Source of the DNA: a virus
DNA: 44,272 nt
Direction: 5' to 3' (one strand)
Virus record (IMG/VR): IMGVR_UViG_3300042542_005028
Span: 1 to 44,272 of that record
Numbering within the stretch: the stretch's first letter is position 1; every line of letters starts with the position of its first letter. A model generated the notes under the pieces. It saw nothing but the letters and a program-made list of their open reading frames with translations. It was not told the origin of the DNA and ran no database searches. The position numbers and the translations under genes were made by a program. Below, piece by piece: positions 1 to 44,272 of this stretch.

Positions 1-1
1 A

Positions 2-85
2 GAAATGAAACAACAATTGCGAGTTGTAAAACAAGAACTTGCAGAACTTGAAGCAAAAACATCAAAAGGATTTGGAAAGAAATGA
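2..85 (+). CDS. C-terminal end of an unidentified protein (5' part outside window)
   Basis: An open frame enters from the left edge and stops at TGA 83-85, four bases into thyX (ATGA-type overlap). Only about 28 residues are visible, rich in Lys, Gln and Glu and ending in Phe-Gly-Lys-Lys; they look like the end of a helical or coiled-coil region. The overlap suggests translational coupling with thyX. An in-frame ATG at 5-7 means a 26-residue peptide is also possible. No function can be assigned. Confidence 0.5.
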   Translation, partial: EMKQQLRVVKQELAELEAKTSKGFGKK

Positions 86-834
86 GACCTATTAAAGCAA
101 AAGATATTCTTGAACTAGATAAAAGACTTGAAGTAGTTAAACTTCAGGGATATCCAATCCCAGAACAGGTTATTTGGCAGGCAGGTAAGGGAGACTATTC
201 GGAAGTCCCAATTCATAAAGTGGAAGTTCCCAATCATCAAGAATGTGGTGAATGGATTGTAGAACAACTACTTGCGAATGATAGAGGTCACTGGGGTCCG
301 ATTGAACATCCAGGAATTACTTTTTCTTGTGCTGGATTCGTTCATAACGTAATCGTTCAGGCAAGAACTCACCGTATTGGGACAAGTTGGGATGTTCAGT
401 CGCAGCGTTATACTGGAAAGCGTGTAGTCAAAGTTGCCAGTGGAGAACTAGATGTTGAAGAAGTCTTCTACGTGCGCCCTGTGGGGTTCTACACCAATCG
501 TAAGGGAAAGAAGTATGAGTGGACAGAAGAACACCGCCAACGCAAACTAGAGCGCATTCTGGGTGAGTGTGAGGAGTATGCTGAGTATTACGAACAAGGT
601 ATGTGTGAAGAGCACATCCGCGATTACCTTCCTCAAGCAATTCGTCAAAATTTCGTAGTTTCTTTCAATCTACGTTCTGTACTTCACTTTATGGATCTTC
701 GTTCTAAACTTGATGCTCAACTTGAGATTCAAGCACTTTGTGATTCTTTTGTTCCTGAACTACAAAAATGGGCACCAAATGTTTGGAAGTATTATGAAGA
801 GAAGCGTCTTCACAAGGCACGTTTGAGTCCATAA
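82..834 (+). CDS. thyX: Flavin-dependent thymidylate synthase ThyX
   Basis: ThyX makes dTMP from dUMP using methylene-tetrahydrofolate and FAD/NADPH, supplying thymidine for phage DNA synthesis. The 250-residue product carries the family signature around residues 95-109: Arg95, His97-Arg98, then Ser107 and Arg109, matching the RHRx7S motif that binds dUMP and flavin, in the common variant with one residue inside the RHR. Length is usual for the family (about 210-260). GGAAAG just upstream of ATG 82 serves as ribosome site. It heads a tight operon with phoH, exonuclease, gp33, gp59 and gp32, typical of cyanomyoviruses. The AT-rich genome makes dTMP supply a plausible bottleneck (inference). 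Confidence 0.95.
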   Translation: MRPIKAKDILELDKRLEVVKLQGYPIPEQVIWQAGKGDYSEVPIHKVEVPNHQECGEWIVEQLLANDRGHWGPIEHPGITFSCAGFVHNVIVQARTHRIGTSWDVQSQRYTGKRVVKVASGELDVEEVFYVRPVGFYTNRKGKKYEWTEEHRQRKLERILGECEEYAEYYEQGMCEEHIRDYLPQAIRQNFVVSFNLRSVLHFMDLRSKLDAQLEIQALCDSFVPELQKWAPNVWKYYEEKRLHKARLSP

Positions 835-837
835 ATA
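830..837 (+). promoter_or_regulatory. Late-promoter-like octamer CATAAATA
   Basis: CATAAATA overlaps the thyX stop codon and lies 22 bases before the start at 860. It matches the T4-like late promoter core NATAAATA. AT-rich chance matches are possible. Confidence 0.4.
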
Positions 838-859
838 TTTTTGTCTTGATTTTATAACA

Positions 860-1108
860 ATGGCAACGTACCCTATAGTGAATACAAAAACTGGTGAGCA
901 GAAAGAAGTGGAAATGAGTGTCCACCTTTGGGACCAGTGGAAAATAGACAATCCTGAATGGGTTCGTGATTGGTCCGATCCTTCTACCTGCCCTTCTCCA
1001 GGAGAAGTTGGTGAGTGGAGGGATAAACTGATCGCACGGAATCCGGGATGGAATGAAGTCTTGGAAAAAGCAAGTAAAGCACCAAAATCAAACGTAAAGA
1101 AACTCTAA
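860..1108 (+). CDS. Small FmdB-like phage protein, function unknown
   Basis: The 82-residue product begins with a short Pro/Tyr strand, then Lys-Thr-Gly-Glu, and a Met-Ser-x-x-x-x-Trp-Asp-x-Trp segment followed by Asn-Pro-Glu-Trp. This resembles the small FmdB-like proteins that T4-like cyanophages commonly carry in the replication cluster. Cellular FmdB proteins have two CxxC zinc knuckles; this one has a single Cys, so it probably does not bind zinc in that way. The stop overlaps the phoH start (TAATG). The resemblance is from memory of family patterns and is moderate. Function unknown. Confidence 0.75.
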   Translation: MATYPIVNTKTGEQKEVEMSVHLWDQWKIDNPEWVRDWSDPSTCPSPGEVGEWRDKLIARNPGWNEVLEKASKAPKSNVKKL

Positions 1109-1860
1109 TGGCAAGAAGAAAAAGAGCAGATCAACCAATCGGTGTCGGTCTTACTACTCGTCAAGCAAAGCGTAAAAAACCATTAAGTAGTGAATATTTA
1201 ATTGATATTGACCCTCTTACTGAAAATCAAAGAAAACTTTTCGATTCATACTCTGAAGGTAAACATCTTGTTGCCTACGGATGTGCCGGAACTGGTAAAA
1301 CTTTTATTACTCTATTCAATGCTTTGAAAGATGTTCTTGATGAAAGAACTCCTTATGAAAAGGTCTATATTGTAAGATCTTTAGTTGCTACTAGAGAAAT
1401 TGGATTTCTTCCAGGTTCTCATGATGATAAGGCAGATATTTACCAGATTCCTTATAAGAATATGGTGAAGTATATGTTCCAGATGCCTTCCGATGTTGAC
1501 TTTGAAATGCTCTATGGCAATCTAAAATCACAAGAAACGATTAAGTTCTGGAGTACCTCATTCTTAAGAGGAACCACTCTTGATAATTCAATTATTATTG
1601 TAGATGAGTTTCAAAATCTTAATTTCCATGAATTGGATTCTATTATCACTCGCGTTGGTGAAAATACAAAAATTTGTTTTTGTGGAGACGGAACTCAATC
1701 AGATCTTGTAAAAACAAATGAGCGTAATGGCATTGTGGACTTCATGCAGGTCTTGCGTAAGATGCCATCATTTGATATAATTGAATTTGGTGTAGACGAC
1801 ATTGTTCGTTCTGGACTTGTTAAAGAGTATATTATTGCAAAAATGGAAGCAGGATTTTAA
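1108..1860 (+). CDS. phoH: PhoH-like P-loop ATPase
   Basis: PhoH-like ATPases are common in marine phages. Their biochemical role in infection is unsettled; links to phosphate stress and to RNA metabolism have both been proposed. Visible motifs are Walker A at residues 58-65 (Gly-Cys-Ala-Gly-Thr-Gly-Lys-Thr) and Walker B near 162-168 (Ile-Ile-Ile-Val-Asp-Glu-Phe-Gln-Asn), the Asp-Glu-x-Gln-Asn form being typical of PhoH. The N-terminus is basic (Arg-Arg-Lys-Arg), and the 250-residue length fits phage PhoH. The start overlaps the upstream stop and the stop overlaps the exonuclease start, implying coupled translation. Confidence 0.93.
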   Translation: MARRKRADQPIGVGLTTRQAKRKKPLSSEYLIDIDPLTENQRKLFDSYSEGKHLVAYGCAGTGKTFITLFNALKDVLDERTPYEKVYIVRSLVATREIGFLPGSHDDKADIYQIPYKNMVKYMFQMPSDVDFEMLYGNLKSQETIKFWSTSFLRGTTLDNSIIIVDEFQNLNFHELDSIITRVGENTKICFCGDGTQSDLVKTNERNGIVDFMQVLRKMPSFDIIEFGVDDIVRSGLVKEYIIAKMEAGF

Positions 1861-2540
1861 TGTTTAAGCATATTGATATTGAATTGCCCAAACTTGAACG
1901 AACAACAATTGATGGGGTAAGATATTATGAAGTTCCTGATAATGAAGAATTACTAAAATTAGTATCAATTACTTCCGTAACAAGTCACAAAAATCGCCAG
2001 ATATTTGTCAAATGGCGAAAAAAGATTGGTGAGGAAGAAGCAGATAAGATTACCAAACAAGCAACCAGTCGTGGTACTGATATGCATACTTTGGTAGAAC
2101 ATCACCTTAAGAATGAGAATCTGCCAGAAGTTCAACCACTTTCAGATTTCTTATTCAAGATTTCTAAGTCAACTCTCAATCGTATAAATAATATTCACGC
2201 CCTTGAGGGGTCTCTATATAGTAAACAACTAGGTATTGCTGGAACTGTTGACTGTATAGCAGAGTTTGATAACGAGTTGTCAATCATAGACTTTAAGACT
2301 TCTAAAAAACCAAAACCACGCGAGTGGATCGAACATTATTTTGTTCAATGTATGGCATATGGTTGTATGCTTTACGAACTGACTGGTATTCCAGTTAAAA
2401 AACTTGTAATCATTATGGCTTGCGAAAATGGAGAATGCGTCGTCTATGAAGAAAGAGACAAATCAAAGTACATCAAACTGCTCACCGAATACATTAGAGA
2501 GTTTGTTAGAGATAAATTGGAATTCTATGGAAACAAATAA
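1860..2540 (+). CDS. RecB-type PD-(D/E)XK exonuclease
   Basis: The 226-residue protein shows the RecB-family nuclease motifs in order: Arg-Gly-Thr-Asp-x-His around residues 71-76 with a following Glu80, Glu117, Gly-Thr-Val-Asp131, then Asp144-x-Lys146. These residues normally coordinate Mg2+ and cut DNA. Many T4-like cyanophages have such a gene, annotated as exonuclease, beside phoH and gp33; a role in recombination or host-DNA degradation is likely but not shown here. The C-terminus overlaps the gp33 start by 14 bases. Confidence 0.85.
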   Translation: MFKHIDIELPKLERTTIDGVRYYEVPDNEELLKLVSITSVTSHKNRQIFVKWRKKIGEEEADKITKQATSRGTDMHTLVEHHLKNENLPEVQPLSDFLFKISKSTLNRINNIHALEGSLYSKQLGIAGTVDCIAEFDNELSIIDFKTSKKPKPREWIEHYFVQCMAYGCMLYELTGIPVKKLVIIMACENGECVVYEERDKSKYIKLLTEYIREFVRDKLEFYGNK

Positions 2541-2787
2541 AGAATTAGAACAGGTTATAGAAAGTAAATTTTTAACTCCATCAAAATTTGCTCTGGAGAT
2601 TGAAAAAATTGTAATTGAAGAAAATTTAAATTATATTGATGCAATTGTACATTATTGCGAAATTAATAATCTTGAAGTGGAATCAGTGACTAAACTGATT
2701 TCTAAACCGCTAAAAGAACGATTAAAATGGGACGCAACTCGTCTTAACTTTATGAAAAAAACTTCCCGTGCTCGTTTGCCTCTATAA
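2527..2787 (+). CDS. gp33: Late-transcription coactivator gp33
   Basis: In T4, gp33 binds the RNA polymerase beta flap and couples the sliding clamp to the late sigma gp55, activating late promoters. The 86-residue product has the pattern of the cyanophage gp33 family: Lys-Phe-Ala-Leu-Glu-Ile-Glu-Lys-Ile-Val, then Asn-Tyr-Ile-Asp-Ala-Ile-x-His-Tyr-Cys-Glu, then a Leu-Lys-Lys-like basic C-terminus. I chose ATG 2527; an upstream in-frame ATG at 2428 lies deep inside the exonuclease and would add 33 unrelated residues. It is followed by gp59, the same pair of genes as in T4 but in inverted order. The NATAAATA motifs in this window are its expected targets. Confidence 0.82.
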   Translation: METNKELEQVIESKFLTPSKFALEIEKIVIEENLNYIDAIVHYCEINNLEVESVTKLISKPLKERLKWDATRLNFMKKTSRARLPL

Positions 2788-3377
2788 TGTCACCATTTGA
2801 AACTTATCAACATTATTTGTCACTCAAAAATCATTTCACAAATCCAAAATACGACTTCTTTAAATACGGTGCGAAGACTCGTGCCAGTGTAACTTCCTTT
2901 AATAAAAGATCCGATAAATACTGGTTTGAAAAAACAAGTCGAAAATACAATGACAAGGAAGTTGTAGATTTTTTAGTATCAAACTTTGTAGCATCCGATA
3001 ACCCAAGTAACTTATGGATTGGCGAGATTATAAATTCTGGAGAAAGAATTTATTCAGATTGGATGAAAAGGCAACAGAGTTTGACTTACTTGTTCAAAGA
3101 ACAAAGCAACGAATTGTTCTCGGAGGTCAAATTGGAAGATGCTTTGAACTGTTCCAAAGGTCATCCACCAGTCCTCAAAAGATTTCTAAGCGGCAAATTA
3201 TCATTAGAAACATTCGTAATTTACAACAAAATATTTCATTTTTCAAAAGATTTTGATAAAAAACTTTTAGATCCAATTTGGGAAACTGTCAATTTAAAGA
3301 TTTTAAAGTATTCTCCTTTTCTAAATATAGACATATTTCAGTTTAAAAAGATTTTACGGGAAATATTCAATGAGTAA
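2787..3377 (+). CDS. gp59: Loader of DNA helicase, gp59
   Basis: gp59 loads the gp41 replicative helicase onto gp32-coated forked DNA. The 196-residue product aligns by eye with T4 gp59: Tyr-x-x-Tyr-Leu-x-Leu-Lys-x-His-Phe near residue 10, Tyr-Asp-x-x-Lys-Tyr, Arg-x-Asp-Lys-Tyr-x-Phe-x-Lys near 45-55, Val-x-Phe-x-x-Ser-Asn-x-Val-Ala and Leu-Trp-Ile-Gly-Glu-Ile. Its length is close to T4 (217). TAATG overlap with gp33 and an 8-base overlap with the DUF1825 gene show a continuous operon leading to gp32, its functional partner. Confidence 0.9.
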   Translation: MSPFETYQHYLSLKNHFTNPKYDFFKYGAKTRASVTSFNKRSDKYWFEKTSRKYNDKEVVDFLVSNFVASDNPSNLWIGEIINSGERIYSDWMKRQQSLTYLFKEQSNELFSEVKLEDALNCSKGHPPVLKRFLSGKLSLETFVIYNKIFHFSKDFDKKLLDPIWETVNLKILKYSPFLNIDIFQFKKILREIFNE

Positions 3378-3702
3378 TTTTTTTGACTCTGATATTATTC
3401 AAGAAGAATTAAAAGAAATTAATAAACTTCAAGAAGAAATTTATGGAAGTATATTATCTTTTGGTATAATGAACCGTGAAACTAAACTGGAACATATTGA
3501 AAAACTTGAATTATTATTAGAAAAGCAACGTGTAATGTATACACGTTTGTCTCTTTCTAATGATCCACAAGCGATCGAAATCAAAGATAATTTGAAAAAA
3601 TCAGTTGCTCTGATGGGATTTCCACCAGAAACTGATATGCAAGTTTTATTTGGTAGCATGAATAAGACAATTGAGTCTCTCAGGCAGTTTATTGACTACT
3701 GA
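3370..3702 (+). CDS. DUF1825-like protein
   Basis: The 110-residue product begins Met-Ser-Asn-Phe-Phe-Asp-Ser-Asp-Ile-Ile-Gln-Glu-Glu and continues as two or three charged helices, with Leu-Leu-Leu-Glu-Lys-Gln-Arg-x-Met-Tyr-Thr-Arg-Leu-x-Leu-Ser in the middle. This matches the pattern of the cyanobacterial DUF1825 family (Phe-Phe-Asp-Ser-x-x-Val-Gln-x-Glu; Met-Asp-Arg-Tyr-Arg-x-Phe-x-x-Arg-x-Glu-Leu-Ser), also of about 110 residues. Its function is unknown. It occupies the slot between gp59/33 and gp32 that dsbA holds in T4, so a role in DNA binding or transcription is a guess from position only. Confidence 0.72.
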   Translation: MSNFFDSDIIQEELKEINKLQEEIYGSILSFGIMNRETKLEHIEKLELLLEKQRVMYTRLSLSNDPQAIEIKDNLKKSVALMGFPPETDMQVLFGSMNKTIESLRQFIDY

Positions 3703-3720
3703 GAGAATCTCTGTTATAAT
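3692..3720 (+). promoter_or_regulatory. Sigma70-like promoter for gp32
   Basis: TTGACT (3692-3697), a 17-base spacer and a perfect TATAAT (3715-3720) overlap the end of the DUF1825 gene, 39 bases before the gp32 start. A small inverted repeat GAGA-GAAT-CTCT lies in the spacer (3701-3712) and could act as an operator. This gives gp32 a promoter separate from the upstream operon. Confidence 0.8.
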
Positions 3721-3759
3721 ATCAAGGTAATCCAACAAATCCAATTTATCCAAAATCTT

Positions 3760-4686
3760 ATGTCTAACTTTGCAAATCTCAAAAAGCAATCCAAACTTGG
3801 TTCTCTCACCGAAAAACTGGTGAAAGAAGTTGAGAAAATGAATTCCAGCAGTGGTTCTTCCGATGAACGTCTTTGGACTCTCACTGTTGATAAAGCACAA
3901 AATGGTTATGCAGTAATTCGATTTCTCCCTGCACCTGATGGAGAAGATCTCCCATTCGTAAAGGTTTATAGTCATGCATTTCAAGGTCCTGGAGGTTGGT
4001 TGATTGATGAATGCTTGACCACAATCAACCAAAAATGTCCAGTATGTGAACATAACTCTGGTCTATGGAATAACGGTACAGATGTTGGTAAAGAGCAGGC
4101 ACGTAAACAAAAGCGTAAACTGACGTATGTAAGCAACATCTACGTGGTAAAAGATCCTGCAAACCCCGAAAATGAAGGCAAGGTCTTTCTATTCAAGTAT
4201 GGTAAGAAAATCTTTGATAAACTCACTGCTGCAATGCAACCTGAGTTTGAAGATGAGGAGGCGATCGATCCATTTGACTTTTGGCAAGGTGCTAATTTCA
4301 AACTAAAAGCAAAAAATGTTGCTGGTTATCGTAATTATGATTCTAGCGAATTTGCTGCTCCTTCTCCTCTCCTTGATAATGACGATGACCTAGAGGCAGT
4401 GTGGAAAAAGCAATATTCTCTTGCAGAATTCATTGCTCCAGATCGTTTTAAATCTTATGAAGATTTGAAGACACGACTTGACTCTGTTTTTGGTGCTAAA
4501 TCTTCTGTTCGTCTTGATGAAGAAGTTTCTGATGAAGAAGAGTATTCTCGCGGTCCTGTGCGAGAACTAAATGACGACCTTCGCTCAGAACTTAACAACC
4601 TGAAACCTACCCGCCGCGCTGCTGTGGTTGAGGAGGATGAGGATGATGATGCTCTCAGTTACTTTGCAAAACTTGCCGAAGACTGA
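3760..4686 (+). CDS. gp32: Single-stranded DNA-binding protein gp32
   Basis: gp32 coats ssDNA and organises replication, recombination and repair; it also recruits gp59. The 308-residue product keeps the T4 architecture: a short basic N-terminal cooperativity segment, a core with the aromatic/basic DNA-binding motifs (Asn-Gly-Tyr-Ala-Val-Ile-Arg-Phe-Leu-Pro, Asn-Ile-Tyr-Val-Val-Lys-Asp-Pro), a zinc site formed by His72, Cys85, Cys93 and Cys96 with spacing close to T4 His64/Cys77/Cys87/Cys90, and an acidic tail (Glu-Glu-Asp-Glu-Asp-Asp-Asp) for partner proteins. It has its own promoter and a strong terminator, giving a monocistronic unit for a highly needed protein. Confidence 0.96.
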   Translation: MSNFANLKKQSKLGSLTEKLVKEVEKMNSSSGSSDERLWTLTVDKAQNGYAVIRFLPAPDGEDLPFVKVYSHAFQGPGGWLIDECLTTINQKCPVCEHNSGLWNNGTDVGKEQARKQKRKLTYVSNIYVVKDPANPENEGKVFLFKYGKKIFDKLTAAMQPEFEDEEAIDPFDFWQGANFKLKAKNVAGYRNYDSSEFAAPSPLLDNDDDLEAVWKKQYSLAEFIAPDRFKSYEDLKTRLDSVFGAKSSVRLDEEVSDEEEYSRGPVRELNDDLRSELNNLKPTRRAAVVEEDEDDDALSYFAKLAED

Positions 4687-4700
4687 TTAAATCTTATAAT

Positions 4701-4731
4701 GGGGGGGGGATTAAGCCCCCCCCCTTTTTTT
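4701..4731 (+). terminator. Rho-independent terminator after gp32
   Basis: Nine consecutive G (4701-4709), loop ATTAAG (4710-4715), nine C (4716-4724) and seven T (4725-4731). The stem is pure G:C with no mismatch. The T-tract overlaps the stop codon of convergent gp53 (4730-4732). Confidence 0.95.
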
Positions 4732-5416
4732 ATGAAATTAATGATCTTGTATTTTCTGTTTTAATTAATCTATCATCAACATACTGTGAAGAATTATCAT
4801 AAATCATTGCTTTTCTAGTATCATTAAGAACTTGTTGCAGATATATTGGTTTTAATAAGTAGATCGCCCTTTTTTCATTGTTTTTTCTAACTTCATATTC
4901 GTAGTTACTGATTCCAATTATAGGGTTTGGTATATTTACAATTTTTAAACCTAATGTATTTTCATTAGTGTAAAGTTTTCCGTCGTCATAATAAGATATT
5001 TTAAAGTTGGAATCTACAATTTTTCCAGCAGGGAGAATTAATTTATTTTGAGAATCTTTTATTTCTATAGTTTCATAATGATGTACTGCATTTAAATTTT
5101 CCCCATAGAGTTCTTCGGCATAATCATAAACTTGTTTATCTGATAATGGCCATTGATCTCTAATTCTTGTAATTCCTGCAGTAACTAAGACAACCCAATC
5201 ATATTGAGCACTTCCATAAAGTTCTTCTGCTACAAGATCTGGTCTTGATCCATCAGGAATTTGATACTTATCAAATATTGTGAATACATTTTGCAAATCA
5301 TCACGAAGTTTAACTCTACGAAAAAGATTTTTTACAAGAACATAATCATCAACAGACTTTCTATCGGAAAGAAAGGATTGATATTGTAGATTTGGTAACT
5401 CTCTAAAGTATGACAT
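4730..5416 (-). CDS. gp53: Baseplate wedge protein gp53
   Basis: gp53 is a baseplate wedge component; in T4 it helps hold adjacent wedges together. The 228-residue product begins Met-Ser-Tyr-Phe-Arg-Glu-Leu-Pro-Asn-Leu-x-Tyr-x-Ser-Phe and contains Phe-Asp-Lys-Tyr-x-Ile-Pro-Asp-Gly-Ser-Arg-Pro-Asp followed by Glu-Leu-Tyr-Gly-Ser-x-x-Tyr-Asp-Trp-Val-Val-Leu. The latter is the conserved core of this family, related to the LysM-like region of T4 gp53. T4 gp53 is 196 residues. It is the last gene of the minus-strand operon, one base after gp48. Confidence 0.88.
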   Translation of the reverse strand: MSYFRELPNLQYQSFLSDRKSVDDYVLVKNLFRRVKLRDDLQNVFTIFDKYQIPDGSRPDLVAEELYGSAQYDWVVLVTAGITRIRDQWPLSDKQVYDYAEELYGENLNAVHHYETIEIKDSQNKLILPAGKIVDSNFKISYYDDGKLYTNENTLGLKIVNIPNPIIGISNYEYEVRKNNEKRAIYLLKPIYLQQVLNDTRKAMIYDNSSQYVDDRLIKTENTRSLIS

Positions 5417-5417
5417 T

Positions 5418-6323
5418 TTAGTAACCTACAGAAGTGTCTCCAGAATTTGCAAGTTCTTCGTAACTTTCTTTGTAAATTGGTGTGAGTTCTTGGAACTGTA
5501 AAGTTAATTGCATATGAACTGGTGTCGCATCGGGATAAGTTGCATACTGAGCAGATCCATTATAATTAACACTCATTTGGGTTAAAGCACATGGTTTAAA
5601 ACGGTGTAAAAATGGATGAACAGTTCCACCACTCATATATTCTAATTTGAATACATTGGGTGCTTTGACAAAGAGACCTCCACCAAGTTCATTCGGTCTT
5701 CCTTTTTGTGGAGTCATATTCACTTTGAATGTGCGAATAATTTCTTTAATTCTTTCAGATTCTTTTTTTGATCTTGGAACTAAATCAAATATAAAATTAA
5801 ATGCTGGTCTCAATGTTACTCCATTGAATAATAATTCAACATTTTGGTTAAAGACTTGCCCAGTTGCTCTGGAAATAATTTGATTAATATCCCCTTGACC
5901 TAATAATGCTCCTAATGCTGCACCTGCTGCACCTGCTGCTATTGCTTTTTGACCTTCACCAGATTGAACTTCGGCATTTATATTATTCCATGCTTTTACT
6001 CCACTTTGTGCTAGAGATGCTGCAATATTTTGACTCAATACTGCACTGCTTCCTGCATTGGCAAGAGTTGCTTGAAGGGGATTCATACTTCCAGATACCC
6101 AATCTGCAGCATTACTGTCTTGAATATTTGCTGGCATTGGAAGTATGATGACTGCTTCTGGTCTTTGAATATTTCCAGATTGTCTTAATGCATCTTCTGT
6201 TGTTGACAATGCAAATCCACCCGTCAAATTAAGACTAGGTGCTTTATATTCAATAACCTGGATCTTAAAGTAATCGTCTCCTTTATCAATATTATTAAGT
6301 GGATAACGGAGTATGGGTGCCAT
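5418..6323 (-). CDS. gp48: Baseplate tail-tube cap protein gp48
   Basis: gp48 sits on the baseplate hub and, with gp54, starts tail-tube polymerisation. The 301-residue product begins with an Arg-Tyr-Pro-Leu strand and an Ile-x-Val-Ile-Glu-Tyr strand. It has an Ala/Gly-rich middle (about residues 110-150), then Asn-x-x-Val-Glu-Leu-Leu-Phe-Asn-Gly-Val-x-Leu-Arg-Pro-Ala-Phe-Asn-Phe and Tyr-Pro-Asp-Ala-Thr-Pro-Val-His-Met-Gln-Leu-Thr-Leu-Gln-Phe, typical of tail-tube-fold proteins in this role. Pairing with gp53 is the usual cyanophage order. The Ala/Gly-rich insert is low complexity. Confidence 0.82.
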   Translation of the reverse strand: MAPILRYPLNNIDKGDDYFKIQVIEYKAPSLNLTGGFALSTTEDALRQSGNIQRPEAVIILPMPANIQDSNAADWVSGSMNPLQATLANAGSSAVLSQNIAASLAQSGVKAWNNINAEVQSGEGQKAIAAGAAGAALGALLGQGDINQIISRATGQVFNQNVELLFNGVTLRPAFNFIFDLVPRSKKESERIKEIIRTFKVNMTPQKGRPNELGGGLFVKAPNVFKLEYMSGGTVHPFLHRFKPCALTQMSVNYNGSAQYATYPDATPVHMQLTLQFQELTPIYKESYEELANSGDTSVGY

Positions 6324-6336
6324 TTATTTTTTTAAC

Positions 6337-6344
6337 TATTTATT
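6337..6344 (-). promoter_or_regulatory. Late-promoter-like octamer before gp48
   Basis: AATAAATA on the minus strand, 13 bases before the gp48 ATG and between gp48 and the next upstream gene. The spacing is shorter than at other late-type motifs here, so the transcript would have almost no leader. The match may be chance. Confidence 0.3.
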
Positions 6345-6345
6345 G

Positions 6346-6927
6346 TTAATTTTGAACTAATTTTCTGTAAGGAATTGATAATAGAGTTGCAAATTCTTCT
6401 CTACTTAATTCATATAATCCACTCACTAATCGATCATTATCTTGTGTATTATATTGTCTGATTTTTCCAAGATGAAAATTAAACCCTCTGAATCCTCTTG
6501 GCAGAATATCACCTGCACGAATCAGTGGATGTTGATCATAAAGAATTCTTGGTGTTTTTGCATAATAGATGTAAGTATAATATTTTCCTGGAGTTGGAAA
6601 AGAAACTTCACTTCCACTCAACCTTGTTAATATTTCATTCATAAGTTCTTCTGGTCTTTCGCCTCCCAATAAAGATTCTTTTAAATTTTTAAGTTGATTT
6701 GTTTTTTTCTTCGAACCAACTCTTCTTGGTAATTGTGGATTTGCCTCAACATAGTTAAGATCAGTTTTAATAATATTAATCAATACTTCTTTAGTTAATC
6801 TATCATATCCACTAAGTTTTCCTATCCCACTCGCTGTTTGATAATAAACTGTATATGATTTTGCTATCTCAACCAACTGTTCCTTTGTATAATCCTTTAA
6901 TGGTTTTTCGTATCCTGTGAGTGCCAT
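6346..6927 (-). CDS. Unidentified protein of the baseplate/neck operon
   Basis: I do not recognise this 193-residue protein. Its N-terminal 60 residues look like one or two short helical Rho-N/SAP-type units (Tyr-Thr-Lys-Glu-Gln-Leu-Val-Glu-Ile-Ala-Lys-Ser-Tyr; Leu-Thr-Lys-Glu-Val-Leu-Ile-Asn-Ile-Ile). A basic linker follows (Arg-Arg-Val-Gly-Ser-Lys-Lys-Lys), then a beta-rich C-terminal half with Gly-Lys-Tyr-Tyr-Thr-Tyr-Ile-Tyr-Tyr-Ala-Lys-Thr-Pro. Helix-hairpin units of this kind often bind nucleic acid, so a head-completion or DNA-end role would fit its place between gp4 and gp48; this is inference. Confidence 0.7.
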   Translation of the reverse strand: MALTGYEKPLKDYTKEQLVEIAKSYTVYYQTASGIGKLSGYDRLTKEVLINIIKTDLNYVEANPQLPRRVGSKKKTNQLKNLKESLLGGERPEELMNEILTRLSGSEVSFPTPGKYYTYIYYAKTPRILYDQHPLIRAGDILPRGFRGFNFHLGKIRQYNTQDNDRLVSGLYELSREEFATLLSIPYRKLVQN

Positions 6928-6931
6928 TTAA

Positions 6932-7369
6932 TTAACGGATGTTTAGGTTATCTTCTGTGATGATTTTAAATTCATAACCACGATCAGCACACCATTCTTT
7001 TGCTGCCTCCCATTTTGCCTGATTCTTAGCATATTCATAAACTTCACTAATATATCTTTTTGTTTGTCTTTGAGGTTTAGGAGGGGGTGCAGTTTGCTTT
7101 TTAGGTTTAACCTCAATCATATATTTTTTGATTGAACCATTAGGTTCTTTTACTTTTATGAGAAAGTCGGGGTAGTATCTGTGAATTTTTCCGTCTATTG
7201 GTGAGCGATAAGGAATTGCTTTTTCTTCAGATTCCCAAGATATGATGTTTTGATTTGTATCACAATAGACACAAAACTTTCGTTCCCATAAAGACCTATA
7301 GATGATATTTGTTGGATCACCATTATATTTTTCAGGAAAGGATGGTTGATATTTTCCCTTATATGACAT
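6932..7369 (-). CDS. gp4: Head completion protein gp4
   Basis: T4 gp4 (gp50/gp65) is needed to finish DNA-filled heads so that tails can join. The 145-residue product opens Met-Ser-Tyr-Lys-Gly-Lys-Tyr-x-Pro and has Ser-Leu-Trp-Glu-Arg-Lys around residues 26-31, Trp-Glu-Ser-Glu-Glu-x-x-Ile-Pro-Tyr, then Arg-Tyr-Tyr-Pro-Asp68-Phe and Ile-Glu86-Val-Lys88. Glu29, Asp68 and Glu86-x-Lys88 form a PD-(D/E)XK nuclease-like set, as noted for the gp4 family (TnsA-like). First gene of the minus-strand operon; its start codon lies inside the mirrored promoter region. Confidence 0.88.
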   Translation of the reverse strand: MSYKGKYQPSFPEKYNGDPTNIIYRSLWERKFCVYCDTNQNIISWESEEKAIPYRSPIDGKIHRYYPDFLIKVKEPNGSIKKYMIEVKPKKQTAPPPKPQRQTKRYISEVYEYAKNQAKWEAAKEWCADRGYEFKIITEDNLNIR

Positions 7370-7409
7370 CTAAATACTTACAATAAGAAACTCACAATAG
7401 GTATTTAGA
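7369..7409. promoter_or_regulatory. Divergent late-type promoter pair in a 9-bp inverted repeat
   Basis: TCTAAATAC at 7369-7377 on the + strand and the same nine bases on the - strand at 7409-7401 form a perfect inverted repeat with a 23-base centre. Each copy lies about 32 bases before the gene it faces: the + copy before gp54 (GTG 7410), the - copy before gp4 (ATG ending 7369). TCTAAATA differs from TATAAATA at one base. Each copy touches the start codon of the opposite gene, so the two promoters occupy the whole intergenic space. Confidence 0.6.
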
Positions 7410-8225
7410 GTGGCAACGCCCCGTAAAATATCAGATATAAGACCATTATTTACTAATCTTGCACAAACTTCTCACTATGAAGTCAGGTTTGGAGGTCTTC
7501 CAGATCAATTAAAAAAATATCTAGGTCAAAGGGGAATTACTGCAAGATTTATTGCAGAGGACGCTGGTTTGTTGTGTAATAATGCAGTTCTTCCAACAAC
7601 TCAACTTGCCACAGTAAATGTAGATGGAAATTATACAGGAATAACAGAAACATTTGCACATCGTAGACAATACCAAGATATAAGTCTTGAATTTTATGTT
7701 GATAAAAATTATAATACATTGAAATTTTTAGAGCATTGGATGGAATTCATTGCAAGTGGTTCTACAAATCCTGTTGATGGAAATAATGCACCAATTAATA
7801 GTAATATTGATCAGGGATACTTTATAAGAATGCAGTATCCTGAATATTACAAATCAAATAGAACTAGTATTATAAAATTTGACCGTGACTATCAAAGAGA
7901 AATCGAATATACTTTCATAGGTTTATATCCATACAGTATTGCATCAATACCTGTTGCATATTCTCAGTCAGATGTCATGAAAATGCAAGCATCATTTAAA
8001 ATGGATCGATATGTAATTGGTAAATCTTATAGTATTAACATTGCAAGAGTCGAAGACAATAACAGAGAACCAACTCAACCTTCACCAGGAGCACCGAGAA
8101 ATCAGACAAATCCAACTCCTGTTTTAAGAACACCTAGATCTCCTGGATCAATACCTTCAAATGGAGTTGAATTTTTGCGGTCTGACCTTTCTTTATATGA
8201 GAATTTATACGGGAAAGGGCAATAA
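7410..8225 (+). CDS. gp54: Baseplate tail-tube initiator gp54 (GTG start)
   Basis: gp54 binds gp48 on the baseplate and nucleates the gp19 tail tube. The 271-residue product resembles tail-tube proteins: His-Tyr-Glu-Val-Arg-Phe-Gly-Gly-Leu near residue 22, Cys-Asn-Asn-Ala-Val-Leu-Pro-Thr-Thr-Gln-Leu-Ala, Gly-Ile-Thr-Glu-Thr-Phe-Ala-His-x-Arg, and Leu-Glu-Phe-Tyr-Val-Asp-x-x-Tyr-x-x-Leu-Lys-Phe-Leu-Glu-x-Trp. The C-terminal 60 residues are Pro-rich and probably flexible. The start is GTG 7410, with AATAGG 9 bases upstream; no ATG gives the conserved N-terminus. A late-type promoter lies 33 bases upstream. Confidence 0.82.
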   Translation: MATPRKISDIRPLFTNLAQTSHYEVRFGGLPDQLKKYLGQRGITARFIAEDAGLLCNNAVLPTTQLATVNVDGNYTGITETFAHRRQYQDISLEFYVDKNYNTLKFLEHWMEFIASGSTNPVDGNNAPINSNIDQGYFIRMQYPEYYKSNRTSIIKFDRDYQREIEYTFIGLYPYSIASIPVAYSQSDVMKMQASFKMDRYVIGKSYSINIARVEDNNREPTQPSPGAPRNQTNPTPVLRTPRSPGSIPSNGVEFLRSDLSLYENLYGKGQ

Positions 8226-8228
8226 ATA
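8221..8228 (+). promoter_or_regulatory. Late-promoter-like octamer before gp26
   Basis: AATAAATA spans the gp54 stop and lies 24 bases before ATG 8253, a spacing like the other late-type motifs in the window. Confidence 0.45.
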
Positions 8229-8252
8229 AATTATCTTATCTTATGGATTATT

Positions 8253-8972
8253 ATGCCATTACCGAAGATTGCAACTCCTTCATATACATTAGAAATTCCT
8301 TCACTTAAAAAAGAAATTAAATATCGTCCATTTCTTGTCAAAGAAGAAAAAATATTAATCATTGCTATGGAAAGTGAAGATTCCAAGCAAATTGCTGAGG
8401 CAGTTAAAACAGTAATTTCAAATTGTATTTTATCAAAGGGAATTAAAGTTGAACAACTTGCAACTTTTGATATTGAGTATCTATTTTTAAATATTCGTGG
8501 AAAGTCTGTCGGAGAAGCAGTTGATGTTCTGATCACATGTCCCGATGACGAAAAGACTCAAGTTCCTGTAAGTATTAACTTAGATGATATTGAAATTAAT
8601 ATCGATGAAAACCATTCTAGAGATATTAATTTGGATGATAATCTAACATTGAGAATGAAATATCCATCAATGAAAGAATTTGTGAAAACAAATTTTGGCA
8701 ATGACTTTAATATAAGTGTTGACGAAACTTTTGATTTAATTATTTCTTGTATTGAGCAGGTGTATAGTGAAGAAGAATCATGGTCAGCGGTTGATTGTAC
8801 AAAAAAAGAACTTTCAGAATTTATTGAACAATTGACTTCAACTCAATTTAAACAGATTGAAAAGTTTTTTGAAACAATGCCCAAACTTTCTCACACCATT
8901 AAGGTTAAAAATCCGAATACAGAAGTAGAGAGTGAAGTGTTGCTGGAGGGATTATCAAGTTTTTTCGCCTAG
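8253..8972 (+). CDS. gp26: Baseplate hub assembly protein gp26 (T4_baseplate family)
   Basis: T4 gp26 acts in baseplate hub assembly. The 239-residue product has the family's N-terminus (Pro-Leu-Pro-Lys-Ile-x-x-Pro-x-Tyr-x-Leu-x-Ile-Pro-Ser, then Lys-Tyr-Arg-Pro-Phe-Leu-Val-Lys-Glu-Glu-Lys). A helical segment follows with Asp-Ile-Glu-Tyr-Leu-Phe-Leu-Asn-Ile-Arg-Gly-Lys-Ser, then an acidic beta region and a helical C-terminus ending Ser-Phe-Phe-Ala. The protein is typically 200-240 residues. The last codons form a -1 frameshift site (see 8945-8966), so a longer gp26 fusion is probably also made. It lies directly before the frameshift partner and a tape-measure-like gene, the layout of tail assembly chaperones in other long-tailed phages. 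Confidence 0.85.
   Translation: MPLPKIATPSYTLEIPSLKKEIKYRPFLVKEEKILIIAMESEDSKQIAEAVKTVISNCILSKGIKVEQLATFDIEYLFLNIRGKSVGEAVDVLITCPDDEKTQVPVSINLDDIEINIDENHSRDINLDDNLTLRMKYPSMKEFVKTNFGNDFNISVDETFDLIISCIEQVYSEEESWSAVDCTKKELSEFIEQLTSTQFKQIEKFFETMPKLSHTIKVKNPNTEVESEVLLEGLSSFFA
8945..8966 (+). promoter_or_regulatory. Programmed -1 ribosomal frameshift signal
   Basis: The heptamer T TTT TTC (8960-8966) is in the exact X-XXY-YYZ register of the gp26 frame, two codons before its TAG. An internal Shine-Dalgarno-like GGAGGG (8945-8950) ends 9 bases upstream, close to the arrangement that stimulates -1 shifting in dnaX. After slippage the ribosome reads CGC CTA GGC ATG GCT, entering the frame of the 57-codon ORF with no stop between. 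A weak hairpin (GGCTCA 8977-8982 with TGAGTC 8992-8997) lies 10 bases downstream. The predicted fusion is 298 residues. Confidence 0.7.
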
Positions 8973-8974
8973 GC

Positions 8975-9148
8975 ATGGCTCATGAAAATCTTGAGTCATA
9001 TTATAAAACTAATTTTTCTCTGGTACAGCATCATAAATATTCATTGACAGAGATAGAAAATATGATACCATGGGAGAGAGAAATTTATATTGCTCTCCTT
9101 AAACAATACATTGAAGAAGAAAACCTAAAACACAGTGCAAATGGCTGA
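8975..9148 (+). CDS. 57-codon frameshift partner of gp26 (in the gp51 position)
   Basis: The ORF encodes a 57-residue protein: Met-Ala-His-Glu-Asn-Leu-Glu, Tyr-x-x-Asn-Phe-x-Leu-Val-Gln-His-His-Lys-Tyr-Ser-Leu-Thr-Glu-Ile-Glu-Asn-Met-Ile-Pro-Trp-Glu-Arg-Glu, then a charged helix. It occupies the place of T4 gene 51 but is far shorter than T4 gp51. The Thr-Glu-Ile-x-x-Met-x-Pro-Trp-Glu pattern recalls the short downstream domains of tail assembly chaperones. No good ribosome site precedes ATG 8975, since GGAGGG is 24 bases away. It is therefore more likely expressed as a -1 extension of gp26 than alone. Its end overlaps the next start by 8 bases. Confidence 0.75.
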   Translation: MAHENLESYYKTNFSLVQHHKYSLTEIENMIPWEREIYIALLKQYIEEENLKHSANG

Positions 9149-10802
9149 GATAGATCCAGAAAAAGTTGGAAAATCTGGCATTGATCCAATTACAGGATCT
9201 ATATTGTCTCAGGAAGTTAGAAATAGTCTTCTAAAAAAGACTACATTTGATGCATCAGTTTTTAGAAATGAATTATTAGCGGTTGAAGGTAGAAGAAGAG
9301 AATTAGACTTACAAAATACAAATGTTATTCGTGAGCAAGAAAATGTATTAATTGGGTTTAATTCAAATATTCAAGCACTAAGAAGTGATATTGGTAAACT
9401 TGGAACAGGTCTTGCAAATATAGCACTACTTCTCCAACAAGATGGTGCTGAGGAACAATCTAGACTTAGAGCAGATCAAGAAAAACAAAGAAGACTTGCA
9501 GAGCGTCAGGTTAGAATTGGTAAAGAAAGTGACATAGAAGAAAAAATACAAAGTGCTCTTGTGGCACCTGTTCAAAGATTGGTTCCTCAAGTAAATGATG
9601 TCTTTGGAAAAATTGGACAAGCACTTACAATTTTATTTGGTGGTTGGTTAACTACTCAAGTTATTCAAGCAATAAAAGCATCTGAAGAGGGCAATACAAA
9701 ATTATTCAATGATATTAAATTTAATATTCTCAAAAATCTTGCAATTGTTGGTGGTGGATTATTGGCAGTTAAAACAGGATTTTCTTTAGTTAAAAATACA
9801 ATTGCTAAAGTTGCATCCGGATTGACAAGATTACTAATTGCAAAACCACTTGCACTTGCTGCTGGGTTACTTAGAATTCCTGGAATGGGATCTGGTGGAA
9901 AACCACCCGCAACTACAGGACCAAAATCGGGAGGAATACTTGGAGGACTTGGAAAACTTCTTACAGGTTTAAGTGTCGCAATGAATCTTAAGAATAAGGA
10001 ATATATTGACACTGTGCTGGGTGGATTAAGTTTATTTGCAAAAGCACCAGGACCTATTGGATTAGTTGCCAAAGTTGCTGGAGTTGCATTTACTTTAGAT
10101 GAAATTGCAGAAGCTTTTGGTAAAAATATTTTTGGAGATGAGCGTGATAAAATTGTTAATGATGCGGCACAATCTGCAAAAAAAGAATTAGAAAAACTTA
10201 AATCATCAGAAACTACAAAAACAACACCATCTACAAAATCATTACCTTCTTCTGCACCACCGCAACCTATGGTGCAACCAAAAACACCTATGATGGGTGA
10301 GCAAAAACAAGAAGCAGCAACTCCCACACCAAGTCCAGAAAGAGTTTCTCAATTCGAGCAAGCATGGCAATACAGGAATAATCCTTTAGCAAGAGGGAGA
10401 ATAGAAGGTGCTTGGGATAAGATGAGTGATGAAGAACGCCGACAAGCAAAAGAATGGGCAAAATCAAAAGGATATAATTGGAATGAAATGAAATTGAAAG
10501 AGTCCTCTTCAATGATGAGTCAGACTCAAACAACTCCACAATCTATGAAAGAAAGTGCAGTTCCCGCACAAATGTCTACCCCAGCACAAGTTGCCGCATT
10601 GCCAAAAGAACCCGTAAAAGTTGGTCAACTTCCTGAACCAAAACCATCATTGACAATGATTAAAACATCAAACAATGCAAATCAACAACAAAATGTTCCT
10701 GTTACAAGTGGAGCATTATCTGATGTTCCTTTAATCAACTCTGCAAACCCCGATAATTTTTATGTTCTCTACTCCCAATTAACTTATAATGTGGTGATAT
10801 AA
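9141..10802 (+). CDS. Tape-measure-like / baseplate hub structural protein
   Basis: The 553-residue product (start ATG 9141; a GTG at 9135 adds two residues) has tape-measure-like features. The N-terminal coiled coil spans about residues 30-130 (Arg/Glu/Gln-rich with Leu repeats). Several hydrophobic segments follow around 155-320, including Leu-Phe-Gly-Gly-Trp-Leu and Gly-Gly-Gly-Leu-Leu-Ala-Val. A Pro/Gln/Ser-rich linker (about 350-500) leads to a conserved-looking C-terminal tail with Asn-Phe-Tyr-x-Leu-Tyr-Ser-x-Leu. It follows the gp26/frameshift pair, where other phages keep the tape measure gene, and may fill the role of T4 gp29 (590 residues). No direct gp29 sequence match was seen, so the assignment rests on size, layout and composition. 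Confidence 0.75.
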   Translation: MAEIDPEKVGKSGIDPITGSILSQEVRNSLLKKTTFDASVFRNELLAVEGRRRELDLQNTNVIREQENVLIGFNSNIQALRSDIGKLGTGLANIALLLQQDGAEEQSRLRADQEKQRRLAERQVRIGKESDIEEKIQSALVAPVQRLVPQVNDVFGKIGQALTILFGGWLTTQVIQAIKASEEGNTKLFNDIKFNILKNLAIVGGGLLAVKTGFSLVKNTIAKVASGLTRLLIAKPLALAAGLLRIPGMGSGGKPPATTGPKSGGILGGLGKLLTGLSVAMNLKNKEYIDTVLGGLSLFAKAPGPIGLVAKVAGVAFTLDEIAEAFGKNIFGDERDKIVNDAAQSAKKELEKLKSSETTKTTPSTKSLPSSAPPQPMVQPKTPMMGEQKQEAATPTPSPERVSQFEQAWQYRNNPLARGRIEGAWDKMSDEERRQAKEWAKSKGYNWNEMKLKESSSMMSQTQTTPQSMKESAVPAQMSTPAQVAALPKEPVKVGQLPEPKPSLTMIKTSNNANQQQNVPVTSGALSDVPLINSANPDNFYVLYSQLTYNVVI

Positions 10803-10803
10803 A

Positions 10804-12693
10804 ATGGCAACAATAGCAGATTCTCTTAAAAAGTCATCAATTAATATCAATACTATTTCCAAGTCGCTGACTGAAACAAAGAAAAATGTTTCTTCAGTGA
10901 ATGATTCTGTGAATAATATTTCCAGAATCATTGCAACAAATACTAGAGTTAAAAGAGAATTATTTGAAAATTCCAAAATTATTGGTATTAGAAGAGAAGA
11001 GGCATCAAAGAGACAACAACTTGAAGATCAGATAGAATCCTCAAAAGTTTCAACATCTCCATCAAGAGGTCTTGCTTTTGCTAACAGAAGCAATAAAGGA
11101 CCTTTGAGCAGATTATTAGGATTTTTGGGATTTACATTTGCTGGTTGGATTGTAGAAAATTTGCCCACATGGATTTTTATGGGAAAGGAATTTATTTCCA
11201 GAATTGAAATGTTTGGTAGATCAATGTATAATATGGTTGATAATATGAAATTAATCATAAGTTCTTTTGGATCTGTTTTAAAAAATTCTTTCAATGCTAT
11301 TATTACTTTAAATTTTGATGAATTTAGTGATGGGAGTGTTGCACAATCTTTTGATGAATTAAATCTTGCAGTTCAGAGTTTGGGAGATGATATTACTAAA
11401 ACATTTGAACTCTTTACAACTCCCCTAAACAAATCAGTAGAAACGGGTGAAGAAGGACCTGGACTTGGTGAAGAAAGACCTGATACGATGTTTCCAACTG
11501 AAGGTGGATACGCAACAGCAGGATTATCTGGAGTAGCAAAACAAAGAGTTGGAACTGATACAGCATTTTTGGGAGAAATTAAAAGAGTATCACAAAAATA
11601 TAATATCCGAGAAGGAGATTTACTGGGATTAATTGCCTCCGAAAGCGGATTCGATCCTTCTGCGGGACAAGTTGGTGGATATGTTGGTTTAATTCAATTT
11701 GGGGCGAATGAAGCAAGATCAGTAGGAACAACACAATCTGCTCTAATGAAAATGAGTAGAGCAGAACAAATGAAATATGTTGATAAGTATTTTGAAACAA
11801 GAAAATTGAAAAAGGGAGCAGGTGCTGGACAATTATATGCAACTGTTTTTGCTCCAGCATATGCTTCCGGCGATCCCAATAAAGTTCTTTATAGTTCACC
11901 TTCTAGAGAATATGCTTCAAATGCACCTCTTGATACTAATCAGGATGGAAAAATAACCATTGCTGAAATGGGTGGAAGAATTCAGAAGAAAAAGAAAGAA
12001 TTTGGTATTTCTGATAATGTTGTAATTACTTCCACAGCAGCACAATCACCTATGATACAAGTTCCTGCAGGAAATATAAAACCATTAGTTGGTGATAGAC
12101 TTGGTGCGGGTAGAAATCATGGTGGGGTCGATTTACAAGTTCCTTCAGGAACTCCATTGAGAGCAATTTCTGATGGTCAAATTGTTGACTCAGATTATGA
12201 AAAAGGATGGGGAAACTTTTTGGTGATGAAGGATAATCTTGGAATTTATCATTTATATGCTCATATGCAATCTGGATATAAAAAAGGAGGTACAGTTAAA
12301 AAAGGAGAAGTAATTGGAAAGGTAGGGATGTCTGGAAGAACTACTGGACCCCATCTTCATTGGGAAACAGGAACTGGGTGGAATGGTGGAATAATAACAG
12401 GAAGATTTGATGCTCTTAATAAGTATAGTAAATATGCACCATTTAATACATCATCCGAATATTCAAAAACTCAGGCACAAATTTCAGCACCTCCAACAAG
12501 AGTGGCACAACCTGCTGCGATGACTCCTCAGAGAAAAGGATCTCAGGTTGTAATTATAGATGACACAAAACCACAACAATCCCAAGTATCCTATCCAGCA
12601 GAACAACCATCATACGCACCAACAATCAGTGAATTTAAATTGTTAAATAATTTTATTAAAAACAAACTTTTAATCGATCTTGCGTACCTATAA
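10804..12693 (+). CDS. Tail hub lysin: tape-measure-like N-terminus, lytic transglycosylase, EF-hand loop, M23 peptidase
   Basis: The 629-residue product probably opens the cell wall during DNA entry. Residues 1-80 form a coiled coil; 95-170 are hydrophobic with Phe-Ala-Gly-Trp-Ile, parallel to the upstream protein. Around 255-355 is a lytic-transglycosylase-like domain (Leu-Leu-Gly-Leu-Ile-Ala-Ser-Glu-Ser-Gly-Phe-Asp-Pro, candidate catalytic Glu279; Gly-Leu-Ile-Gln-Phe). At about 377-388, Asp-Thr-Asn-Gln-Asp-Gly-Lys-Ile-x-x-x-Glu is a canonical calcium EF-hand loop. Residues 415-535 are an M23 (LytM) endopeptidase with His439-x-x-x-Asp443 and His517-Leu-His519 zinc ligands and Gly-Pro-His-Leu-His. 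A Gln/Pro linker and a C-terminal tail resembling the upstream protein's end follow. Confidence 0.9.
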   Translation: MATIADSLKKSSININTISKSLTETKKNVSSVNDSVNNISRIIATNTRVKRELFENSKIIGIRREEASKRQQLEDQIESSKVSTSPSRGLAFANRSNKGPLSRLLGFLGFTFAGWIVENLPTWIFMGKEFISRIEMFGRSMYNMVDNMKLIISSFGSVLKNSFNAIITLNFDEFSDGSVAQSFDELNLAVQSLGDDITKTFELFTTPLNKSVETGEEGPGLGEERPDTMFPTEGGYATAGLSGVAKQRVGTDTAFLGEIKRVSQKYNIREGDLLGLIASESGFDPSAGQVGGYVGLIQFGANEARSVGTTQSALMKMSRAEQMKYVDKYFETRKLKKGAGAGQLYATVFAPAYASGDPNKVLYSSPSREYASNAPLDTNQDGKITIAEMGGRIQKKKKEFGISDNVVITSTAAQSPMIQVPAGNIKPLVGDRLGAGRNHGGVDLQVPSGTPLRAISDGQIVDSDYEKGWGNFLVMKDNLGIYHLYAHMQSGYKKGGTVKKGEVIGKVGMSGRTTGPHLHWETGTGWNGGIITGRFDALNKYSKYAPFNTSSEYSKTQAQISAPPTRVAQPAAMTPQRKGSQVVIIDDTKPQQSQVSYPAEQPSYAPTISEFKLLNNFIKNKLLIDLAYL

Positions 12694-14033
12694 TGTCAAT
12701 TAAAAAGTCGATATACGAAGAGTTAATATTAGAATCTAATGATAGATCTAGAACTATAGATCTTACAACTGGAGTAATTCTTTTTGAATACTATGAAGAT
12801 ATTTTTTCACCAACAATTACTGCAAAAGTTAAAGTTGTTGACAATGGTAATGTCATTGCGCCTAAAGATAATCCAGATGGAAATAAGCAAGCAATTTATA
12901 ATGGACTTCCTTTAAGAGGTGGTGAAAGACTTTCACTCAAAATCGCAGGAAACTCTGCAACTAATCCTGGTTTAAATTTTTCTAAAAAAACTGATGATTA
13001 CTTTTATGTTTCAAGTATTACTGATGTTATTTCAGAAACAAACAGAGAAACATTTACATTACATTTAACATCAAGAGAAGCAATCACCAATGAAACATCA
13101 AGAGTTTCAAAAAAATTTCCAACTTCATTAAGAATTAGTGATTCTGTTCAAAGAATCTTAAATGATTATCTAAAAACAAATAAAATAGGAAAAATTGATT
13201 CTTCTTCAAACAAGTATGGATTTATTGGAAATCTAAGAAAACCATTTACTGTTCTAATTTGGTTAGCATCAAAAGCAGTTCCAGAAAGTTCTGGAAATCC
13301 CACCGCTGGATTTTTATTTTATCAAACCCAAGATGGATTTCAATTTAGATCTCTTGATGAACTGATTGTCCAAACTCCTAAAGCAACTTATACTTACACA
13401 GAATCATCAGAATCTTATGATGAGAGTGATAAAAAAGTTAATAATGATTTTAAAATCTTGAATTATTATACTGATAAAAACCAAAATTTGATTGAAAAAC
13501 TTAGATTGGGAACTTATGCAACTCAAAGAATGTTCTTTAACCCTTTGGATTTTTCATTCTCAAGTCCAGAAAAAGGTCTTTTTAGTTCAAAAGATTATTC
13601 TGGAAAAGCAAAAACTCTTGGTAGTAGATTAAAACTTCCTCCTATTGCGGAGGGATCTGACAAATCTTTAGGTGATGTTCCAACTCGTATTATTACTGCA
13701 ATTTATGATGTTGGAACTTTAGAACAGGGAGTATCAAAAGAAATCAATTCTGATCAAGGTCAATATCAATCACAGAGTTTAATGAGATATAATACTATGT
13801 TTACTCAAATAGTAAGCATGGTTGTTCCATCAAATACAAATTTAAGAGCTGGTGATGTGATTGAATGTAATTTTCCAAAAATTACACAATCTGATGCAAA
13901 AGAATTTGATTCTGAGACAAGTGGACTATATATGATTAAGGAAATATGTCATCACTTTAATACTGAAAATTCGTACACTTCGATGAAACTTATAAGAGAT
14001 ACTTTTGGTATAAGTAAAGAGGCAAAAAAATAA
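12693..14033 (+). CDS. Baseplate hub protein, gp27-like
   Basis: The 446-residue protein has the size and position of a gp27/gpD-type hub: it follows the tape-measure-like genes and precedes the OB-fold spike protein. The N-terminal beta domain contains Leu-Phe-Glu-Tyr-Tyr-Glu-Asp-Ile-Phe-Ser-Pro-Thr-Ile-Thr-Ala-Lys-Val-Lys-Val-Val-Asp. Gly-Phe-Leu-Phe-Tyr-Gln-Thr-Gln-Asp-Gly-Phe-x-Phe-Arg-Ser-Leu-Asp follows near residue 210. The C-terminal strand Leu-Arg-Ala-Gly-Asp-Val-Ile-Glu-Cys-x-Phe and Gly-Leu-Tyr-Met-Ile-Lys-Glu-Ile-Cys-His-His-Phe resemble the hub barrels of contractile tails. Direct sequence identity to T4 gp27 is not evident, so the name is by architecture. Confidence 0.78.
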   Translation: MSIKKSIYEELILESNDRSRTIDLTTGVILFEYYEDIFSPTITAKVKVVDNGNVIAPKDNPDGNKQAIYNGLPLRGGERLSLKIAGNSATNPGLNFSKKTDDYFYVSSITDVISETNRETFTLHLTSREAITNETSRVSKKFPTSLRISDSVQRILNDYLKTNKIGKIDSSSNKYGFIGNLRKPFTVLIWLASKAVPESSGNPTAGFLFYQTQDGFQFRSLDELIVQTPKATYTYTESSESYDESDKKVNNDFKILNYYTDKNQNLIEKLRLGTYATQRMFFNPLDFSFSSPEKGLFSSKDYSGKAKTLGSRLKLPPIAEGSDKSLGDVPTRIITAIYDVGTLEQGVSKEINSDQGQYQSQSLMRYNTMFTQIVSMVVPSNTNLRAGDVIECNFPKITQSDAKEFDSETSGLYMIKEICHHFNTENSYTSMKLIRDTFGISKEAKK

Positions 14034-14036
14034 CAA

Positions 14037-15980
14037 ATGTTAGATCAATCATTACTTCAAAGCAATTTTATTGGTAGAGATGGATTTCGTTGGTGGATTG
14101 GACAGATACCACCAATTGAATCTATGGGAGAGCAACTCACTGGTGGTGGGTGGGGTAATCGATTCAAAGTAAGAATTCTTGGGTATCATCCTTACAGTGA
14201 AGCAGATCTTCCGAATGAAGATCTACCATGGGCACAATGCTTAATACCAACAACAGCAGGCAGTGGTGCTGCTAATGTTGCAACTGGAGTTCAATTACAG
14301 CCAGGCGATGTTGTTCTTGGATTTTTCTTAGATGGTGATAATGCTCAAATACCTGTGATTCTGGCAACATTTGGAAGAACAAGTTCAGTTCCTTCCACGA
14401 CATATGAATCTCCATTTATACCATTCACTGGATTTTCCAGTTTAGTTCCAAAAAATGGGGGAACAAATACTAATGAGACTAATGAAGTAACACAAAGTTC
14501 TCTGCCAACTCCACCGGATGTTAGTGTAGAACAAGGAAAACAACTATCTTCAATCTTTGGATATCAAGTAATATCAGCAAATTCTGCAATTGGTGATATT
14601 ATTCCTCTTGCAAATACTGCACAAAATGCAAAAACTTCTAAAATAAAGTCGGTTGTTACGAATTTAATTAAAAGAGTAAAAAGATTTCAAGGAAATGCTC
14701 AAAAAATAACAAATGAAATAAGAAAAGCAGTTGATAAAATTGTGCTTCTTTCTAATGAGTTTGTGGGTCTTTTTATGAATCCATTAATTAAATTACTCAA
14801 AACTCTTTTAAATCAAGGATTAAAGTTATTATACAAACTTGTTTTTGCTACAGTTCTTGCTGCTACAGGAAATCCTATAATTGCTCATGCTGCTGGAGTT
14901 GCCGCACAAAAAGCAATGGTAGGTCCAGTAAAGGCACTTGAGGATTCATTTTCATGTGTTGCCGGAGAAGTTATTGATAAACTTAAAAATATTGTTACGA
15001 ATATTATTACATCTGCAGTTGAGAATATAGACAGGTTTGTAAGTTGTGTAGAAGACCAATTTGTTGGATCACTTTTAAATTCAATTATTGATAATCTTGA
15101 AACATTGATGTCTTCACCTCTTACTGGAGTTGCAAAATTACTTCAATTCTTCTCTGATTTTAGTGTTGGTAAGACAATGAGATCTGTTGTTGACGGACTA
15201 GGAGTTTCTGGTGCAGCATTTGATTGTAAACAAAATTTCAGCAATTATCAAGGACTAGCAAATGAATGGGTTGTTGGTGGTGGTCCAAAATATGGAAATG
15301 TAAATCCATATAATAATGTAAAAAATCTTGTAGATATTGAAAATTCCGGAGTTGATCCAAATTCAGTTGTTGAATGTTTTTCTGGTGCCCTGCAATTTGC
15401 AAATCCACCCATTATTAACATTTTTGGAGGAACAGGATCTAATGCAACTGCAGTTCCTATTTTTGGAAATGTTGTAACTGGACCAGATGGTAATGTTACT
15501 GGAAGTGTTATTGGAGTTCAGATTACAAATCCAGGATCTGGATATACTTTCCCACCATTTATTGAGATTGTTGATGATAACGAGCAAGGTTATGGTGCAG
15601 TTGGAAGATCTTTAATTAATGAGAATGGTGAACTTGAATCCATATACATGGTATCCGAAGGTGAAAATTATTCAGTTGGAGATATTTCAGAATATTCAGT
15701 CTTTGATGTTATAGTAGAAGATGGTGGATCTGGTTATGTAGATGGAGATATTGTTATTGATGATGTTGGTAACGAGTATACAACACAAATAATTGATGGA
15801 AGTATCTATCAAGTTAAACCTCTAAATAATGTTATTCAGACTTTACCCATATTAACTGTTGATACTAGATTTTCTGGGGTTTCTGGATCTAATGCTGGTA
15901 GTGGAGCAATTCTCAGACCATTATTAGGAACTCCAACATTTACTGGCGAAATACAAACTGTAGTACAATGTCCTAAGTAA
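14037..15980 (+). CDS. gp5-like OB-fold hub/spike protein lacking the lysozyme domain
   Basis: Residues about 10-120 form the gp5-type OB domain: Trp-Gly-Asn-Arg-Phe-Lys-Val-Arg-Ile-Leu-Gly-Tyr-His, Leu-Pro-Trp-Ala-Gln-Cys-Leu-Ile-Pro-Thr-Thr-Ala-Gly, Gln-Pro-Gly-Asp-Val-Val-Leu-Gly-Phe-Phe-Leu-Asp-Gly-Asp-x-Ala-Gln-Ile-Pro-Val-Ile-Leu-Ala-Thr-Phe-Gly. In T4 gp5 this is followed by lysozyme and a beta-helix. Here a long helical region follows (about 190-400), then beta-rich segments with Asn-Pro-Gly-Ser-Gly-Tyr and Gly-Gly-Ser-Gly-Tyr. No lysozyme motif is visible; the wall-cutting domains are in the gene two upstream. The beta-helix is in the next gene. 647 residues versus 575 in T4. Confidence 0.82.
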   Translation: MLDQSLLQSNFIGRDGFRWWIGQIPPIESMGEQLTGGGWGNRFKVRILGYHPYSEADLPNEDLPWAQCLIPTTAGSGAANVATGVQLQPGDVVLGFFLDGDNAQIPVILATFGRTSSVPSTTYESPFIPFTGFSSLVPKNGGTNTNETNEVTQSSLPTPPDVSVEQGKQLSSIFGYQVISANSAIGDIIPLANTAQNAKTSKIKSVVTNLIKRVKRFQGNAQKITNEIRKAVDKIVLLSNEFVGLFMNPLIKLLKTLLNQGLKLLYKLVFATVLAATGNPIIAHAAGVAAQKAMVGPVKALEDSFSCVAGEVIDKLKNIVTNIITSAVENIDRFVSCVEDQFVGSLLNSIIDNLETLMSSPLTGVAKLLQFFSDFSVGKTMRSVVDGLGVSGAAFDCKQNFSNYQGLANEWVVGGGPKYGNVNPYNNVKNLVDIENSGVDPNSVVECFSGALQFANPPIINIFGGTGSNATAVPIFGNVVTGPDGNVTGSVIGVQITNPGSGYTFPPFIEIVDDNEQGYGAVGRSLINENGELESIYMVSEGENYSVGDISEYSVFDVIVEDGGSGYVDGDIVIDDVGNEYTTQIIDGSIYQVKPLNNVIQTLPILTVDTRFSGVSGSNAGSGAILRPLLGTPTFTGEIQTVVQCPK

Positions 15981-15981
15981 A

Positions 15982-16545
15982 ATGGCAGAAAGAAATAAAA
16001 ATATATTTAAGAGACAAATAATCAGTTTTAATCCGAATTTTAGAATTGATACTGCAAACCCACAAATGGGTTTATCTGGTATGGATGTTTATAAAATTTA
16101 TGGTGTAACTGATAATGGAGACAATCAATCATCAATTTCTTTAAGTAGCGGTGGAATATTTTCAATTTATAATGATCGTACCATTCAAATTTCTGGTGGA
16201 TCAAAACATGAAGAGGGAAGAGAAGATATAATTATTATTGGAAATAATGGAAATGTTTCAATTACTGCAAATGGAATGGTTCGCATTCGCGGAACTTCTA
16301 TTATGCTTGAAGCAGATGAAGATATACACTTAAAGGCAGGCAGAAATATTGATCTTAAAAGTGGATCTGGTCGAACTCTAATACAAGGTAATAAAATTGA
16401 TATAACAGCACAAACTGGAAATTTAATTGATGAACTGGGAAAGGGATTTTTAAAGAGTGTTTTTGCTGGTACATATGTTGGTGGAGATTTTCTTGGTGGG
16501 TTTATCAGTGGAGTTTCTAAAGCAGTTTTAAATTCTGTATTATAA
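15982..16545 (+). CDS. Separate beta-helix spike (gp5 C-terminal-like)
   Basis: The 187-residue protein has a central run of short alternating strands (about residues 50-150): Gly-Gly-Ile-Phe-Ser-Ile-Tyr-Asn-Asp, Gly-Asn-Val-Ser-Ile-Thr-Ala-Asn-Gly, Val-Arg-Ile-Arg-Gly-Thr-Ser-Ile-x-Leu-Glu-Ala, Ile-His-Leu-Lys-Ala-Gly-Arg-Asn-Ile-Asp-Leu-Lys-Ser-Gly-Ser-Gly, Ile-Asp-Ile-Thr-Ala. This is the pattern of gp5 C-terminal and VgrG needle beta-helices. A glycine-rich hydrophobic C-terminus follows (Gly-Gly-Asp-Phe-Leu-Gly-Gly-Phe-Ile-Ser-Gly). It starts two bases after the OB-fold gene and overlaps nothing, so T4 gp5 appears divided into two genes. A separate tip cap (gp5.4/PAAR) was not recognised. 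Confidence 0.8.
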   Translation: MAERNKNIFKRQIISFNPNFRIDTANPQMGLSGMDVYKIYGVTDNGDNQSSISLSSGGIFSIYNDRTIQISGGSKHEEGREDIIIIGNNGNVSITANGMVRIRGTSIMLEADEDIHLKAGRNIDLKSGSGRTLIQGNKIDITAQTGNLIDELGKGFLKSVFAGTYVGGDFLGGFISGVSKAVLNSVL

Positions 16546-16548
16546 TAT

Positions 16549-17169
16549 ATGGCCGAAGATTGTAGACAAACTAGACCAAATATTGGTAGTACTTCTAACA
16601 GTCAACAAGAAAGACAAGAAAGTGCAGTACCGTATAAAGAACCGGCAAAGGATAGTAATTTTTATGGATTAGAATCTCATTTTAATCAAGATGTAATTTT
16701 TTATGGAGATGTAAGAATTCATGGAGAATTACTTGCAAATTTTTCAGGATTACAAAATCAATCAATAACTACAAAAGATTTAAATGTTTTAAGAACTTCT
16801 ATTTTTGATGGTAACGCTTATTTTTCAGAAAATGTCTATTTTGATAAAGGTATAAATGCTGGAATTGCAACAATAAGAACAAAATTAGATGTTGGTTGTG
16901 GTGGAACAACCTTAAGGGCAGATACTTCAACTGGTAAAGTCGGCATTGGTAGTACAATACCACAACAAAAATTAGATGTTGCAGGAAGCGTAAAAATAGA
17001 TGAAACAATCTATGATTCTGCAAACGTTCCTGGAAGAAATGGATATTATTTGGTTAGAGATGATCGTGGAGTTAGATGGATACCTTTAGTCGCTGATACT
17101 ATTCCTGGAGTTCCTGGTATTAATACTGAAGGAATTTTTGTCCTCAATGAAGGTGTTCCTCTTTACTAA
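16549..17169 (+). CDS. Small fibre/baseplate structural protein
   Basis: The 206-residue protein has a polar N-terminus (Gln/Ser-rich), then Phe-Asn-Gln-Asp-Val-Ile-Phe-Tyr-Gly-Asp-Val-Arg-Ile-His-Gly strands. A fibre module follows: Val-Gly-Ile-Gly-Ser-Thr-Ile-Pro-Gln-Gln-Lys-Leu-Asp-Val-Ala-Gly-Ser-Val-Lys-Ile and Thr-Ile-Tyr-Asp-Ser-x-x-x-Pro-Gly. A similar module recurs in the larger fibre genes at 20450 and, in part, 35191. It closes the hub operon; a late-type promoter starts the next unit. It probably links the baseplate to fibres (inference). Confidence 0.72.
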   Translation: MAEDCRQTRPNIGSTSNSQQERQESAVPYKEPAKDSNFYGLESHFNQDVIFYGDVRIHGELLANFSGLQNQSITTKDLNVLRTSIFDGNAYFSENVYFDKGINAGIATIRTKLDVGCGGTTLRADTSTGKVGIGSTIPQQKLDVAGSVKIDETIYDSANVPGRNGYYLVRDDRGVRWIPLVADTIPGVPGINTEGIFVLNEGVPLY

Positions 17170-17175
17170 CCATAG

Positions 17176-17183
17176 TATAAATA
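17176..17183 (+). promoter_or_regulatory. Late promoter TATAAATA before the fibre genes
   Basis: Exact TATAAATA, 21 bases before ATG 17205, in a 35-base intergenic gap. TAGTAGG next to the start supplies the ribosome site. Confidence 0.65.
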
Positions 17184-17204
17184 TTTCATTATAAAAGTAG
17201 TAGG

Positions 17205-19775
17205 ATGACCAGATTTTATATCCAAGATCAAGGTGTATTTATTCCAACTAATGATTTGGCCCAAGCATTTGCTGCTCTAAATTTTGTACAAACAAATAGT
17301 CTTGGAGTTGGAACAGATACTTTAATACCAATTGTTAATACTAGTAATCCTAATTGGATCGCGGATATTAAAACACAAGATTTATGGGGTCACACTGGAA
17401 TAGGTTCTACCGCATCACTTTTTAGATTAACCAATGTTGGTGTTGGAACTGCAGTACTTCCAAATAGATTTCAGGTAGGTCTTACTGGACAAGATTTTGT
17501 AGTTACTCCTGCCGGATTGACTGGTCTTGGATTGGCAAATCCAGCGTATAAATTAGATATTACTGGAGATCTTCATGCTACGCAAAGAGTTGAATTCGAT
17601 GCAACTTTAGATGTTGATGGTGCCACCACTCTCAATGATACTTTAGATGTTACTAATGCAACAACTTTAAATGCAACATTAGATGTAACTGGTGCTACTA
17701 CCCTTAATAATACTTTAGATGTAACTGGTGCTACCACTCTCAATAATACTTTAGATGTAACTGGTGCTACTACCCTTAATAATACTTTAGATGTAACTGG
17801 TGCTACCACTCTCAATGATACTTTAGATGTAACTGGTGCCACCACTCTTAATGATACTTTAGATGTAACTGGTGCCACCACTCTTAATGATACTTTAGAT
17901 GTCACTAATGCAACAACTTTAAATGCAACATTAGATGTAACTGGTGCTACTACTCTCAATAATACTTTAGATGTAACTGGTGCTACTACTCTCAATAATA
18001 CTTTAGATGTAACTGGTGATACTACCATCGATGGTATTTTGGAATTAAACTCATCATTAAGAGATATTAATGATAGTACAGCAACGGGAAAATTTGATTA
18101 TCGATTATCTTCTGTAGGTACAGGTGTATCGTGGAGACCTCCAGGAGTTCAGACTCAAAACATCATTTATGTTACAAAGGATGGTAATGATGCTAATAGT
18201 GGATTATTGGAAGGTGACGCAAAGGCAACAGTAGGAGCAGCTGCATCAATCGCACAAGATGGAGATACAATTTATGTTCGACCTGGAGTTTATTTTGAAA
18301 ACAATCCTATAGGTCTTCGTACTGATGTTACAATTTCTGGACAAGATTTAAGACTTGTTACAATTATTCCAAACAATCCATCAAAAGATGTTTTTCATGT
18401 AAGAAGAGGTTGTTTAATTGAAAATCTAAATTTTGCTGGAACTAGTGTATCAGTTGCCCATACTGGATGTGCTGCAGTTGCATTTCCACCAACGAATCCA
18501 GCAGATTATGCTGTAACTGGGTATATTGCTCCTGGTCCTGCAAATGAAGGGCTTACTGGAAGGTGGAGGTCTCCCTATATACGGAACTGTACCAATTTTA
18601 TGACCAAAAGTATTGGTATGAAAATTAATGGAGACCACGCAACTGCCTCTACAATTGGTAATGATTTGAAATGTATGGTCTGCGATTCCTTCACTCAATA
18701 TAATGAAGCAGGAATTGGAGTATCAATTACCAATAATGGATATGCTCAGTTAGTTTCTATTTTTACAATTAACTGCGATATTGCAATTTATGTAGATAGT
18801 GGAGGTTCTTGTGACTTAACAAACTCCAACTCATCATTTGGTAATTATGGTTTATATGCTGTTGGTCTTGGAAAAACAGAATTTACCGCAACAGTAGGAA
18901 CATATCCACCAACAAGAACTCAACCTGGAGTTAATCCCGAAAGTGATAAGGTTACATTTGTCAATATGAAAGATGATTCAAATGGTGGAATTGGGACAGT
19001 AAGAAAACCTTATGATGGGCAAGCATTATTCTTCCAAATTGATTTAAGAAATTATCCAGATGCAGTAACCACTGGATTGTCTACTACGATATTAAAAAAT
19101 CCTATGGTTAGGGTTGATTCAATTAAAGTTACAAATGGTGGTTCCGGGTATAGTGCAGCATCTCCACCAACAGTCATAATTGTTGATTCTGATTTAACAC
19201 AGCAACCAAAAGGACCTCAAGGAATTATTGCTGAGGTAAGTCCAACGATTGATCCAATCTCAGGTTCTATTACCGCAATTGATGTTGTAAATAGTGGAAG
19301 AAATTATTTACCAACGCAAAACTTACAAGTTTTAATTGATGGAGGTTCTGCATCAGCACAAGTCATAACAGAACCAATTTATTATACTATTGATACTGCA
19401 ACTGAACCAACTCCAATCACTGGAATTACAACAGTTACATTTAATCAATTTATTCCTTATGAACTATTTGGTGGTGAAGCAGTTTCATTGAAAAGAATTA
19501 GTCGTATTTTAACTAGTTCCCATTCTTTTGAATATATCGGTACAGGAACAGATATAAATACATCAACTCCCTTCAAAGGAGCAGTTCCAATTAAAGAGAA
19601 TGAAATTGTTGCTTTAGATGGAGCACAAATTCCATTTACAAGCACAGATCAAAAAGGAAATTTTGATATTGGTGAAGGATTTCAAATTAATCAACCGACT
19701 GCAACAATTAGAGGGCGAGATTTTAGTAAAGCAATACAAGCAGAAGTAACACCATTAATTCTTGCATTAAGATAA
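17205..19775 (+). CDS. Repeat-rich fibre/beta-helix structural protein
   Basis: The 856-residue protein has three parts. Residues 1-133 include Gly-x-Gly-x-Ala-Asn-Pro-Ala-Tyr-Lys-Leu-Asp-Ile-Thr-Gly, a fibre-module motif. Residues 134-277 are twelve tandem 12-residue repeats (Thr-Leu-Asp-Val-Thr-Gly-Ala-Thr-Thr-Leu-Asn-Asn type), expected to form a beta-solenoid or fibre shaft. Around residue 325 a right-handed beta-helix-like domain starts with Ile-Tyr-Val-Thr-Lys-Asp-Gly-Asn-Asp-Ala-Asn-Ser-Gly and Asp-Thr-Ile-Tyr-Val-Arg-Pro-Gly-Val-Tyr, as in pectate-lyase-like phage structural proteins. Near 645 is Gly-Gly-Ser-Gly-Tyr-Ser-Ala-Ala-Ser-Pro-Pro. A virion protein is likely; enzymatic activity on polysaccharide cannot be claimed. 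Confidence 0.82.
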   Translation: MTRFYIQDQGVFIPTNDLAQAFAALNFVQTNSLGVGTDTLIPIVNTSNPNWIADIKTQDLWGHTGIGSTASLFRLTNVGVGTAVLPNRFQVGLTGQDFVVTPAGLTGLGLANPAYKLDITGDLHATQRVEFDATLDVDGATTLNDTLDVTNATTLNATLDVTGATTLNNTLDVTGATTLNNTLDVTGATTLNNTLDVTGATTLNDTLDVTGATTLNDTLDVTGATTLNDTLDVTNATTLNATLDVTGATTLNNTLDVTGATTLNNTLDVTGDTTIDGILELNSSLRDINDSTATGKFDYRLSSVGTGVSWRPPGVQTQNIIYVTKDGNDANSGLLEGDAKATVGAAASIAQDGDTIYVRPGVYFENNPIGLRTDVTISGQDLRLVTIIPNNPSKDVFHVRRGCLIENLNFAGTSVSVAHTGCAAVAFPPTNPADYAVTGYIAPGPANEGLTGRWRSPYIRNCTNFMTKSIGMKINGDHATASTIGNDLKCMVCDSFTQYNEAGIGVSITNNGYAQLVSIFTINCDIAIYVDSGGSCDLTNSNSSFGNYGLYAVGLGKTEFTATVGTYPPTRTQPGVNPESDKVTFVNMKDDSNGGIGTVRKPYDGQALFFQIDLRNYPDAVTTGLSTTILKNPMVRVDSIKVTNGGSGYSAASPPTVIIVDSDLTQQPKGPQGIIAEVSPTIDPISGSITAIDVVNSGRNYLPTQNLQVLIDGGSASAQVITEPIYYTIDTATEPTPITGITTVTFNQFIPYELFGGEAVSLKRISRILTSSHSFEYIGTGTDINTSTPFKGAVPIKENEIVALDGAQIPFTSTDQKGNFDIGEGFQINQPTATIRGRDFSKAIQAEVTPLILALR
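17604..18035 (+). repeat. Twelve tandem 36-bp repeats encoding a fibre shaft
   Basis: Twelve in-frame 36-bp units, each encoding Thr-Leu-Asp-Val-x-x-Ala-Thr-Thr-Leu-Asn-x, with variable residues at positions 5-6 and 12. The order of the final residue is D,A,N,N,N,D,D,D,A,N,N,G. Units 1-4 (D,A,N,N, with Thr-Asn in unit 2) recur as units 8-11, so a block with a 7-unit (252-bp) offset was probably duplicated. Confidence 0.92.
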
Positions 19776-19779
19776 AATT

Positions 19780-20448
19780 ATGGCAGTAGCACCACTTAAT
19801 AAATTTTTAACAATTGCAGTTCCTGTTGCTCCTGGAGAACAAACTGTTTATACTACTCCAACAGGTGTATCTGCTATTGTTCTTTATGCTCAAGTTTCAA
19901 ACGTAGGAGTTAATACTTTTCCTTCATTTACAATGACTCATAGAAGGAAAAGTACGTCATTAAGAACTTCTGGAAATACTAGAAATATAAGAATCATTAG
20001 AGATGTAGAAGTACCAACAAATGATTCTTTAGTAATTATTGATGGGAGATTAGTTTTAGAAAGAAGTGCAGTAATCAGTGATTCTATTATAATTGAAGGA
20101 ACTCAAGCGGGAATCGTAACTGTTACAGGTTGTTTATACGACAATACCACTGGATTGACAACTGTTACAACATTAACCCCTCACAATTTTAATGTTAATG
20201 ATGAAGTTACGATGAGTGGTCTTGCATTTACTTGCAGTGGATCTTTTGGACTTACTACCTCTATTTTCCCATCACCTCAACAATCTTTTACCATCACAAG
20301 CATTCAGGGTAATGTTGGAACGTCAAGAACCTTTGTAACTAACTCAGGAATCGTTGTTGGAATTGCTCATACATATCTTAATGGTGGTCTAGTCGCCCCA
20401 TTACAAATGGAATTTATTTGTAGTATCCTAGAAAATAGTATTTCGTAA
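19780..20448 (+). CDS. Structural protein between fibre genes, function unknown
   Basis: The 222-residue protein begins Met-Ala-Val-Ala-Pro-Leu-Asn-Lys-Phe-Leu-Thr-Ile-Ala-Val-Pro-Val and is beta-rich throughout: Thr-Val-Tyr-Thr-Thr-Pro-Thr-Gly-Val-Ser-Ala-Ile-Val-Leu-Tyr-Ala, then Arg-Asp-Val-Glu-Val-Pro-Thr-Asn-Asp-Ser-Leu-Val-Ile-Ile-Asp-Gly-Arg-Leu-Val-Leu-Glu. The latter looks like a small jelly-roll/Ig-type virion protein. A Thr-Thr-Val-Thr-Thr-Leu-Thr-Pro-His-Asn-Phe-Asn-Val-Asn-Asp-Glu-Val segment resembles one in the 1863-residue fibre (Thr-Glu-Val-Ala-His-Asn-Leu-Asn-Ala-Gly). It starts 5 bases after the previous gene and ends 2 before the next, so it is co-expressed with the fibres. 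Confidence 0.7.
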   Translation: MAVAPLNKFLTIAVPVAPGEQTVYTTPTGVSAIVLYAQVSNVGVNTFPSFTMTHRRKSTSLRTSGNTRNIRIIRDVEVPTNDSLVIIDGRLVLERSAVISDSIIIEGTQAGIVTVTGCLYDNTTGLTTVTTLTPHNFNVNDEVTMSGLAFTCSGSFGLTTSIFPSPQQSFTITSIQGNVGTSRTFVTNSGIVVGIAHTYLNGGLVAPLQMEFICSILENSIS

Positions 20449-20449
20449 A

Positions 20450-23400
20450 ATGCCAAAGTATTTAAGTGGAAGAGTTAAACTTGCTTCTCAGGGAACTTTA
20501 GGAACTGATAGATATCAATATCTTGGTCTAAATCAAGTAGAACCTAATCTTGGATCTCCACCAATAGGTGGAGATATTGTACCAGATGGACAACAATATC
20601 AAATTATTAGTTTTCCAGATTATCCGGGAAGAAGATATTGGGTTCCTGTTGGTGGAGGATTAATTCCCGGTTCCATTACTGTCTTTGATGAAGGATTTTT
20701 AGTTGGTGGAATTAGTAGTACAACTCAATTAACTTTTGTTGGTGCAGCAGTAAGTGCTTTTGGAATTACTAATCCAGTTCCTGGAATTGGTGTAACAATT
20801 AGAATATTCTCACCAGGAAATGATAGTGAAGTTTTATTTAATCAATCAAATGAATTCACAACATCTCCTATTTTCAAATTTAATAGTACTGTAGGATTAT
20901 TAACTGCAGGAAATTCTCTCAATGTTGGATTGGGGGGAACTTATTTTACAGTTATTGGAGTTGGATCTGTTGGAATTAGAACTGCAAATCCAACTCAAGA
21001 ATTAGATTTGAATGGAAATCTAAGATTAAGAGGAACAATATATGATTACAACAATCAACCAGGAAATCCAAATGAAATTCTTGTAAAGAACAATTTTGGT
21101 GGACTTGTATGGATTAATCAAAGTTCAGTAAGGGCAGGCGCAGGTGGAACTTATAGAAATGTTCAGTTTCATAATTCTGCTGGATTAGTTGATGGGGCGT
21201 CAAATTTTGTTTATAATGAGGTTAGTCAACGTGTTGGTATTGGGAGTACAATTCCAACAGTAACTTTGGATGTTCTGGGAATTTCTTCTTTCAAAGGTCA
21301 AACGACAATTGATTTTTTGAATGTAACCGGAGTTACTACATCTTCTACCCTCAATGTAACTGGCATTACAACGACTCGTGGATTAATAGTATCTGGAGTC
21401 AGCACACTTGGATTTATAACGGGAACAAATGCTTATTTTACTGGAATAGTAACTGCAAATAAGTTTAATGGGTCATTAGATGTTGTTACCGATTTATATG
21501 TATCGGGATTCTCTACATTCAAAAAATTAGTATATATTGATTCTAATTTAGGAGTATCAGGTCTTACAACATTAAGTAATTTAAAAGTATCAGGAATTTC
21601 AACTTTTGATAGTCAGGTTAATATTAATAATTTGAATGTAACAGGTGTAGGAACATTTGATAACATTAAAATTGATACGAACACAATTTATACAACAACT
21701 GGTAATTTAATTTTAGATTCACTTTCTGGAACAACTCAAATTGATGATAAAATTTATGTAACTGATACTACAGATTCTAATGATAAAGATAATGGATCGA
21801 TTATAACTGAAGGTGGTGTTGGAATCGAAAAGAACTTAAATGTTGGAGGTTCATTTAGAGTTGCGGGAGTAACAACACTTGCCGCAAATGGAGGAATCAC
21901 AACAACTGGCGGAAATCTATCTGTAGGCGGAAATTTAAGTGTTGTAGGAGTAACAACACTTGCCGCAAATGGAGGAATCACAACAACTGGCGGTGATTTG
22001 TATATTGGTGGAAGTTTAAACGTAAAGCAAACAGTAAATCCAGATTTTGTAAAGACTAATAGACTTCAAGTTACAGGAATTTCATCATTAGATTCCACCA
22101 CAGTTGTTGGTGGTGATACAATTATCAATAATGGACCAATTCTTCAGGTTTCTGGAATAAATTCAAGTGTTTATATTGGTGGTAATATTGGATTAGGTAG
22201 TACCAACCCAACATCAAAACTTTATATTGTTGGTGATGCTTTTATTACTGGATTCACAACTTTAGGAACTGGCGCAACATCTAGAGGGACATTATTTGCA
22301 AATCAATTAAGTGTTGCCGGATTCTCTACTTTTGTCGGTCTAGTTACTAGCAGATCAACATTATTTACAAATCAATTAAGTGCTTCTGGATTCTCTACTT
22401 TTGTTGGTCTAGTTACTAGTAGATCAACATTATTTGCAAATCAATTAAGTGTTGCTGGTGTTAGTACATTTAATGGTAATGTAATTTTAGGTGATGAAAA
22501 TTCTGACCTAGTAACCTTTAATTCTAGAGTAAACAGTTCAATTATACCTTCTGCAAATAATACTTATAGTTTAGGTGCTAGTGGTCTTGCATGGGATAGT
22601 GTTTGGGCGCAAACTTTTAATGGTAGATTTGTAGGAACTGCTGATGAAGCAGTTAAAGTTTCAACTGGCACTACTACAGGAACTTCATCATATTATTTAA
22701 CTTTTGTCGATAGTAATAATGATCCTAGAGAAAATGAATTTTTGTATACCGATTCTGAAATAACATATAACCCATCTACAGATCTATTGAGTGTTGGCAA
22801 ACTTTATGTTTCTGGAATTAGTACATTTAATAGTAGTGCAATATTTAATAACAATATATCAGTCGGCGGCATTGCAACGTTTAGTGGCAATGCATCATTT
22901 AATGGTAATGTAATTTTAGGTAATGAAAATTCTGACCTAGTAACTTTTAATTCTAGAGTAAACAGTTCAATTATACCTTCCAATAGCGGAACTCTTGATT
23001 TAGGTAGTCCTTCTAATTTGTGGGGAACCATTTACACAACCACTATTGTTGGATCAGTTACTGGTATTGCAGATACTGCTAAACAATTACAAACATCAAG
23101 AAATTTTAGCATTAATGGAACTGGTAGTGTAATTAATGCTGGAGATGTTTCTGCATCCGTAGTTTCATTTAATGGAACACAAAATGTAGTTTTAAATGGC
23201 AGTTTAAAAAATGTAACTGGATTAACTGCTGGGACGTATGGTGATAGCACTACAATTCCAGTTGTCAGTGTTAATGCTCAAGGTATCGTAACCTCAATAA
23301 CAACTACAGGAGTTAATTTCAGTACTGCAACAGTACAAAATGCAGATAATATTAAAACAACATCATCAACTTCAAGCACATTATATCCAACTTTTGTTGA

Positions 23401-25780
23401 TAGTAATAACGTAAGTCCAGGATATGAAGCAGTTTATACTGATAATGATATTACATATGATGCATCTGATAATTTATTAACATTAGGTAAATTAAATTTA
23501 TCAAATGCAACTGCTTCAACAATCACTGCAATACTAACTAGAGGTGCAGATAATAATTTCCAATTATCAGCACAAAATGGGTCATCAAATAATGCCAGTG
23601 GACAAGAAGTTTCTAGATTTGGCATCAATTATGGTGGTGGTTCGTGGAACAGTTACTTTAAATTTATTAGAGGTGGTGGCGCCGTAGATGGTTCTATTGT
23701 AATCGCCACAAATAATACTGATAGAGTTCAAATTGATTCTAGTGGAAATGTTTTACCTCAAGGAACTTCTGGAACTTTAAATCTTGGTGGTTCTTCTAAC
23801 CGTTGGGATACAGTTTATGCAAAGACTTTTGATGGTTTAAATAATATTACCACCACAGATCTTCAAACTGGTAACTTATTGGTTACTGGTATTGCTACAG
23901 TCAATGGATTCTTTAGACCTTCTGTTGGTTCTGGTGCAGATAAAGGAATTTACTGGCAACCTAATCCTGCCGGTGGTGCTGGTGATGAAGCATTTATTAG
24001 ATATTATGTAGAATCTGGAGAAGATACAAGATTACATATTGGTATTAGAAATGATGCCGTATCGGGAAATTCTGATGATATTTACTTGGAAGCATCTATA
24101 GTTAATGTTTCTAATGCTCTTACATCTCCACAACTTACAAACAGTGGTTTTGATTTTATTTTAGGTAATGGTGATCAATCATCAAGAGGTAATTCCGGAA
24201 CTTCCAGAGCATTAGTCAAGGGGTCTGGATCAACTCTTACATTAAATTTTGCTGGAGATTTTACTGGCGGTATAGTTGCTGGAAGTAGGTTATATCCATC
24301 ATCAGATGTAACTTTAAATCTTGGCGAATCTACTAATCGCTGGAATGAAGTACATGCTAATACTTTTGTCGGCAATTTTACTGGAAGTTTACAACCATCT
24401 GGATCAACCGCTTTTACAATACCAGAAACATCCAATGCTTCGGCATGGATTAAATTAGGTACTTTTGCTGCAGGTCAAAGTGGACAAACTCTTGCTATTA
24501 CTGTAGTATCTCATTCTGGTTATAATGCTAGTGCAGCACAAAATCAATATACTATTTTATATTTTAAGACATCTAACGGATCTAATAATCAATCTGGATT
24601 TTATGGAGATGCTTCTGCAATTCTTTTTTCGGGATTAGGTGGAACAACTAGTGCTCCCAGTATTTTTAGAATTGTTCAAGACACCACATCTTCATATTCA
24701 ATTTATGGAAATTTTGGTGCATATACTGGATCTTATTCAACATATCAAGTTCAACATGGTGCAAATTGGACTCATAGTGGAACCATAGTTTCCACTCCAA
24801 CGGGAACATTTATTGATATAACTCCAACAAATCAGGTTGGTCCTCAAGGTGACACTGGCCCTACGGGTCCTCCTGGTCCTAGTGTTACTGGACCTCCTGG
24901 TCCTCCTGGTCCTAGTGTTACTGGACCTCCTGGTCCTCCTGGTCCTAGTGTTACTGGACCTCCTGGTCCTAGTGTTACTGGTCCTCCTGGTCCTCCTGGT
25001 CCTAGTGTTACTGGACCTCCTGGTCCTCCTGGTCCTAGTGTTACTGGACCTCCTGGTCCTCCTGGTCCTAGTGTTACTGGTCCTCCTGGTCCTCCTGGTC
25101 CTAGTGTTACTGGTCCTCCCGGACCTGCTGGTTCTCCTGGCACTGCTGGTTCTCCCGGTCCTTCAGGTGTTACTAATATAACTGTAACACAAACTGGATA
25201 TTCTTGCCCACCGCCAATAACTGCAAGTGGATCAACCATTACGATTGCTTCAAATAGCAATGCTTATGGCGCAAGATATATACAATCAACAGCACCAGTA
25301 AGTCCTTGTGATGGAGATCTTTGGTATGATACTGGTGGAACAGGACCAGGAAGTATTCCAGTCGGTGGAATTATTATGTGGTCTGGATCTATTGCAACTA
25401 TTCCAGCAGGATGGGCACTTTGCAATGGAGGAAATGGAACGCCAAATTTACAGGATAGATTTATTGTTGGCGCTGGTAGCGGATATGGTCCTGGTGCTAC
25501 TGGTGGTGAGAATTCCGTAACTCTTAGTGAAACTACAATGCCACAACATAGGCACTATTATGGATTTGCACAGGGATCAAATGGTGCTATTAATAATGGA
25601 TACATTGGTATTACTGATGTAAATAATACAGGAAATGTTGCTGAACTTGAGCAGAGTGGTGGCAATGATGGGCAAGCATTAGCGGCATTCTATGCAGCAT
25701 CTAATGTTGCTGGTGGAAGTCAACCACACGAAAACAGACCTCCATACTATGCACTTGCTTTCATTATGAGAATTGTATAA
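20450..25780 (+). CDS. Giant fibre protein with collagen-like stalk and tail-collar tip
   Basis: The 1776-residue protein is one of two giant fibres. Around residues 170-220 is the Leu-Asp-Leu-Asn-Gly ... Thr-Ile-Tyr-Asp module shared with 16549. Residues 230-1300 are a long series of Val-Ser-Gly-x-Ser-Thr-Phe / Val-Thr-Gly-Val-x-Thr repeats with recent internal duplications. Residues 1464-1573 are collagen-like (Gly-Pro-Pro units broken by Ser-Val-Thr). The C-terminal 170 residues hold a phage tail-collar domain (Gly-Gly-Ile-Ile-Met-Trp-Ser-Gly, Ile-Pro-Ala-Gly-Trp-Ala-Leu-Cys-Asn-Gly, Leu-Gln-Asp-Arg-Phe-Ile-Val-Gly-Ala-Gly) and end Pro-Pro-Tyr-Tyr-Ala-Leu-x-x-Ile-Met-Arg-Ile. It probably forms a trimeric receptor-binding fibre. 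Confidence 0.85.
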   Translation: MPKYLSGRVKLASQGTLGTDRYQYLGLNQVEPNLGSPPIGGDIVPDGQQYQIISFPDYPGRRYWVPVGGGLIPGSITVFDEGFLVGGISSTTQLTFVGAAVSAFGITNPVPGIGVTIRIFSPGNDSEVLFNQSNEFTTSPIFKFNSTVGLLTAGNSLNVGLGGTYFTVIGVGSVGIRTANPTQELDLNGNLRLRGTIYDYNNQPGNPNEILVKNNFGGLVWINQSSVRAGAGGTYRNVQFHNSAGLVDGASNFVYNEVSQRVGIGSTIPTVTLDVLGISSFKGQTTIDFLNVTGVTTSSTLNVTGITTTRGLIVSGVSTLGFITGTNAYFTGIVTANKFNGSLDVVTDLYVSGFSTFKKLVYIDSNLGVSGLTTLSNLKVSGISTFDSQVNINNLNVTGVGTFDNIKIDTNTIYTTTGNLILDSLSGTTQIDDKIYVTDTTDSNDKDNGSIITEGGVGIEKNLNVGGSFRVAGVTTLAANGGITTTGGNLSVGGNLSVVGVTTLAANGGITTTGGDLYIGGSLNVKQTVNPDFVKTNRLQVTGISSLDSTTVVGGDTIINNGPILQVSGINSSVYIGGNIGLGSTNPTSKLYIVGDAFITGFTTLGTGATSRGTLFANQLSVAGFSTFVGLVTSRSTLFTNQLSASGFSTFVGLVTSRSTLFANQLSVAGVSTFNGNVILGDENSDLVTFNSRVNSSIIPSANNTYSLGASGLAWDSVWAQTFNGRFVGTADEAVKVSTGTTTGTSSYYLTFVDSNNDPRENEFLYTDSEITYNPSTDLLSVGKLYVSGISTFNSSAIFNNNISVGGIATFSGNASFNGNVILGNENSDLVTFNSRVNSSIIPSNSGTLDLGSPSNLWGTIYTTTIVGSVTGIADTAKQLQTSRNFSINGTGSVINAGDVSASVVSFNGTQNVVLNGSLKNVTGLTAGTYGDSTTIPVVSVNAQGIVTSITTTGVNFSTATVQNADNIKTTSSTSSTLYPTFVDSNNVSPGYEAVYTDNDITYDASDNLLTLGKLNLSNATASTITAILTRGADNNFQLSAQNGSSNNASGQEVSRFGINYGGGSWNSYFKFIRGGGAVDGSIVIATNNTDRVQIDSSGNVLPQGTSGTLNLGGSSNRWDTVYAKTFDGLNNITTTDLQTGNLLVTGIATVNGFFRPSVGSGADKGIYWQPNPAGGAGDEAFIRYYVESGEDTRLHIGIRNDAVSGNSDDIYLEASIVNVSNALTSPQLTNSGFDFILGNGDQSSRGNSGTSRALVKGSGSTLTLNFAGDFTGGIVAGSRLYPSSDVTLNLGESTNRWNEVHANTFVGNFTGSLQPSGSTAFTIPETSNASAWIKLGTFAAGQSGQTLAITVVSHSGYNASAAQNQYTILYFKTSNGSNNQSGFYGDASAILFSGLGGTTSAPSIFRIVQDTTSSYSIYGNFGAYTGSYSTYQVQHGANWTHSGTIVSTPTGTFIDITPTNQVGPQGDTGPTGPPGPSVTGPPGPPGPSVTGPPGPPGPSVTGPPGPSVTGPPGPPGPSVTGPPGPPGPSVTGPPGPPGPSVTGPPGPPGPSVTGPPGPAGSPGTAGSPGPSGVTNITVTQTGYSCPPPITASGSTITIASNSNAYGARYIQSTAPVSPCDGDLWYDTGGTGPGSIPVGGIIMWSGSIATIPAGWALCNGGNGTPNLQDRFIVGAGSGYGPGATGGENSVTLSETTMPQHRHYYGFAQGSNGAINNGYIGITDVNNTGNVAELEQSGGNDGQALAAFYAASNVAGGSQPHENRPPYYALAFIMRIV
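21866..21993 (+). repeat. Direct repeat of 47 bp in the giant fibre gene
   Basis: Identical 47-bp copies at 21866-21912 and 21947-21993 (offset 81 bp, 27 codons) encode Gly-Val-Thr-Thr-Leu-Ala-Ala-Asn-Gly-Gly-Ile-Thr-Thr-Thr-Gly-Gly. Perfect identity points to a recent duplication. Confidence 0.85.
22291..22456 (+). repeat. Tandem 69-bp repeats (about 2.4 copies) in the giant fibre gene
   Basis: Units start at 22291, 22360 and 22429 (the last partial) with few substitutions. Each encodes 23 residues around Leu-Phe-x-Asn-Gln-Leu-Ser-x-x-Gly-Phe-Ser-Thr-Phe-Val-Gly-Leu-Val-Thr-Ser-Arg. Confidence 0.85.
22467..22980 (+). repeat. Pair of 85-bp direct repeats in the giant fibre gene
   Basis: Copies at 22467-22551 and 22896-22980 differ at two bases and are 429 bp (143 codons) apart in the same frame. 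The encoded Asn-Gly-Asn-Val-Ile-Leu-Gly-x-Glu-Asn-Ser-Asp-Leu-Val-Thr-Phe is therefore duplicated. Confidence 0.85.
24839..25168 (+). repeat. Collagen-like Gly-X-Y repeat tract
   Basis: About 110 codons of Gly-X-Y triplets inside the giant fibre gene. Eight copies end in Gly-Pro-Ser-Val-Thr; the usual unit is Gly-Pro-Pro-Gly-Pro-Pro-Gly-Pro-Ser-Val-Thr (33 bp), and one copy lacks a Gly-Pro-Pro triplet. Val-Thr adds two residues, so the Gly-X-Y phase is interrupted once per unit. The tract is GC-rich against an AT-rich background and ends in Gly-Pro-Ala-Gly-Ser-Pro-Gly. Confidence 0.92.
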
Positions 25781-25786
25781 TTAAAT

Positions 25787-26713
25787 ATGAAAATAAGAAT
25801 AAATGGTAGTTGGGTTGATACTTCACTGTATATTCGTGATGGGGGTGTTTGGAAGTATATTGGTGGGAATCCTTCTTCAGCAAATGAAATAGTTGTTTAT
25901 ATAACATCAACAACCACAAATGTAAATGTAGCATCTCTTTTTGGTTCCTATTGGACTCAAAATATAAGAAAAAAATTAATTATTAATCCTGGAGTTAATG
26001 TAGGAGCAACAAACTCTGCTAATTATGCATTAGTAATTCCTTCAGGATTGAGTAGATCATTAGCAATTGATAACTTTGGATCTATTCTCGGTGCAGGTGG
26101 ATTGGCAAATAGTGGTACTGGTGGAAATGCAATTCTTGCAAACTCATCAGTATCAATTAATAATCAAGGAACCATTTATGCTGGAGGTGGTGGAGGAGGA
26201 ATAGGAGGTGCTGGCGGACTGGGATTTTATGATTGTAGTTATATACAAATTCTTGGTGCCACCGGAGCTCCTGGGATTTCAGGATGTAATGAAGTTTGTC
26301 AATACTGGTTCCAGAATTATGATGCATTTTGTAATTCAGGATGTGAAGGTTATTTTATTGGGGATGAGGTTTCTATACAATATAATACCTGCTCAGAGTG
26401 TGGAGTATGGGTATATCAAAATTGTTATAGTGGTGGAGGTGCTGGAGGTTCAGGTGGTCTAGGACAAGGATTTAATCAAAATTTAACGGGTGGTTCTCCT
26501 GGAGGTGCTGGTGGTCTTAATGCTGGTGTCGGAGGATTTGGTGGAACAGGTGGTAATTGGGGTCAATCTGGTGGTAATGGATTTTCCGGATCTAATGGAA
26601 ACTATACTGAAGGTAATGTTGGTGGTCCTGGTGGACTTGCTGGTTTTTATATAGTAAATAATGGAAATGTAACATGGACTAATCTAGGAACAGTGGCGGG
26701 TAGAGTGATATAA
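25787..26713 (+). CDS. Polyglycine-rich adhesin-like tip protein with Cys-rich insert
   Basis: The 308-residue protein starts with a short Trp-containing domain (Asn-Gly-Ser-Trp-Val, Gly-Val-Trp-Lys-Tyr-Ile-Gly-Gly) and a beta segment. It then becomes glycine-rich: Asn-Asn-Gln-Gly-Thr-Ile-Tyr-Ala-Gly6 near residue 126-138, and repeated Gly-Gly-x-Gly-Gly runs at 215-290. This recalls the polyglycine-II sandwich of T-even gp38 adhesins and glycine-rich tail-fibre tips of other phages. Between the glycine blocks (150-213) lie eight Cys (150, 167, 171, 182, 186, 202, 205, 213). It directly follows the giant fibre gene and may form or cap its receptor-binding tip (inference). Confidence 0.72.
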   Translation: MKIRINGSWVDTSLYIRDGGVWKYIGGNPSSANEIVVYITSTTTNVNVASLFGSYWTQNIRKKLIINPGVNVGATNSANYALVIPSGLSRSLAIDNFGSILGAGGLANSGTGGNAILANSSVSINNQGTIYAGGGGGGIGGAGGLGFYDCSYIQILGATGAPGISGCNEVCQYWFQNYDAFCNSGCEGYFIGDEVSIQYNTCSECGVWVYQNCYSGGGAGGSGGLGQGFNQNLTGGSPGGAGGLNAGVGGFGGTGGNWGQSGGNGFSGSNGNYTEGNVGGPGGLAGFYIVNNGNVTWTNLGTVAGRVI

Positions 26714-26747
26714 TATATACTATACAATTTAAGTTTTATAAAATTTT

Positions 26748-27248
26748 ATGAAATATACAATTTTAGAGATTCTTCCTGGACAAATTCGTGTTGAGTTTGA
26801 AGATAACTCCTGGGCAATAGTTCCTATTCTACCTAATGCTTCACTAGAAGATATTGATGATGCCGTATCTCAATATGATCCTGATTTTCTCTTAAAACCA
26901 GAAAGTATTATAAATCCAGATATTTCAATTGGTGATCAAAGAGAATCCAAGAAAGTAGATAATATTCAACCAGTAGAAAATCAGTCTACACCACAAAGTA
27001 ATACTCAAGATAATTCCTCATTATTAAGTATTATATCACCAATTAATCTAGCATTATCAGAATATTTTCATAGACATGGAGATTCCAGAGTTAGAGATTT
27101 GTTAGATACAAAAATTTCCGAATATATTTCATCTTCGCAAATTTCAGCAGATCTATTAATAACTAAAATATCTAATATGTCTGAAATATATACTCCAGAA
27201 GATATAATGGCACAAGCAGAGGCAGAATTAAATGCAGAACAATCCTGA
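26748..27248 (+). CDS. Protein downstream of the fibre genes, function unknown
   Basis: The 166-residue product has a small N-terminal beta region (Met-Lys-Tyr-Thr-Ile-Leu-Glu-Ile-Leu-Pro-Gly-Gln-Ile-Arg-Val-Glu-Phe-Glu-Asp), a polar Gln/Ser/Asn linker (about 65-95) and a helical C-terminal half rich in Ser, Ile and Glu. Small acidic proteins of this type after fibre genes are often fibre assembly chaperones, but no family motif is visible, so this is only a positional guess. A 17-base overlap links it to the small zinc protein. Confidence 0.65.
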   Translation: MKYTILEILPGQIRVEFEDNSWAIVPILPNASLEDIDDAVSQYDPDFLLKPESIINPDISIGDQRESKKVDNIQPVENQSTPQSNTQDNSSLLSIISPINLALSEYFHRHGDSRVRDLLDTKISEYISSSQISADLLITKISNMSEIYTPEDIMAQAEAELNAEQS

Positions 27249-27393
27249 AAATCGTCAAGCAGTAGACAAAATGAAAATTTGTTTACAATGCGAACATTTT
27301 CTAAAACCAACGCGCCAATGTAAAAAATGTGGATGTTTTATGCCTCTTAAGGTAAGAATTCCCGGTCAAAAATGCCCTATTGATAAATGGTAA
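27232..27393 (+). CDS. Small zinc-ribbon protein
   Basis: A 53-residue protein with Cys17-x-x-Cys20, Cys30-x-x-Cys33-x-Cys35 and Cys48, ending Ile-Pro-Gly-Gln-Lys-Cys-Pro-Ile-Asp-Lys-Trp. The Gln-Cys-Lys-Lys-Cys-Gly-Cys-x-Met-Pro core and the Cys-Pro-Ile-x-Lys-Trp end are typical of a small conserved cyanophage protein seen near fibre genes. Zinc binding is likely; the role is unknown. It ends 4 bases before the oxygenase gene. Confidence 0.72.
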   Translation: MQNNPENRQAVDKMKICLQCEHFLKPTRQCKKCGCFMPLKVRIPGQKCPIDKW

Positions 27394-27397
27394 TTAA

Positions 27398-27994
27398 ATG
27401 AATGATTTAATTCAAGTTATTAAAGTTCTTGATGAACATGAACTGAAAATTGTTAACTCATATGTTGATGAATTGCCATTTCAAGAAAATACTGTTTTTA
27501 ATTCTAATGGATCAACAAAAATTGATATTTCAGTAAGATCAAGTCTTGGTTCCTCAATGAATGATGATCATGGAGCGACTAAACTTCTTCATGAAAAAAT
27601 AAATCAATCTCTTTTAGGATATAAAGAAAGAGTTATTTGTATTAATCAAATGTTTCAATATTATCCAATTCCCGGTGGTTTCAATACAACTTCTCATCGA
27701 GAATCAATTCAAGTGTTAGAATATCGCCCAGATCAAGAATATAAGTTTCATCACGATACTTCAAATGATCCGAACTTAAAAGAATACCATAGACAAATTT
27801 CAGTTGTAGTTTATTTAAATGATGGATTTGAAGGTGGTGGAACAGAATTCCCACATCAGACTTTTAAACCACCTGCTGGATATGGTTTATTTTTTCCATC
27901 AAACTGGTGTTTTCCCCATTCTGGACAAAAGGTTTTGAGTGGTAAAAAAAGAGTCGCAGTAACCTGGTATTATGTAGATGACCACAGTGCTTGA
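27398..27994 (+). CDS. 2OG-Fe(II) oxygenase, prolyl 4-hydroxylase-like
   Basis: These enzymes hydroxylate side chains using Fe(II), O2 and 2-oxoglutarate. The 198-residue protein has the iron triad His118-x-Asp120 and His174, and Arg185 for 2-oxoglutarate (Gly-Lys-Lys-Arg-Val-Ala-Val-Thr-Trp-Tyr-Tyr). Tyr-Leu-Asn-Asp-Gly-Phe-Glu-Gly-Gly-Gly-Thr-Glu-Phe precedes the second His. This is the P4H alpha-subunit-type fold, and P4H-like genes are common in marine T4-like phages. It is about 2.2 kb downstream of the collagen-like tract, on the same strand with short gaps, so Pro hydroxylation of that fibre is an attractive but unproven role. Confidence 0.9.
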   Translation: MNDLIQVIKVLDEHELKIVNSYVDELPFQENTVFNSNGSTKIDISVRSSLGSSMNDDHGATKLLHEKINQSLLGYKERVICINQMFQYYPIPGGFNTTSHRESIQVLEYRPDQEYKFHHDTSNDPNLKEYHRQISVVVYLNDGFEGGGTEFPHQTFKPPAGYGLFFPSNWCFPHSGQKVLSGKKRVAVTWYYVDDHSA

Positions 27995-28019
27995 CACCCC
28001 GACTCATATGCCCTATAAT
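27991..28019 (+). promoter_or_regulatory. Consensus sigma70 promoter
   Basis: TTGACA (27991-27996), 17-base spacer, TATAAT (28014-28019). Both hexamers are perfect. It begins at the oxygenase stop codon and reads into the small genes at 28046. Confidence 0.9.
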
Positions 28020-28045
28020 ACTGGGGTAATCACGAAAACGACCTG

Positions 28046-28237
28046 ATGCCCGCTGAAACTGAAGAGTTCTTAACCAAATGCGTAGTTGATACACTTGCTC
28101 GTAAGTTTTATCTCTACTCTAGCGAAGGAAGCGAAAAAATGGTAGAATGTGAAACGGTTGATCAGTTTATGAATGTTCTGGAAGTAGTACGCACTCAGGT
28201 AAGTGATAATTGCCTTGCTTATACAGATCCTCTTTGA
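28046..28237 (+). CDS. Small protein upstream of the Phd-like gene, unknown
   Basis: A 63-residue acidic protein: Met-Pro-Ala-Glu-Thr-Glu-Glu-Phe-Leu-Thr-Lys-Cys-Val-Val-Asp-Thr-Leu, then Phe-Tyr-Leu-Tyr-Ser-Ser-Glu-Gly and a helical C-terminus. ATG 28046 is 26 bases after the consensus -10. It lies two bases before the antitoxin-like gene and is surely co-transcribed. Nothing in it resembles a known toxin. Function unknown. Confidence 0.7.
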   Translation: MPAETEEFLTKCVVDTLARKFYLYSSEGSEKMVECETVDQFMNVLEVVRTQVSDNCLAYTDPL

Positions 28238-28239
28238 AA

Positions 28240-28413
28240 ATGGAAGTTTTTACAGTGGAAGAGTTTCAAGAAAGATTCGACGAACTTATGGAACGAGTCG
28301 AAAATGGTGAACACTTGGGTATTGTCAATGAGAATGGGCAGGCAGCGGTTATGATGCCTGCCAATGACGATCTTATACGAATACACACTGAGTTAAACAA
28401 CGAAGCACCTTGA
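28240..28413 (+). CDS. Phd/YefM-like antitoxin domain protein (orphan)
   Basis: The 57-residue product (ATG 28240; a start at 28210 would lie inside the preceding gene) reads Val-Glu-Glu-Phe-Gln-Glu-Arg-Phe-Asp-Glu-Leu-Met-Glu-Arg-Val-Glu-Asn-Gly-Glu, then Gly-Ile-Val-Asn-Glu-Asn-Gly-Gln-Ala-Ala-Val-Met-Met-Pro. This is the Phd/YefM DNA-binding fold: an acidic helix, Gly-Glu, then a strand with Val-Met-x-Pro. The usual toxin-binding C-terminal helix is very short and no RelE- or Doc-like toxin is adjacent. It could neutralise a host toxin or act as a repressor. Confidence 0.72.
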   Translation: MEVFTVEEFQERFDELMERVENGEHLGIVNENGQAAVMMPANDDLIRIHTELNNEAP

Positions 28414-28438
28414 CAAAGAGTTCCAGATCCTCTATAAT
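28410..28438 (+). promoter_or_regulatory. Consensus sigma70 promoter for tRNA region
   Basis: TTGACA (28410-28415), 17-base spacer, TATAAT (28433-28438), 13 bases before the first tRNA. Transcription would start almost at the tRNA 5' end. Confidence 0.9.
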
Positions 28439-28451
28439 TGATCTGGTTCAA

Positions 28452-28539
28452 GCGAGTGAGACTTGGTAGTCAGAGGAGTCTTATAAACTCTTTCCGCCAG
28501 ATTAGCGGCTTTGACCTGGTTCGAATCCAGGCACTCGTA
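28452..28539 (+). tRNA. Class II tRNA-like gene, anticodon UAU as folded (identity uncertain)
   Basis: Acceptor GCGAGTG (28452-28458) pairs with CACTCGT (28532-28538, first pair G-U), discriminator A28539. T-arm CCTGG-TTCGAAT-CCAGG is perfect. Anticodon stem GGAGT/ACTCT closes the loop CTTATAA, giving anticodon TAT (codon AUA). A 23-base variable region contains a CCGC/GCGG stem, so the body is class II (normal for Leu, Ser, Tyr), which conflicts with Ile. The region between acceptor and anticodon stem is only 16 bases, about 3 short, with a 3-4-bp D-stem (GACT...AGTC). The gene may be a decayed or recoded tRNA-Leu. No CCA is encoded. Confidence 0.7.
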
Positions 28540-28561
28540 TTACTCTAAACTACACTTAGAG

Positions 28562-28569
28562 TATAAATA
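28562..28569 (+). promoter_or_regulatory. Late promoter-like TATAAATA before HNH gene
   Basis: Exact TATAAATA, 24 bases before ATG 28594, suggesting the inserted HNH gene is read late. Confidence 0.55.
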
Positions 28570-28593
28570 AAAGTGTAGAGTGATCTAACTATT

Positions 28594-29007
28594 ATGCAAG
28601 GACAATGTAAAAACTGCAGTAAATCATTCGATTTTTTCCCATCTCAAGGAAAAGGATTTTATTGTTCAAATAAATGCCAGCAAGAAGATTACTACAAACA
28701 AAATATCACTGATTGGTTATCTAAAAAAATAACTGGAAAACAGGGAGATGGTAGACCAAGTGATTTTGTGAGAAAATATTTGCTTGAAGAAGCAAATTAT
28801 AAATGTACAGAATGTGGGTGGGGAAAACCAAATCCAATAAATGGAATTGTTTATCTTGAAATTGATCACATTAATGGTTCCCGAGATAATGGATATAAGG
28901 AAAATTTAAGAGTACTATGTCCAAATTGTCATACTTTAACTGATACTTACAAAACTTTAAATAAAAAAATTGGGTATCATAAAAAAAGAAAACAATTAAA
29001 TGAATAA
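28594..29007 (+). CDS. HNH endonuclease (free-standing, between tRNAs)
   Basis: The 137-residue protein has an N-terminal zinc knuckle (Cys5, Cys8, Cys24, Cys28), then an HNH domain. Cys71-x-x-Cys74, Glu-Ile-Asp91-His92-Ile-Asn-Gly-Ser, Asn104 (Glu-Asn-Leu-Arg) and Cys109-Pro-Asn-Cys112-His113 are the zinc- and metal-binding residues of the beta-beta-alpha nuclease. Such free-standing HNH genes in T4-like phages often behave as homing endonucleases. It sits between two tRNA genes and has its own late-type promoter. The target site is unknown. Confidence 0.9.
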   Translation: MQGQCKNCSKSFDFFPSQGKGFYCSNKCQQEDYYKQNITDWLSKKITGKQGDGRPSDFVRKYLLEEANYKCTECGWGKPNPINGIVYLEIDHINGSRDNGYKENLRVLCPNCHTLTDTYKTLNKKIGYHKKRKQLNE

Positions 29008-29036
29008 AAACTATTTGCTATTTGCGAATAGCGAAT

Positions 29037-29109
29037 GCTCGTTTAGCTCTCTGGCGAAAGCGCGGTCCTCATAAGACCTGATAGACTGGTTCGATCCCAG
29101 TAACGAGCA
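29037..29109 (+). tRNA. tRNA with CAU anticodon (Met, or Ile2 if lysidine-modified)
   Basis: A 73-base cloverleaf: acceptor GCTCGTT/AACGAGC (7 perfect pairs), A73; D-arm GCTC...AGC; anticodon stem CGGTC/GACCT with loop CTCATAA (anticodon CAT); 5-base variable loop; T-arm ACTGG-TTCGATC-CCAGT. The outermost anticodon-stem pair is mismatched. No CCA is encoded. Sequence alone does not separate elongator Met from the AUA-reading Ile2 species. Confidence 0.88.
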
Positions 29110-29110
29110 C

Positions 29111-29139
29111 TTGACTATTATGATTCTTTGAGTTATAAT
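29111..29139 (+). promoter_or_regulatory. Sigma70-like promoter for third tRNA
   Basis: TTGACT (29111-29116), 17-base spacer, TATAAT (29134-29139), 12 bases before the tRNA at 29152. Confidence 0.85.
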
Positions 29140-29151
29140 AGTCTCATACAC

Positions 29152-29224
29152 GGGCGTGTAGTCCAGCGGCAGAGACAGGGAGCTTAAAACTCCTCCAGGG
29201 TCGGTTCGAATCCGACCACGCCTA
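29152..29224 (+). tRNA. tRNA with UAA anticodon (Leu by anticodon) on a class I body
   Basis: A 73-base cloverleaf: acceptor GGGCGTG/CACGCCT (first pair G-U), A73; D-arm GTC...GAC; anticodon stem GGGAG/CTCCT with loop CTTAAAA, anticodon TAA reading UUA; variable loop CCAGG of only 5 bases; T-arm GTCGG-TTCGAAT-CCGAC. Bacterial tRNA-Leu is class II with a long variable arm, so the short loop is unexpected. No CCA is encoded. Confidence 0.85.
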
Positions 29225-29229
29225 TTAAA

Positions 29230-29237
29230 AATAAATA
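29230..29237 (+). promoter_or_regulatory. Late-promoter-like AATAAATA
   Basis: Lies 19 bases before ATG 29257 and just after the tRNA. It matches NATAAATA; chance is possible in this AT-rich gap. Confidence 0.4.
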
Positions 29238-29256
29238 TAAGATATGGGAATTTCCT

Positions 29257-29547
29257 ATGTCTTATCGTATCGATCATGCATACTGCTGGTACAATAATGG
29301 CAGTATGATTGTGAAGATGTATTTTATCAATCATATTCCCTTCACGTTCGATGAACTTCCAGACGGTCACTTATACGATCAAGATCTTTGTAGATTAGCA
29401 GACAAAGAGAGAACATTTGAACCAGAAGACTTATATAAATCCTCATTCTATCTGATAGACGAAGAAGTACATCCATTACTTTTTGATATAGAATTGGAAA
29501 ATCCAGAAGACCTTCCTCAAGATATTGAAGAGGACTTGAGTTCATAA
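29257..29547 (+). CDS. Small acidic protein, unknown
   Basis: A 96-residue protein: Met-Ser-Tyr-Arg-Ile-Asp-His-Ala-Tyr-Cys-Trp-Tyr-Asn-Asn-Gly-Ser-Met-Ile, an aromatic beta half, then an acidic half ending Pro-Glu-Asp-Leu-Pro-Gln-Asp-Ile-Glu-Glu-Asp. No family was recognised. It stands between the tRNA cluster and the second giant fibre gene with late-type motifs on both sides, so late expression is likely. Confidence 0.65.
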   Translation: MSYRIDHAYCWYNNGSMIVKMYFINHIPFTFDELPDGHLYDQDLCRLADKERTFEPEDLYKSSFYLIDEEVHPLLFDIELENPEDLPQDIEEDLSS

Positions 29548-29550
29548 ATA
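29543..29550 (+). promoter_or_regulatory. Late promoter-like CATAAATA before the second giant fibre
   Basis: CATAAATA overlaps the preceding stop and lies 29 bases before ATG 29580. Confidence 0.5.
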
Positions 29551-29579
29551 AAAGATAATGAGAACTCAAAAATAGAAAA

Positions 29580-32500
29580 ATGCCTCTTAATAAAATTGAT
29601 AATTTTATCAAAAATACTGAAGGACGCATATTATATGTAAATCCAAGTGATCTTGATGCAACCGACTCAATTACGAATCAAGGAAATTCTCTGGCACAAC
29701 CCTTCAAAACAATTCAGAGAGCATTATTAGAAGCAGCAAGATTTTCATATCTAAAAGGAAATAATAACGATTTAGTAGAGAAGACAACGATTCTTCTCTT
29801 TCCTGGTGAGCATCTGGTTGATAATAGACCTGGTTTTGCAATCTATGATAATAATGGTGCAGCATATGCAGTTTCCCGAGCAGGTGGAGTAGGTGTTTTA
29901 GCAGCATCAGTTTTATCACTAGGACTAGAATCTAATTTTGATTTAACACAAGAAGATAATATTCTCTATAAGTTCAATAGTTTTTATGGTGGTGTTGTAG
30001 TTCCAAGAGGTACTTCTGTTGTCGGTCTTGACTTAAGAAAAACCAAGATTCGTCCAAAGTATGTTCCAAATCCAACTGATTCTTTTGTAGATAAATCTGC
30101 AGTTTTTAGACTAACCGGAGCATGTTATTTTTGGCAATTATCTTTATTTGATGCAGATGCAAGTGGATTGGTCTATACCAATCCAGATAATTTTGGAACT
30201 ACATATCAATCAACTCCAACATTTTCTCACCATAAATTAACCTGTTTTGAATATTGTGATGGTGTTAACAATGTAGGATCATATGGTCTTACAGACCTTG
30301 ATATGTATTATAGCAAACTTTCAAATGCTTTCAATGTATATCGGGATATTGATCAAAAATTCCCTTCATCTTCTGGTGGATTTGCAAAGAGAAATCCAGA
30401 ATGGGAAATTGTGGGGGCATTTGCTTCAGATCCTGTCAAAATATCTTCAATTATTTCTGGCAATGGTGGAACTGCAACAAGTGTTATTACAGTCACTACT
30501 GAAGTTGCTCATAATTTAAATGCAGGGACTCCAATAAAAATTAAAGGTGTTAGTGGTTCTGGAGTAACTTTCCCATATAATATTTCAACGACTGTACAGA
30601 ATGTACTCAGTTCGACATCATTTACTTATCTTCTCCCAGCAATTCAAGCATATCCAACAATCAATCCAAATCCAAGTGCTTCTGCTGCAACTGTAACTGT
30701 CGAAACTGACACGGTATCTGGTGCATCACCATATATTTTCAACTGTTCGTTACGATCAGTATGGGGAATGAATGGTCTTCATGCTGATGGCAGTAAAGCA
30801 TCTGGTTTTAGAAGTACGGTTGTTGCTCAGTTTACTGCAGTATCTCTACAAAAAGATGATCGTGCTTTTGCAAAATACGATAAAGAGTCAAGAACTTATC
30901 AGACTGTAGATATTGTATCATCTTATGGTTCTGATTTACCAAACGGATCTTCTCAAACCGATTCAAATAAAGTTTATCATTTAGATTCGGATGCAATTTA
31001 TCGTAGAGGGTGGGAAACAAGTCACATTAAAATCACAAATGATGCGTTCATTCAAATTGTTTCCGTCTTTGCGATTGGATTTACAAAACATTTTGATGCA
31101 GAAACTGGTGGTGATGCATCAATTACAAACTCAAACTCAAACTTTGGGCAAATTTCACTAAATTCATCAGGTTTCAAAAAGGAATCTTTTGATAAAGATA
31201 ATAATGCTTTTATTACTTCAATTATTCCCCCAAGAGAAATTGTAAGTTCTGAAGAAAATATTGAGTGGTTATCTATTGATGTTGGTCTAACAACTTCCGT
31301 TGGAATTTCAAATCATCTATACTTTTATGGATTTACTTCCCCAGATGCACCACCATCTACACTTACGCAAGGATATAGAATTGGTGCAAAATTAAATGAT
31401 AAATTATACTTCGTTGGTGCTGGAATTACATATTCAGCATCAATTTTCATGTGCGATAATGTAATCAGTAAGAGTGGAATTACTACGGCACTTGGAACTA
31501 CAAGTTCAGTTAAAAAATATACGGTCAATTCTGGTCCAACATCAAACATTTTAACAATTGGTTCCAATAATCTTCTAACTGGAGAAAAAGTTAAGATTAT
31601 TAGTGATGATGGTGATCTTCCAGAAAATATTGAAGAGCATGAAACTTATTATGCAATTAATGTTGGAGATAATAACAATATAAAGATTGCAGCATCATAT
31701 AATGATGCGATTCAGGGATTCGAATTATCAATTTATGGTGGATCAAATCTTTCCATCTTAAGTAGAGTTTCCGACAAAGAATCTGGAGAAATTGGTTCTC
31801 CAATTCAATATGATGCTCAAAATCAAAATTGGTTTATAAATTTAAATTCAAATAATGAAATTTATAATGCTCTTTCTTCTGGTGGTGTTGCTCTTTATGG
31901 CACAACTACAGATCTTTCATATGTGAAGAGAATTGCGGATGATAGAAGTCTTGACGAAAAACTATACAAAGTTAGAGTCGTTATTCCAAAAGAACTTCCA
32001 AATGCTAAAGATCCTGAAGCAGGATTTGTTATTCAAGAATCCAAATCAACTGGAGCAAGAAACAATAGCGATTTTACTACAACAAGTATTTCATCAAGCG
32101 ATTATTCCTTCAATAAAAATTTAAGATTAATTGCAAATTGCTCTGTTTCTTTAACTACAGTTACTGTAATAGCAGAAGTTCCACATAATCTTCAAGTGGG
32201 AGATCTAGTTAACATTAAGAATGTAACCAGTTCTACAAATAGCAGCGGAACTTTTAATGAAGGATATAATGGAAGATTTGCAGTTACTAGCATTGTAGAT
32301 TCATATACTTTCGAATATTCAACTACTGATACAGAAGGAAAGGCACATACGCCAGGAACATTTACTAATACTGTTTCAACTAGAACTACAAGTTTACCTA
32401 GATTTGAAAGAAATGATTTGCAATCAAACCTGCTCATTTATCGAAATGAAACTATTTCCAATTATGTCTACAATAAGCAGGATGGAATTTATCATTTATA

Positions 32501-35171
32501 TGTTTTAAATGCAAATAATAAAGTTCCTGTAGAATTTACTAACTTAAAGTATAGTCAAATTTCAGTAGATCTTTATCCACAATTAGATCGAGATAATATT
32601 AATCCAAATCCACCAGCAGCAAAGACATTTGCAAAACGCTCTCCACTTGGGGCAATTGTAACAAATGATTTAAAGAAGAGCATCACAAGAGAATCGGCAG
32701 ACCTTACACTCAAGACTTTAGGAATTGGGCACACAATTTCATCAGTATCATCTTCTACAAGTTCTGCAACAATTACATTCCCAAGAATACATGGTCTTGC
32801 AGGAATTTTGACTGGTGCAATAACTGCAGGAGCAGCATATAATAATGGAACTTATCAAAATGTAAAATTATTAAATGGATCTCAAACTGGAACTTGGAGC
32901 GGTGCAACAGCAAGAGTTATTGTAACTGGAGGAGCAGTTACTTCAGCGACTATAATTTCTCCAGGTTCTGGGTATAGTGCTGATTCAATTTATTTTGATC
33001 AAACAGTAATTGGTGTAGGAAATGGAAATGCTAGATTTACTGTAGCATCAACTGGAATTTATGATAATATTGGAGATGTTATTCAAGTTACTGGGGCAGG
33101 AACTACTTCAGATGGATACTATCGAATCACATCTATTCCATCTTCAACTACCGTTTCTATTGCAAAAACATCAGGAGATCCAATAATTACTACTAATCAG
33201 TATGTATTTGTAGTTGGTCCTTCTGTTCAAATTACATCATCAAATTATAATTCTTCAACACAACTCACTACATTTGTAACCACCTCAGCACATGGTTTGA
33301 TTCCTGGAAATAAATTTAGAGTAAATGATTCAACCAATAATAATCTAGGAGATTATATTGTTAAAGAGAGAATAAGTGTTACTTCATTTACTGCAAAAAC
33401 TGATACTGCACTTTCTGCTTCTAGTGGATACATTTTAAAGCATGGATTATCTTCAAATGAAGCGATTTCCAATGTTTCTGGTGAAAATATAGGTGTTAGA
33501 GCAGTTCCGTTTTATGAAGACAAATTTACTTTAAGTTCTGCAATTACAACACAAACAACACTATCAATTGCAAATGCATCTAGATTACCAATTGGATCTT
33601 ACATCCAAATTGACAATGAGATTATGAGAGTCATTAGTGGTAATAATACCACTTCTATTAGTGTCATTCGCGGTGCATTAGGAACTGATCAGGAAAATCA
33701 TGATGTCAATTCTTTAATTCACAGAATTAATCCAGTTGCAATTGAATTCCGTAGACCTTCTATTCTTCGTGCATCTGGTCATACATTTGAATATCTTGGT
33801 TATGGTCCAGGAAACTATTCAACAGGTCTTCCACAAGTTCAAGTTAAAACACTTAGTGATCAAGAGAACTTCCTAGCACAGTCTCAGGAACGCTCTGCTG
33901 GCGTTGTTGTCTACACTGCTATGAATAGTAATGGTGATGTGTTCAATGGCAATACAAAGACTTCTGCATCAAGTGGAGAGATTATTTCCTTTGATATTCC
34001 CAAACCAACAGTTACTGGAGAAAATCCAAATAAACTCAGTGTTGTGTTCGATGAAGTCACAATTAAAGAAAGACTTCTTGTAGAAGGTGGTGTTTCTGGT
34101 CAGGTTCTTTCACAATTCAACGGACCCGTTACATTTAATAAAGATCTTAGAATAAAAGCAGCATCAACCTTTAGTAATACCGTTAGATTAACTCAAGGAA
34201 ATCAATCAACTTCAACTACGTCTGGAAATCTTATTGTTGCTGGTGGAATTGGAGTTGGTGGTAATTTAAATATTGGTGGAAGTGTATCTGCATCAAGTAG
34301 TTTAAACATTACTGGTGAGATTATTGCAAGTACTGGAATTAGACCAGATACTGATGAAGGTGCATATCTTGGAACTTCAACATATCCATTTAGCGATGCT
34401 CATATTGGCGAAATCAGAATTGCTCAAACTGATGATAATACAATTGATACTGCCACTGGACAATTGACTTTAAACGCAACTACTGGAAGTAATGTTGCAA
34501 TTAGTACTAGTACTACTATCAATGGCAATCTTGATATGACTGCTGGTTCTGGTGTACTTAGGGCAAATTATCTAGAAGTTCCTAATATCACACCTGTTGG
34601 TGGAATTGTTATGTGGCCTGGAACAGTATCAAATTTCCCAACAGGATGGGCAATTTGTAATGGTGCTGAACTTTTAATTTCATCTTATACTGCGCTTTAC
34701 AATGTATTAACAAATAATGGAACATCTTTCCCATTCGGCGCAAACACAAATGGATCTGGTGGAGCAGGAAGTACTCATTTCCGCCTACCAAATATGGTAG
34801 ATCGATTTGTTGCTGGTGCAGGTAGTGCATATTCTGTGGGAAATACTGGTGGTAGTGCTAATGCAACTTTAGTATCTCACAGTCATACTGGATCTACATC
34901 TATAGAGGGATCTCATAGACATGGATTTATCTATGCTACTGGTAATTTTATCGATGGAAACGGAACTATAGATCATTCAGATCAAGGAAATATTAATGAA
35001 TTAGAGCAAAGTGGAGCTCCAGATAATCAAAGATTGAGAAAATATTTTGCAAATACTGCAGAAAATGGGTCTCACTCCCATTCAGTATCAATGACTACAG
35101 AAGGTTTATCAGCAACAAATGCAAATCTTCCCCCATACTATGCGTTAATCTACTTAATTCGCATTCAATAA
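29580..35171 (+). CDS. Giant structural/fibre protein with beta-helix start and tail-collar end
   Basis: The 1863-residue protein opens with a beta-helix entry (Gly-Arg-Ile-Leu-Tyr-Val-Asn-Pro, then Gln-Pro-Phe-Lys-Thr-Ile-Gln-Arg-Ala-Leu) typical of phage pectate-lyase-like structural proteins. The middle carries small beta repeats, including Val-Ala-His-Asn-Leu-x-x-Gly-x-x-Ile-Lys-Ile-Lys-Gly-Val and Pro-Gly-Ser-Gly-Tyr near residue 1130. The C-terminus has a tail-collar domain: Gly-Gly-Ile-Val-Met-Trp-Pro-Gly, Pro-Thr-Gly-Trp-Ala-Ile-Cys-Asn-Gly, Arg-Leu-Pro-Asn-Met-Val-Asp-Arg-Phe-Val-Ala-Gly-Ala-Gly, His-Ser-His-Thr-Gly, and Leu-Pro-Pro-Tyr-Tyr-Ala-Leu-Ile-Tyr-Leu-Ile-Arg-Ile. The end is paralogous to that of the 1776-residue fibre (both contain Glu-Leu-Glu-Gln-Ser-Gly). 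Confidence 0.85.
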   Translation: MPLNKIDNFIKNTEGRILYVNPSDLDATDSITNQGNSLAQPFKTIQRALLEAARFSYLKGNNNDLVEKTTILLFPGEHLVDNRPGFAIYDNNGAAYAVSRAGGVGVLAASVLSLGLESNFDLTQEDNILYKFNSFYGGVVVPRGTSVVGLDLRKTKIRPKYVPNPTDSFVDKSAVFRLTGACYFWQLSLFDADASGLVYTNPDNFGTTYQSTPTFSHHKLTCFEYCDGVNNVGSYGLTDLDMYYSKLSNAFNVYRDIDQKFPSSSGGFAKRNPEWEIVGAFASDPVKISSIISGNGGTATSVITVTTEVAHNLNAGTPIKIKGVSGSGVTFPYNISTTVQNVLSSTSFTYLLPAIQAYPTINPNPSASAATVTVETDTVSGASPYIFNCSLRSVWGMNGLHADGSKASGFRSTVVAQFTAVSLQKDDRAFAKYDKESRTYQTVDIVSSYGSDLPNGSSQTDSNKVYHLDSDAIYRRGWETSHIKITNDAFIQIVSVFAIGFTKHFDAETGGDASITNSNSNFGQISLNSSGFKKESFDKDNNAFITSIIPPREIVSSEENIEWLSIDVGLTTSVGISNHLYFYGFTSPDAPPSTLTQGYRIGAKLNDKLYFVGAGITYSASIFMCDNVISKSGITTALGTTSSVKKYTVNSGPTSNILTIGSNNLLTGEKVKIISDDGDLPENIEEHETYYAINVGDNNNIKIAASYNDAIQGFELSIYGGSNLSILSRVSDKESGEIGSPIQYDAQNQNWFINLNSNNEIYNALSSGGVALYGTTTDLSYVKRIADDRSLDEKLYKVRVVIPKELPNAKDPEAGFVIQESKSTGARNNSDFTTTSISSSDYSFNKNLRLIANCSVSLTTVTVIAEVPHNLQVGDLVNIKNVTSSTNSSGTFNEGYNGRFAVTSIVDSYTFEYSTTDTEGKAHTPGTFTNTVSTRTTSLPRFERNDLQSNLLIYRNETISNYVYNKQDGIYHLYVLNANNKVPVEFTNLKYSQISVDLYPQLDRDNINPNPPAAKTFAKRSPLGAIVTNDLKKSITRESADLTLKTLGIGHTISSVSSSTSSATITFPRIHGLAGILTGAITAGAAYNNGTYQNVKLLNGSQTGTWSGATARVIVTGGAVTSATIISPGSGYSADSIYFDQTVIGVGNGNARFTVASTGIYDNIGDVIQVTGAGTTSDGYYRITSIPSSTTVSIAKTSGDPIITTNQYVFVVGPSVQITSSNYNSSTQLTTFVTTSAHGLIPGNKFRVNDSTNNNLGDYIVKERISVTSFTAKTDTALSASSGYILKHGLSSNEAISNVSGENIGVRAVPFYEDKFTLSSAITTQTTLSIANASRLPIGSYIQIDNEIMRVISGNNTTSISVIRGALGTDQENHDVNSLIHRINPVAIEFRRPSILRASGHTFEYLGYGPGNYSTGLPQVQVKTLSDQENFLAQSQERSAGVVVYTAMNSNGDVFNGNTKTSASSGEIISFDIPKPTVTGENPNKLSVVFDEVTIKERLLVEGGVSGQVLSQFNGPVTFNKDLRIKAASTFSNTVRLTQGNQSTSTTSGNLIVAGGIGVGGNLNIGGSVSASSSLNITGEIIASTGIRPDTDEGAYLGTSTYPFSDAHIGEIRIAQTDDNTIDTATGQLTLNATTGSNVAISTSTTINGNLDMTAGSGVLRANYLEVPNITPVGGIVMWPGTVSNFPTGWAICNGAELLISSYTALYNVLTNNGTSFPFGANTNGSGGAGSTHFRLPNMVDRFVAGAGSAYSVGNTGGSANATLVSHSHTGSTSIEGSHRHGFIYATGNFIDGNGTIDHSDQGNINELEQSGAPDNQRLRKYFANTAENGSHSHSVSMTTEGLSATNANLPPYYALIYLIRIQ

Positions 35172-35174
35172 ATA
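35167..35174 (+). promoter_or_regulatory. Late-promoter-like AATAAATA
   Basis: Overlaps the end of the preceding gene (stop 35169-35171), 16 bases before ATG 35191. Confidence 0.4.
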
Positions 35175-35190
35175 ACTATAAACCTAAAAG

Positions 35191-36705
35191 ATGGCAAATT
35201 ATAAAAAGTCATTTAATCTTAGAAATGGTGTTCAAGTTGATGATGATAATTTTATTGTAAATACTAATGGTTTGGTTGGAATTGGAACATCAATTCCAAG
35301 AGAATTTTTAGACGTTCGTGGAAACGCTCAGATTATTGGTTTAGTTACGACTAGTGCTTTATATGCTGGCGTTGCAACAGTAGGATCTTTAAATGCAACT
35401 CAGGGAGTATCAGTTAGTGGAGTGGTTACTGCAACATCATTTTCGGGTAATGCATCAGGTCTTACTGGAATTTACGCAGTTTCTGTTGATGGGTGGTATA
35501 TTAATTCTGGAACAATTTCAACATCATTCAAAGTTGGCATAGGAACCACAAATCCAATAGGGCAACTTCAAATTGGAACCGGAATTACATTTAATTTAGA
35601 TGGGAATGCATCATACTCCGGTATTATAACAGCAAATGCTTTTTCTGGGTCAGGATCTAACATTTCATCAATTAGTGCCAATAATATTTCAACAGGAACT
35701 TTAAGTAATAGCAGACTTCCATCAAATATTAATGTTGGTATTATTACAGCATCTTCTGGATTTTTTGGACCTTTGACTGGAAATGTAGTTGGCGTAGCAA
35801 GTACTGCATCCAGCATTACACCAACAGCAAATATTACAGTTAATTCCATTAATAGTGGATTTTCAACTTCTGGAATTTCTACAGTTTACACAACTCTTCA
35901 TGTTCCAGGAAATATTGGAATTGGAACATTAAATCCAAATTCTCAGATTCATTTAAGAAAATCTGGAATTTCATCGGTCCAACTTACCAGTGATGGTTCA
36001 AATTCTTCAATAATTACTTTTGGTAGAAATGTAAATCTAACAACAAGTAATGCTCAATTGAGATTTGGAAATACAAATCCAACTTATTTGTATAGTACAG
36101 AACAATCTTTAGACATTATCAATTATGATACTGGAAATCTTAATTTTTATTTAAATCCTGGTGGATCTGGAACTGGATCATACTATTGGTTTAAACCATC
36201 TCTTGGAATAATTATGGCTCTAAATGGAGTCACTGGAAATCTTGGAATTAATTCCATATCACCATCTAGTCGCCTTTCTGTAGTTGGCGATGCACATGTA
36301 AGTGGTTCGACAACCGTTGGAAATTTATCGGTAACTGGTAGTTTTACCCCAACAAATCTTAACGTATCTGGTAATTCCATATTAAATGGAACTGTTGGAA
36401 TTAACACAAGTAGTCCATTCTATACTGTACAAATTGGAAATAATCCTTCTATTTCTAATGGTGTAGGCATTGCATCTACAGGAAACATATTTGCATCAGG
36501 AAACATAACCGCAACAGGAGATATTAGTGGAAATTACATTCAAGCAAATTCATTAAATTCACAAAATATAACTTCTTCTGGAATTATAACAGCAGTTTCT
36601 GGATTTGATTGTGGTGGTGGAAACCGAATTATATTTAATGTAAATGGAAATAATATAGTATTTACAATTCCTGGTGTAGGTTCAACTACATTGACAGTAT
36701 CATAA
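35191..36705 (+). CDS. Fibre-like structural protein
   Basis: The 504-residue protein begins Met-Ala-Asn-Tyr-Lys-Lys-Ser-Phe-Asn-Leu-Arg-Asn-Gly-Val-Gln-Val-Asp-Asp. It repeats the module Val-Gly-Ile-Gly-Thr-x-x-Pro-x-x-x-Leu-x-Val-x-Gly (near residues 29-45, 117-130, 245-255, 350-365) and short Ser-Gly / Ala-Thr-Gly beta repeats. No collar or collagen region is visible, and it ends Phe-Thr-Ile-Pro-Gly-Val-Gly-Ser-Thr-Thr-Leu-Thr-Val-Ser. Probably a trimeric fibre or whisker component. It is the last structural gene of the window. Confidence 0.78.
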   Translation: MANYKKSFNLRNGVQVDDDNFIVNTNGLVGIGTSIPREFLDVRGNAQIIGLVTTSALYAGVATVGSLNATQGVSVSGVVTATSFSGNASGLTGIYAVSVDGWYINSGTISTSFKVGIGTTNPIGQLQIGTGITFNLDGNASYSGIITANAFSGSGSNISSISANNISTGTLSNSRLPSNINVGIITASSGFFGPLTGNVVGVASTASSITPTANITVNSINSGFSTSGISTVYTTLHVPGNIGIGTLNPNSQIHLRKSGISSVQLTSDGSNSSIITFGRNVNLTTSNAQLRFGNTNPTYLYSTEQSLDIINYDTGNLNFYLNPGGSGTGSYYWFKPSLGIIMALNGVTGNLGINSISPSSRLSVVGDAHVSGSTTVGNLSVTGSFTPTNLNVSGNSILNGTVGINTSSPFYTVQIGNNPSISNGVGIASTGNIFASGNITATGDISGNYIQANSLNSQNITSSGIITAVSGFDCGGGNRIIFNVNGNNIVFTIPGVGSTTLTVS

Positions 36706-36747
36706 AATATTGCTAGACTAGGTTTGTCTCCGTTGAAGATAAGAACT

Positions 36748-36809
36748 ACGTAGCTTTAAGATATCTTAAAAACACTTTACGTAGCTTAAAGATATCTTAA
36801 AGACACTTT
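36748..36809. repeat. Two 31-bp tandem repeats containing long palindromes
   Basis: Copies at 36748-36778 and 36779-36809 differ at two positions. Each begins ACGTAGCTT and holds a palindrome on GATATC: copy 1 has the perfect 16-mer TTTAAGATATCTTAAA (36755-36770); copy 2 keeps AAGATATCTT plus flanks with one mismatch. They lie in the 173-base gap between the fibre gene and the helicase, before the terminator. They could bind a dimeric protein or mark an old duplication. Confidence 0.85.
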
Positions 36810-36811
36810 AG

Positions 36812-36846
36812 AAACCGTCCACTGAGACTCTTCAGGGACGGTTTTT
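36812..36846 (+). terminator. Rho-independent terminator after the fibre genes
   Basis: AAACCGTCC (36812-36820) pairs with GGACGGTTT (36836-36844). An inner stem CTGA/TCAG with loop GACTCT extends it past a bulged A, and T's run to 36846. It separates the structural block from the helicase unit. Confidence 0.88.
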
Positions 36847-36851
36847 CGTTG

Positions 36852-36857
36852 TATAAT
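36852..36857 (+). promoter_or_regulatory. -10 element TATAAT before the helicase
   Basis: TATAAT lies 21 bases before ATG 36879. No clear -35 is visible (TCTTCA at 17-base spacing), and the region overlaps the terminator arm. Probably an early or middle promoter of weaker type. Confidence 0.5.
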
Positions 36858-36878
36858 ATCTGCATACACACGAAACCC

Positions 36879-38111
36879 ATGATTTCTTTTCTTCGTCCTC
36901 ATCAAGATCGTGCTTTGAAAGCATTGGATTCTTACCTTAAGGGTCAGGTTATCATGCCTACCGGATCTGGTAAGACTCTAACTATGATTGCAGATGCGAT
37001 TCGTGAGTTTAAAAAAGAATCTGATCAAACCATTGTAGTGGTTGCTCCTCGCATTATGCTTGCTGAGCAATTGTCTGCAGAATTCTTGGAGCACATTACC
37101 AATGCTTCGGTGATGCATGTACATTCTGGTGAAACGCATCACTTCAGTAGTACTCGCCACAATGCGATTCGCACTTGGGTCGATACTCATAAAGGTCATA
37201 AACTAATCTTTACAACTTATAATTCATTGCAACGTCTTCAGGAATCTGATATCCATATCGATACGATTTACTTTGATGAAGCACACAATTCAGTAAAGAA
37301 AAACTTTTTTGTTTCTACTAAGTATTTCTCAGAATCAACAAATCGTTGTTACTTTTTCACTGCAACTCCAAAACATTCTGCTACGTTTGCTAAACCTGGT
37401 ATGAATGATGGATCTGTCTACGGTCAAGTGATCTGCAACGTTCCTGCTACTGAACTTGTAGAGGGTGGTTTTATTGTTCCTCCTCAGATCAAAGTGTCTT
37501 CGATTGACACAATTCGACATAAGGAATATGCAGCAGAGCGTGATTGTATGACTCTTCTGGATACGATTCTCAATGAAGACAATATGCAGAAGGTTTTGGT
37601 AGCAGCACCAAATACTAAGGTTCTGATTCGGATGCTCGCTGAAACTGAATTCATGTCTGAAGTTCAGTCTTGTGGTTACGATGTTCTGTGGGTGACATCA
37701 AAGTATGGTGCTTTCATTAACAATCAGAAGGTTTCCCGTGATGTGTTCTTTGATACTTTGACTCAATGGGGTAAAGATCCTGACAAGAAATTCATCATTC
37801 TGCATTACAGCATTCTGTCTGAAGGCATCAACTGTCCCGGATTGACCTCCTGTGTGCTCATGAGGAACATGGATTACATTGCAATGGCACAGACCATTGG
37901 TAGGGTCATTCGACTCCATCCAGAGGATTCTAAGCGCCTCTCAGAAGGCACTCTGGTGCCTGGACAGTTGGAAAACTATCACAAGTCCTATGGATTCATT
38001 CATGTCCCCGTGTATAGTAACACTGGCATCACAACTGCCCGACGACTACAGAGTGTCGCTGAAACAATCTTTGTTCAAGGCGAACCTGCAATTTCTACCA
38101 TCAACAAGTGA
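36879..38111 (+). CDS. SF2 DEAD/DEAH-type DNA helicase
   Basis: The 410-residue helicase has Arg-Pro-His-Gln-Asp (Q-like, 6-10), motif I Pro-Thr-Gly-Ser-Gly-Lys-Thr (27-33), motif Ia Val-Ala-Pro-Arg, motif II Asp-Glu-Ala-His (133-136), motif III Thr-Ala-Thr-Pro (161-164), and motif VI Gln-Thr-Ile-Gly-Arg-Val-Ile-Arg near 340. I chose ATG 36879; an upstream in-frame ATG at 36849 would start before the -10 box. It resembles the helicase core of UvsW but lacks the T4 UvsW N-terminal domain (T4: 503 residues), so it may be a separate SF2 helicase often carried by cyanophages. Recombination or fork remodelling is plausible. Confidence 0.88.
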   Translation: MISFLRPHQDRALKALDSYLKGQVIMPTGSGKTLTMIADAIREFKKESDQTIVVVAPRIMLAEQLSAEFLEHITNASVMHVHSGETHHFSSTRHNAIRTWVDTHKGHKLIFTTYNSLQRLQESDIHIDTIYFDEAHNSVKKNFFVSTKYFSESTNRCYFFTATPKHSATFAKPGMNDGSVYGQVICNVPATELVEGGFIVPPQIKVSSIDTIRHKEYAAERDCMTLLDTILNEDNMQKVLVAAPNTKVLIRMLAETEFMSEVQSCGYDVLWVTSKYGAFINNQKVSRDVFFDTLTQWGKDPDKKFIILHYSILSEGINCPGLTSCVLMRNMDYIAMAQTIGRVIRLHPEDSKRLSEGTLVPGQLENYHKSYGFIHVPVYSNTGITTARRLQSVAETIFVQGEPAISTINK

Positions 38112-38123
38112 GGTAACTTTATT

Positions 38124-38264
38124 ATGAAACATCGTGTCATGTGCATGGTCAGTGGGCAAACATTCTATGTTGAATGCTATGCTCGTAATCGGGAAGAAGC
38201 AATTCGGGTTGCTCTTTCTCAATATCCCAATGCCCGAGTGATGTCCTCTACGATCGTTTATTGA
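38124..38264 (+). CDS. 46-residue protein, unknown
   Basis: ATG 38124 to TGA 38262-38264. The product reads Met-Lys-His-Arg-Val-Met-Cys-Met-Val-Ser-Gly-Gln-Thr-Phe-Tyr-Val-Glu-Cys-Tyr-Ala, then Asn-Arg-Glu-Glu-Ala-Ile-Arg-Val-Ala-Leu, a compact beta-beta-alpha pattern. It lies 12 bases after the helicase and is probably co-transcribed. Function unknown. Confidence 0.65.
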   Translation: MKHRVMCMVSGQTFYVECYARNREEAIRVALSQYPNARVMSSTIVY

Positions 38265-38284
38265 TCTGTAGAGGGCAGGGGGGG

Positions 38285-38313
38285 TTGACTTTTCCTCTCC
38301 CCTCTTGTATACT
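38285..38313 (+). promoter_or_regulatory. Sigma70-like promoter for the HNH/methyltransferase pair
   Basis: TTGACT (38285-38290), 17-base pyrimidine-rich spacer, TATACT (38308-38313), 60 bases before ATG 38374. Confidence 0.75.
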
Positions 38314-38373
38314 ATCCTAGTCGATCCGATTGCGATTGACATTTGCCCTTCATTCCCAAAATGGGTTACTATT

Positions 38374-38844
38374 ATGACTAAAAAGACTAAAAAAATCTCC
38401 CAACAGCAGAAAGAAAAATTCTTTGCTGAAGGCAATACACTTCCTACATGTATCAATGAAGGTTGTGACAACTTTGTACAAGTTCGTGAATGGAAATACT
38501 GGTCATTTAAATCAGAATGTTCCGCTTGTGCATCTGCAAGAAAAAAAGGTATCACTCGTCCTGGTGTAACGCAACATAAGAAATCATATTGCGAAAATCA
38601 TGACGGACATCTTGGTTGGGCATGTCCAGTTCCTAAAGATGGTTGGAATGGATTTGAGAATTCTTTGGATCTTGATCATTTGGATGGCAATCATTATAAT
38701 AATGTTCCAGATAATGTTAATACTTATTGTAAACTCTGTCATGGTAGAAAATCAATCGTTAATGGAGATTGTGACAGTAACAAAGCGTCAGGTCGAAAAC
38801 TTCAATGGATAAAATCCTTAAAGGAGATTCCTCTCAACTTCTAA
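38374..38844 (+). CDS. HNH nuclease overlapping a DNA methyltransferase gene
   Basis: The 156-residue protein (ATG 38374; the upstream in-frame ATG 38305 would lie in the promoter) has a basic N-terminus, Cys pairs at 26/31 and 49/52, Cys73 and Cys84. An HNH core follows: Leu-Asp-Leu-Asp101-His102-Leu-Asp-Gly-Asn-His, Asn115, Cys119-x-x-Cys122-His123. The Asp-His, Asn and His residues are those of an active enzyme. Its last 40 bases overlap the methyltransferase start. It may be a homing enzyme or the nuclease half of a modification-linked pair. The substrate is unknown. Confidence 0.85.
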   Translation: MTKKTKKISQQQKEKFFAEGNTLPTCINEGCDNFVQVREWKYWSFKSECSACASARKKGITRPGVTQHKKSYCENHDGHLGWACPVPKDGWNGFENSLDLDHLDGNHYNNVPDNVNTYCKLCHGRKSIVNGDCDSNKASGRKLQWIKSLKEIPLNF

Positions 38845-39593
38845 AGGAACTAGGGAGTGAGAGTGTGCATTTAACTTGCACCTCTCCTCCTTATTACAAT
38901 GCTAGAGAATATTCAACTTGGTCAACATATCAGGATTATCTTGACTTTTTGAAATCTGTATTCTTAGAAGTTTTAAGAGTCACTCAACCAGGTAGAATGT
39001 GCGTTGTTAATTTGTCTCCTATAATTGAGGCAAGGCAATCGAGGGCACATGAAAGTAAAAGGATGGCAATTCCATTTCATTTCTTTTCTCTAATGGAAGA
39101 AATGGGATGGAAATATATTGATGACATTATTTGGTTAAAACCTGAAGGTGCATCAATTAATCGAAATGGAGGATTTTTTCAACATCGCAAACCAGTTGCA
39201 TATAAACCAAATATTGTAACTGAAACAATCTTTGTATTTCAAAAACCAGCGCCATTTTTAATTGATAAGATAGTTAGATCTTATGAAGGTGATATATTGG
39301 AACAATCACTTGTCAAAGAAAACTATGAACGATCAAATGTTTGGAAGATTAATCCTGAAACACACTCCAAGCACTTGGCACCATATCCAAAAGAACTTTC
39401 AGATCGAATCATCAAATATTACAGTTATGTTGGGGATTTAGTCCTGGATCCTTTTATGGGTTCTGGTACAACTGCAATTTCCTGTATTGATTTGAGGAGA
39501 AAGTATCTTGGAATTGAAATTCATCAAGAATATGTTAATATGGCAATGGATCGAATTCGATCTTTCAACCCTTTAGAGAATTTTTTTAATTGA
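38805..39593 (+). CDS. N4-cytosine/N6-adenine DNA methyltransferase (beta-type order)
   Basis: The 262-residue protein carries motif IV Thr-Ser-Pro-Pro-Tyr-Tyr at about residues 27-32 and motif I Asp-Pro-Phe-Met-Gly-Ser-Gly-Thr-Thr near 215-223, followed by Gly-Ile-Glu. The catalytic motif comes before the SAM-binding motif, as in the beta class. Ser-Pro-Pro-Tyr favours N4-cytosine methylation, though adenine enzymes also use it. The middle segment (about 60-200, with Ile-Trp-Leu-Lys-Pro-Glu-Gly) is presumably the target-recognition part. It probably protects phage DNA from host restriction or from the adjacent HNH nuclease. Confidence 0.9.
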   Translation: MDKILKGDSSQLLKELGSESVHLTCTSPPYYNAREYSTWSTYQDYLDFLKSVFLEVLRVTQPGRMCVVNLSPIIEARQSRAHESKRMAIPFHFFSLMEEMGWKYIDDIIWLKPEGASINRNGGFFQHRKPVAYKPNIVTETIFVFQKPAPFLIDKIVRSYEGDILEQSLVKENYERSNVWKINPETHSKHLAPYPKELSDRIIKYYSYVGDLVLDPFMGSGTTAISCIDLRRKYLGIEIHQEYVNMAMDRIRSFNPLENFFN

Positions 39594-39594
39594 A

Positions 39595-39828
39595 ATGAAT
39601 ATTCAAAATGAAAGTATTCTGAATCCGAAACTTGGAGATCCAAATGGATATGTAAGTAAAGATATGGAATGGGCAGCAGTTCCTTGTGGAAATAAGTTTA
39701 TTATTGTTCATAAGGGGCAGCAAGTTCATACTGCTAACAACTATAAGACTGCAAAGACTTATATTGAAAAGCAAATTAAAATGTCCAGAAAGAAAACCAC
39801 ATCTAGTCTTGAAAACTTCCTAAAATGA
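39595..39828 (+). CDS. Small protein, unknown
   Basis: A 77-residue basic protein: Leu-Gly-Asp-Pro-Asn-Gly-Tyr-Val-Ser-Lys-Asp-Met-Glu-Trp-Ala-Ala-Val-Pro-Cys-Gly, then Phe-Ile-Ile-Val-His-Lys-Gly-Gln-Gln-Val-His, and a Lys-rich end. ATG 39595 is one base after the methyltransferase stop, and its end overlaps the next ATG (ATGA), so it belongs to the same operon. No family seen. Confidence 0.65.
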   Translation: MNIQNESILNPKLGDPNGYVSKDMEWAAVPCGNKFIIVHKGQQVHTANNYKTAKTYIEKQIKMSRKKTTSSLENFLK

Positions 39829-40028
39829 AAAAAGCACTTCTTATTCCATTCATTGTTCTTTGCAACAATCCTGTTTTTGCAGAAGACATGATGATTCGTG
39901 TAAATGTCAATCGTGTTTGTGCCACAGTTGTTGGTATTCCTTATGCATCTGATAATTTCTCAGATGATGAATGGAGGAAATTTAAGAATTGTGTTCGTTT
40001 CATGAGGAAGTTTGATGGTATTGAGTAG
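39825..40028 (+). CDS. Small secreted protein with signal peptide
   Basis: A 67-residue protein starting Met-Lys-Lys, a hydrophobic stretch (Ala-Leu-Leu-Ile-Pro-Phe-Ile-Val-Leu), then Asn-Pro-Val-Phe-Ala before Glu-Asp, a textbook Sec signal with cleavage after residue 19. The mature part has about 48 residues, two Cys (Val-Cys-Ala, Asn-Cys-Val), and a Phe-Ser-Asp-Asp-Glu-Trp-Arg-Lys-Phe segment. The Cys may form a disulfide in the periplasm. It may act at the host envelope during infection. Function unknown. Confidence 0.7.
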   Translation: MKKALLIPFIVLCNNPVFAEDMMIRVNVNRVCATVVGIPYASDNFSDDEWRKFKNCVRFMRKFDGIE

Positions 40029-40218
40029 TTTTTCTTGCACATCTGATACTCCTTATGATAGACATCATTATGAAATTGTTCTGAAAAATCATAAAAAAGT
40101 ATCCTTTGACAATTGGGAGGACACTCAAGTATATTGGTGGCAGCATTGTCAGATTCCAGATTTTTTGGATATTGTAATTGTTAAAGATAATAAACCAAGT
40201 AAAGGATTTGGAAAATAA
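40015..40218 (+). CDS. Small protein overlapping the secreted protein gene
   Basis: A 67-residue protein (ATG 40015, 14-base overlap with the preceding gene; a TTG three bases upstream is less likely). The N-terminus Val-Leu-Ser-Ser-Phe-Ser-Cys-Thr-Ser is hydrophobic but too short for a clear signal or lipobox. The rest is aromatic and polar (Asn-Trp-Glu-Asp-Thr-Gln-Val-Tyr-Trp-Trp-Gln-His-Cys). Function unknown. Confidence 0.58.
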   Translation: MVLSSFSCTSDTPYDRHHYEIVLKNHKKVSFDNWEDTQVYWWQHCQIPDFLDIVIVKDNKPSKGFGK

Positions 40219-40221
40219 ATA
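40214..40221 (+). promoter_or_regulatory. Late-promoter-like AATAAATA
   Basis: Overlaps the preceding stop and lies 19 bases before ATG 40241. Confidence 0.4.
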
Positions 40222-40240
40222 AGATACTCATAACCGAACA

Positions 40241-40501
40241 ATGACAAACTATTACTTTTGGTTTTTTCTATTTGCAATTATTGCCTATTTTATAGCAACT
40301 GATGCAAGTGTAGCAAGAGCAGTTGACTTACTTTTTAAGTTAGGTCGATTTCAGTATGAAAAAACAAAGTGGTGGTTGATTTATAACCCTAGAAATCCAA
40401 TTGTCAAATATATGATGTGGAGAAGATCTTGGAGACTTGCAAGAGAACTTCAAAATGAATTAGAATCTAATCTTAAAAACAATGAAACCAAACTTTCGTA
40501 A
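40241..40501 (+). CDS. Small membrane protein, unknown
   Basis: An 86-residue protein with one N-terminal membrane segment (about residues 4-20: Tyr-Phe-Trp-Phe-Phe-Leu-Phe-Ala-Ile-Ile-Ala-Tyr-Phe-Ile-Ala). A basic, Trp-rich region (Lys-Trp-Trp-Leu-Ile-Tyr-Asn-Pro-Arg-Asn-Pro; Trp-Arg-Arg-Ser-Trp-Arg) and a charged C-terminal helix follow. The positive charge after the membrane segment suggests the tail stays in the cytoplasm. It could contribute to host membrane remodelling or lysis timing, but nothing specific shows this. It overlaps the next gene by 20 bases. Confidence 0.65.
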   Translation: MTNYYFWFFLFAIIAYFIATDASVARAVDLLFKLGRFQYEKTKWWLIYNPRNPIVKYMMWRRSWRLARELQNELESNLKNNETKLS

Positions 40502-40661
40502 AGTATTAGAAATGGCACTTGAGGATGGTGTTAGATATGGATATAATCGTGCTCATAAACACGTAGAAAATCCAAGTGAAGGTGCTATAATTGACAGTAT
40601 AGTAGAACAAGTGATGAACTCTCTATATGAATGGTTTGAATTTAATGATGAAACTACCTGA
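40482..40661 (+). CDS. 59-residue protein, unknown
   Basis: ATG 40482 to TGA 40659-40661. It reads Met-Lys-Pro-Asn-Phe-Arg-Lys-Val-Leu-Glu-Met-Ala-Leu-Glu-Asp-Gly-Val, then His-Val-Glu-Asn-Pro-Ser-Glu-Gly, and ends with an acidic aromatic helix (Leu-Tyr-Glu-Trp-Phe-Glu-Phe). The pattern is familiar from small conserved cyanophage proteins, without known function. It overlaps both neighbours. Confidence 0.65.
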   Translation: MKPNFRKVLEMALEDGVRYGYNRAHKHVENPSEGAIIDSIVEQVMNSLYEWFEFNDETT

Positions 40662-40803
40662 TGATAAAGAACTGAATGTCATATGGTCCGTCGCTACATC
40701 ATCTAGTATTGAAAGTGGGACAAGACCTCATCTTATTTTTGCAAGATTGCTTTATAGTCAAATTACAAATCAAAAACTAGGTGTGGAGTTGGCAAATGAC
40801 TAA
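40645..40803 (+). CDS. 52-residue protein, unknown
   Basis: Start ATG 40645 or 40648 (two adjacent Met codons), stop TAA 40801-40803. It reads Lys-Leu-Pro-Asp-Asp-Lys-Glu-Leu-Asn-Val-Ile-Trp-Ser-Val-Ala, then Ser-Gly-Thr-Arg-Pro-His-Leu-Ile-Phe-Ala-Arg-Leu-Leu-Tyr, a two-helix pattern. It overlaps both neighbours, as expected for translational coupling. Function unknown. Confidence 0.55.
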   Translation: MMKLPDDKELNVIWSVATSSSIESGTRPHLIFARLLYSQITNQKLGVELAND

Positions 40804-40954
40804 TTACGATAAATTAATTGATTCTATTGCAGAAGAGATTTATTTTGTCTGGCAAAAATGCGAAGAATGGGATGAAGAGAATGTGAAAAAGAAAGCACAT
40901 AAAATTTTGCAAATGGTCGAAGAATTTCAATCCAAACGTGTTCTTGATAAGTAA
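40796..40954 (+). CDS. 52-residue charged helical protein, unknown
   Basis: ATG 40796 to TAA 40952-40954. It is highly charged and helical: Tyr-Asp-Lys-Leu-Ile-Asp-Ser-Ile-Ala-Glu-Glu-Ile-Tyr, Glu-Glu-Trp-Asp-Glu-Glu-Asn-Val-Lys-Lys-Lys. It overlaps the previous gene by 8 bases and abuts the next ATG. Function unknown. Confidence 0.58.
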   Translation: MTNYDKLIDSIAEEIYFVWQKCEEWDEENVKKKAHKILQMVEEFQSKRVLDK

Positions 40955-41200
40955 ATGAAACTAATTGATTATGCAATCAGAGAAGATTTTGGTAAAGATT
41001 TTTACTTCTTCTTTTTTAAGACTGAAAAGTATACTTTAATTCAGGTTTCAGTTGGATGGTATGATTATCCATCTTGGCCTTATTGCCAAATTAGTTTTGG
41101 AATGGGACGTATTTTTAATGTTTTTTTTCAAGTTTATAAGTTTGGATTTGACCTAGAATTTTGTGGAAGAACTTACAATCTTAACTATCTTGATGATTAG
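40955..41200 (+). CDS. Small aromatic protein, unknown
   Basis: An 81-residue protein very rich in Phe and Tyr (Asp-Phe-Tyr-Phe-Phe-Phe-Phe-Lys; Gly-Trp-Tyr-Asp-Tyr-Pro-Ser-Trp-Pro-Tyr), probably a small beta domain. It starts directly at the previous stop and is the last gene of the run 39595-41200. A hairpin follows at once. Function unknown. Confidence 0.6.
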   Translation: MKLIDYAIREDFGKDFYFFFFKTEKYTLIQVSVGWYDYPSWPYCQISFGMGRIFNVFFQVYKFGFDLEFCGRTYNLNYLDD

Positions 41201-41221
41201 TGCCACTTCAGAAACTGGCAC
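41200..41221 (+). other. Hairpin after the small-gene run
   Basis: GTGCCA (41200-41205) and TGGCAC (41216-41221) form a 6-bp stem with a 10-base loop, starting at the stop codon. No T-tract follows, so termination by it alone is doubtful. Confidence 0.45.
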
Positions 41222-41251
41222 AGCAGAGACCGAGATCACTGGACTTTGACC

Positions 41252-41257
41252 TATAAT
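41252..41257 (+). promoter_or_regulatory. -10 element TATAAT
   Basis: TATAAT lies 22 bases before ATG 41280. No good -35 at standard spacing was seen. Confidence 0.5.
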
Positions 41258-41279
41258 AATTTTGTAGTCGCAAACAACG

Positions 41280-41597
41280 ATGAGTTTCTCCAAAACAATT
41301 TCAGTTTTTGCCGCACTTTCTAGCATCTTTGGTGTTGGAGTCGCTGGATTTAAACTTGCTCAAGAGAGTCAAACAAATCCAGTAGAAAATATTACAACCA
41401 AATACGAACAACGCATTAACGAACTTCAGCAACAAGTTTCAACTCTTCAACAGCAAAAAGAAAATACAAATCCTCCACCAGCAGTGGTACTTCCTCAACC
41501 TCAACCTCAAGTTCAACAGCAAGTAGCACCTGCTCCAACTCCTCTACCTTATACTCAATCTCCTCCCCCTCCCGCTCCTTCCAAACCTTTTGAATGA
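41280..41597 (+). CDS. Membrane-anchored coiled-coil, proline-rich protein
   Basis: The 105-residue protein has an N-terminal hydrophobic segment (about residues 6-24: Ile-Ser-Val-Phe-Ala-Ala-Leu-Ser-Ser-Ile-Phe-Gly-Val-Gly-Val-Ala-Gly). A short coiled coil follows (about 38-61, Gln/Leu-rich), then a Pro/Gln-rich tail of about 40 residues ending Pro-Ser-Lys-Pro-Phe-Glu. One anchor, a coil and an extended Pro tail could reach across the periplasm, as in some spanin-like or TonB-like proteins. This is inference; no known spanin motif or lipobox is present. It overlaps the deaminase gene by ATGA. Confidence 0.65.
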   Translation: MSFSKTISVFAALSSIFGVGVAGFKLAQESQTNPVENITTKYEQRINELQQQVSTLQQQKENTNPPPAVVLPQPQPQVQQQVAPAPTPLPYTQSPPPPAPSKPFE

Positions 41598-42010
41598 TTT
41601 CTGATAATTATCTTCAACTTGCGATTGAAACTGCAAAGTCTTCTCCTTCTAAAAAAAGGGTGGGGGCGGTGCTTCTTAAAAAGAATAAGGTCGTTTCAAC
41701 TGCAGTCAATCTTGAAAGGAAATCACATCCACTTCAAGCAAAGTTTGCCAATAGAGTTGGACTTGGACCTAAAATCTTTCTACATTCGGAAATTCATGCA
41801 CTTATCAAAGCGCGGGAGGATGCTGATACGATCGTAGTTGCAAGAGTAAATCCTCAAAATAAAATGAGAAATGCAAAACCTTGTCCAATCTGTGCTTTGG
41901 CATTGGAAGAGGCGGGAGTAAAGAATATCTATTATTCTACAGACGATGGATTTGTCTACAAATATTCTCCTGATAGGGACAGTTTGGAAACCGTCACGGA
42001 TGCGTCATAA
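41594..42010 (+). CDS. Cytidine/deoxycytidylate deaminase-family protein
   Basis: The 138-residue protein has the zinc-dependent deaminase signature: His64-Ser-Glu66-Ile-His and Pro96-Cys97-Pro-Ile-Cys100. Its N-terminal Leu-Gln-Leu-Ala-Ile-Glu-Thr-Ala, Lys-Lys-Arg-Val-Gly-Ala-Val-Leu also fits. His64, Cys97 and Cys100 bind zinc, and Glu66 is the proton shuttle. With Ser after His instead of the usual Ala/Val it is slightly atypical. A dCMP deaminase would feed dUMP to ThyX, but the substrate cannot be told from sequence; RNA or nucleoside deamination is also possible. Confidence 0.82.
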   Translation: MISDNYLQLAIETAKSSPSKKRVGAVLLKKNKVVSTAVNLERKSHPLQAKFANRVGLGPKIFLHSEIHALIKAREDADTIVVARVNPQNKMRNAKPCPICALALEEAGVKNIYYSTDDGFVYKYSPDRDSLETVTDAS

Positions 42011-42026
42011 GGTGTCTTTTTTCTGC

Positions 42027-42032
42027 TATAAT
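42027..42032 (+). promoter_or_regulatory. -10 element TATAAT
   Basis: TATAAT lies 27 bases before ATG 42060. No clear -35; T-rich upstream DNA. Confidence 0.5.
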
Positions 42033-42059
42033 ACCAATATAAACACAAAAACCCTTATC

Positions 42060-42296
42060 ATGACTCTTAAAGAAAAGAAAGCACTACTCAAACGTCTTGA
42101 ACAGGCAGACACTACCTGTATGGATTGTGGGCAAAAGTATGGTCAATATCACGATGGAGTATCTTCCGTATGGAATGGTAAATGTGGTATTTGTGGTGAA
42201 GAAAAACGAGTGACTGAAACTAGGGATTTCAGGTATATGCGAAAAGGTATTCTTCAACTCAAAGAAGAAATTGCTCTTGAAAAGAAAACTAAATAA
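42060..42296 (+). CDS. Small zinc-finger protein
   Basis: A 78-residue protein with Cys-Met-Asp-Cys (about residues 20-23) and Cys-Gly-Ile-Cys (about 41-44), a four-Cys zinc finger between two charged helices. I chose ATG 42060 after the -10 element; an in-frame upstream ATG at 41946 would start within the deaminase gene. Similar short zinc proteins are frequent in T4-like cyanophages and may bind nucleic acid or partner proteins. A terminator follows. Confidence 0.72.
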   Translation: MTLKEKKALLKRLEQADTTCMDCGQKYGQYHDGVSSVWNGKCGICGEEKRVTETRDFRYMRKGILQLKEEIALEKKTK

Positions 42297-42336
42297 TAAT
42301 GTCTATAGGAACCGCAATCTCTACAGACAAAAGATT

Positions 42337-42358
42337 AGGTGCTTTCGGGCACCTTTTC
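42337..42358 (+). terminator. Rho-independent terminator
   Basis: AGGTGC (42337-42342), loop TTTCGG, GCACCT (42349-42354), then TTTC. A short T-run makes it weaker than the gp32 terminator. Confidence 0.7.
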
Positions 42359-42361
42359 TAT

Positions 42362-42369
42362 TATAAATA
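42362..42369 (+). promoter_or_regulatory. Late promoter-like TATAAATA before the homing endonuclease
   Basis: Exact TATAAATA directly after the terminator, 25 bases before ATG 42395. Confidence 0.55.
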
Positions 42370-42394
42370 GTAATGCGGTTCTTGTAGAATAAAA

Positions 42395-43204
42395 ATGAAT
42401 TATCTAAAGGTTTATTGTAACCTCATTAGGAAAGCAGAGAATAGAACTCCTCCTGAAGGTTATACGGAAAAACACCACATATTCCCTAAAAGTATTTTTG
42501 GAAATAACGATAAGACCGTAGTGCTTACTTCCAGAGAGCACTACATCGCTCACGCATTATTAGAAAAAATTTATATCAAAAGATATGGAATAATAGATGA
42601 AAGAACATCAAAGATGGTAAAAGCACATACCATTATGAAATCTAATGGTAAATATATAAATTCATATCTTTATGAAGGTGCTAGAATAAGAGCAAGTTAT
42701 GCTAATAAAGGAAGAAAAGTATCAGAAGAGACTAAAAGAAAAATCGGAGATATTCATAGAGGGAAAAAACTTTCCGAACAGCACAAAGAAATATTGAAAG
42801 AAAGAATAAAAGGAAAAAATAATCCCAATAACCCTAGATATGGAAAAAATTTGGAAGGGGAACAAAATCCATTTTATGGAAAAACTCATTCCCAAGAACA
42901 AAAAGAAAAATGGAGTAAAGAAAGAAGAAGTGTGAAACTTTCAAAAGAGCATAAAAGAAAAATTAGTGAATTTAACAAAAATAAAAAACTTTCAGAAGAT
43001 ACTATAAAAAAAATAGTTGATGCTAAAAGAAAACATTATAAATTTGTTAGTCCTTCTGGTGAAGTGGTGGAAGAATATACTACACTTACTAATTTTTCCA
43101 AACAGAACAAATTAGATTTGTCACGATTATCACAATTATCCAGAGGTATTATAAAACAATATAATGGATGGACACTTTATGAACCGTCACAACAAACCTT
43201 GTAA
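42395..43204 (+). CDS. Homing endonuclease, HNH with NUMOD3 repeats
   Basis: The 269-residue protein starts with an HNH-like domain (Glu-Lys-His27-His28-Ile-Phe-Pro-Lys-Ser; Leu-Thr-Ser-Arg-Glu-His49-Tyr-Ile-Ala-His53). A series of NUMOD3-type DNA-binding motifs follows: Gly-Arg-Lys-Val-Ser-Glu-Glu-Thr-Lys-Arg-Lys-Ile-Gly, Gly-Lys-Lys-Leu-Ser-Glu-Gln-His-Lys, Asn-Pro-Phe-Tyr-Gly-Lys-Thr-His-Ser, and Lys-Lys-Leu-Ser-Glu-Asp-Thr. A C-terminal NUMOD1-like segment ends it (Phe-Val-Ser-Pro-Ser-Gly-Glu-Val-Val, then a helix-turn-helix-like Leu-Ser-Arg-Leu-Ser). It is Lys-rich and more AT-rich than its neighbours, as usual for mobile free-standing endonucleases. Confidence 0.9.
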   Translation: MNYLKVYCNLIRKAENRTPPEGYTEKHHIFPKSIFGNNDKTVVLTSREHYIAHALLEKIYIKRYGIIDERTSKMVKAHTIMKSNGKYINSYLYEGARIRASYANKGRKVSEETKRKIGDIHRGKKLSEQHKEILKERIKGKNNPNNPRYGKNLEGEQNPFYGKTHSQEQKEKWSKERRSVKLSKEHKRKISEFNKNKKLSEDTIKKIVDAKRKHYKFVSPSGEVVEEYTTLTNFSKQNKLDLSRLSQLSRGIIKQYNGWTLYEPSQQTL

Positions 43205-43227
43205 TCTGATTGCTTTTGTTGTATAAT
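43199..43227 (+). promoter_or_regulatory. Sigma70-like promoter TTGTAA-17-TATAAT
   Basis: TTGTAA (43199-43204) overlaps the endonuclease stop; TATAAT is at 43222-43227, 21 bases before ATG 43249. Confidence 0.65.
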
Positions 43228-43248
43228 ACTTTCGTAAGCAAAAGACCA

Positions 43249-43425
43249 ATGCATTATCTCTGTCTTCTAGATGGCATCATAGAATATGCTGCTAATGACT
43301 GGAATCAATTTCAGCATTATCAACTGATGTATGCCGAAGAACATCAGGATGTCAAAGTCCAGTATCTTACTCTCACCGACGAAGAATACGACCAATTTTT
43401 TTCTCCTCTGGATGAAGAAGAATGA
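43249..43425 (+). CDS. Small acidic protein, unknown
   Basis: A 58-residue protein (ATG 43249, after the -10; an in-frame ATG 43210 precedes the -10 box). It starts Met-His-Tyr-Leu-Cys-Leu-Leu-Asp-Gly-Ile-Ile-Glu-Tyr-Ala-Ala-Asn-Asp-Trp and ends with a strongly acidic tail (Leu-Asp-Glu-Glu-Glu). It overlaps the next gene by ATGA. Function unknown. Confidence 0.62.
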   Translation: MHYLCLLDGIIEYAANDWNQFQHYQLMYAEEHQDVKVQYLTLTDEEYDQFFSPLDEEE

Positions 43426-43634
43426 GAAGAGTAACCGTCAAACCAAAGTCCAGCAAAGCGAAGAACCGTCTTGTTAATATTATGGAAGGTAATCCTATTT
43501 GTATTGTAGAACAGGATACTGGTGATGAATTGTTTCTTGCCTCTGAGAACCGCAAATACTTTTTTTGGGTCAGTACTCGCACTGGAACTAGTCGCTTTGG
43601 TGACAAAACCTGTAAGGATTGGGAGATACTATGA
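43422..43634 (+). CDS. Small basic protein, unknown
   Basis: A 70-residue protein with a basic start (Arg-Arg-Val-Thr-Val-Lys-Pro-Lys-Ser-Ser-Lys-Ala-Lys-Asn-Arg), then a small beta domain with Ile-Cys-Ile-Val-Glu-Gln, Tyr-Phe-Phe-Trp-Val-Ser and Cys-Lys-Asp-Trp-Glu-Ile-Leu. The basic head would suit nucleic-acid binding (inference). It overlaps both neighbours by 4 bases, so it is translationally coupled. Confidence 0.62.
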   Translation: MRRVTVKPKSSKAKNRLVNIMEGNPICIVEQDTGDELFLASENRKYFFWVSTRTGTSRFGDKTCKDWEIL

Positions 43635-43942
43635 GTAATTATAAGTTAGATATCAGTAAAGTGAAGACTATGAATAATATCATAGAAATTGTTGGTTGTA
43701 TGAACTTGGTTGCCAGTAATATTGAAAATCAAGAAAACTATGAGATTCTTAAAAAATATTTTACTATTCCTTTTGAACCAGAACCTGCAATTTTTCCAAA
43801 TACAATTCAGGATTTTAAGGAAAAAGTAATTCATTCTTCTAATGCTGGATATTGGTATTTCAAACCAGTAAGAAAACGTCCAAAATGGATTGTGAGAAAA
43901 ATGGTTAAAGTTTTATTCAATATTGAGTGGAAAGACACTTAA
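43631..43942 (+). CDS. Hypothetical protein
   Basis: A 103-residue protein (ATG 43631, preceded by GGGAG at 43621-43625; a TTG at 43619 is less likely). It reads Met-Ser-Asn-Tyr-Lys-Leu-Asp-Ile-Ser-Lys-Val-Lys-Thr, a helical middle, then Gly-Tyr-Trp-Tyr-Phe-Lys-Pro-Val-Arg-Lys-Arg-Pro-Lys-Trp near the C-terminus. No family was recognised. Confidence 0.62.
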   Translation: MSNYKLDISKVKTMNNIIEIVGCMNLVASNIENQENYEILKKYFTIPFEPEPAIFPNTIQDFKEKVIHSSNAGYWYFKPVRKRPKWIVRKMVKVLFNIEWKDT

Positions 43943-43986
43943 CAATTATTTTTTCCGAATTGTGATACTTTCATATACAAAGAAAA

Positions 43987-44178
43987 ATGCCACTCCTTGA
44001 TACTCTCAACTACTTCATACAAGACCAAGAAGGACACCTACAATGTCTTGAATGGGACATCAGAGAGGAAACCAATTATGAGAACAATAATCTTGATTGG
44101 TATACTGAACAATACGACCTTACTAAACAACGAATAGAAGACCTCAAACAAATCAAAATCATTATTGAAAATCAATGA
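43987..44178 (+). CDS. Small charged helical protein, unknown
   Basis: A 63-residue protein: Met-Pro-Leu-Leu-Asp-Thr-Leu-Asn-Tyr-Phe-Ile-Gln-Asp-Gln-Glu-Gly, Leu-Glu-Trp-Asp-Ile-Arg-Glu-Glu-Thr, then Gln-Arg-Ile-Glu-Asp-Leu-Lys-Gln-Ile-Lys; helical, perhaps coiled coil. The 44-base gap before it holds a possible weak -10 (GATACT) about 18 bases before the start. It overlaps the next ATG (ATGA). Confidence 0.6.
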   Translation: MPLLDTLNYFIQDQEGHLQCLEWDIREETNYENNNLDWYTEQYDLTKQRIEDLKQIKIIIENQ

Positions 44179-44272
44179 AAACCTACAATCTCACCATCAC
44201 TGAAAAGCAGGCACGAGCACTTGTAGATGCTACTGATTTGCTTCAAAGAGTTCAACTTGGTCAGTGGAGAGA
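44175..44272 (+). CDS. Start of a conserved cyanophage protein (3' part outside window)
   Basis: ATG 44175 overlaps the previous stop, and the frame is open to the edge: Met-Lys-Thr-Tyr-Asn-Leu-Thr-Ile-Thr-Glu-Lys-Gln-Ala-Arg-Ala-Leu-x-x-Ala-Thr, then Leu-Leu-Gln-Arg-Val-Gln-Leu-Gly-Gln-Trp. This opening is familiar from a small conserved cyanomyovirus protein of unknown function. Only 32 residues are visible. Confidence 0.6.
   Translation, partial: MKTYNLTITEKQARALVDATDLLQRVQLGQWR

Follow-up and report, generated by a model that had tools for sequence, protein, structure and literature searches.

Whether all ribosomes translating gp26 of a T4-like phage halt at its stop codon, or whether some of them slip back one base and read on into the short open frame behind it, is the question raised by the 44,272-nt virus record IMGVR_UViG_3300042542_005028 (positions 1 to 44,272; the window). 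The gp26 gene (8253-8972, 239 amino acids; all features given here lie on the + strand) follows a gene for a tail-tube-fold protein (7410-8225; PF23849, E 2.3e-18; phrog_45, E 2.1e-36) and ends in T TTT TTC GCC TAG, with TTT at 8961-8963 and TTC at 8964-8966. The initial annotation had placed a slippery heptamer, T TTT TTC (8960-8966), in the gp26 register and a Shine-Dalgarno-like GGAGGG (8945-8950) inside gp26 with a gap of 9 nt to the heptamer, and both sets of coordinates were verified. Its distance to the stop had to be corrected, since one codon (GCC), and not two, separates the heptamer from the zero-frame TAG (8970-8972). Reading after a slip starts at 8966 (CGC) and stays open for 60 codons up to the TGA at 9146-9148, running without a stop into the 57-codon open reading frame as had been described. 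The ATG of that frame at 8975 lacks a Shine-Dalgarno motif at normal spacing, with GGAGGG ending 24 nt away. Translation reproduced the 298-residue -1 product and its predicted junction, SSFFRLGM.

The gp26 gene and its 60-codon -1 extension very probably constitute one tail assembly chaperone gene of a T4-like cyanophage, with a short form ending at the TAG stop and a long form made by a -1 slip; the occurrence and rate of slippage, like the chaperone role, are what we infer from sequence. Most ribosomes would stop at TAG 8970 and release the short form of 239 amino acids (TAC-N). At U UUU UUC a fraction would shift by -1 and yield the 298-amino-acid long form with the gp51 C-terminal domain (TAC-NC); the GGAGGG 9 nt upstream and a hairpin 8 nt downstream would keep the ribosome in place on the slippery site. 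While the tail tube is assembled, the tape measure protein would be chaperoned by both forms, in the manner of lambda G and GT. In T4 itself, genes 26 and 51 encode this pair separately.

Identity of the two halves and of the adjacent tail genes

The short form matched the Pfam family T4_baseplate (PF12322, E 3.5e-75) and phrog_150 (E 2.3e-80). From the slip site on, the -1 product (8966-9148, TAC-C) matched phrog_634, 'baseplate hub assembly catalyst' (E 7e-29), and the C-terminal end of phrog_150 (E 7e-8), and the phrog_634 match begins at the slip site, upstream of the ATG of the small frame. In relatives the extension is annotated as gp51, 'baseplate hub assembly catalyst'. Judged by these homologies, the 57-codon frame is the C-terminal domain of gp51. 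The annotated gp51 is truncated in the records of P-HM2, HTVC008M, and Aeromonas 65, and in Aeromonas phage CC2 (L351, 2196-2364) the -1 extension is present and gp51 is unannotated.

Profile alignments (hhalign, pairwise E values) connected both forms to T4, where genes 26 and 51 are separate and divergent. T4 gp51 aligned with residues 23-290 of the fusion profile, including the -1 region (E 4.6e-16), T4 gp26 aligned with the short form (E 6.9e-19), and gp26 and gp51 aligned with each other (E 6.6e-7). Because T4 gp51 matches the whole fusion and T4 gp26 the short form, gp26 and its extension are identified as a tail assembly chaperone pair. The match between the fusion and T4 gp51 thus supports the earlier suggestion that gp26 and its partner are the T4-like equivalent of lambda G/GT. 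The end of T4 gene 26 reads GAG TTC TTT GAG, in which Phe-Phe is kept and slipperiness is gone. A structure model of gp26 had a pLDDT of 87, and its best fold match in the PDB was the HK97 tail assembly chaperone 2ob9, at a non-significant level (E 1.5, probability 0.69, 62 columns); a sequence search of gp26 against the PDB returned nothing relevant.

The genes after the chaperone belong to the tail cluster. The next gene (9141-10802, 553 amino acids) had been called tape-measure-like, a label based on position only; assignment by homology was rejected, as no similarity to T4 gp29 was detectable, and its protein had no significant phrog or Pfam match. A second tape-measure candidate is the 629-amino-acid tail protein encoded at 10804-12693, which has SLT-like and M23 peptidase domains (PF01551, E 1.4e-24). 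N-terminal similarity between the 553- and 629-amino-acid proteins is weak (hhalign, E 3.2e-5), and the two look like duplicates of a tail protein, of which one has an M23 peptidase. The similarity is stronger between their counterparts in S-PM2 (1167 and 749 amino acids; BLASTP, E about 1e-26).

Conservation of the slip site and its flanking signals

Among annotated phages, the freshwater cyanophage S-SRM01 is closest to the source phage (gp26 87% identical) and has the same heptamer and the same hairpin. Heptamer TTTTTTC was present at the same place in all 80 IMG/VR loci of the first set compared. Alignment of the gp26 junctions across relatives, the check proposed in the initial annotation, showed T_TTT_TTN near the gp26 stop in 336 of 339 evaluable loci (314 T_TTT_TT[CT] and 22 T_TTT_TTA; related sequences enter the counts separately except where noted), an open -1 frame, and a Shine-Dalgarno-like motif 8-11 nt before the heptamer in most unique junctions. 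The gp26 stop lies 0-1 codons past the heptamer in 234 of 243 unique junctions. This layout is shared by S-PM2, P-HM2, Melnitz, HTVC008M, ME01, pf16, KVP40, and Aeromonas 65, and also by Stenotrophomonas Bhz51, OLIVR6, phiM7, Cr30, S-CRM01, CC2, D527, and S-SRM01. The rhizobial phages RHph_I1_9 and phiM9 have TTTTTTG at the site. In the 22 TTTTTTA variants the zero-frame Phe becomes Leu and slipperiness is retained, which argues that nucleotides, and not protein, are being kept.

Relatives without a slippery site had been named beforehand as evidence against a shift, and three of the 339 evaluable loci lacked T_TTT_TTN: L179, which is apparently frameshifted upstream, Vibrio phage D533, and gp51 of Aeromonas phage 25, a T4-type single gene. 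D533 (L089, about 2148-2400) has a gp26 homolog, an open -1 frame and a gp51-like extension without the canonical heptamer, and may use a different slip or reinitiation.

Chance was considered within the record itself. Its 30 plausible genes (12,334 codon positions) contain four in-register T_TTT_TTH sites. Two of these lie close to a stop, and the gp26 site alone opens into a long -1 frame; when the downstream stretch was shuffled, the -1 frame stayed open in 0.7% of trials. The conservation of the heptamer in 336 of the 339 relatives removes the chance explanation. Slippery-looking ends of the genes at 12693-14033, 15982-16545, and 38805-39593 were rejected, their -1 frames closing within 14 codons. 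The last of these has T_TTT_TTT three codons ahead of its stop and a -1 frame that closes immediately, and is no frameshift candidate.

A hairpin follows the heptamer after an 8-nt spacer, with its 5' arm ATGGCTCA at 8975-8982 pairing with the 3' arm TGAGTCAT at 8992-8999. Among the relatives, the mean minimum free energy of 40-nt windows peaked at +0 to +40 after the heptamer (-9.1 vs. about -3 elsewhere), and junctions were more stable than their -1-frame synonymous recodings (mean z -2.4). Pair +14/+28 (8980/8994) occurs as T-A, G-C or A-T and was paired in all 50 unique clade sequences, compared with 24.9 expected from independent columns, with six changes inferred on each side of the pair on the tree. 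Protein constraint does not explain this match, because changes at +14 fall in the silent third position of an Ala codon and those at +28 in the second position of a Glu, Ala or Val codon. Covariation within the clade comes mainly from this pair, most other stem pairs being invariant. Other clades have different stems at different positions, and in some cases, Aeromonas 65 among them, the hairpin prediction is weak. Across relatives, GAG accounts for 65% of the Glu codons at the upstream motif vs. a background of 29%, a codon bias in favor of GGAGG, and the motif is weaker outside cyanophages. We infer that the GGAGGG motif and the hairpin would stimulate slippage.

Coding in the -1 frame and rival explanations

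The start-codon and selection analysis covered 237 unique junctions with a complete -1 frame and counted ATG, GTG, and TTG as starts. One of these codons lies within the first nine -1 codons in about 58% of the junctions, where separate translation of the small frame is possible. In the 100 junctions whose first nine -1 codons include no start, pN/pS over codons 4-18 was 0.19 in the -1 frame, compared with 1.69 and 1.65 in the other two frames. When the start-free stretch was extended to 18 codons, 64 junctions remained, and here too purifying selection was restricted to the -1 frame (codons 4-18; pN/pS 0.22 vs. 1.61 and 1.57). Junctions that have no start and are under -1 frame selection provide our strongest argument for ribosome entry from gp26. 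The initially proposed programmed -1 frameshift with an upstream Shine-Dalgarno-like stimulator is therefore supported by heptamer retention, selection in the -1 frame and a covarying hairpin.

These data bear directly on the alternative that no frameshift occurs and that gp51 is a small gene of its own, its translation starting at ATG 8975, just past the gp26 stop, by reinitiation or coupling. The ATG in this phage, an early ATG in 101 of the 237 unique junctions, the overlap of stop and start in, for example, KVP40 (TAATG) and Cr30 (TGATG), and database annotation of gp51 as its own gene all speak for such an arrangement, which we nevertheless regard as highly improbable. It leaves the nucleotide-level retention of the heptamer and the hairpin unexplained, the fusion has its match in T4 gp51, a single uninterrupted protein, and in 64 of the 237 junctions a stretch with no start in its first 18 codons is still under purifying selection; as the sole explanation, it was ruled out by these start-less relatives with coding selection. 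In KVP40 (L087, 2320-2324) and Bhz51 (L091, 2230-2234), TAATG or TGATG contains both the stop of gp26 and the start of gp51, and reinitiation could, to judge from this arrangement, add to frameshifting there. Somewhat less improbable, though still unlikely, is that both processes operate, with the frameshift making the long form and lineages with an early ATG also making the small C-terminal domain alone. An ATG at the fourth -1 codon is indeed common (86 junctions), but the ATG has no well-spaced Shine-Dalgarno motif, sits in the hairpin stem and is replaced by TTG in three loci (L068, L071, and L077).

Runs of T are error-prone in some sequencing methods, so the heptamer might reflect a sequencing or assembly error, or the locus a decayed gene. 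We give this reading practically no weight: the same site recurs in hundreds of independently assembled contigs and many complete isolate genomes, a conservation that rules out sequencing error, and purifying selection continues past the site. A single chaperone gene read in two frames by -1 slippage is the explanation that we favor.

Relation to known frameshift systems

The 2022 abstract of Vladimirov and colleagues reportedly describes several T4-like groups as using a frameshift, and names genes 26 and 51 for T4. The lambda G/GT tail assembly chaperones were reportedly treated by Xu, Hendrix and Duda in 2004. Like lambda G/GT, the gp26 locus lies among tail genes and is predicted to yield a short and a long product, the latter through a -1 slip close to the 3' end of the gene; unlike lambda, which has G GGA AAG, it has the heptamer T TTT TTC. 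The dnaX gene of E. coli undergoes a -1 frameshift at A AAA AAG, and its shifted product is the shorter one. With dnaX the locus shares an internal Shine-Dalgarno motif about 10 nt upstream, a heptamer and a downstream hairpin; it differs in its T TTT TTC heptamer and its longer product. The site combines the elements of a canonical bacterial -1 site, namely X_XXY_YYZ in register, downstream RNA structure and an upstream Shine-Dalgarno-like motif. As expected of a TAC pair, it has predicted short and long forms linked by frameshifting at one locus, with homology to T4 gp26 and gp51.

The initial annotation had regarded such a pair as undescribed for this group, but T4-like tail assembly chaperones had been identified by Vladimirov, Gautam and Davidson (2022, Virology 566:9-15, doi 10.1016/j.virol.2021.11.003). 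As represented in papers citing that study, a -1 frameshift of T4-like chaperones is already proposed there, with the same genes and the same -1 shift, to which the source phage adds a further member of freshwater cyanophage type. One of the citing papers described poly-T frameshift signals in T4-like phages (PMC12846349). Some T4-like phages have separate short and long genes (PMC10885494, PMC10274946), and a review of T4 counts gp26 and gp51 among the chaperones of hub assembly (PMC3004832). A -1 frameshift with a GTTTTT motif has also been proposed for the tail chaperone gene of Vandenendeviridae and Andersonviridae (PMC12846349), likewise supported by conservation; these phages differ from the source phage in family and in motif. 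The loss of start codons under coding selection, the Phe-to-Leu heptamers and the hairpin were found here. In the literature consulted, with that study represented through its citing papers only, we found no description of the covarying hairpin or of survival of the slip site across hundreds of relatives, both of which lend the frameshift strong support.

For T4-like phages as a group, we lean toward a recoding signal composed of the Shine-Dalgarno-like motif, T_TTT_TTN and a hairpin, in which the heptamer would be nearly fixed, the hairpin would have been repeatedly replaced by other stems elsewhere, and T4 would have escaped by way of separate genes. The hairpin families are natural variants with which to study the stimulation of bacterial -1 slippage.
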